A stretch of DNA of 40,678 nucleotides from Actinomycetota bacterium (lineage in GTDB: Bacteria > Actinomycetota > Aquicultoria > JACQXZ01), in contig JACQXZ010000005.1 of assembly GCA_016208465.1 (NCBI GenBank), positions 1 through 40,678 on the forward strand, given 5' to 3'. The translations under genes and the position numbers were made by a program. This document shows positions 1 through 40,678 of this stretch, in pieces (within the stretch, counting starts at the first letter, position 1; each line of letters starts with the position of its first letter). The notes under the pieces are model-generated. The model saw only the letters and a list, made by a program, of their open reading frames with translations, searched no databases and was not told where the DNA came from.

Positions 1-121
1 AAAAGTTCAAATTTCAAAATCCAAATATCAAATGAATGTCAAAATCCAAATTATTAAAAGTTTTAGTGATTTGAACTTTGGATTTCATTTGAACTTTGAG
101 CTTTGACATTTGAACTTAAAA
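1..121. repeat. AT-rich imperfect inverted-repeat intergenic element
   Basis: The left part (aagttcaaatttcaaaatccaaatatcaaatg...) is an imperfect reverse complement of the right part (ttgaactttggatttcatttgaactttgagctttgacatttgaactt). Confidence 0.6.
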
Positions 122-150
122 TTTCACTTGACCCCTTGAATCCTTTTGTT

Positions 151-1071
151 TTAAACTTTCAATTTCCCAATCAATTCATCCATGCTCTTCATTCCTCTTT
201 CTTCCAGAAAAGTCTCCAGTCCATCGATTATTTCCACAGTAATTTTTGGATTGATAAAATTGGCTGTTCCCACTGCCACTGCGGTCGCGCCGGCAAGAAA
301 AAATTCTATAGCGTCTTCGAGACAACTGATTCCGCCCATTCCAATTATTGGAACATCAACAGTTCTCGCGACATCCCAAACCATTCTAAGAGCAATAGGC
401 TTAATCGCAGGCCCTGACAAACCACCCAGAGTAGTCGCAAGTCTTGGCCTGAAAGTCTTTACATCAATTGCCATTCCAAGAACAGAATTAATTAAAGAAA
501 GAGCATCCGCTCCTGCTTCAACAACAGCAGAGGCCACTTCGCATATATCCATTACATTGGGCGTCAGCTTAACAATTAAAGGCGCTTCCGCGACTGACTT
601 TGCTTTTTTGACTATTTTTGCCGCCATTTTAGGATCGGAACCAAAAATCATTCCTCCTTCTTTTACATTAGGACATGATATGTTTAATTCAATTCCGCTT
701 ATTCCATGAACTCCATTTATTCTTTCGATCACCCCAAGGTATTCTTCTATAGTGCTTCCGGCGACATTAACTATTACTGGAATTTTTTGTTTTCTTAAAA
801 AAGGAAGATCCTCTTCTACGAAATAATTTACACCTTTATTCTGAAGACCGATTGAGTTTAAAATTCCTGACGGAGTCTCGCAGATGCGCGGAGGAGGATT
901 ACCTTTTTTCTCTTTTAATGTTACGCCTTTAACAACAATAGCGCCGAGTCTGCTAATATCAATAAGTTTAGAATACTCACGACCGCTCGCGAATGTGCCC
1001 GAAGCAGTCATAAGCGGATTTTTCATTTTTATTCCCGCAATATCAACCGCCAGCCCCGACCTCAACTCCAA
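151..1071 (-). CDS. pyrD: Dihydroorotate dehydrogenase B, catalytic subunit
   Basis: ORF with PyrD motifs (NPLMTASGTF, NISCPNVKEGG, GGLSGPAIKPIALR, PIIGMGGI); overlaps pyrK. Confidence 0.95.
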   Translation of the reverse strand: MELRSGLAVDIAGIKMKNPLMTASGTFASGREYSKLIDISRLGAIVVKGVTLKEKKGNPPPRICETPSGILNSIGLQNKGVNYFVEEDLPFLRKQKIPVIVNVAGSTIEEYLGVIERINGVHGISGIELNISCPNVKEGGMIFGSDPKMAAKIVKKAKSVAEAPLIVKLTPNVMDICEVASAVVEAGADALSLINSVLGMAIDVKTFRPRLATTLGGLSGPAIKPIALRMVWDVARTVDVPIIGMGGISCLEDAIEFFLAGATAVAVGTANFINPKITVEIIDGLETFLEERGMKSMDELIGKLKV

Positions 1072-1847
1072 ACCACCTCTTCAGCGTCAAAAACAGGTCC
1101 GTCAACACAAACTCGTTTATATTCAAAATCACCGTTGGTTTTCCCTTTTGTTTTACAGGCACAGCCAAGACACGCCCCAATACCGCAAGCCATTCTTTCA
1201 ACCATTGAAACCTCACAGGGTATTTTAAGCTCCTTTGAAATTTCCGCTGTTTTTCTTAAAACAGCCCTTGGACCGCAAGCATAAATTTGTTCAGGTTTAA
1301 CTGTATTTAATGCATTGTTTAATAAATCTGTAACAAAACCTTTCTGTCCGCAAGTTCCATCATCTGTGGAAACAAAAATTTTATAGGATATTCTTTTTAA
1401 ATCCATAAAGTAAAGAAGACGATCTTTGGTTGTTGCTCCAATCGCAACATATAATTTTACTTTTCTTTTAATAAGCTGATCTGATAAAAACACCAAAGGC
1501 GCGACTCCCATTCCTCCAACTACAAACATTACACTCTTTAAATTATCTCCTATTGAAAATCCTCTGCCAATTGGACCAAGAATATCCAAGGTCAAATGAG
1601 ATTTCGCCTCGGATAACCATCGGGTGCCTTTACCTACCACCTCAAACAAAAGCTCAAAAGTCTTGCCGTCAACGCGATGTATACTGAAAGGTCTTCTTAA
1701 AATAAAACTTTTGTCTTCCCCGCATTTCAAATGAACAAATTGGCCCGGAACCGCGTTTTCAGAAATTTCGGGGGAAAGAATTTTGATAGAATATATGTCT
1801 TTTGTAATTTTTTTTGACGCAATTACTTCGGCTTTAACTTCGAACAT
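1062..1847 (-). CDS. pyrK: Dihydroorotate dehydrogenase electron transfer subunit (FAD/2Fe-2S)
   Basis: FNR-like fold motifs and C-terminal Fe-S cysteines (CGIGACLGCACKTKG...RVCVDGPVF); adjacent to pyrD. Confidence 0.94.
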   Translation of the reverse strand: MFEVKAEVIASKKITKDIYSIKILSPEISENAVPGQFVHLKCGEDKSFILRRPFSIHRVDGKTFELLFEVVGKGTRWLSEAKSHLTLDILGPIGRGFSIGDNLKSVMFVVGGMGVAPLVFLSDQLIKRKVKLYVAIGATTKDRLLYFMDLKRISYKIFVSTDDGTCGQKGFVTDLLNNALNTVKPEQIYACGPRAVLRKTAEISKELKIPCEVSMVERMACGIGACLGCACKTKGKTNGDFEYKRVCVDGPVFDAEEVVWS

Positions 1848-1920
1848 TTTTACCTCTTGATTTACTTAGCCCAAACAAACCGGAATAAAAACCAAGAACC
1901 TCAGGCAATAATTACCCACA

Positions 1921-2087
1921 AACTCAAAATTCAAAATGCAAAACTCAAAACTACAACGTAAAGGTCAAAACTAGTCAGACTCTGTCAGCCAGCAACAAAT
2001 ATTGTATAATTTTATCCTCCACTATCGACTTTAGCAGTTTTAAATTTTTACTTGTAGTTTTAACTTTTGAGCTTTGACTTTTGAGTT
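1921..2087. repeat. Long-arm imperfect inverted repeat between pyrK and carB
   Basis: About 51-nt arms at 1921-1971 and 2037-2087, largely complementary, with a ~65-nt spacer. Confidence 0.75.
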
Positions 2088-5000
2088 ACCTTCATATCTT
2101 CCCCGCTTTTCCTATGATATTCTTGAATACATTTAACAGAAAATTCACTTTCTAAAACTGCCTCAATTCCCTGAATGGCCGCTAGCGCGCCTGAGATTGT
2201 AGTAATACAAGGAATTCCTTTTGTTACTGACGCTGTCCGGATATAATATCCCTCAGAACGCGGTTCTTTCCCGTAAGGAGTATTGATAATTAAATCTATC
2301 TGACCATTCTTGATTAAATCAATTATATTAGGCCTACCTTCCCTGACTTTTAAAACTTCAGAAACTTTGATATTATTATAAGTTAAAATATCCCCCGTTC
2401 CGCTTGTCGCGATAATCTTAAAACCAAGCTCTGAAAATTTACGCGCAATTTGAACAACCGCTTTTTTGTCCTTATCGCAAACACTTATAAAAACTGTTCC
2501 TTTAAGAGGCAGTTCCTGACTGGCGCCCATTTCAGCTTTGGCAAAAGCTTTTCCGAAATTAACATCTATCCCCATAACCTCTCCGGTGGATTTCATTTCA
2601 GGGCCAAGCACAATATCACCTTCGGGAAAACGGCTAAAAGGCAAAACAGCTTCCTTAATTGCAACATGATTAAAGCTTTTAACTTTGCCCACTCCCAATT
2701 CCTTAAGTTTTTTGCCAGCCATCACAAGTGAAGCTATCTTGGCGAGAGGAAGACCGGTTGCTTTGCTGACAAAAGGAACTGTTCGCGATGCCCGCGGATT
2801 CACTTCTAAAACATAAACAATATTATCTTTAACCGCATATTGAATATTCAACAAACCAATCACTTTTAATTCTTTTGCAAGTTTTCTTGTCTGATCTTCT
2901 ATGGTGTTTATAATATCTTTACTTAAAGTATACGGAGGAATTACGCAGGCGCTGTCGCCCGAATGAATCCCCGCTTCCTCAATGTGTTCCATAATGCCGC
3001 CAATATATAAATCGTCGCCGTCAAAAATCGCGTCAACGTCAATTTCTATAGCGCCTTCCAAAAATTTGTCAATTAAAATGGGATGTTCAGAAGAAGCCTT
3101 GACCGCGGATGTGATGTATTTTTCAAGCATATCCTCTGAATAAACAATTTCCATCGCCCTTCCGCCTAAAACATAAGAAGGACGAACCAAAACAGGATAA
3201 CCAATCTGAGAGGCTGCGTTTCTTGCTTCCTCATAAGAAGTCGCGGTTCCGTTGGGCGATTGATTTATCCCAAGATTTTTTAAAAGATGACCAAATTTTT
3301 TCCTGTCTTCCGCCAAGTCGATACTTTCAGGAGATGTCCCCAAAATTTTTACTCCGGCTTTCTCTAGCGGGACTGCCAGCTTTAATGGTGTCTGCCCGCC
3401 AAACTGAACAATCACGCCAACAGGTTTTTCCACCTCAATAATATTCATTACATCCTCAAACGTAAGAGGCTCAAAATAAAGACGGTCTGAAGTATCATAA
3501 TCTGTGCTGACCGTTTCAGGATTACAATTGACCATTATTGTTTCAAAACCATTTTCTCTAAGAGCAAAAGAAGCATGCACACAACAATAATCAAATTCAA
3601 TCCCCTGACCAATTCTGTTAGGTCCTCCTCCAAGAATAACTATTTTGGGCTTGGTTGTCTCAACTGTTTCATTCTCAACTTCATAGGTTGAATAATAATA
3701 AGGGGTGTAAGCTTCAAATTCAGCGGCGCAGGTATCCACCGTCTTAAAAGTTGGAATAATATTTGATTTTTCACGTCTTTCCCTTACCGAATGTTCATCA
3801 CAATTTAATAAATGGGCTAATTGAATATCCGAAAAACCATATTGTTTTGCCTTTTTTAGCATCTCGTCCGAAATTGTCCTGATTGTCTCTTTGGAAATTT
3901 CTTTTTCTTTTAAATAAATTTCTTTAATGTTATTCAAAAACCATTTATCAATCTTGGTTATTTCATTTATCTCATCGAGACTTATTCCTTTTTCAATGGC
4001 GTATTTAATATAAAACACCCTGTCCTGATTTGGTGAACTAAGCTTTTGGTATAACTTATCGTCTTCTATCTCGTCGCGTCCGTCCGCGCCTAATCCATAT
4101 CTGTCAATTTCCAGAGAACGAATTGCTTTTTGAAGAGACTCTTTAAAGGTGCGGCCAATCGACATTGCCTCGCCAACAGATTTCATCTTCGTGGTAAGGG
4201 TTGTATCTGTTTCCGGAAATTTTTCAAAAGCCCAACGGGGCATTTTAACAACAACATAATCAATCGTAGGCTCAAATGAAGCTGGTGTTTCTTTTGTTAT
4301 ATCGTTTGGAATCTCGTCAAGCGTGTAACCAACTGCCAGTTTAGCCGCAATCTTGGCAATCGGAAAACCTGTTGCTTTGGAAGCAAGAGCCGAACTTCTT
4401 GAAACGCGCGGGTTCATTTCAATAACAGCCAATTCTCCATCTTTTGGATTTACCGCAAACTGAATATTGGAGCCGCCTGTTTCGACACCAATTTCCCTCA
4501 TAATCGCAATGGACGCGTCTCTTAACTGTTGATATTCTTTATCTGTGAGAGTCTGAGCAGGCGCAACTGTTATGCTGTCTCCTGTATGAACACCCATTGG
4601 ATCAAAATTCTCAATCGAACAAACTATTACTACGTTATCTTTCAGATCGCGCATAACCTCGAGTTCGTATTCTTTCCATCCAATTACTGACTCTTCAATT
4701 AAAATTTCGCTAATTGGACTAATGGAGAGACCTGCCGCCGCTAAATCAGTAAATTCATCCATATTCCAGACAATGCTTCCACCTGTCCCGCCGAGGGTAA
4801 AGCTTGGCCGAATAACCAAAGGAAACCCTATCTTCGATGCAGTCTGATGCGCTTCGTCAAGATTATAAGCAAACCCACTGCGTGGAACCTTGAGACCAAT
4901 TTTCTGCATTGCCTGCTTGAACAAATTTCGATCTTCCGCTTTTTGAATTGCCTCTAATTTTGCGCCAATTAATTCAACGTTGTACTTTTCAAGAACACCG

Positions 5001-5314
5001 CTTTTTGCAAGACTGACTGCAATGTTTAGTCCGGTCTGACCGCCCAGCGTAGGAAGCAATGCATCTGGCTTTTCAATAGCAATTATTTTCTTAACAATAT
5101 CTGGTGTGATTGGTTCAATGTAAGTTCTGTCCGCAAATTCCGGATCAGTCATTATAGTTGCAGGGTTACTGTTAACCAGTACAACTTCAAAACCATCTTC
5201 TTTTAAAACTTTACAGGCTTGAGTTCCAGAATAATCAAACTCACAAGCCTGACCAATAATAATTGGTCCAGACCCAATCAGCAAAATCTTATTTATATCA
5301 TTTCGTCGCGGCAT
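2060..5314 (-). CDS. carB: Carbamoyl-phosphate synthase large subunit
   Basis: Full-length two-half CPSase ([30 protein letters not shown] ... [19 protein letters not shown]). Start placed at MPRRND; the 43-residue ORF extension is translated intergenic repeat. Confidence 0.95.
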
Positions 5315-5329
5315 TAATGTCTTCTTTCT

Positions 5330-5530
5330 TAACTGAGTTAAAATTAATAAATCCAAATAATAACATTCAAAATTAGAAAATAAATTAAAAATGAAATATA
5401 AAAAATTAAAAATACATATCAAAATGAAAAAATTGTAATGCAAAATCCAGGTTTAAGTATTCATTTTTGAATTTTAACTTGTCATTTTAAGTTCCTTCGC
5501 TTTGCTCAGGACAAGTTTTATTTTTGACTT
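5330..5530. repeat. AT-rich inverted-repeat intergenic element
   Basis: Shares the core aaaaatacatatcaaaatgaaaaaatt(a/g)taatgcaa with elements near 14.25, 14.85 and 19.3 kb. Confidence 0.65.
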
Positions 5531-5590
5531 TAAAACTTATTGGCGCTTCTCTCGTCTCCAAAAATATACCAATACCTATAAACATTAAAA

Positions 5591-6481
5591 CTAACTATTA
5601 GACTCAAGACAAACATCTTTTTCATGAACAACCAAAGCTGGTTTTTCCCCGATTCTTACCACGTCAAGCGAAACAGTGCCAACCAGCCATTCTGTCACCA
5701 GACTCTTACCATGAGAACCCATTAAAATTAACGAAACATTCTCTTTTTCTGAAATTTCTATTATTTCATGAAGCGGATTACTTATTTTTAAAATAGTCTT
5801 AACATTAAAACCATCATCAACCAGTCTTTTTTTAATTTTCTTCAATCTTTCCTTGCATATTCTCTCTAATTCTTCTTTTTCTTTTTCTGTTTCAAGACGC
5901 TTGGTATCAATTACATGTAGTATTACTACCTCTTCGATCCCTTTATTTTTTAACTTATGAACGTACTCTAACGCCTTTTCGGAACACTCTGAAAAATCAG
6001 TTGGAATCACAACTTTTCTAAATATATCTGCGGCAAAATTTTCAAGCTGTCCCTTTTTTTCCATTTCATCCAAAACTTCTTCCTTAATCAAAAGAACAGG
6101 AGTTTTAGCTTCTCTTCCTATTCTTTCAGAAACACTTCCCAATAAAAGTTCCTCTATTAAACGTTTACCATGTGAGCAGGCAACGATTAACGAAATATTT
6201 TCTTCTTCTGCCATACTCAATATCTCTTCATGGGGTATACCCTCCATGGCAAAAGTTTTAACCTCTATTCCTAAATCATCAAAAATCTCCTTTCGCTCTT
6301 TTAGTTTTGTTTGAATTTTTTTATTACGACTTGAAGCAACAGGATACTCCACCCCTCTAACGTCGATTATATGAACTAAAACAACTTTCTCCAATCCAAG
6401 TTTTTTAAATCCTCTGGTAAATCGTAAAATCTTATCTGTTTCAGCAGAAAAATCTATTGGTATTAAAACCCTACCTACCAT
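5591..6481 (-). CDS. Tandem-domain universal stress protein (UspA family)
   Basis: Two Usp domains, each ending in an ATP-binding-type motif (ACSHGKRLIEELLLGSVSERIGREAKTPVLLI; GSHGKSLVTEWLVGTVSLDVVRIGEKPALVV). Confidence 0.9.
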   Translation of the reverse strand: MVGRVLIPIDFSAETDKILRFTRGFKKLGLEKVVLVHIIDVRGVEYPVASSRNKKIQTKLKERKEIFDDLGIEVKTFAMEGIPHEEILSMAEEENISLIVACSHGKRLIEELLLGSVSERIGREAKTPVLLIKEEVLDEMEKKGQLENFAADIFRKVVIPTDFSECSEKALEYVHKLKNKGIEEVVILHVIDTKRLETEKEKEELERICKERLKKIKKRLVDDGFNVKTILKISNPLHEIIEISEKENVSLILMGSHGKSLVTEWLVGTVSLDVVRIGEKPALVVHEKDVCLESNS

Positions 6482-6553
6482 TCTGAATTCCTCCTTTTTG
6501 CTTATTATATTTCAGTTCTGTTTCAAATTTTTACTTGCGGTTTCCATCACCCA

Positions 6554-7675
6554 TTACCTAATTTTCATTAAATCAATAAATTGTTCAAATAAATACAGCG
6601 AATCATGGGGTCCCGGTGAAGATTCAGGATGATATTGAACAGAAAAAGCTGGAACATCAAAACATTTTATTCCTTCTATTGTATTATCATTTAAGTTAAT
6701 ATGAGTTACTTTTACTCTGCTTGTTTCGGTTTCTACTATTTTGCCTAAATCATCAATATGTACGGCAAACCCATGATTTTGCGCAGTGATTTCAATTTTT
6801 TCAGTTTCAAGATTTTTAACCGGATGATTCCCGCCATGATGACCAAACTTCAATTTATAAGTTTTTAACCCCAAGGCAAGACTTAAAATCTGATGTCCCA
6901 GACAAATACCAAAAATTGGTTTTCTGCCAATCAATTCTTTAACTATTTCTATCACGTAAGGAACACCTTCGGGATCGCCGGGGCCATTAGAAAGAAATAT
7001 GCCATCTGGATTTAACTTTAAAATTTCTTCAGCGCTTGTATCCGCGGGAACAACCTCGACCTGACAATTAAATCCTAAAAGTGATCTTAAAATATTCAGC
7101 TTGATTCCAAAATCGAACGCGGCAACTTTGAATTTTACCGCGCCGTCTAGCGGCTTCCGCGTGTATGACTCAGAGGTGGTAACATCCTTAACCATATCTT
7201 TTCCGATTAAACCCGGTAAAGCTTTTGTTTTTTTAATCAGACTTTCTTTATCCAAATCAACAGAGGAGACAATGCCCTTCATCGCGCCGTAACTCCTGAT
7301 GTGACGGGTAAGCATACGGGTATCGATTCCCTGAATGCCAACAATTCCAAAATCAGTCAAAAATTTATCAAGAGATGTCGAAGCTTTCCAGTTGCTATAA
7401 ATATCTGAGGCTTCTCTTACAATAAATCCCTCTGCAAAAGATGCTCTTGATTCATAATCATCAGAATTAACCCCATAATTTCCTATTAACGGATAAGTCA
7501 TTGTGACAATCTGGCCGGCGTAAGATGGATCCGTCAAAATCTCCTGATAGCCGGTCATGCTTGTATTAAAAACAACTTCGCCGCCTGTTTCTCCTATTTC
7601 CCCAAAACTTTTACCTTCCAAAACCAATCCGTCTTCCAACGCAAGAAAACATGGTTTATTCTTAGACTTTGTCAT
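6554..7675 (-). CDS. carA: Carbamoyl-phosphate synthase small subunit
   Basis: CarA motifs (TSMTGYQEILTDPSYAGQIVTMTYP; GICLGHQILSLALG). Start at MTKSKN with upstream GGAAGGA. Confidence 0.95.
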   Translation of the reverse strand: MTKSKNKPCFLALEDGLVLEGKSFGEIGETGGEVVFNTSMTGYQEILTDPSYAGQIVTMTYPLIGNYGVNSDDYESRASFAEGFIVREASDIYSNWKASTSLDKFLTDFGIVGIQGIDTRMLTRHIRSYGAMKGIVSSVDLDKESLIKKTKALPGLIGKDMVKDVTTSESYTRKPLDGAVKFKVAAFDFGIKLNILRSLLGFNCQVEVVPADTSAEEILKLNPDGIFLSNGPGDPEGVPYVIEIVKELIGRKPIFGICLGHQILSLALGLKTYKLKFGHHGGNHPVKNLETEKIEITAQNHGFAVHIDDLGKIVETETSRVKVTHINLNDNTIEGIKCFDVPAFSVQYHPESSPGPHDSLYLFEQFIDLMKIR

Positions 7676-7685
7676 AGAATCCTTC

Positions 7686-8960
7686 CTATTCTTCAAAAAC
7701 TACTTTTCCGTCAACAATAGTATAAATTACTTTCCCTTCCAGCTCTCTGCCTTTAAATGGTGAATTACTGCTTTTGGAAATAAAATCCTCCACTTTAAAT
7801 TTTCTTTTCTCGTCAATTACGGTCAGATCTGCTGGTGAACCTTCTTTGATACCGCTTTTTACGCCAATTATAGAAGCTGGCTTTGTGCTTAAAGCTTCGA
7901 TTAACCCTGAAAAAGAAAGAAGTTTCTTCTTCACAAGCTCCGTAAACAAAACCGAAAAAGCAGTTTCCAGACCAATTACTCCAAAAGGAGCAAGATCAAA
8001 TTCTTTTTCCTTCTCAGATAAAGTATGAGGAGCGTGATCTGTGGCAACCACATCAATGGTTCCATCTGCCAGCGCTTCTATTAATGCTTCTATATCTTTT
8101 TTCGAGCGAAGAGGCGGATTTACCTTCCCGCTTGTATCAAAATTTCTTAAATATTCATCGTTTAAAGTCAAATGATGCGGCGTTGCTTCACAAGTTACTT
8201 TTAATCCATCATTTTTTGCTTTTCTTATAATATCAACAGACTCCGATGCGCTTGTATGGGCTATATGAATTCTGCCGCCTGTAAGACTAAGTAAAGAAAT
8301 ATCTCTTGCCACCATAATCTCTTCTGCCTGAGAAGGCATCCCTTTAAGACCAAGCGCCGTTGACCAGTAACCCTCATTTATTTGTCCATCCCGGGTTAAA
8401 TTTTTATCTTCCGAATGAACCATCAAAGGCAAATCAAACATTTTGCTGTATTCAAGCGCCCGCCGCATTAAGCGGCTGTCCATTACCGATTCTCCATCAT
8501 CAGAAAAACCAACAACTCCGGCATCGGCTAAGTCAGCCATTTCGGCTAACTCCCTACCGTTTAATCCCTTTGTAATTGCCCCAACAGGGAATACCTTTAC
8601 AATTCCTTCGCTTCTTGCCTTCTCTTTAATAAAATCAACAACAGATTTATTATCAACTACCGGATTTGTATTAGGCATACAACAAATTGATGTAAAACCG
8701 CCTTTCGCGGCAGCCCGTGTGCCAGTAGCAATAGTTTCTTCGTCCTCCCTGCCCGGTTCTCTCAAATGCGTATGTAAATCAACAAATCCGGGAGCCACAA
8801 TTAATCCCTTGGCATCAATTGCATTAATTCCTTTTTTTAAAGTCTCGCCCAAATCTTTTCCAACTGATTTTATTAAACCATCTTTTATATAAATATCCTT
8901 AACGCTGTTTTGTTTATTCGAAGGATCAACCAGTTTCCCGCCTTTAATCAACAGCTCCAC
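7686..8960 (-). CDS. pyrC: Dihydroorotase
   Basis: APGFVDLHTHLREPG and VATDHAPHT motifs; GTG start preceded by AGGAGG. Confidence 0.94.
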   Translation of the reverse strand: MELLIKGGKLVDPSNKQNSVKDIYIKDGLIKSVGKDLGETLKKGINAIDAKGLIVAPGFVDLHTHLREPGREDEETIATGTRAAAKGGFTSICCMPNTNPVVDNKSVVDFIKEKARSEGIVKVFPVGAITKGLNGRELAEMADLADAGVVGFSDDGESVMDSRLMRRALEYSKMFDLPLMVHSEDKNLTRDGQINEGYWSTALGLKGMPSQAEEIMVARDISLLSLTGGRIHIAHTSASESVDIIRKAKNDGLKVTCEATPHHLTLNDEYLRNFDTSGKVNPPLRSKKDIEALIEALADGTIDVVATDHAPHTLSEKEKEFDLAPFGVIGLETAFSVLFTELVKKKLLSFSGLIEALSTKPASIIGVKSGIKEGSPADLTVIDEKRKFKVEDFISKSSNSPFKGRELEGKVIYTIVDGKVVFEE

Positions 8961-9897
8961 TAACCAAACCTCCTCCTGCAAGAAGATAAAGAACAGCCAT
9001 TCTTACTGCGATTCCGCTTGCCACTTGTTGAGTAATGATGCTTTCCGGCATCTCGGTGATATCTCCTGATATTTCTATATCGCGATTAATCGGGCCGGGG
9101 TGCATTATTACAACATTTTCTTTTGCCATTTTTAATCTTTCTTTGTTTAAACAGAAAAGCCGCGCGTATTCACCAATAGAGGGGAAAAAACTTTCTGTCT
9201 GACGTTCCAACTGGAGCCTTAAAAGATAAATCACATCAATTTCAGGAATTACTTCATCAAAATTATATCTAATATTAACACCCAAAGATTCAAATTCAGG
9301 GGGAACAAGCGTCGGCGGAGCTATAACTGAAATTTTTGCTCCCATTTTCTTAAAAGCAAAAATATTGGAACGCGCCACTCTGCTATGAGCAACATCGCCA
9401 ACTATTCCTATATGCAGATTCTCTATTTTCTTAAGTTTTTCCCTTACTGTATAAAGATCAAGCAATGCTTGGGTTGGATGTTCGTGCGCGCCGTCTCCAG
9501 CGTTAATTATGCGAGCATCCGTCCACTTGGCTAACAATTCAGAAGAACCGGCAAAAGAATGCCTCATCACAATAATATCTATGCCCATTGCGGTCAGCGT
9601 TTTAGCTGTGTCTTTCAGGCTTTCACCTTTTTTTATCGCGCTTGAATCTGATGATATATTAACCACATCGGCGCTTAAACGTTTGGCGGCCAGTTCAAAA
9701 GATATTCTTGTTCTTGTGCTTGGCTCAAGAAACAAATTAACAATTGTTTTTCCTCTAAGTGTGGGAACTTTTTTAATTGCCCTTTTTGATATTTCCTCAA
9801 AATATTTTGCTGTGTCCAATACAAGATTGATGTCATCATTCGTTAAATCTTTTATGCTAAGTAAATTTGTCACAGAGAGACTCATTCTATCTATCAC
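8944..9897 (-). CDS. pyrB: Aspartate carbamoyltransferase catalytic subunit
   Basis: FLEPSTRTRISFELAAKRL, GDGAHEHPTQALLD and HPGPINR motifs. Confidence 0.95.
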   Translation of the reverse strand: MIDRMSLSVTNLLSIKDLTNDDINLVLDTAKYFEEISKRAIKKVPTLRGKTIVNLFLEPSTRTRISFELAAKRLSADVVNISSDSSAIKKGESLKDTAKTLTAMGIDIIVMRHSFAGSSELLAKWTDARIINAGDGAHEHPTQALLDLYTVREKLKKIENLHIGIVGDVAHSRVARSNIFAFKKMGAKISVIAPPTLVPPEFESLGVNIRYNFDEVIPEIDVIYLLRLQLERQTESFFPSIGEYARLFCLNKERLKMAKENVVIMHPGPINRDIEISGDITEMPESIITQQVASGIAVRMAVLYLLAGGGLVSGAVD

Positions 9898-9903
9898 CCC
9901 AAC

Positions 9904-10515
<612 letters not shown>

Positions 10516-10550
10516 TTATTGTGTCTATTCTATTATTCATAATTTATTTG

Positions 10551-10583
10551 CCCTTGCTAGCCTCGCCGGACTACATTTAAAGG
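10551..10583 (-). ncRNA. PyrR-binding loop of the pyr leader
   Basis: Minus strand CCTTTAAATGTAGTCCGGCGAGGCTAGCAAGG, matching the PyrR anti-antiterminator pattern (AGUCCnGnGAGGCU in a CCUU...AAGG stem). Confidence 0.9.
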
Positions 10584-10591
10584 TTAAATTG

Positions 10592-10620
10592 ATAATAACA
10601 AATTTTTCCAAAAACGTCAA
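10592..10620 (-). promoter_or_regulatory. Sigma70-type promoter for the pyr operon
   Basis: Minus strand TTGACG (10620-10615), 17 bp, TATTAT (10597-10592), just upstream of the PyrR-binding loop. Confidence 0.85.
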
Positions 10621-10630
10621 CTTGATAAAA

Positions 10631-10653
10631 GTCACAAGTCACAAGTCACAAGT
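10631..10653. repeat. Tandem heptamer repeat (gtcacaa)x3.3
   Basis: gtcacaagtcacaagtcacaagt directly upstream of the pyr promoter -35. Confidence 0.85.
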
Positions 10654-10845
10654 AATAAAAGAATTTTCCTATATATTTAAATTAATTCTAAGCTTAAAAC
10701 TTTTTTCCTTTAAATTTTTATAAATTTATAAAAAAAGGGCAATAGGCGAGGGGCTAGGGGCAATGGGATGAGTATCTAAACTTTCAATCCAACCTATATC
10801 CTATAGCCTATCGCCTCTAACCTCTTGCCTATAACTAAATTTCAA

Positions 10846-11517
10846 TTAATCCGACGTGTCTAAGGTTTCAAATGGATTAACCGCTCTTCCGCCGCCAAGA
10901 TGAATCTCAAAATGAAGATGAGGTGATCCTCCTCTTGCGTTACCAGTGTTTCCCACAAACGCGATTGTCTGGCCAGCCGTTACTCTTGTTCCTGTACTTA
11001 CCGCATATCCGCTTAAATGAGCATAGAAATAAACATTTCCATCATCGCCATTCAGCCATAACATTATTCCTCCGGTTCCACCGCGTTGTTCCCTCGAAAC
11101 TGTACCATTTACTACAGCCACCACAGGAGTATTCATTTCAGCAAAAATATCATTTCCTTTATGGCGTCTGCCTCTTCCGCGCGGCGACCCCCAATCATTG
11201 CTAAATTGATGAGGACCGGCTACCGGAAATACAAAACCTTCGGTTCTAAAACCATTATCCTGAGGAGCAGCTTCTCGAGAAACACTCGCTTTTGGCGCTC
11301 TTGCAACTCTCCTAGTTCTTCTTTTTAATACTCTTTTCTTTTGTGTTGCTGGCGCGCTTGGTGCGCTCGCCTCAGGTTTTTTCGCTTCCACTTCGACCCG
11401 ATTTCCCTTTTCTAAATACACCCCTGCATAAGCAGAAAAAGTTAAACTAAAAACAAAAATCAGATTAAGCAAGAAGGTAAATCTCTTAAGATAAGTTCTA
11501 CCACCCCTAATTTCCAT
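10846..11517 (-). CDS. M23/LytM-family peptidase, secreted
   Basis: N-terminal signal-like hydrophobic segment, HKGNDIF and HLHFEIH zinc ligands; SD GGAGG before ATG. Confidence 0.88.
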   Translation of the reverse strand: MEIRGGRTYLKRFTFLLNLIFVFSLTFSAYAGVYLEKGNRVEVEAKKPEASAPSAPATQKKRVLKRRTRRVARAPKASVSREAAPQDNGFRTEGFVFPVAGPHQFSNDWGSPRGRGRRHKGNDIFAEMNTPVVAVVNGTVSREQRGGTGGIMLWLNGDDGNVYFYAHLSGYAVSTGTRVTAGQTIAFVGNTGNARGGSPHLHFEIHLGGGRAVNPFETLDTSD

Positions 11518-11654
11518 CGCCTCCTGAAATTTTTTAATGGCCCACTACAACTAGTAAGCAAATTACAACGCAGGGTGTTTACTATAAAGTAATTCCAAAA
11601 CATTGTCAAATTGAAGGCGAACTGATGTTTAGAAGGCATAAAAAGTGTTAAAGC

Positions 11655-11686
11655 AAAAAGGCAGGACAAAAATGTCCTGCCTTTTT
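11655..11686 (-). terminator. Intrinsic terminator downstream of the second M23 peptidase gene
   Basis: aaaaaggcaggacaaaaatgtcctgcctttt: perfect GGCAGGAC/GTCCTGCC stem, T-runs on both strands. Confidence 0.85.
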
Positions 11687-11732
11687 CTAAAAACTCCTTG
11701 ATTGCTTTACCCGCATGACGAGCAAAGGAAAC

Positions 11733-12755
11733 CTAATCAGCAGCCTCTAGTGTTTCATGAGGATTAACTGCTCTTCTGCCGTCAACATGAATCTCAAAAT
11801 GAAGATGAGGTGAACTTCCTCTTGCGTTACCAGTATCACCAACATAGGCGATGGTCTGACCTGATCTTACTCGAGCACCTGTTCCTACTGCGTAGCCATT
11901 TAAGTGAGCGTAAAAGTAAACATTTCCATCATCGCCATCCAACCATAACATTATTCCTCCTGATCCGCCGCGTTTTTCCATTGAAACAACTCCGTCAACT
12001 ACCGCGACTACAGGGGTTCCTTTTAAAGCAAAAATATCATTTCCTTTATGGCGTCTGCGTCCTCCTCCTCTTGAATCTCCCCAGTCATCGCTAAACGAAT
12101 GCGCGCCCTCTACCGGAAAAACAAAACCTTCATTTCTAAAAGAAACATCCAGTGGACCAACGTCTCGAGAAACAGCAAGCCTTCCTATTCTTGACGCCCC
12201 CTGACTCTTGGCGCGATTCAGTAACTCCTGTTGTTTCCTTAGTCTTGAAGCAAGCTGGCTTTGAGAGTTTCTTAATCTTCTCGCAAAAACTTCTTTTCGT
12301 TTCTTTTCTTCTAATAATTTCTGATTTGACAATTCAATTTCAGCTTTTTTTTGTTTAACTTTTTTGTAAACTTCTGCATCCTGACGAGCGATCTTTGTCA
12401 TTAGATCCCAGCGAACTACAAAATCACGAAAATCATTTGCGCCAAATAAAACATCAAAAAAGTTAACTTTTCCATATCGATAAACCGCGGCTACTCTTTT
12501 ACTTAAAACCTGCTGGGTTCTTTGAAGTTCTTCCTCAGCCTCTTTAATCTTGACCTTATTTGTACGAATGTTTGCGTTAATTTTTTTCAAGCTGTTAGAA
12601 GCATAATTATATTCATTTGTGGTTTTCTTTAATTCAGTATTTAAATTAGCAATTTGAGCGGATGTCGCAGCAGTTTCCTGTTTTTTAACAGTATTACTGC
12701 GAGAACGAGGTCTTGCATATGCGGAATAAGAGTTTAAAAAAATTAAAACGGTCAT
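11733..12755 (-). CDS. Murein hydrolase activator, coiled coil plus M23/LytM domain (EnvC-like)
   Basis: Coiled-coil N-terminus, C-terminal LytM domain with RHKGNDIF and HLHFEIH; paralogous to the downstream M23 gene. Confidence 0.88.
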   Translation of the reverse strand: MTVLIFLNSYSAYARPRSRSNTVKKQETAATSAQIANLNTELKKTTNEYNYASNSLKKINANIRTNKVKIKEAEEELQRTQQVLSKRVAAVYRYGKVNFFDVLFGANDFRDFVVRWDLMTKIARQDAEVYKKVKQKKAEIELSNQKLLEEKKRKEVFARRLRNSQSQLASRLRKQQELLNRAKSQGASRIGRLAVSRDVGPLDVSFRNEGFVFPVEGAHSFSDDWGDSRGGGRRRHKGNDIFALKGTPVVAVVDGVVSMEKRGGSGGIMLWLDGDDGNVYFYAHLNGYAVGTGARVRSGQTIAYVGDTGNARGSSPHLHFEIHVDGRRAVNPHETLEAAD

Positions 12756-12808
12756 TGTTGCTGCGATTAAAGTTTTTCTTAAACCGTTTATTATAATCTC
12801 CCCCTTTT

Positions 12809-12947
12809 CAAGTTAGGCTCACTTCGTTCGCTAACTTGAATTGTAAATTTTAAATTGAAAAATGCAAATTAAAAAATAAGGATTACCTTTTTATATTTTG
12901 CATTTTAAAATTTGCAATTTTCATTTTGCAATTACAGAAATTTCATC
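12809..12947. repeat. Intergenic repeat, copy 1 (CAAGTTAG...CTAACTTG hairpin plus AT-rich tail)
   Basis: About 135 bp strongly similar to 40413-40540. Confidence 0.8.
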
Positions 12948-13222
12948 AATGTTGAAATCCTATACACAAACTTTAAGACTAACAACGACTTTCATCATAA
13001 TGCTCATTTTTAACTATTTATCACAGAGGAATTTTAGTGTCAATTGAGTTTTGGAAAATTTATATTTTAATTTCTAGATTCTTTGTTTAAATTATTATTC
13101 CTGCAAGATAAAAAATTTTTTTTAAATTTTTTAAAATAATTTAAATTTTTCGCTCTAAAATATGCTTCCTATTTTTATCTTCCATTTTAAAATTTCCAAA
13201 TTGAAATCTTCAGTTTGCAATT

Positions 13223-13244
13223 CAACCCCGATTTATCGGGGTTG
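13223..13244. repeat. Short perfect hairpin abutting the kinase gene stop codon
   Basis: CAACCCCGAT TT ATCGGGGTTG, 10-bp stem. Confidence 0.85.
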
Positions 13245-13245
13245 C

Positions 13246-14142
13246 TTACGTTTTCCATAAACGAACTTTTCCAAATTCGTCTCCGTTGATATTTATTTTT
13301 AAAAATCCAAATTCAATTCCTTTAATGATCTGATTGATTGAAGCCGGTGTGAATATTTCAATACAACCATCCTTATTATTTAATTTATCTATAACACCAA
13401 TTCCCTTTGTTGATCCATTTTCATCTTTAAGACCAACTATTAAATTCTCAAATTCTCTTCTTTTCAACACATCCTGAAAGGAAGGATAAAAGGAAATCTG
13501 ATTTATTTTTAATTTTATGCGAGTTGAATCTTTAAAATAACTCTCAAATTTCAACTTTCTGTTTTTTGCTCTCATTTCAGAAGAAAGTCTTTTTACTTCA
13601 ACTGGAACTGGTAAAATTTTAACAACTGGTTTCTGGTATGAGGAAAGAACCTTTAAAATTACATACAGTTCGTCTTCTCTCTGAGACGCAATAACAAAAT
13701 CTGGTCTCAAAGAAATTATTTTATGGTATTTAAGCGCCTGACCCATTGCGCCATCAATTAAGCCGCTTGTGTCAATTATCAACAAGTCTGGATTTAACTT
13801 TTCAGTTTCATCTACCAATTGTTTTGTTCCAACTACACTTTGAAGAAGATGACCGTAAGGAGAAGTATCCCCTACAAAATATAACTTATCAGGTTCAATT
13901 AAATCATTAAAAATGTTTTCCCTCGAAAGAACAGCAGAACCTATTGTGCAGGGAGGACCAATTGACGTTTGTCCCAAATCAGCATCAACAAAACCGACTC
14001 TAAGTCCACGGGAAACAGCTTCTTTCGCAAGAATAAAGGCAAATGTTGTTTTGCCTGTATCAGATCCCCCAAGCAAAAAAACTTTACCTTTCGCTTCAAT
14101 TAAATCATTAATTGTTCTCTTCCATTCAAATGGAACATACAT
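13246..14142 (-). CDS. Clp1/Grc3-like polynucleotide 5'-kinase P-loop protein
   Basis: LLGGSDTGKTTFAFILAKEA Walker A, GFVDADLGQTSIGPP and LIIDTSGLIDG motifs. Confidence 0.75.
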   Translation of the reverse strand: MYVPFEWKRTINDLIEAKGKVFLLGGSDTGKTTFAFILAKEAVSRGLRVGFVDADLGQTSIGPPCTIGSAVLSRENIFNDLIEPDKLYFVGDTSPYGHLLQSVVGTKQLVDETEKLNPDLLIIDTSGLIDGAMGQALKYHKIISLRPDFVIASQREDELYVILKVLSSYQKPVVKILPVPVEVKRLSSEMRAKNRKLKFESYFKDSTRIKLKINQISFYPSFQDVLKRREFENLIVGLKDENGSTKGIGVIDKLNNKDGCIEIFTPASINQIIKGIEFGFLKININGDEFGKVRLWKT

Positions 14143-14170
14143 CCAGTTTCACCTGAATAACATTTTAATC

Positions 14171-14470
14171 AGAAATTCCAAATAACAAATTCCAATGTTT
14201 AAATATGAAAGAAATTAAAAATAAAAGATAAAAAATCAAAAATACATATCAAAATGAAAAAAATTATAATGCAAGATTCAAGTAATCAATAAAGTCGTAG
14301 GTTGTAGGGCTTTTAGGAACTTCTCCTTTAGACCTCAAAACTTTAGACCTAAGACCTATATGTTTAGCGTTCATCTTTGAATTTTGATTTGTCATTTTAA
14401 TATTTGATTTTCTATTTTTGATTTTAAAACTTATTTGGTACTTGAAATTTGTTATTTATCCTTTTGACGC
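14171..14470. repeat. ~300-bp AT-rich intergenic element, copy A
   Basis: Near-identical over most of its length to 14741-15063; ends form imperfect inverted repeats. Confidence 0.85.
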
Positions 14471-14530
14471 TTATCTAATTTCAGCTATCACACTCATAGC
14501 CTCTTACCACCAACCCATCTTGTTAAAGCA

Positions 14531-14713
14531 CTAAAATGTAATAAAAAACAAAATATTAATTGTTACTGTTGCCAGCATAAGATAATGATGATTGTAGCCT
14601 TTGTGTTTTCGAGCATAATAATATCCCATTATAAAAGCTATAATGAGAAAAAGTTCCCAGACAAGACTTAAGTCTGAATAAAAACCAGCTTTAGTTCCTA
14701 AAAAACCTTTCAC
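14531..14713 (-). CDS. Small predicted membrane protein (possible truncated DUF420-like protein)
   Basis: 60-aa ORF with two hydrophobic segments, located between repeat copies A and B. Confidence 0.4.
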   Translation of the reverse strand: MKGFLGTKAGFYSDLSLVWELFLIIAFIMGYYYARKHKGYNHHYLMLATVTINILFFITF

Positions 14714-14740
14714 TGAACACCCCTTGGACTAACCCGAACA

Positions 14741-15063
14741 AGTCAGAAATTCCAAATAACAATATTCAAATTACAAATAAATCTCAAATTACAATGTCCA
14801 AATATGAAAGAAATCAAAAATAAAAGATAAAAAATCAAAAATACATATCAAAATGAAAAAATTATAATGCAAGATTCAAGTAATCAATAAAGTCGTAGGT
14901 TGTAGGGATTTTAGAAACTTCTCCTTTAAACCTAAGACCTATACGTTTAGTGTTCATCTTTGAATTTTGATTTGTCATTTTAATATTTGATTTTTTATCT
15001 TTGATTTTAAAACTTATTTGATGCTTGGAATTTGGTATTTATCCTTTTGATGCTTATCTAATT
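14741..15063. repeat. ~320-bp AT-rich intergenic element, copy B
   Basis: Direct repeat of 14171-14470, including the non-palindromic middle (caagtaatcaataaagtcgtaggttgtaggg). Confidence 0.85.
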
Positions 15064-15117
15064 TCACCCATTACCTATAACCTCTTACCCATAACCTTTT
15101 TTATTTACATCTTTATT

Positions 15118-16029
15118 CTATAAAAGACTACCTTTATCCTTTGTTTCTTCCTCAAATTTTTCATCTTCATCCTCTTGATATGAATCAAACCTCCGCCGCC
15201 ATCGGATAAGCCAAATTCCTGTGCTGATAATAACGGTAACAGATAAAATCATCCAGCCAAAATACCTCAAACTACTCAATAAAAGAAAACCATTTCTTTT
15301 TTTATTAATGTGTTCACGCCACAAAATATCGAATTCGTTAATATTGATCCCCAGAGACTTCTTGATTGCATTTTCAAAACTACTCCGATGCTGCAAATTA
15401 GTTATAATAATTCGCAATTTATCGGTTCCATAACGACTGGAAATAAATTTAATTATCAAGTATCCCTCAAGAGAAACCTTTCTTCGTGTCTCAACATCGG
15501 AAGGAGCAGACATTATCTGATTAAGCCTGGGAATTGAATCAATATCTCCTTTTAAAAATAAATTTTCTTCTTCGACTGAATAAGATGGATAATCTGATTC
15601 AAAAATAGCCAATCCTTCAATGAACCAAAAAGGAATTTTAAAAATTTCGGGAATGCTCTTAATAAAAATAATATGTGTTATTTCATGAGGAATAGTAGTT
15701 TCAAGGCTCCCTGCTTCTGCTGATAAAGATATCTGATTAGATGAAGGTTCCGCAAAACCAATCGTTTCTTCCGGTGGATTGATTGCTAAATACTCTTTTT
15801 GATTGCTATATAAATATATTTTTATTTTATCTTTAGGTTTAAAGCTCAACTCAGAAACAAGACGATCATAATTGCTTTCTGCCAGCTTCTTTGTTTTAAC
15901 GGCCAAATTCAAATCATCATAAAAAATAATAAAATGAGGCGTTTCCATTTGTTTCCAATTAATTGCAAAAACATTCTGATTTTTGGTAAAGAGAAGCAAT
16001 AAAATAAATGTAGCCGCGAAGATAGGCAA
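15118..16029 (-). CDS. Membrane-anchored peptidase MA-like (gluzincin) protein
   Basis: Signal segment, TTIPHEITHIIF zinc motif, WFIEGLAIFES glutamate ligand region, C-terminal TM. Confidence 0.75.
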   Translation of the reverse strand: MPIFAATFILLLLFTKNQNVFAINWKQMETPHFIIFYDDLNLAVKTKKLAESNYDRLVSELSFKPKDKIKIYLYSNQKEYLAINPPEETIGFAEPSSNQISLSAEAGSLETTIPHEITHIIFIKSIPEIFKIPFWFIEGLAIFESDYPSYSVEEENLFLKGDIDSIPRLNQIMSAPSDVETRRKVSLEGYLIIKFISSRYGTDKLRIIITNLQHRSSFENAIKKSLGININEFDILWREHINKKRNGFLLLSSLRYFGWMILSVTVIISTGIWLIRWRRRFDSYQEDEDEKFEEETKDKGSLL

Positions 16030-16116
16030 AGCAGTTATCCGATGGTTCCTTTTTTTACTCGAATATCTAAATCTTGGAATTCTTAGATCCTTTCTATTTC
16101 GTTCGACTTATAATAT

Positions 16117-16154
16117 CAAATTCTATAATATCTAATTAGATATTATAGAATTTG
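16117..16154. repeat. Perfect 38-bp palindrome
   Basis: CAAATTCTATAATATCTAATTAGATATTATAGAATTTG equals its own reverse complement. Confidence 0.97.
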
Positions 16155-16165
16155 TGCTCATGCGT

Positions 16166-16450
16166 TTATTTTTCCTTTAACCAGATTTTTGCTACTCCCA
16201 ATAAACCATATTCTAACCATATTTGCCAAAAATCTGTTGATCTTTCTCTATCATAAGCAAGTCTTTTTAATGGATCAGATAAAACACCGTAAGCTTCATT
16301 TAGTTCCTGCATTTTTCTGGTAGCTTGTCTTTTCTCATCTAATAAATGCTTGTCAGGATGATACTTCATAGATAAAGCTTTGTATGCTTTTTCAATTACT
16401 TCCTGAGATGCCTCCTGATGAACTTCAAGGATTCTATAGTAATCTGTCAT
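16166..16450 (-). CDS. DnaJ (J-domain) protein
   Basis: MTDYYRILEV...KYHPDK...LNEAYGVLSDPLKRLAYD; the HPD motif is present. Confidence 0.88.
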   Translation of the reverse strand: MTDYYRILEVHQEASQEVIEKAYKALSMKYHPDKHLLDEKRQATRKMQELNEAYGVLSDPLKRLAYDRERSTDFWQIWLEYGLLGVAKIWLKEK

Positions 16451-16452
16451 AC

Positions 16453-17016
16453 TTAACTTCCTTTTTTTGAATATCCATAAAATCCTATTTTTTCTTTTAG
16501 GCTCCAATATTCATGAACTGTATAAGCAAATGGTTTCGCTTTAGCTATATCAACTTTTCCTTTTTCGTCTAAAACATCTTCATCTATATGAACTTTTACA
16601 ACTTCGCCTATAAAAAGATCGTGAGTGCCTAGTGATATTATATTTTTTACTTTGCATTCTATGTTTACAGGACATTCTTCTATCAAAGGAGGCTTTACCT
16701 GTAAGGCTGAAACAGAAGTTAATTTAGCCTGCTTAAACTTATCAATATCTTTTCCTGATACAACACCACAGTAGTCTACCGCAAAAACCAAGTCTTCTGA
16801 AGGAATATTAACTACAAATTCTTTTGATTCGCTTATCAGTTTATGTGAATATCTGCTTGGTCTTATGCTTATCCCAATCATAGGAGGTTCTGAACAAATC
16901 GTTCCCACCCATGCAAGTGTAATAATATTAGGCTTTAAGTTCGCATCCACGCTTGTCACAAGAACAACGGGACAGGGAAAAAGCGCTGTTGTAGGATCTT
17001 TTAATTTTTTTGCCAT
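16453..17016 (-). CDS. Flavin reductase-like, FMN-binding split-barrel protein
   Basis: PCPVVLVTSVDANLKPNIITLAWVGTICSEPPMIGISIRPSRYSHKLI is typical of the family. Confidence 0.88.
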   Translation of the reverse strand: MAKKLKDPTTALFPCPVVLVTSVDANLKPNIITLAWVGTICSEPPMIGISIRPSRYSHKLISESKEFVVNIPSEDLVFAVDYCGVVSGKDIDKFKQAKLTSVSALQVKPPLIEECPVNIECKVKNIISLGTHDLFIGEVVKVHIDEDVLDEKGKVDIAKAKPFAYTVHEYWSLKEKIGFYGYSKKGS

Positions 17017-17133
17017 ATTGCCACTCCTCTTTGCATTTTATATTTTATATATTACCCAACCCGAACAAGTCAGAAATTCCAAATCTCAATATCCAAATAA
17101 CAAATAAGCTCCAATTTCCAATGTTTAAATGAT

Positions 17134-17595
17134 TCAAAGATTCGCTGATTTTTGCCTCCTTGAATGACAAACTCTTTTTGTTTGACCTTCACCCGAAGTT
17201 ACTTCTGTTGGAGATAAGTTTAAAGCGCACTTACCAGAAAAATGAACACATCCAATGCATCCCGACCACGTCATCTCCCATGAAGCATTTTCCAGATAAG
17301 ACAAATATTGTTTAAAATGGTGAGGAAACAGTTCTTGAAATTTCTCTCTTGCTTCAATCATGCGATCAAAATCAATTGCGCCGCAAAGTTCTGAAAGCAA
17401 ACATAAATTAGCTACCAGTTCTACCCGTTTGGGGCCATCAGGATTTTTCACAAAATCATCTGCCATACCGCCAACTTTTTCTTCAAGAGAATAAACTTTT
17501 TCTTCCAGACTCAAACTGTCGCTCCCATTAATCAGCTTTTGTTTCAACTCAGACAACAGTTTTAGACTTTCAGTTAGCTCCTGATCGGTTTCCAT
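17134..17595 (-). CDS. Hypothetical protein with C-terminal CxxC-type cysteine cluster
   Basis: ORF between credible genes; GCIGCVHFSGKCALNLSPTEVTSGEGQTKRVCHSR. Confidence 0.6.
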   Translation of the reverse strand: METDQELTESLKLLSELKQKLINGSDSLSLEEKVYSLEEKVGGMADDFVKNPDGPKRVELVANLCLLSELCGAIDFDRMIEAREKFQELFPHHFKQYLSYLENASWEMTWSGCIGCVHFSGKCALNLSPTEVTSGEGQTKRVCHSRRQKSANL

Positions 17596-17648
17596 TAAAA
17601 TAAACCCCCTTATGGGCAACAGGTCTAAGAGATTTTTCGACACATCCT

Positions 17649-18578
17649 TCAACCTGCTAATTTATCTTTAAGTCTTTGAATTCCCTTATCTACTTCAAAG
17701 ATAATTTTTTTATGTAAAGAGGCAGAAGTTGCGGCTATCGTTGAAATCTGAAACTCCGCTCCAGATCCAAGCAAATAATAATCATCCAGAGAACGACCAT
17801 AGCCGTCTGTTACAATACAACCGCCTTCTTTAACAATAAGAACTGCCGCCGCTATATCATAGGGATTATTATTCAAAACTGAGCCCTGACCGACTTCTTC
17901 GAAATATCTATTAACTTTAGGAACTTCTTCAATCATTCTCTTTCCAATATCAACATAAGCATCCATTTGACCTGTTATAAGTCTGGTAAGAGAAAAACAC
18001 GCGCTTCCCAGATCAAATAATCCGCCGTCAACTGAAGAAATATCAACTAATTCACCCAAAACTGTTATTAATGATTCAGCCGGCCGGCCTCTGAAGCCAA
18101 TTGTCCAAAAAAGATTTTTCAGATTATCGTTATCGCTAAGAATAGGGGTTCCTGTTTCTATTTTAACACTTTTTCCTTTTTCAGCAAAAAAAATTGTTTC
18201 GTTTTTAATTTCTTGAATGCAACCATATAAAACATTTTTCATTTTAGGCTTTTCTTCATAAACCGCGCCCGCAACTGAAACACAGCAAGATTCCAATCCG
18301 GCAGCGGCCGGCCGTGTTCCATCAATAGGGTCAATTATCAAAACGAATTCAGGCTTTCCAAATATAACCAGACCCTTGTCTTCAGAATAATAAGCAATGT
18401 TCCCGCATTTTTTAAGAAAATCTTCCGTCTCTTTTTCTGCAATTTCATCAATAACAAAGGTTGTATCTCCGCCTACTGCTTTCCCCAATGAATGACGCGA
18501 AGACACTTTTCCAATATGAGGCTTAACACTTTTTTGTATTTTGGCGGTTAACTCATAGATTAAATCTTTAATTTCCAA
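17649..18578 (-). CDS. Inositol monophosphatase family protein
   Basis: IIDPIDGTRPAAAGL motif and ADV-like C-terminal region; TTG start with AGGAGAG upstream. Confidence 0.82.
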   Translation of the reverse strand: MEIKDLIYELTAKIQKSVKPHIGKVSSRHSLGKAVGGDTTFVIDEIAEKETEDFLKKCGNIAYYSEDKGLVIFGKPEFVLIIDPIDGTRPAAAGLESCCVSVAGAVYEEKPKMKNVLYGCIQEIKNETIFFAEKGKSVKIETGTPILSDNDNLKNLFWTIGFRGRPAESLITVLGELVDISSVDGGLFDLGSACFSLTRLITGQMDAYVDIGKRMIEEVPKVNRYFEEVGQGSVLNNNPYDIAAAVLIVKEGGCIVTDGYGRSLDDYYLLGSGAEFQISTIAATSASLHKKIIFEVDKGIQRLKDKLAG

Positions 18579-18604
18579 TGTGTCTCTCCTGAACCCGAAT
18601 AAGA

Positions 18605-18885
18605 CGGAACTAAAAGTCAGAAATTCCAAACAACAAATTACAATATCCAAAGATGGAAACTAAATCAAAAATAAAATATAAAAGATTAAAAATACATATA
18701 AAAATGTAAAAATTCTAAACCCTAAGCGCCAAATTCCAAGGCAGACTTCAAACTACCATCTCGGACAGCAAGTGAAAACTGAAAAATCTTTCCTTTAAGC
18801 TCGCGACTTAATTTGAACTTATCTTTAAATTTTGATTTGTCATTTTGATTTTTTATCTTTGATTTTTGATTTTAATCCCTATCGC
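18605..18885. repeat. AT-rich inverted-repeat intergenic element
   Basis: Starts with gtcagaaattccaaa as in copies A and B; ends aattttgatttgtcatttt... Confidence 0.65.
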
Positions 18886-18890
18886 CCCCC

Positions 18891-19172
18891 CTAATAATAT
18901 TTTATAGAAAACGAACTAAATTCGCCCGTATATCCAAACCAGTCAACTTTTAAATCAATTATTTTCGCGCTCGGAGGTCCTTCCTTGCAAAAACCAATCA
19001 TCTTAACAATATTTTCTTCTTCGCCCTCAAGAACCGCTTCCACTCTCCCATCAGCTAAATTTTTAACCCATCCGGTAACATTAGACTCACCCGCTTTTTC
19101 ACAAAGATACGAGCGAAAATAAACCCCTTGCACTTTCCCGTCTATAAAAACATGAGCTCTTGTCTTTGCCAT
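18891..19172 (-). CDS. acyP: Acylphosphatase
   Basis: HVFIDGKVQGVYFRSYLCEKA...GWVKNLADGRVEAVLEG. Confidence 0.92.
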   Translation of the reverse strand: MAKTRAHVFIDGKVQGVYFRSYLCEKAGESNVTGWVKNLADGRVEAVLEGEEENIVKMIGFCKEGPPSAKIIDLKVDWFGYTGEFSSFSIKYY

Positions 19173-19254
19173 ATGAATCACCCTTGATTTTTTCAGTTCT
19201 TTTGTATTTAAATTGGAACCATCTGAATTTAGAAATATAGAAATACTCTCTGGT

Positions 19255-19400
19255 GTAGAAATCAAAAATTAAAGATGAAAGATCAAAAATACATATCAAA
19301 ATGAAAAAATTATAATGCAAAATTCAAGTTTAGTATTCATCTTTGAATTTTAATTTGTCATTTTAATTTTTGACTTTTGCGTTTTGATTTTTAATTTTTA
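19255..19400. repeat. AT-rich inverted-repeat intergenic element
   Basis: Contains the core aaaaatacatatcaaaatgaaaaaattataatgcaaaattcaag. Confidence 0.7.
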
Positions 19401-20197
19401 ATGATATCCACCCTATCGCCTGTTTTTAAATTAAATTTTAATGAAAAATTTCCCTGATTTAAAGCCAGACAAACAAAGCCAGATGAATCAATCAATGCCG
19501 CAGGTTCGCCTATGCCAACATCGCCGAAAGTCTTCACGAAATCAATCAATAATTCGTTCCCGTTTAATTTTAATTTTATCTTCCTGCCGTATTCTAAAGC
19601 AATTTTGTTTATATCATCAAAACCACAATTTAATCTGATTGTTCCAAATTTATCAATGTCTATTATCTCACATTTAAGAGTTTCTAAAGATGAAACAACT
19701 GGAAGTATTGGAGATGTTTCAATTGTTGTTTTTTCAATCTCAGGACCAAATTTATCCGGGCTAATTCCTCTGGCAAGATGTCCTGCCGCCGGTGCAAAAA
19801 TATCTCTCCCGTTAAATGTCTGTGAAACAGGAACATTCATAAATTCTTCATTGGTAATCCAGAAGACCTTGTTTATACCGCCTATTTTATCTACTGCCGG
19901 TAAAAAAATTCCATTGTCGGGTCCAACCAAAAAATCTCCCCGTCCTGTTTCTATAACTATTGGGCGTCTTTTTGTCCCTACCCCCGGATCAACAACCGCC
20001 AAATGAATTCCTATTGGCATAAAAGGCAAAGCGCTCAAAAGCTCAACCGCAGCTTTCTTAAGGTTAAAAGATGGGATCTGGTGAGTTATGTCTACAATAA
20101 CAGCATCGGGAACAATATTTAATATAACCCCCTTGCACACACCAACCCATTCATCTTCTAAACCAAAATCTGAAAGAAATGTAATTATTTTTCTCAT
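19391..20197 (-). CDS. SAM hydroxide adenosyltransferase (DUF62 family)
   Basis: TFLSDFGLEDEWVGVCKGVI, VVDPGVGTKRRPI, GPDNGIFLPA, TFNGRDIFAPAAGHLA. Confidence 0.92.
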   Translation of the reverse strand: MRKIITFLSDFGLEDEWVGVCKGVILNIVPDAVIVDITHQIPSFNLKKAAVELLSALPFMPIGIHLAVVDPGVGTKRRPIVIETGRGDFLVGPDNGIFLPAVDKIGGINKVFWITNEEFMNVPVSQTFNGRDIFAPAAGHLARGISPDKFGPEIEKTTIETSPILPVVSSLETLKCEIIDIDKFGTIRLNCGFDDINKIALEYGRKIKLKLNGNELLIDFVKTFGDVGIGEPAALIDSSGFVCLALNQGNFSLKFNLKTGDRVDIIKN

Positions 20198-20208
20198 TTA
20201 AAAATTCC

Positions 20209-21969
20209 TTAAATCTTAAACCGTTTTCGGTTGTGATACTCCTGTTGTTTCCCCGGATTCCATTTCGATATTCGGGTAAAATAACCTACTACCCGGCTAA
20301 CATAATCAACTATTTCAGAACCACAAGACGAACAAGCGGATGTCTTACCGCGGGAAAGGTGATTGTTTCTGCAAATACTGAAATCAGGAGAAAGAGCAAA
20401 ATATGCAAGATCGGTCTGACTTAATTTTTTAACAAAATTCTTTAAGGCTGAAACAGAAGGCAGAGATTCTCCCATCCAGATATGACAAATAGCTCCCCCC
20501 GTAAAAAAAGGATGAAACTTTGACTCGACTTCAATTTTATCAAAAATTGAAACATCTTCGCTGTAAGGCACATGAGAACTATTGGTGTAATAAAAACTTC
20601 CTGTCTCTCCCTGAACAAAAGCAGAACCATCAAATCTTTTAACATCAATTGTTGCCAATTTATGAGAAGCTGATTCTGCTGGTGTCTGCTCAAGTGTATA
20701 GATAACTCCGTCTTTTTCTGATGCTTCTTTTGTTTTAGCCGCTATATGTTTGATGATTGTAAGTCCGAGTTCCCGACCTTCTGAGGAAACTAATGGCTTG
20801 TCAATAAGATTAACCAGACATTCATTCAATCCAACAACACCAACCGTTAATCTTCTCTCGTCAAAATTATAATAAGGAGCGTTATCATCTGTTTTCATCT
20901 CAAGCCATGAAAGAATCTTCCATTTCTCAATACTCGTTTTTACTATTGCATTGCTTTCCAAAAGCGCTTGTCTCGCAATATCTATATTATGATCAAGACG
21001 ATCAAAAAATTTTTTCTCCTCCTTTGCCTCAAGAGCAATGTGCGGCAGGTTCAAGGTGACTACTTTATTTGATCCAGTCCCCAAACCGCCCGCCATCCAG
21101 ACACCGGCGCTATGCTCAACGAGTAATCGGCAGCACATCGCGTGAACATATTTTTCATCCAGATAACTGGCGGCTAAATTTAAAAAATAGGGAGCGCCGG
21201 TTTTCGAGGCCGCTTCCATCGTCGCATCAACTAATTCATCTTCCCAGTTAAAATCTTTTGTGATTGCGGTGGTAATAATAGGGAAAGTAAAAGGCAAACC
21301 CATTCCGTCACCCTCTCCCATAACTTCCATAAAAGCGCGATAGATGGTTCTTGCCTCTTTTTCAAATTCACTATAAGTATAATTTTCTTTTTTTCCGTCT
21401 AGTATAACCTGTTCATTTTCCAGATAAGGAGGACATTTAATTCTTAGTCCGACATTGGAAAACGCAGATTGAGCGCCGGTTCGATTGGATTGATTTAACT
21501 GAAATACAAATCCCTGAATAACCTGTTTAACCTCTTCATAAGAAAGCTCGTCCTTTCTTATGAAGGGAGCGAAAAACCAGTTGAAATAATCGATTGCCTG
21601 AGCGCCTGAAAAAAATAGCTGGGTGTAAAACAAATAAGCCATTGCCTGATATACTGCCGAACTAAAATGTTTTGGGGGAGCGCTTCGACAGTGGGGAAAT
21701 TTTAATCCATCTAAAAGAAAAATTCTTGCGTCTATCCCATTGCAATACGGCCTGAATGGACTATGAAGAGTATGGATATAAATTGAACCATTTTTGTGAT
21801 GCTTTACAACATCTTCGCTGTATAATTTATTTAACGCGTATTCTTCATTTATCTGCGATGAAATGTAAAGATCAATCAAAGAAGGACTCATCTGGGTATT
21901 TGAATTTTCCCTAAGAAGCCATGTTTTATTTTCCAAAACATCATCAATCAAATCGTAAAGCTTTTTCAT
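20209..21969 (-). CDS. nrdD: Anaerobic (class III) ribonucleoside-triphosphate reductase, no ATP-cone
   Basis: NrdD core, zinc site CRNNH...CSSCG and C-terminal RVVGYFTRISKWNPGKQQEYHNR. Confidence 0.9.
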   Translation of the reverse strand: MKKLYDLIDDVLENKTWLLRENSNTQMSPSLIDLYISSQINEEYALNKLYSEDVVKHHKNGSIYIHTLHSPFRPYCNGIDARIFLLDGLKFPHCRSAPPKHFSSAVYQAMAYLFYTQLFFSGAQAIDYFNWFFAPFIRKDELSYEEVKQVIQGFVFQLNQSNRTGAQSAFSNVGLRIKCPPYLENEQVILDGKKENYTYSEFEKEARTIYRAFMEVMGEGDGMGLPFTFPIITTAITKDFNWEDELVDATMEAASKTGAPYFLNLAASYLDEKYVHAMCCRLLVEHSAGVWMAGGLGTGSNKVVTLNLPHIALEAKEEKKFFDRLDHNIDIARQALLESNAIVKTSIEKWKILSWLEMKTDDNAPYYNFDERRLTVGVVGLNECLVNLIDKPLVSSEGRELGLTIIKHIAAKTKEASEKDGVIYTLEQTPAESASHKLATIDVKRFDGSAFVQGETGSFYYTNSSHVPYSEDVSIFDKIEVESKFHPFFTGGAICHIWMGESLPSVSALKNFVKKLSQTDLAYFALSPDFSICRNNHLSRGKTSACSSCGSEIVDYVSRVVGYFTRISKWNPGKQQEYHNRKRFKI

Positions 21970-22022
21970 TTTAGATCCCTTCTTTTAACCCCTAAGACCT
22001 ACACCCTTCGACCATCGACCTT

Positions 22023-22925
22023 CTAAGGCACAACTACCGACTGACAAAGAGGAACAACTTTAAACTTCATCGGCGTGCTCCCTAGAACTTCACCATCAAC
22101 CTGAACTAATAATTTTCTTTCACTAAAAACATTAATCTCTTTTGCCTGATAATAATCAACATCAGCAAAATTCAAATGACGTCCTGTTAATATCCCCGCT
22201 GAATGGCGAAAAATATCAAAAAAGTTTTTCTTCTTAAAAATACATACATCTAAAAATCCATCCTGAATATCCGCGTAAGAAGCAATGCTAAAACGACCGC
22301 TGTAATATTTTGAATTTCCAATCAAAACAAAATAAGCATTTTTGGAAAGATGACTCTCGTCAAGGACAATCTGGAACAAAGAAGACTCGCATTTTAAAAC
22401 TAATCTCAAAGCTGTTAAAGGATAAGCAAGCCCTCTGAAAACTTTTTTTATTAATGGCTTTACTTCTTTAACTACCATAGCATCAAAACCAACTCCTGCC
22501 ATTAACAAAAAATACCTCTCGCCGGCCAGCCCAAGATCAATTTGAATAGTATTGCATTTTTTTATAATCTCAACTGTTTTCTCTAAATCTGATTTCTTGT
22601 TTAAATCCAATGGCATTGAAATCTGACGGGCAAAAACATTGGTTGTTCCTATCGGAATTACTCCTAACAAAACGCCCTTGCCAACAATGCCATTTAATAC
22701 TTCATTTACCGTGCCGTCTCCGCCAGCGGCGGCTACAACACTGCATCCTTCATTTACCGCTCTTTGTGCAAGCGATATTCCTTCTTTTGCCCTGCTTATT
22801 CTGTAAAGCGAAACAGCGACTCCTTGTCTTTCAAATTCCCTTTCAATTACTCCAATCAAATGCGCCGCCGCTTTGCCAAATGCATTTTCTCCGGCTACTG
22901 GATTAAAAACCAATCCCACTTTCAT
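22023..22925 (-). CDS. Diacylglycerol kinase family lipid kinase (YegS/DagK-like)
   Basis: VGLVFNPVAG, AAGGDGTVNEVLNGI, GTTNVFAR. Confidence 0.9.
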   Translation of the reverse strand: MKVGLVFNPVAGENAFGKAAAHLIGVIEREFERQGVAVSLYRISRAKEGISLAQRAVNEGCSVVAAAGGDGTVNEVLNGIVGKGVLLGVIPIGTTNVFARQISMPLDLNKKSDLEKTVEIIKKCNTIQIDLGLAGERYFLLMAGVGFDAMVVKEVKPLIKKVFRGLAYPLTALRLVLKCESSLFQIVLDESHLSKNAYFVLIGNSKYYSGRFSIASYADIQDGFLDVCIFKKKNFFDIFRHSAGILTGRHLNFADVDYYQAKEINVFSERKLLVQVDGEVLGSTPMKFKVVPLCQSVVVP

Positions 22926-23844
22926 TAGTCTCACCCAATTTTTTCAATGCTTCCATTAAATCATCCGGCAGGTTATCACTTAAACAAATCTTTTCTCCTG
23001 TAACAGGATGAATAAACTCTAATTCTTTAGCGTGCAGAAACTGTCTTTTTAAACCTAAATCAGCTCCCGACCTTCTGCCGCCATATTCCTTGTCTCCCAC
23101 AATTGGATGCTTAATATAAGCCATATGAACACGTATCTGATGGGTTCTTCCTGTTTCCAAAATCAATTTAAGAAGGGTGTATTTATTATATCTCTTTAGA
23201 ACCTCAAAATGGGTAATTGCTTCTCTGCTTGCGCGTCCCGCGATAGTCATTTTTTTAAAATTTTTAAAACCTCTGCCAATCGGAGCATCAATCGTCCCAC
23301 TGTCTTCTTTTATTATATCAACAACCAGTCCAATATATCTTCTTTTAATTTCTCTTCTTTCTAACTGATCAGAAAGAGCCAGATGAGTTTTATTGTCCTT
23401 TGCTATTAACAAAAGACCTGAGGTATCTTTATCTAACCGATGAACAACCCCCGGCCTTATTTTATCTTCTGATACTTCTGCAATTTCACAATGAGCCAGA
23501 ACAGCATTGACCAGCGTGCCCGATGAATGACCAAACGAGGGATGCACTACCATCCCACTAGGTTTTGAAACAACAATTAAATTTTCATCTTCATAAATAA
23601 TTTTGATAGGGATAGTTTCCGGTTTAAGATTTAATTCTTCTGTTTCCTCAATTCTGACTTCAATTTCCTGACCAGCTTTAGCCGGGTAATTCTTATTAAC
23701 TATTTTGCCGTCAACCAGAATTAAACCTTTATTTATAAGATTTTGAGCAAAAGAACTCGAGGGTATTTCTTCTCTTTTTGAAAGAAGAATATCCAGTCTT
23801 TCCTTGTCATTTTCACTTTGAACAACAAATTTATATACTTTCAT
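22903..23844 (-). CDS. rluD: RluD-family pseudouridine synthase
   Basis: HRLDKDTSGLLLIAKD and GRTHQIRVHMAYIKHPIVGD. Start at MKVYKF; the longer ORF runs into a palindrome. Confidence 0.93.
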   Translation of the reverse strand: MKVYKFVVQSENDKERLDILLSKREEIPSSSFAQNLINKGLILVDGKIVNKNYPAKAGQEIEVRIEETEELNLKPETIPIKIIYEDENLIVVSKPSGMVVHPSFGHSSGTLVNAVLAHCEIAEVSEDKIRPGVVHRLDKDTSGLLLIAKDNKTHLALSDQLERREIKRRYIGLVVDIIKEDSGTIDAPIGRGFKNFKKMTIAGRASREAITHFEVLKRYNKYTLLKLILETGRTHQIRVHMAYIKHPIVGDKEYGGRRSGADLGLKRQFLHAKELEFIHPVTGEKICLSDNLPDDLMEALKKLGETNESGIGF

Positions 23845-23874
23845 TTCTCTTGACTCCATTAAAAACAAAGGAAT

Positions 23875-23926
23875 CAGGTCAGGAGACCCGATTCTGCCCT
23901 CGGGTAGCGGCAGGTCTCCTGACCTG
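23875..23926. repeat. REP-like double palindrome at the lgt 3' end
   Basis: 14-bp perfect arms caggtcaggagacc / ggtctcctgacctg with a 24-nt spacer; right half is GTAGC followed by GGCAGGTCtcctGACCTGCC. Confidence 0.9.
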
Positions 23927-24637
23927 CCTAACAAGAAAAAACAAAACTATAAAAATAAACATAAATATACTTATAATCTGAGATCCGCTTAATCCAAAAA
24001 CTACAGGAATTGTAACTCTTAAAAATTCTATACAAAATCGGGCAATCGAATAAATTATCAAATAGATCAGAAAAAGAAATCCTTTTTCAGTAATCCTCTT
24101 TCTTAAAAACCAGAGAATTCCAAAGATAGAAAGATTCATTAAAAATTCATATATTTGAGTAGGATGGCGGTTTGTGTCAAAAAAATGGATTGCCCACGGA
24201 ATTGTCGCGGGCTTCCCATAACAACATCCATTAAAAAAACATCCCAATCTTCCAACCGCCGCGCCAATTGCAACCGCGGGGGCAACAATGTCGGCAAAAT
24301 CACCAATTGAAAGCTTTTTTTGTTTTAGATACAAAAGAATCGCAATTGCCCCGCCTAAAAAACCACCGTAAAAAACCAATCCGCCTTGATATATCTTGAA
24401 AATATCCAGAGGAACTATCAAAAAATATTTTAGATGACCAATTACATAAAAAATTCTTGCCCCAAAAACCCCTCCTATTATAGCAAGTAAAACCACATCG
24501 TAGGCTGTCTCTCTTTCATAACCTTTTCTTTTCGTTTCCATTAAAACAACCACAGTGGCTGCCAAAAAAGCAAGGGCGAGAAAAAAACCATATGAATATA
24601 TTTTCATAAAACCAAAATCAGCAATTATAGGATACAA
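23879..24637 (-). CDS. lgt: Prolipoprotein diacylglyceryl transferase
   Basis: GGLVFYGGFLGG, GRLGCFFNGCCYGKP, HPTQIYE. Confidence 0.94.
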   Translation of the reverse strand: MYPIIADFGFMKIYSYGFFLALAFLAATVVVLMETKRKGYERETAYDVVLLAIIGGVFGARIFYVIGHLKYFLIVPLDIFKIYQGGLVFYGGFLGGAIAILLYLKQKKLSIGDFADIVAPAVAIGAAVGRLGCFFNGCCYGKPATIPWAIHFFDTNRHPTQIYEFLMNLSIFGILWFLRKRITEKGFLFLIYLIIYSIARFCIEFLRVTIPVVFGLSGSQIISIFMFIFIVLFFLVRQVRRPAATRGQNRVS

Positions 24638-24639
24638 AG

Positions 24640-25083
24640 CTATCTCCCATCTCTTAAGAAAGTCAGGATAATAATTCCTGCTCCAATAAAAATAAATGAA
24701 TCTGCCAGATTAAAAACAGGCCAGACTTGAAAGTCCAAAAAATCAATTACTTTTCCGATTATTAACCTGTCTATAAGATTTCCAACAGCGCCCCCAAATA
24801 TAAAAGAAAACGCCAAACTCATTAAAAAATTGTCAGATTTTAATTTTTGATAATAAAAAAGAGTGATTGTTATTGTAAAAAAAGTGAGGATTAAGAATAA
24901 TATCTTTTTGCCCGGGAAAATCCCAAAAGCAGCTCCGTCATTCTGAACATGAGTTAAATGAAAAATCCCTTTGATTAAATAAAAAGATTCTCCCTTCTCA
25001 AGGAAATCCGTGATATAAAATTTACTTAACTGATCAACAAGTATAATTAAAAACGCTGCTGTGAAAAAATATCTATTTTTCAT
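24640..25083 (-). CDS. lspA: Lipoprotein signal peptidase II
   Basis: VQNDGAAFGIF, GGAVGNLIDRLIIGKVIDF, FNLADSFIFIG. Confidence 0.95.
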   Translation of the reverse strand: MKNRYFFTAAFLIILVDQLSKFYITDFLEKGESFYLIKGIFHLTHVQNDGAAFGIFPGKKILFLILTFFTITITLFYYQKLKSDNFLMSLAFSFIFGGAVGNLIDRLIIGKVIDFLDFQVWPVFNLADSFIFIGAGIIILTFLRDGR

Positions 25084-25102
25084 TAATTTATTTTGTTAAG
25101 GT

Positions 25103-25474
25103 TTACCAGCTTGTTTCTTCTTTTTTCTTACATTCTATACACAAATTAACGTAAGGAAGTGCCTTTAGCCGAGCCGGGTCTATCTCTTTACCGCAACTGT
25201 CACAAATTCCATAAGTCCCTTTTTCTATTCGTTTCAGAGCTTCGTTAACTCTATGAATAAGATCTTTTATGTTTTTTTCAAGAGAAAGATCCCGTTCTCT
25301 TTCAAAAGTCGCCGTCCCGCTATCTGCAAAATCTTCATTGTAAGAATTTTCCCCGGAAACCTCAGACTGGCTTTCCTCAAGATTTCTGTCTTGTAACTCA
25401 GACATCTCTTTTTCTAAGTTTTCCTTTTCTTCCAGCAATTTTTTTTTGAACGTCTCAAGTTTTTTTGCTTCCAA
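25103..25474 (-). CDS. DksA/TraR family C4 zinc-finger regulator
   Basis: YGICDSCGKEIDPARLKALPYVNLCIECKKKEE; TTG start preceded by AGGAGGG. Confidence 0.9.
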   Translation of the reverse strand: MEAKKLETFKKKLLEEKENLEKEMSELQDRNLEESQSEVSGENSYNEDFADSGTATFERERDLSLEKNIKDLIHRVNEALKRIEKGTYGICDSCGKEIDPARLKALPYVNLCIECKKKEETSW

Positions 25475-25619
25475 CTTAAAAACCCTCCTGTTTTTGAATG
25501 CCTCGCAATTATAAATCAATTTTAGAATTGATTATAGCTCTTTGTATTTAAAAGTGCAAAATAATTTTACAATTCTACCAAATGGGGACAGCGCCCTTTA
25601 TTATATTCACCAGACCGAA

Positions 25620-25642
25620 GTAGGACAGGCGTCTCGCCTGTC
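25620..25642. repeat. REP-like hairpin (GTAG plus 8-bp stem)
   Basis: GTAG GACAGGCG TCT CGCCTGTC followed by aaaaaaaa. Confidence 0.88.
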
Positions 25643-25762
25643 AAAAAAAACTAAAAAATTACTTACTATAAAACTTTTTCAAAGCACTTAAAGCATTTAA
25701 GGTAACCCATTTACCTGGCTCACCTTTTCGTTCAATATTTACCTGAAAGCGATCAATGGACT

Positions 25763-25784
25763 ACCTCGCAGCAAGCTGCGAGGT
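25763..25784. repeat. Short perfect palindromic hairpin
   Basis: ACCTCGCAGC AA GCTGCGAGGT. Confidence 0.88.
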
Positions 25785-25854
25785 ATCAGGTATTCAGAAT
25801 ACAGAATATAGGAGCCAGAAGAAATACAAACAGAAATATAGCGGTTGGTGTCTT

Positions 25855-25883
25855 CTGACTACTGACTACTGACTACTGACTAC
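25855..25883. repeat. Tandem heptamer repeat (ctgacta)x4
   Basis: ctgactactgactactgactactgactac. Confidence 0.9.
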
Positions 25884-26408
25884 AAGAAACATAAAGCAAT
25901 TCCTACGACGCGCAGCAAGCTGCGGGGAATTGAACCCAAAAGAGATTAAACTCCAAACCATATTCCCGGTTAAGCAAGGGATTACTTCACTCTGTCTGCC
26001 GCCGCCCTCTTTGGCGCTTGCGTGCATGGAGAAACCGGCGCTTTCGCAATGCTGAGAGTTTTTCAGAATAAATTCACACGCGTTCCTGATACGTTCATCC
26101 CTGCCGTCCGCTCCGAGTTCAGCTAAAATTATAATCTGCCATATTGTTCCTTTGTATTTGGCGGTATAGAATTTTTCAGGGGTCTCCCAATAACCTTCAT
26201 TCCTTTGTTTAGATAAAATATTGGGTACAGCTCCAACTTCCATAATTTCATTTTTGGCTTTTTTCACTTCAGGACTGTTTTCAGGTTTATCCAAAATCTT
26301 AGTTAGTGTAAAATATCTTACCGAAGGATTATCTTTTTCTAATAACCATTCCGTCGAATCCGCCTTAAGCACAGATTTCCAATTACTCATTTTTTTAACC
26401 TCGTTCAT
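25866..26408 (-). pseudogene. Truncated prenyltransferase/squalene-cyclase-like (alpha-toroid) protein
   Basis: SVRYFTLTKILDKPENSPEVKKAKNEIM...[44 protein letters not shown]; the C-terminus runs into a REP-like palindrome (NSPQLAARRRNC). Confidence 0.6.
25899..25931. repeat. REP-like palindrome inside the 3' end of a truncated ORF
   Basis: aattcc..CGCAGC AA GCTGCG.ggaatt nested inverted repeat. Confidence 0.85.
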
Positions 26409-26484
26409 AAGCTACAAATTTTCACTTGATTTTATCAAAATTAGGTGATACTATTTATATAAACCCTATTCAAAGGAGTGCCTT

Positions 26485-26754
26485 ATGCCAATCATAAAAC
26501 CTATTTCAAGCTTACGCAACCAAACAAGAGACATTGCCTCTTTGTGCCACAAACAAGATGAACCTGTTTATCTAACTACAAACGGCGAAGGCGATCTCGT
26601 TGTCATGAGCATTGAGCATTATGAAAGACTCAAAGCAAGGGCCGAGCTTTTCGGGAAACTTGCCGTTGCACAGGCTCAAGCCGCCGATGGAGAAAAGGGA
26701 CTCACCCATACTCAAGTGATGAAAAAGCTAAGGCAGCGCTTGCATGACAAATAA
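26485..26754 (+). CDS. Type II antitoxin, Phd/YefM family
   Basis: MPIIKPISSLRNQTRDIASLCHKQDEPVYLTTNGEGDLVVMSIEHYERLKAR. Confidence 0.85.
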   Translation: MPIIKPISSLRNQTRDIASLCHKQDEPVYLTTNGEGDLVVMSIEHYERLKARAELFGKLAVAQAQAADGEKGLTHTQVMKKLRQRLHDK

Positions 26755-26839
26755 ATATAATCTTCGTTATCTTCCGGTTGCTGTTGATGAGATTCATCGT
26801 ATTGCTCATAGCTCACGCAATTTAAAAGACATTATCTAA
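26744..26839 (+). pseudogene. RelE/ParE-type toxin remnant, internally deleted
   Basis: 31-aa MTNKYNLRYLPVAVDEIHRIAHSSRNLKDII: toxin-like N-terminus joined to a toxin-like C-terminus; 4-bp ATGA overlap context with the antitoxin gene. Confidence 0.65.
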
Positions 26840-27418
26840 TCTTTGCGATTTATAGTACTCCTTCGCTTTTTTAGTAACAGACAAAATAAAGTCGCTTTTT
26901 TCTTTAGTGTACTTTACTCGATCGTTTGGATGTTTTATAGATAACAATTTCTTTAACTCATTATAACATTTGGCTTCATCAGGAAATTGCCTAAGATAAT
27001 CTCTGAAATAAAGCCTATCCCACAATTCAGAATCCGTTTCTACCATATGAATATGATGCGTCCGTTTGCCCTCTGAATTTCGTTTGATAAACCAAGCGTA
27101 GTACGGCGAACCATAGTCACCAAACGCCGGTCGCCAAAAATATTCATAACCTTCGGCTTCTAAAATAGGCACAATTTGTTTTTTAGTTTCATCTAAACTT
27201 GTTACTTCCACTAAAATATCAATGATTGGTTTTGCGGAAAGTCCGGGGATAGCAGTACTTCCAAAATGTTCAATTCTTTTAACAATATTCTGAGGCAATT
27301 TTCCGCGCAAAAAAGCGGCTTCATCTTCAAACATTTTCGGCCAATTTGAATCATATTGCACAATTACAATTTCTTCCTTTATCAATTCTTCTATTCGTTT
27401 CTTAAGCTTTTCTTCCAT
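26822..27418 (-). CDS. GrpB family (UPF0157) nucleotidyltransferase-fold protein
   Basis: VQYDSNWPKMFEDEAAFLRGKL...IEHFGSTAIPGLSAKPIIDILVEV. Confidence 0.9.
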   Translation of the reverse strand: MEEKLKKRIEELIKEEIVIVQYDSNWPKMFEDEAAFLRGKLPQNIVKRIEHFGSTAIPGLSAKPIIDILVEVTSLDETKKQIVPILEAEGYEYFWRPAFGDYGSPYYAWFIKRNSEGKRTHHIHMVETDSELWDRLYFRDYLRQFPDEAKCYNELKKLLSIKHPNDRVKYTKEKSDFILSVTKKAKEYYKSQRLDNVF

Positions 27419-27446
27419 ATTGATGCCTAAATTAGTATTTTCCTTT

Positions 27447-28671
27447 TCATAATGCTCTAATAAGATCATTTATTGCTTCTGCTATATCAATAATCTTATT
27501 AAAATCTACTATACCTATGTCGTCCTTAGGTTGTATGTATTACATTTTGGCTATCCGCATTTTCGGTAAACCATTGAGAAGATATTGCTATCGCAGGCCT
27601 TTCATGCTGAATAAAAATACTATGGTCACCTTGAAGCCATAGTGCTCCCTCGGTAATTTCGGGATGCTCCCTTATGATTTCCAAAGCCTTTTTATGGATA
27701 TTGTCTGGCAAGTCAAAAAATGAAAATGTTGATTTTCCTTCTTTGTAAGCAGCCCCATCTATATTGATATTCAATAATATATTGTCAAATTTATCTTGGT
27801 TTGCCATGATGTAATTCATCTGGCCCGGAACAGCATAATAATCTTCTCCATTGAAAGCAACTAATTCAATTTGCTTATCGCCAGAATAATCCTCTAATAA
27901 TTCTGCTAAAATCAATAATACTGCAATGCCTGTAGCGTTGTCAGTTGCACCTGGCATTCCTTTTTTTGTGTCTATATGTGCTGTAACAACAATTCGGTCT
28001 AAACCATTCTCGTTTTTTCTCCCAATAACATCGTATCCTGTACTTGGTATTCTTTTGGAATTAGATTGAAGAGATACTTCTTTTCCAATGTAAGGCAAAA
28101 GTCTTTTACTTTCTTCTTCTGTCGTATAAACTGATGGAATATTAAAGTCACCGTCTTCTATTAGAGGGGAAGGGCATACTCCGCCAGCAAGCGCAGTATT
28201 TCTACCAACAGCACAGATTATAGCTTTCACTTTACTTTTTTCTAAAAGTGAAATTATTTTTTGATGTTCTTCTGGATTATAGAATACAAAGTTTTTTGGC
28301 ATAAGTTGTTCTTTGGCAATATCTCCATGTAGTAAAAGTATTTTATCTTGAAAATTACCTTTTTCTAATTCAGATATATTGGTAGCGCTTGCCAATTGAG
28401 CATTTACAGAGCACCCTAGGGAATATGGGCTTACTAAAACCTTAAAATCAATATGGTCAGCTTTTAAAGTTGCGCCTCCGTCAATCCAGTCCATAACACT
28501 AAATTCGGGTGTTTCTGTTACCCAACCCATAGACAAAAGTACATCATTAAAAAAGGTTGTTGCTTTTCTGTTGCCTTCGCTTCCAACACATCGTTCATTG
28601 ATATCATTACATAATTTTTGTAGATACATAATGCTTTTATTGTAGAGATGTTGTTTTTCCATTTTATTCAT
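27447..28671 (-). pseudogene. M28 family aminopeptidase with a 3' frameshift
   Basis: M28 motifs (VVTAHIDTKKGMPGATDNATGIAVLLILAELL; LVAFNGEDYYAVPG). The ORF stops at NVIHTT*, but another frame continues PKDDIGIVDFNKIIDIAEAINDLIRAL* to 27447. Confidence 0.75.
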
Positions 28672-28691
28672 CCTGAAGTTTTTTAAATGGG

Positions 28692-28934
28692 TTAAATGGG
28701 GACAGCGGGATCAAAAAGCATAGGAATTGTTCTTCCCCAAATAACAATCATTTGCAAAAAAGTAAAAACCGATGCCAAGAAAGATAATTTCAAAATTTCG
28801 TAGAACATTAAATAAGAATATTCTGTGGATATACATATTCTTTTAGCAATATACCAGCCAAGTGGAAATCCTAATAATATACAAAATAAAAAATAGTTTC
28901 GAAGGAGCGGAAGAGCTGACCCCACCACTTCCAT
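28692..28934 (-). CDS. Small predicted membrane protein
   Basis: 80-aa ORF with TM segments; both ends overlap GGGGTCAGC/GCTGTCCCC scar sequences. Confidence 0.35.
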   Translation of the reverse strand: MEVVGSALPLLRNYFLFCILLGFPLGWYIAKRICISTEYSYLMFYEILKLSFLASVFTFLQMIVIWGRTIPMLFDPAVPI

Positions 28935-28990
28935 GGTTCAGTTTCCAACACTGGTTTTCTGTTTATGTTTTCAGGTAAGAATAACCGCAA

Positions 28991-29173
28991 TCAATCTTTG
29001 TAGATATAGGCATTCAGCCCGATTGTTAACGGTTTCCCTTCTATCATGCAAGATGTTTTTATATTGCCTCTTGTGCTAGCCACTACAAGCGTTTTCCCCG
29101 ACACGCTTGGCTTGGGCTCTTCCAGGTCGCAAGTGATAATAAGTTTATCCCCTTCGATTTTCGTTTCAATTGC
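28991..29173 (-). CDS. Hypothetical small protein
   Basis: MAIETKIEGDKLIITCDLEEPKPSVSGKTLVVASTRGNIKTSCMIEGKPLTIGLNAYIYKD; protein-like composition. Confidence 0.55.
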   Translation of the reverse strand, partial: AIETKIEGDKLIITCDLEEPKPSVSGKTLVVASTRGNIKTSCMIEGKPLTIGLNAYIYKD

Positions 29174-29732
29174 CATGTATGTCACCTCAGCGTATTGGCG
29201 CCCCAATTTTTATACCTCTTTGATCTTACCGGTGAAATGCTGTTCAAAAGACACAGGTTTGTTCATGTATAAGCATAAACCATATCCGGCAAGCAGGTAC
29301 TCCATCAGTATAAAGAGTTTAGTAAATAATGACAACCTGCACAGACACGGCTTATGACGAAATTAGGCTTTACGTGTTTGTATCTTCATTTCTTTTACTG
29401 TTTATCGCTACACCATATTTTTTATTTGCCAAATAAATATAAAAAAGAAATTTATCTTTATCTTTTCCGGATTAAATATATTTCTTTTTTCTAAACCTCT
29501 TTGGATTATGTGGCAGAATACACCTGTACATTCTATCCTCAATGTAATTTTGTCAATTGTGGAGACTGGACCCCGTATATGAAAGTATTTTTGAGTTTTT
29601 TCAAAAACTTTTATAAAGGTATTACAAAATATAATATAATATGGTATAGTATTATTATGACTTGGGTAGTGGTTGGAGATGTTGGCGTTAACCCCAACGA
29701 TCGCTAATACAACCGCCGAACCCGAGTCTTTT

Positions 29733-30488
29733 TTATGATGCTTTCGGTTTCCAGTACCAGATACCATATTTGGGAAATTTTGATTCCATATTCATTTTAG
29801 AAAAATCCCCCCAGAAATCTGGAAGGAGGCTTGGAGCTTGCAAACATTTTACTAAATATTGTCTTATCTCATTCTTATAACGATTTTGGGTTGGATACAA
29901 ATTATTTAATATACAGCCAAGTAAAAGATCACAAATTTGAATAACTTGATATTGTTCTTTTTTTGACTCAACGGGAAGTATTTCTTTGAGGGTTGGAGTT
30001 GATTTTTCCAAAGAGTGATTACAGTTAGGTGTCGCAAAAACATCTTTCATTACTTCAATAAATTTGTCCTCGTCACATCTGGTTAAATCATCAACTAAAA
30101 GAACTCCATTGACCAGATTTTCTGTATTGAAACTTATTAACATTTCGGCAAACTTTTTGTAGGCACGAGCTTTTTTGATTTTTTCGGGTTCATTTGGTTT
30201 TCCAAAAAAGTCATAATTAATAAGCTCTTGCCTTATAACAATTGCCCTAAACCAACTGGTGCTTTTCATGAAACTATCAATAACTAATTTACACATTTGA
30301 TAGTATTCTTTATTTTTGCAATTACTGTATTTAATTTCTTTAAAGGAACCATTTTTATCTCTAAAATTAGCCTTATTCTTAATTGTTGATAATTCTTTGT
30401 GTAAGTAACGGGAATGTGGGTTAAAAAGAGCGCCTAATAGTAAATAGTCATGATTTTGATCATAACTTTCGTCAAAATAGATTAACAC
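29733..30488 (-). CDS. DUF3800-like protein
   Basis: N-terminal MLIYFDESYDQNHDYLLLGALF and internal LLVDDLTR, typical of DUF3800. Confidence 0.7.
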   Translation of the reverse strand: MLIYFDESYDQNHDYLLLGALFNPHSRYLHKELSTIKNKANFRDKNGSFKEIKYSNCKNKEYYQMCKLVIDSFMKSTSWFRAIVIRQELINYDFFGKPNEPEKIKKARAYKKFAEMLISFNTENLVNGVLLVDDLTRCDEDKFIEVMKDVFATPNCNHSLEKSTPTLKEILPVESKKEQYQVIQICDLLLGCILNNLYPTQNRYKNEIRQYLVKCLQAPSLLPDFWGDFSKMNMESKFPKYGIWYWKPKAS

Positions 30489-30558
30489 TTGCTTCTCTCT
30501 TCCCCCCTTTCAAACTATTTGCTATTTCTTCAAAAAACTCTATTTCTTTTTTTGTAAT

Positions 30559-31374
30559 TTAAGTAATAGAATCTTCTTGGGATATAATTATTGATTTATC
30601 TTCAGTTACTGCGGGTTTAACTGTTGTTTTTTTTCTTATTATTTTCTTGGAAATTATTTTTCTTGCCTCAACAGCGCCTTCGCTATCGATAATATCTCTT
30701 TTTAATACGCCTTGGACTAATGATTCTTTTATTTCATCAATTCCTATTTTAACATCAGGATAGATTTTTTTTAGTTCGCGTCTTAATATATTTAATGTAT
30801 CATCGGTTAACAATAATTGCCCTATCAGAAAACGATTTGTTGCTTGACTCTGAATACGATAATCTTGCAAGGCTTGACTTTGTAAGCCTTCTCGCGTAAG
30901 GATATAGAGATATTCAATGTCTGTTTTTGAACGGTGATTTAATGTTAAAAAGTCAATTTCTGCAACTAATTCTTGGTTGATAGGTTTCGTGAAAGATACT
31001 TTGTAAATTCGCCAAATAACGCTATTAGTTAAAATCACCCAATCAATTCCTTTATTTGCCGCATAATCAATGGCTTGTTTGGTGTGAGATTCTTTAAGAT
31101 CTAAGCCAATAGCTTTTATTTCAAGCAAAAGTTTGACTTTTGATTCTATCATAACAGCAAGATCACAATAAGTGCCACGAATCATGTGCTCTGAAGTTAT
31201 TTCAGAATATTTATCGTAACCGAAGAGTTCTGAAAGTATATCAATAACAATTATAACAGTGTCTGCTTCATTAACATCACGTGCTTTTGCTGAACTTAAA
31301 ATAGGTTGGAATCGTTTCAGTGCCTCACTTAGCCGCGTTGTTGTCTTGATAGGTATTTTAGCCACTCGAATCAT
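30559..31374 (-). CDS. Stand-alone HSDR_N-like PD-(D/E)xK nuclease-domain protein
   Basis: GTYCDLAVMIESKVKLLLEIKAIGLDLKESHTKQAIDYAANKGIDWVILTNSVIWRIYKV resembles the type I restriction R-subunit N-terminal domain. Confidence 0.7.
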   Translation of the reverse strand: MIRVAKIPIKTTTRLSEALKRFQPILSSAKARDVNEADTVIIVIDILSELFGYDKYSEITSEHMIRGTYCDLAVMIESKVKLLLEIKAIGLDLKESHTKQAIDYAANKGIDWVILTNSVIWRIYKVSFTKPINQELVAEIDFLTLNHRSKTDIEYLYILTREGLQSQALQDYRIQSQATNRFLIGQLLLTDDTLNILRRELKKIYPDVKIGIDEIKESLVQGVLKRDIIDSEGAVEARKIISKKIIRKKTTVKPAVTEDKSIIISQEDSIT

Positions 31375-31564
31375 CTCCTTTATTATTTTCTTAAAATTGC
31401 CATTTTAATTTCTATTATATATTAAATTTTTCTGAATGTGGTAGATTTTTCTAATATTTTAGGAATTAAAATTACAAAGTTTTTATTTTCAACAAATTAA
31501 CCAAAGCTGATGGGTTGGTTGCCTTTGGGAAACAGTGGATATTCCGAATTTTTTCTACACACCC

Positions 31565-32209
31565 TTATTCCTCACCCAAAACATCCCACACAAAAATCAA
31601 TAAAAACAGCCAGAAACTGCCTAGAAAAATTCCGCCTAAAACATCACTTAAAAAATGAACGCCCAGATAAAGTCTTCCGAAACAAATCATAAAGATAAGC
31701 AAACTCAAAAGCAATAATAAAATAAATCTTAAAAATGAAGATTTGATTTTTAAATAAACAAAGAAAATAATTAAACCGAAAAATGAAACCGCCATTACAG
31801 AATGTCCGCTGGGAAAACCATAATCCTTGTAACCATCTATTAAAACTCTAAAAAAAGAAGTATCTGGCCGCGGTCTTTTTATCCATTCTTTTATAAAAAT
31901 AGTTGCTGAATGAGGAATTAAACTTAACAGCATAAAAATTATTTCTTTTATTTTTAATCTGAATATAAAAAAAACCGTTAAAGGAATTAATATAAATAAA
32001 ACTCCCTTAAATGTGCCAAAAAAAGCAATAACAATCATAAATTTATCTAAGAAGGATGTATTAAATGACTGGATAAATGAAAGAATAACTAAATCCCATT
32101 TATATAAAGGATTTTTTTTAATGAAGAAAGCAAGCAGAATAAATGCCCCAAAAGAAAAAAGGGCTGTAATTAGAAAGCCCCATTTTTTAAAATGTTTATT
32201 ATTTTCCAT
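31565..32209 (-). CDS. PAP2 superfamily phosphatase
   Basis: KRPRPDTSFF, PSGHSVMAVSF, GRLYLGVHFLSDVLGG. Confidence 0.92.
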   Translation of the reverse strand: MENNKHFKKWGFLITALFSFGAFILLAFFIKKNPLYKWDLVILSFIQSFNTSFLDKFMIVIAFFGTFKGVLFILIPLTVFFIFRLKIKEIIFMLLSLIPHSATIFIKEWIKRPRPDTSFFRVLIDGYKDYGFPSGHSVMAVSFFGLIIFFVYLKIKSSFLRFILLLLLSLLIFMICFGRLYLGVHFLSDVLGGIFLGSFWLFLLIFVWDVLGEE

Positions 32210-32248
32210 TTCACCCGCTTAAAAATCCACTAGCTTGCCCTATTCCCT

Positions 32249-35062
32249 TTATTTATTTAAGGATTCCACGACATCGGCACAGCGTTTGCAAATAGTCGGA
32301 TGCTGGCTGTCCTTGCCAACTGTTTCACTATAATTCCAGCATCTCTCGCATTTTTCGCCTTCTGCTTTTAAGACAAAAACCGAGAGATCAGAAACCAATG
32401 AACTCTTAAAAGATTCAACGGGCGCTTCTGAAGTTTCAAGACTAACCTGCGAAACAATGAAAATAGTTGGCAAACTCAGCTCAAAATTCTTAAGGAAATT
32501 AATTAAATCAGAAGACCCGTGTATAACTACTTTTGCTTCAAGAGAATTGCCAATTAGTTTATCGCCTCTTGCAATCTCCAGCGCCTTTGAGGCTTCTCCC
32601 CTTATCTGAATTAACCTGTTCCACTTTTCATCAAGCGCCTTATCAAAATATTTCTTGTTTACTTCAGGATAAGAAGTTAACTGGACACTTAAAACATCTT
32701 TGCAGGCTTCGGGCAGATAACTCCATACTTCTTCGCTGGTAAAAGCAAGAATCGGAGCAAGAATTTTTATTAAGGCAGCAAGAATCTCAAACAGAACCGT
32801 CTGGGCTGACCGATATTCTTTCGATTCAGGATTAAAGGTATACATTCTGTCTTTTATAATATCAAGATAAAAAGAACTCATCTCGGTTATGCAAAAATTG
32901 TAGACTGAATGAAATACCTGATGAAATTCATATTTATCATAACTATCAATTGTTTTCTCTAACAACTGGTGAAGTTTAAGTAACGCCCATTTATCTAATT
33001 CTTCAAGCTCATTAAACGGCACAGTGTGTTTGTTGACATCAAAACTTGAGAGATTGCCCAAAATAAACCGCATCGTGTTGCGAATTCTTCTATAAGCTTC
33101 TGTAACTCTCTCCAGAATTTCCTCAGAGATTCTAATGTCGCCGGTATAATCCATTGAAGCAACCCATATTCTTAATATATCCGCCCCGGATTTCTCAATT
33201 ACTTTAAGAGGATCAATTACATTTCCTAAAGATTTGGACATCTTTTTCCCTTCACCGTCAACCACATAACCATGAGTTAAAACTGCTCTGTAAGGAGCTT
33301 CTTCCCTTGCGCCAACAGAAGCCAGAAGAGATGACTGAAACCAGCCGCGATGCTGATCGCTTCCTTCAAGATACAAATCAGCCGGCCATTTTAGTTCATC
33401 TCTTGTTTCCAATACAGCCGCGTGACTTACACCTGATTCAAACCAGACATCCAATATATCACTTTCTTTCAAGAGTTCCTGTCCTCCGCAATCAGGACAA
33501 GCAATATCAGGCGATAATATTTCTGAAGCTGATTTTTTAAACCATGCGTCTGCCCCTTCTTTTGCGAATAATTCTTCCACTACTTTCAATGTTTTCTCGT
33601 TCACTAATTCCTTTTTACATTTTTTGCAGTAAAAAACAGGAATTGGCACACCCCATGCGCGCTGTCGGGATATACACCAGTCCGGTCTTTCTTCAACCAT
33701 TGCTGTAATTCTTCTTTCGCTCCAGTCAGGAATCCAATTTGTCTTTCTGATTGCTTCAAGAGCTTTTTCTCTCAAATTACCTTTACTTACAGAAATAAAC
33801 CATTGTTCAGTTGCTCTGAATATAACCGGCTTTTTGCATCTCCAGCAATGAGGATATTGATGAGTAATCTTAGATGAATTTAATAAGAGATTTCTTGCCA
33901 GTAAATCTTCAATAATAAGCTGGTTAGCTTCAAAAATTGGAATGCCGGCAAATTTGCCTCCTTCTTCGGTAAATACGCCTTGGTTATCTACCGGCATAGG
34001 CGCAGGCAAATTATACTCAATTCCAACCAGATAATCTTCTTGTCCGTGACCGGGGGCAATATGAACACAACCGGTCCCCTGATCCAAAGTAACATGATCT
34101 GCTAAAACCACAAGGGATCCGGAATCTGTAAGGGGATGCTCGCAAATAAGCTTTTCGAGACTGCTTCCATCTATCTCAAGTAAAACTTTATATTCATTAA
34201 TTCCCACTTCTTTTAAAACCGTTTCAAGCAAGTCAGACGCTAAAATATAAATTTCATCATTTACTTTTACAGCCGAATATTTTATTCCCGATTTAACAGC
34301 TACAGCCACGTTTGCCGGCAGTGTCCAAGGGGTTGTTGTCCAGATAATAATAGATTTTTCCTCTTTATATTCATCAAGTAAATCCAAATTACTCTTTAAA
34401 GGAAACTTAACATATACAGACATTGAATCTTTGTCTTTATATTCAATCTCAGCCTCCGCTAAAGCGGTCTGACAGCTTGAACACCAATGAATTGGTTTTC
34501 TTCCCTTGTAAACAAGACCCTTCTTGTAAAGAGCGCCAAATTCTTTAACTATTGTTGACTCATATCTATGATGAAGGGTTAAATATGGATTATCCCAGTC
34601 TCCTCTTACACCTAATCTTTTAAACTGAGATGCCTGTCTTCCAACGAATTTCATCGCGTAATCACGGCATTTATCTCTTAGTTCGCTCTGGTTAATCGAT
34701 GATCTTTCCTTGCCCAACCTTTTTTCAACTTCATGCTCTATCGGCTGACCATGGCAATCCCAGCCGGGCACATAAGGCGCGTAAAAACCGCGCATTGTTT
34801 TATATTTAACTACAACATCTTTAAGTATTTTATTGAGCGCGGTTCCAACATGAATGTCGCCATTGGCATAAGGAGGACCATCGTGGAGAATAAAAGCAGG
34901 ATTATTTTGTCTTAAATTGCAAACTTGTTCATAAATATTGTTTTCTTCCCAAAATTTAAGAATTTCTGGTTCTCTTTGAGCCAGATTGGCTTTCATCGGA
35001 AAACCAGTTTGAGGTAAATTTAATGTGTCTTTATAGCTCTGTTTCTCTTTATCTTCTTTCAT
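32249..35062 (-). CDS. ileS: Isoleucyl-tRNA synthetase
   Basis: [51 protein letters not shown]-terminal zinc finger CERCWNYS...CKRC. Confidence 0.97.
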
Positions 35063-35103
35063 TTGCTTTAAGCCACTTTCTTTTTTACATCATTACCATA
35101 AAC

Positions 35104-35141
35104 AAAAAAACTCCTCATTCTCTTTTTACGAGACGAGAAGT
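35104..35141 (-). terminator. Intrinsic terminator in the ileS 5' leader (attenuator)
   Basis: Minus strand ACTTCTCGTCTCGTAAAAAGAGAATGAGGAGTTTTTTT. Confidence 0.75.
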
Positions 35142-35225
35142 TGCCTTCACGTCGCCTTTTGTCTTTGAATTAACCTATCACAAATTTTAAGACAATGCAA
35201 CCTCGGACTTGAAAGGAGGATTATA
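35104..35225 (-). promoter_or_regulatory. Structured ileS leader with mutually exclusive hairpins
   Basis: -10-like TATAAT (35225-35220), then GAGGTTGC...GCAACTTC pairing and GACGTGAAG-GCAA-CTTCTCGTC hairpin (35153-35132) overlapping the terminator stem. Confidence 0.6.
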
Positions 35226-35275
35226 GAGAATTTTCAGGAGAGGCTTGACTTCTTTAACCTAAAGGTATTTGTTTG

Positions 35276-35497
35276 TTAGGCTGCCGTCAATTCTAATTTT
35301 TCTTTTGTTTCAGCAGGAAGCCTCACAGGGGCAAAATAATCCATGGGATACAAATAATCTTCTCCAGATTCATCTATCACTCGTATTTGGTGGTGTTTCT
35401 CCGCCACTCGATCTACCAAGACCTCATATATTTTTCTAATCTCCAATGAGGCTTCGTATCCACGATTGCTTACACAAACCATAAAATGTCTTTTCAT
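35276..35497 (-). CDS. Conserved hypothetical protein (cassette gene)
   Basis: MKRHFMVCVSNRGYEASLEIRKIYEVLVDRVAEKHHQIRVIDESGEDYLYPMDYF; the stop codon lies in an attC-like GCCTAAC. Confidence 0.7.
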   Translation of the reverse strand: MKRHFMVCVSNRGYEASLEIRKIYEVLVDRVAEKHHQIRVIDESGEDYLYPMDYFAPVRLPAETKEKLELTAA

Positions 35498-35507
35498 AAT
35501 TCCTCTC

Positions 35508-35738
35508 TTACAAATATTTCTTAATTTTAATTTCTTTCTTGCCTATACCGTGTCCTTCATGCCAATGAACTTCAGCATTGCGGATTAAACCGTCTACCAA
35601 TTTAATACGGCATTCCCCTTTTAATTTTCTCCAACTTGTTTTGCCATATATCTTGTTCAACCGATTCAAATTCCTAATTCCATGTCCGGTAGCAATAGTT
35701 TCAATTTCCCGTATTTGTTCTATTAGCTTGAAATACAT
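35508..35738 (-). CDS. Conserved hypothetical protein, partner of the downstream cassette gene
   Basis: KLKGECRIKLVDGLIRNAEVHWHEGHGIGKKEIKIKKYL; 10-nt gap to the next gene. Confidence 0.7.
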   Translation of the reverse strand: MYFKLIEQIREIETIATGHGIRNLNRLNKIYGKTSWRKLKGECRIKLVDGLIRNAEVHWHEGHGIGKKEIKIKKYL

Positions 35739-35775
35739 AGTTTAAATTTTAGCAGATTTCATAAAATATAAATAG

Positions 35776-35858
35776 CACTAACGCCTTAGTTCAGCGGCGT
35801 TTACCTGCAGAGCGACCAAATGGCGCAGGTAAATGTCCGCTGGAACGGATTGTTAGGC
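35776..35858 (-). other. attC: Integron attC (59-be) recombination site
   Basis: Minus strand GCCTAACAATCCGTTCCAGCGGACATTTACCTGC...GCAGGTAAACGCCGCTGAACTAAGGCGTTAG: R''/R' (CCTAAC/GTTAG) and L''/L' (CAGCGG/CCGCTG) in an imperfect palindrome. Confidence 0.88.
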
Positions 35859-35940
35859 TTATAACTTATTCTTAAGCATTTACTTGCCTAGATTTAGGCA
35901 CAAGCTTTTCATATATGAAACTTATTGCACACGTTAATCG

Positions 35941-36447
35941 CTACGCGGCCCCGTACATTGCCCACCGATTAAACCTCTTGATTGTCTTGTCGCCTGCCAC
36001 CGCTACGGCACCACCCACGGCGACCACTATGCCCGCTGCTGCGATTACTGGGCCAGCGACAAAGGCTCCAGCAAATGCTACTGGCACACCAATCCAAGTT
36101 GCCAATTCACCAGTACGAGCCATGGTTCGCCCAGTTTCAAGATGCTTCCGCGCACCAGCAGCAGCCTCGAGAGCAAGCACAGCCGGTTCCATGTGAGATT
36201 CACTTGCTAACTCAACCCACTCGCCTAATTTATTTCGCATGGCCAAAGCTTCTGGACTCGCTGCGAGGTCCAGTGTCTCCTTCAGTGTCGCCCCTATTGG
36301 GACTCTTCGAAGCTCTCTGCAGCTTAAGCGTAGTAGCTGCACCATTTCAGTCGAATCGGCAAGGTTAGGCAGTGTCATGGCTGGCGCCACAATATTGACA
36401 GTTGGAACAGCGCATAGGGCACCGAGGCGCAAGGAGGTAGTCAACAC
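35941..36447 (-). CDS. Hypothetical protein with Ala/Gly-rich hydrophobic C-terminal segment (cassette gene)
   Basis: GTG start overlaps the upstream gene by 7 nt; ATWIGVPVAFAGAFVAGPVIAAAGIVVAVGGAVAVAG; followed by attC. Confidence 0.6.
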   Translation of the reverse strand: MLTTSLRLGALCAVPTVNIVAPAMTLPNLADSTEMVQLLRLSCRELRRVPIGATLKETLDLAASPEALAMRNKLGEWVELASESHMEPAVLALEAAAGARKHLETGRTMARTGELATWIGVPVAFAGAFVAGPVIAAAGIVVAVGGAVAVAGDKTIKRFNRWAMYGAA

Positions 36448-37040
36448 CGTTTATATGCATTCATGCACGCGATGACAGGGCGAATAGCATCATAGCAAGC
36501 ACTGAGGTACTCCCAAGCGGCGAGTTGCTCTGCAGACAACCCCAATGATTCATCCTGGAAAATTGCACTGAGAATCTTCACAGTCTGCACATTTTCAAAC
36601 GATTTGCCGTCAGCCACCGCCTTCCACGCGACATAAGCATCACGAAATCGACTAATACGTTCCTCATATTCTGTAGTCGACCATCTGATTCCTCGCGACT
36701 CCATCATTCCAAGTAAAAGTTCCGCGCTAAGGCCCGAGACCTCGACCAGAGAATCAGCATGTGTCTCAACTGGAAGAATCACGCCCTCCTCAACAAGTTG
36801 ATCTTCCCACTCCCTTGGCAGCCAGAAAGGAATATGCACCCGACCACCCAGCACAAGCTGTTCAAGCGACTTGTCTATCATTTCCTGAGAAGGTCGTTTG
36901 TCCAGCAAATGCCTAACAAAACCGTTTCCTATCATAGGATCTCCTGGCAATAGCTCTTCTTGTACGGCAGCGTAAAGAAGCGCTCTTGCCATTGGCTCAT
37001 CTAGCACAACTCCAGGCTGATTTTGTATTTCATTTGACAT
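36441..37040 (-). CDS. Hypothetical protein (cassette gene)
   Basis: MSNEIQNQPGVVLDEPMARALLYAAVQEELL...; SD GAAAGGAG upstream of ATG. Confidence 0.65.
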   Translation of the reverse strand: MSNEIQNQPGVVLDEPMARALLYAAVQEELLPGDPMIGNGFVRHLLDKRPSQEMIDKSLEQLVLGGRVHIPFWLPREWEDQLVEEGVILPVETHADSLVEVSGLSAELLLGMMESRGIRWSTTEYEERISRFRDAYVAWKAVADGKSFENVQTVKILSAIFQDESLGLSAEQLAAWEYLSACYDAIRPVIACMNAYKRC

Positions 37041-37275
37041 TGCAAAACTCCTTTCAGGCATAATTTGTCTATTTAGCCTAACTATTAAGTATACTGACCC
37101 CGCCCTGCAGTCCATCTCTCAAATTTATCTATCTGAAAAACTAAGATCTATCAGTAAGTTCGGATATTTTCAGGGCCTCGCCAATTCTTCTTTGCTTAAC
37201 AAATACTGCGAATCTTTCAGTCTATCGTAATATCAGCCCGCAGTATATACAGACTAGCAAGCCACGGCTTATTAA

Positions 37276-37623
37276 TCAGAGTCGATCCGCAGGGCTGAAA
37301 ACTCCATGTCCGCCTCGGTTTAAGACGTGAGTATAGATCATCGTTGTACTAACATCCTTATTCAGAACATGGCGATAGAGAAATAAAATCGTATAGCGCC
37401 GAGCGCGAATTGCCAAGCGCACCTGGTCAAGGAGCTTTGGTTTGGTGGATGTTCTAGGCGGCATATCAGTAGTAGCAGTCTTGTTTTGAATATCACGTTG
37501 GTTAGAAGGCTTTGGTTTAGGATATAACTCTGACGGGGTTTCCCGAATGAGAAAGGAATCTTTCGGGGTACGAAACTTTTCAGAGCGGTTCTCAGAATAG
37601 GCTATCTTTGCGAACGTTTCCAT
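37276..37623 (-). pseudogene. Integron integrase (IntI) relic, internally deleted
   Basis: KPKLLDQVRLAIRARRYT (IntI N-terminus), LFLYRHVL (mid-region) and KDVSTTMIYTHVLNRGGHGVFSPADRL (IntI C-terminus) fused in one short ORF; catalytic Arg/His boxes missing. Confidence 0.85.
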
Positions 37624-37686
37624 AAAAAAATCCCCTCCAGTTAATAAGAGCTATTATGGCTGGATCGGTCACGCTTAATTATTTTA

Positions 37687-37715
37687 CTTATATCAAATTG
37701 TGTTATACCTGTCAA
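37687..37715 (-). promoter_or_regulatory. Sigma70-type promoter upstream of the IntI relic
   Basis: Minus strand TTGACA (37715-37710), 17 bp, TATAAG (37692-37687). Confidence 0.75.
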
Positions 37716-37745
37716 TCTTAGTGGGCAACAGGGGAAGCATCTTTT

Positions 37746-38039
37746 TTAAATATATTTCTCCAACTTACTTACAATCTCTTCATATGAAATCCCGGAAATA
37801 GCTATTCTTTTTAAGCGGCCGGTTTCTCCAGAGATTAGTTTAATCTGATTTTTCTTAACATCAAAAAAGCTTGCTAAAAAACGCAAGCATTCTTGATTTG
37901 CTTTACCCTCCACAGGAGGAGCCTTTATTTTTATTTTCAACGTCTCTCTATAAGATCCAACTATCTCAGTGCGTGAAGATCTCGGTTGGATCCATACGTC
38001 TAAAACAAAACTATCGCCACTCTTATTTATTTTAGGCAT
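37746..38039 (-). CDS. DUF167/YggU family protein
   Basis: VWIQPRSSRTEIVGSYRETLKIKIKAPPVEGKANQECLRFLA. Confidence 0.92.
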   Translation of the reverse strand: MPKINKSGDSFVLDVWIQPRSSRTEIVGSYRETLKIKIKAPPVEGKANQECLRFLASFFDVKKNQIKLISGETGRLKRIAISGISYEEIVSKLEKYI

Positions 38040-38051
38040 ATACCGAATACT

Positions 38052-38771
38052 CTAGTCTATTCTATAAATTAATTCATCATCACCCTCAAAATTGTCAAAG
38101 CTTATTCCGCGTTCTTTAGATGTGTCATGTGATTTTGTGGTATGAGTCTCTTCGCTTGGGTATGTATGAACAAACGAAACAGTTTCTTCCGGCTCCTCCT
38201 GAGTCATGCTGGTAGACTGAGAAGATGCAGGTTCAGCGTGATAAGTCTCAGCATGATGAGTTTCTGTATGATGACCATAATGTTCGACAGATTCTCTTGT
38301 CCACTCTTTTGTTTCATTATTTAACTGACATAAAGAATCTTCAACCGATTTAGCGCAATTCTCAAGAAGCGCTCTAAACCTGTTTCTAAATTCTTCTTCA
38401 GCCCGTCTTAATTCATTCAACTGAGCCTGAAGCTCCTGTTTTTGCATGTGAGCTTCCTGAACAATCTCTTTTGCTTTAAGTTCTGCGTCCTTAATGATTA
38501 AATCTGCTTCCTTCTGGGAGTTTCTTAAAACCTCCTCTGCCGATCTCTGGGCTGTTACGAGAGTATTGCGAAGAGTATTTTCCATGTCTTCATATTGAGA
38601 TACTTTTGTTCTTATGCGTTCAACTTTTTCCTCTGCTTCTATGTTCTCCTTAAAAAGACGTTCGAATTCTGCCGCGACTTCGTCAAGAAAGGCATCTACC
38701 TCCTCTTCACTGTAACCTCGCAACGCATGTTTGAATTCTTTGTGATGAATGTCGAGTGGCGTTAACTTCAT
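38052..38771 (-). CDS. divIVA: DivIVA-domain cell division protein
   Basis: MKLTPLDIHHKEFKHALRGYSEEEVDAFLDEVAAEFE. Confidence 0.93.
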   Translation of the reverse strand: MKLTPLDIHHKEFKHALRGYSEEEVDAFLDEVAAEFERLFKENIEAEEKVERIRTKVSQYEDMENTLRNTLVTAQRSAEEVLRNSQKEADLIIKDAELKAKEIVQEAHMQKQELQAQLNELRRAEEEFRNRFRALLENCAKSVEDSLCQLNNETKEWTRESVEHYGHHTETHHAETYHAEPASSQSTSMTQEEPEETVSFVHTYPSEETHTTKSHDTSKERGISFDNFEGDDELIYRID

Positions 38772-38797
38772 CTTGCGCTTCCTCCTTATTAGATTAT

Positions 38798-39091
38798 TTA
38801 TATATTAAAAATAATACTACTTAATAAAGATAAAACAATTCTTTGGATGAATTGTAAAATCAGTATAGCAATAATCGGTGAAAAATCAATTCCTGCTCCG
38901 CCCATGATTAAAGGAGGCAAAAACCTCCTGAAAAAACTCAAGTAAGGTTCGGTGATTTCATAAATTGACTCCATAATTTTCCCTAAAGGTCCTGAGAGAC
39001 TAATAGGGAACCACGTCGCAATTATCCTGATTAATATCATCCAAAAGTAAACACTAAACGCAACATCGACTAATCTATATAATAAAAACAA
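38798..39091 (-). CDS. YggT family membrane protein
   Basis: YGGT-type two-segment membrane protein; ITEPYLSFFRRFLPP, GAGIDFSPIIAILILQFIQ. Confidence 0.9.
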   Translation of the reverse strand: MFLLYRLVDVAFSVYFWMILIRIIATWFPISLSGPLGKIMESIYEITEPYLSFFRRFLPPLIMGGAGIDFSPIIAILILQFIQRIVLSLLSSIIFNI

Positions 39092-39100
39092 AGTCTCCCT

Positions 39101-39907
39101 CTATTTTCCAATTTCTATTGCTCTTTTTATTGCCGCATCAACAGCTTCACGAACAGTCAAAGAAAATTCTTTTTTTTCAAAAATCTCAAGAGCCGCTAAA
39201 GTAGTACCGCCGGGCGATGTAACCATTTTTCTTAAATCTGCGGGAGACTTTCCTGTTTCTGTAAGCATCTTACCTGCTCCCACCAATGTTTCTATCGCGA
39301 GACTACTTGCCACATCTTCCGGTAAACCATTGGCTGTACCAGCATTAATCAAATGTTCAACAAACAAATAAAAATATGCCGGACCACATCCGCTTAGCGC
39401 CATTGCCTCGTTTTGGAGGCTTTCATTGATAAAAATAACCTTCCCTGTACTTGAAAAAATTTTTTCTGCTAGTTCTTTTTCCTTTTCTCCCGCAAACTTT
39501 CCTAAACTAATAACATATACTCCTTTGCCCACCAATGCAGGAGAATTCGGCATTACTCTTACTACAGGAATTTTATTATCCAGCATTTCTTCTACAGCAT
39601 TACTTGAAATTCCTGCCGCAATTGAAATAATTATTTTATTTTCATCAATATTTGTTTTTATTTCATTTAAAACTGATTCAATCTGTTGAGGTTTAACCGC
39701 TAAAAAAATAACTTCTGCCCTGGAAACCGCCTCACAATTATTTTCTGCAATATTTATTTTTAATTCATCTTTTAATTTTTCTATTTTTTCTTTGTCTAAA
39801 TCGCTGACTACTATTTGCCCGGGCGCCGCTGCTTTTGAATGAACCATTCCTTTTATTAACGCTCCGCCCATCTGGCCACAACCAATAAGTGCTATTTTGT
39901 TAAACAT
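39101..39907 (-). CDS. proC: Pyrroline-5-carboxylate reductase
   Basis: ALIGCGQMGGALIKGM, VRVMPNSPALVGKG, ALSGCGPAYFYLF, TSPGGTTLAALEIFE. Confidence 0.94.
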   Translation of the reverse strand: MFNKIALIGCGQMGGALIKGMVHSKAAAPGQIVVSDLDKEKIEKLKDELKINIAENNCEAVSRAEVIFLAVKPQQIESVLNEIKTNIDENKIIISIAAGISSNAVEEMLDNKIPVVRVMPNSPALVGKGVYVISLGKFAGEKEKELAEKIFSSTGKVIFINESLQNEAMALSGCGPAYFYLFVEHLINAGTANGLPEDVASSLAIETLVGAGKMLTETGKSPADLRKMVTSPGGTTLAALEIFEKKEFSLTVREAVDAAIKRAIEIGK

Positions 39908-39925
39908 TAATACTCTTCTTTCGGT

Positions 39926-40393
39926 TTAGAACTGATTAAAAAATCCTTTCTCCTGCAGCATACGTTTTTCTTCTGCCGAGACTTCAAAATTTGACGGTGT
40001 AAGCAAAAATACCTTTTCGGCAACTCTCTGAATCTCTCCATTTAATCCATAGGTTAATCCACTGACAAAATCTATTAATCTCTTGGATAAATCCTGATCA
40101 GTAACCTGAAGATTTATAATCACTGGAATTCTTGACCTAAATTTATCCGCAATTTTCTGAGCATCATTAAAACTTTTTGGCTCCAGAATATGAACCCGCG
40201 CTTTCGGTGTAGAGATGGATCGCAAAGAAGCTACACGCTCTCCATTTTCATCCCTCTGTAATTTTTTAACCAAAGGTTTTTGTAAATAGGACATTGTTTC
40301 TTCTTCATATTCTTCATAATCCTGCTGTAAATCATTTTCCAAATCATCAGCAAGACCAAAAAAGTTAAGTGTCTTATGCCAAACATCCTTCAT
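39926..40393 (-). CDS. sepF: SepF cell division protein
   Basis: VHILEPKSFNDAQKIADKFRSRIPVIINLQVTDQDLSKRLIDFVSGLTYGLNGEIQRVAEKVFLLTP. Confidence 0.92.
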   Translation of the reverse strand: MKDVWHKTLNFFGLADDLENDLQQDYEEYEEETMSYLQKPLVKKLQRDENGERVASLRSISTPKARVHILEPKSFNDAQKIADKFRSRIPVIINLQVTDQDLSKRLIDFVSGLTYGLNGEIQRVAEKVFLLTPSNFEVSAEEKRMLQEKGFFNQF

Positions 40394-40412
40394 TTTGTTC
40401 ACTTCCCTCCAA

Positions 40413-40540
40413 CAAGTTAGGCTCACTTCGTTCACTGCTAACTTGAACTGTAAATTGAAAAATGAAAATTAAAAAATAAGGATTACTCCTCTATATTTTG
40501 CATTCTAAAATTTGCAATTTACAATTATAGGAATTTCATC
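40413..40540. repeat. Intergenic repeat, copy 2 (CAAGTTAG...CTAACTTG hairpin plus AT-rich tail)
   Basis: Strong similarity to 12809-12947; also lies 5' of a minus-strand gene (sepF). Confidence 0.8.
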
Positions 40541-40678
40541 AAAAAGGAAATTCCTGTGCTTTTAAATTAAAGGTTATAAGTCACAAAGTCACAGGTCACA
40601 AGAAATGACACCTACTAGCCCCACTTATAGGTCAAACATCCTGCCTGACAATCCGAGGCTGGAAGCCTCGGCTATTAT

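Follow-up and report, generated by a model that had tools for sequence, protein, structure and literature searches.

A probable decayed co-directional integron between yggU and ileS in a genome of a probably actinobacterial class

About one third of the surveyed intI genes are pseudogenes, and more than one intI gene is present in about 20% of the integron bearers (PMC2426708; PMC8618304). In pseudo-integrons, for example those with intI2 and the inactivated integrons of Xanthomonas, the integrase is dead and the attI site and the cassettes persist. The locus described here shares these properties but differs by a near-total deletion of intI and by having one cassette with a sound attC site. 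CALINs are also similar in that they contain an attC-flanked gene and lack a functional integrase gene. However, this class requires at least two attC sites within 4 kb and no integrase, whereas in our window a single attC match is found at E values up to 1 and the attI site and a fragment of intI are still present. As in the archaeal integrons, the attI site is located immediately downstream of intI (PMC9668308), but our locus has a bacterial host and its integrase is a relic. The chromosomal integrons of Treponema (T. denticola type) differ in that they have a spirochaete host, and in our window the integrase is deleted to a relic.

The window, that is the whole stretch of 40,678 nucleotides that was analysed, is the entire contig C9 of a 1.75-Mb genome (G000) of an uncultured bacterium, consisting of 105 contigs. 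From divIVA through ileS there is a single direction of transcription. Downstream of yggU (end at position 37746) come a promoter and an ORF of 115 amino acids; ∼190 bp of non-coding sequence separate this ORF from a two-gene unit, which is followed by a hairpin and another two-gene unit. All these parts lie on the minus strand and we read them, in this order, as promoter, intI relic, attI, cassette 1, attC and a second gene pair, followed by the ileS leader. A decayed integron between yggU/divIVA and ileS had already been proposed in an initial annotation of this DNA; as relic, attI, cassette, attC and promoter are all supported by our analysis, we consider it very probable that the locus is indeed a decayed integron of the co-directional type. 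It had further been assumed that the island splits a normally compact divIVA–ileS junction. The distance between yggU and ileS is in fact larger here, 2684 bp compared to 181–818 bp in the relatives which have both genes on one locus (one relative lies outside of this range with 1358 bp and a partial YggU match), but with 0.2–0.8 kb the junction of the relatives is not strictly compact. Since the nearest available relatives are related only at the level of the class, no true empty site can be demonstrated. A search of the ileS leader for a T-box or another RNA did not yield any hit.

The evidence for an integrase relic comes from the 115-amino acid ORF at 37276–37623 (minus strand). Its last 27 residues (89–115) match the integron integrase model TIGR02249 with an E value of 2.8e-8. 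Pfam does not give a match on this ORF; PF00589 is silent whereas the integron model responds. When compared with the intact IntI proteins of G009 and G002, two genomes of the same class, the ORF resolves into three collinear pieces which are joined in frame: an N-terminal piece (PKLLDQVRLAIRARRY), a middle piece (LFLYRHVLNKD) and a C-terminal piece (DVSTTMIYTHVLNRGGHGVFSPADRL). Relative to the IntI of G009, the first deletion comprises ∼57 residues and the second ∼208 residues, and both are in frame, which would happen by chance in about one of nine cases. The catalytic tyrosine is retained, whereas the Arg/Lys/His/Arg boxes and the IntI-specific domain are deleted. As established for IntI1, the tyrosine within MIYTH is the nucleophile. 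The relic thus lacks the full catalytic set and the IntI-specific domain of a complete integron and, as predicted from its sequence, cannot be active in recombination. The interpretation of the ORF as an IntI relic was open to refutation by a match to a protein family other than integron integrases; the latter are its only matches.

The relic ATG is preceded by a ribosome-binding site, GGAGGGG, and ∼65 bp before the start of the relic lies the promoter TTGACA-N17-TATAAG (37687–37715, minus strand; −35 at 37715–37710 and −10 at 37692–37687), presumably the former promoter of intI. It matches the consensus at 11 of 12 positions, and no other match of 11/12 or better occurs between 35.0 and 37.9 kb, with 0.01 such matches expected on the same strand of the shuffled leader. 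A generic consensus promoter scan gave no excess of sites over shuffled sequences, and a stock promoter scanner omits the TATAAG site, as it demands a T at the last −10 position. We base the promoter, which the initial annotation had recognised, on the 11/12 match and on its counterpart on contig C65 of the same genome, TTGACG-N18-TATAAG.

Between the relic and the first cassette lies the attI region (37082–37275, minus strand) with the crossover point G37082|TTAGGC. The two motifs reported for this stretch are both present, GTTAGGC at 37082 and GTTAAGC at 37200, and a G|TTRRRY crossover is thus found next to intI. The attI region and the 3′ end of intI form a stretch of 257 bp which is 91% identical to positions 21099–21355 of contig C90. 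The identity between C9 and C90 stops exactly at G|TTA; beyond this point TTAGGCT follows in C9 and TTATCTGA in C90. A shared platform which diverges at the crossover base supports the crossover assignment, because cassette insertion at attI yields such a pattern. C90 itself carries a second decayed co-directional integron (C90:20380–21355, locus L025, minus strand) in which a VapBC-like cassette follows attI. The start of this cassette, GTTATCTGA, is a 9-bp complement of TCAGATAAC further downstream. Only 19 intI codons are left there, directly behind a CPBP-like gene, and C90 is therefore a second, independently truncated integron with the same orientation.

Gene cassette 1 extends over 1300 bp between the crossover points (35782–37081, minus strand). 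Its 5′ end, GTTAGGCT, is an exact 8-bp complement of the R″ sequence of its own attC, AGCCTAAC. The cassette encodes two proteins: gene a (36441–37040, minus strand, 199 amino acids) belongs to no recognised family, and gene b (35941–36447, minus strand, 168 amino acids) has a GTG start which overlaps the stop of gene a and encodes a hydrophobic Gly/Ala-rich stretch at the C-terminus. No relatives of gene a were found in Pfam, NCBIfam, PADLOC, PHROGs, plasmids and viral contigs, and the AlphaFold model from the single sequence has a pLDDT of 47.5, which is too low for a fold search. Gene b is likewise without a significant match in family libraries, plasmids and the genomes of the class. The cassette genes have a GC content of 51.7% compared to 36.5% for the window, and none of the other sliding 1.1-kb windows is equal (the best reaches 51.5%). 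A two-gene cassette more GC-rich than the backbone, as had been described, is thus borne out by its complementary ends and its foreign base composition.

The attC of cassette 1 (35776–35858, minus strand) has the R″–L″–L′–R′ fold with an extrahelical base, and its structure-scan score is 19.2 compared to 16.1 for the best shuffled sequence in 111 kb. The earlier proposal of a well-formed attC had been made dependent on a covariance model. We built such a model from 13 attC sites which stem from relatives within the class and from C41 and C12, two contigs of the same genome, with the window excluded; the pair covariation of the class attC sites is 0.174 versus 0.110 in shuffles, a value reached by 1 of 500. 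This model detects the attC of the window with 71.7 bits; the E value is 1.4e-15 for a search of 313 kb and 8e-15 for the whole genome. In addition, the site is 86–87% identical over 81–85 bp to attC sites on contigs of G017, a member of the class.

The distal part of the island is less clear. The second gene pair, a possible cassette 2, consists of gene a (35508–35738, minus strand, 76 amino acids) and gene b (35276–35497, minus strand, 73 amino acids). The pair is conserved in G021, and gene b alone has DNA matches of ∼71–75% in G025 and G032; an attC site was not found behind the homologues at the loci of these three genomes. The start of the pair, GTTAGTGC, and its end, GCAGCCTAAC, match over just five bases (GTTAG), compared to the 8 bp of cassette 1. 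Thus, of the second two-gene cassette put forward originally the gene pair stands, but with homologues devoid of attC and ends agreeing over five bases it is doubtful that this pair is a cassette. The same holds for the truncated attC start beside ileS: the R″-like sequence GCCTAACAA is present at 35281–35273, at the end of the second pair, where it opens a stretch of 78 bp, but neither a hairpin nor a model match accompanies it. We also considered this stretch (35280–35203) as a short attC and rejected it as a full attC, since the hairpin is absent and the attC model is silent.

Both ends of the island recur elsewhere in the genome, and in each case contig C65 is the only other place. The left flank repeat L (63 bp, 37679–37741, minus strand) lies just after the stop codon of yggU and recurs at C65:17926–17989, with a local alignment score of 67 versus a shuffle maximum of 24 and a blastn identity of 91% across the inner 44 bp. 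The right flank repeat R is the 78-bp stretch mentioned above (35203–35280, minus strand), which starts with the R″-like CCTAACAA. It recurs at C65:18876–18954 behind a different ORF, with 81% identity over 79 columns and an alignment score of 81 versus a shuffle maximum of 30. On C65 the two repeats have the same order and orientation as in the window and are ∼1.0 kb apart. The intervening ORF has GTTAGGCC at its start and ACCTAAC at its end, a 6-bp complement, and is cassette-like because of these complementary ends. The surroundings of the two repeats (C65:17790–19711, locus L024) contain HigBA-like pairs and a membrane-protein cassette. One could therefore imagine that the island moved as a unit bounded by L (37741–37679) and R (35280–35203), and that the platform with its ends was mobilised or duplicated. 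That C65 alone repeats both ends in this manner around a different cassette speaks for such a movement, as does the 22-bp core of R, which among the sequences compared is exact in C9 and C65 only: it is absent at such a match level from 33 of the 35 class relatives, and the two remaining relatives have it with 3 mismatches. On the other hand, inspection of the two ends by eye did not reveal terminal inverted repeats of an L–R transposon, neither a target duplication nor a transposase was recognised, and the pattern would also be expected if both loci descend from a single ancestral integron and their middles diverged. We therefore regard the movement of the island as a unit as rather improbable.

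Two further explanations concern the relic itself. The family score is carried by merely 27 residues, and one might argue that a fragment of a XerC/D-like or phage integrase has come to lie beside an unrelated hairpin. This is very hard to reconcile with the attC model match of ∼1e-14, with a duplicated attI that breaks exactly at the crossover, with the complementarity of the cassette ends and with an integron model that is positive where PF00589 is not. Such a chance resemblance thus seems extremely improbable and is, as we see it, effectively refuted already by the comparison with the attI of C90 and by the attC covariance model. Alternatively, the shortened IntI ORF could give rise to a small protein, such as a regulator which binds att sites or an integrase. 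Its three pieces share one frame, it has a strong −35/−10 promoter conserved at C65 and the GGAGGGG sequence before the ATG, and with both deletions in frame the mini-protein may have kept a function. Nevertheless, the sister integron on C90 has been truncated independently to 19 codons, which argues for free decay, the same short form is absent from the relatives, and in-frame deletions at both places are no rare event when expected by chance in about one of nine cases. We thus consider a function as a small protein to be unlikely and prefer the decayed co-directional integron as explanation. What speaks against the latter is that it has a single real attC site and that, judged from the sequence alone, a misassembly of this metagenome-assembled genome is conceivable.

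For a decayed integron of this type we propose the following course. The integrase has lost its catalytic core by at least two in-frame deletions. The surviving fixed unit comprises the promoter, the ribosome-binding site, the relic as a short leader ORF, attI, the two-gene cassette with foreign composition and the intact attC. Transcription that starts at the former intI promoter, or that reads through from divIVA–yggU, could cross the relic and reach the cassette genes. In the co-directional layout the loss of the integrase would thus fix the cassette without silencing it. The intact attC might still be a substrate for the complete IntI proteins encoded on C41 and C12, and excision in trans would be possible.

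The proposal that IntI has the same orientation as the cassettes is confirmed here: intI points towards attI, and IntI, attI, cassette and attC are co-directional. The same order is found on C90 and in G009, a class member with an intact IntI and attC sites on one strand. Within the class, the broken locus of G035 and the IntI fragments of G031 and G032 are also co-directional (in G031 additional attC sites lie upstream of the IntI fragment too). In the phylum, intact integrons of this layout are present in G205, G156, G320, G040 and G170, as assigned from model and scan matches, some of which are weak or lie at a distance of several kb; G063 has the divergent layout. Two of the co-directional integrons belong to another family of the phylum, L195 in the closed 1.84-Mb genome G156 and L194 in G205; the latter genome has about six near-uniform attC sites downstream of IntI. 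The view that the same-direction type is a minority holds overall, but among the IntI loci of the phylum whose array was found it is the commoner type. In a tree of IntI proteins the six assigned co-directional IntIs all lie on the same side of a branch supported by 85/89, and because they group together the layout appears to be inherited with the integrase. The relic of the window is too short for the tree but is, judged by its layout, a decayed member of this group.

In an IleS tree based on a stretch of 221 residues, the members of the class group together with support (100/97), and this group includes three named Actinomycetota MAGs, and the phylum is thus probably Actinomycetota, as inferred from this one gene. 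With E values up to 0.1, attC matches are present in 23 of the 36 class genomes. IntI proteins that score over the curated cut-off are encoded by 4 of these 36 genomes and by 15 of 397 genomes of the phylum. Actinobacteriota are named among the integron carriers in a review (PMC8618304). For Actinobacteria, the 2022 survey of complete genomes with IntegronFinder 2.0 reported no complete integrons, one In0 and a few CALINs (PMC9024848), and if the phylum is Actinomycetota the integrons described here fill a gap. The lineage context is of greater interest than the locus, which is one more pseudo-integron: with intact and decayed integrons in both orientations within one 1.75-Mb genome, this genome and its class are a tractable set in which the inheritance of the layout with the integrase, and the survival of cassette expression after integrase loss in the co-directional layout, can be tested. 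Tentatively, and with considerable reservation, the class could be viewed as a deep-branching, probably actinobacterial, integron-rich lineage in which the reverse layout is the rule, although both layouts coexist in this genome. Reverse integrons that have decayed would then share a platform, with a left end that carries the promoter and a right end that is characteristic; after duplication or movement as units, they would have become frozen beside housekeeping genes as islands of cassette expression.

Several further observations were made in this genome. C41 (locus L021) and C12 (locus L022) encode intact IntI proteins, ORFs of 325 and 410 amino acids, both divergent from their attC sites, which is the ordinary layout of integrons. 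Near the former lie rpsF–ssb–rpsR–rplI–dnaB-like genes, of which the dnaB-like gene (L021 5525–7315, minus strand) has an apparent intein-like insertion (CVTGETIVVLQDGRRIPIRELV...); the array of the latter contains a DNA-methyltransferase-like gene. Pieces of a tyrosine recombinase on C11, considered as another intI relic, read LGHKDSKTTEVYTHV and were not counted owing to weak scores and a stop. Contigs C36, C105, C52, C91 and C89 carry attC matches remote from IntI (E 1.8e-7 to 7e-4), possibly solo attC sites or CALINs. In the window itself a PyrR binding site (Rfam RF00515) is found at 10470–10587 on the minus strand, barely over the gathering score.
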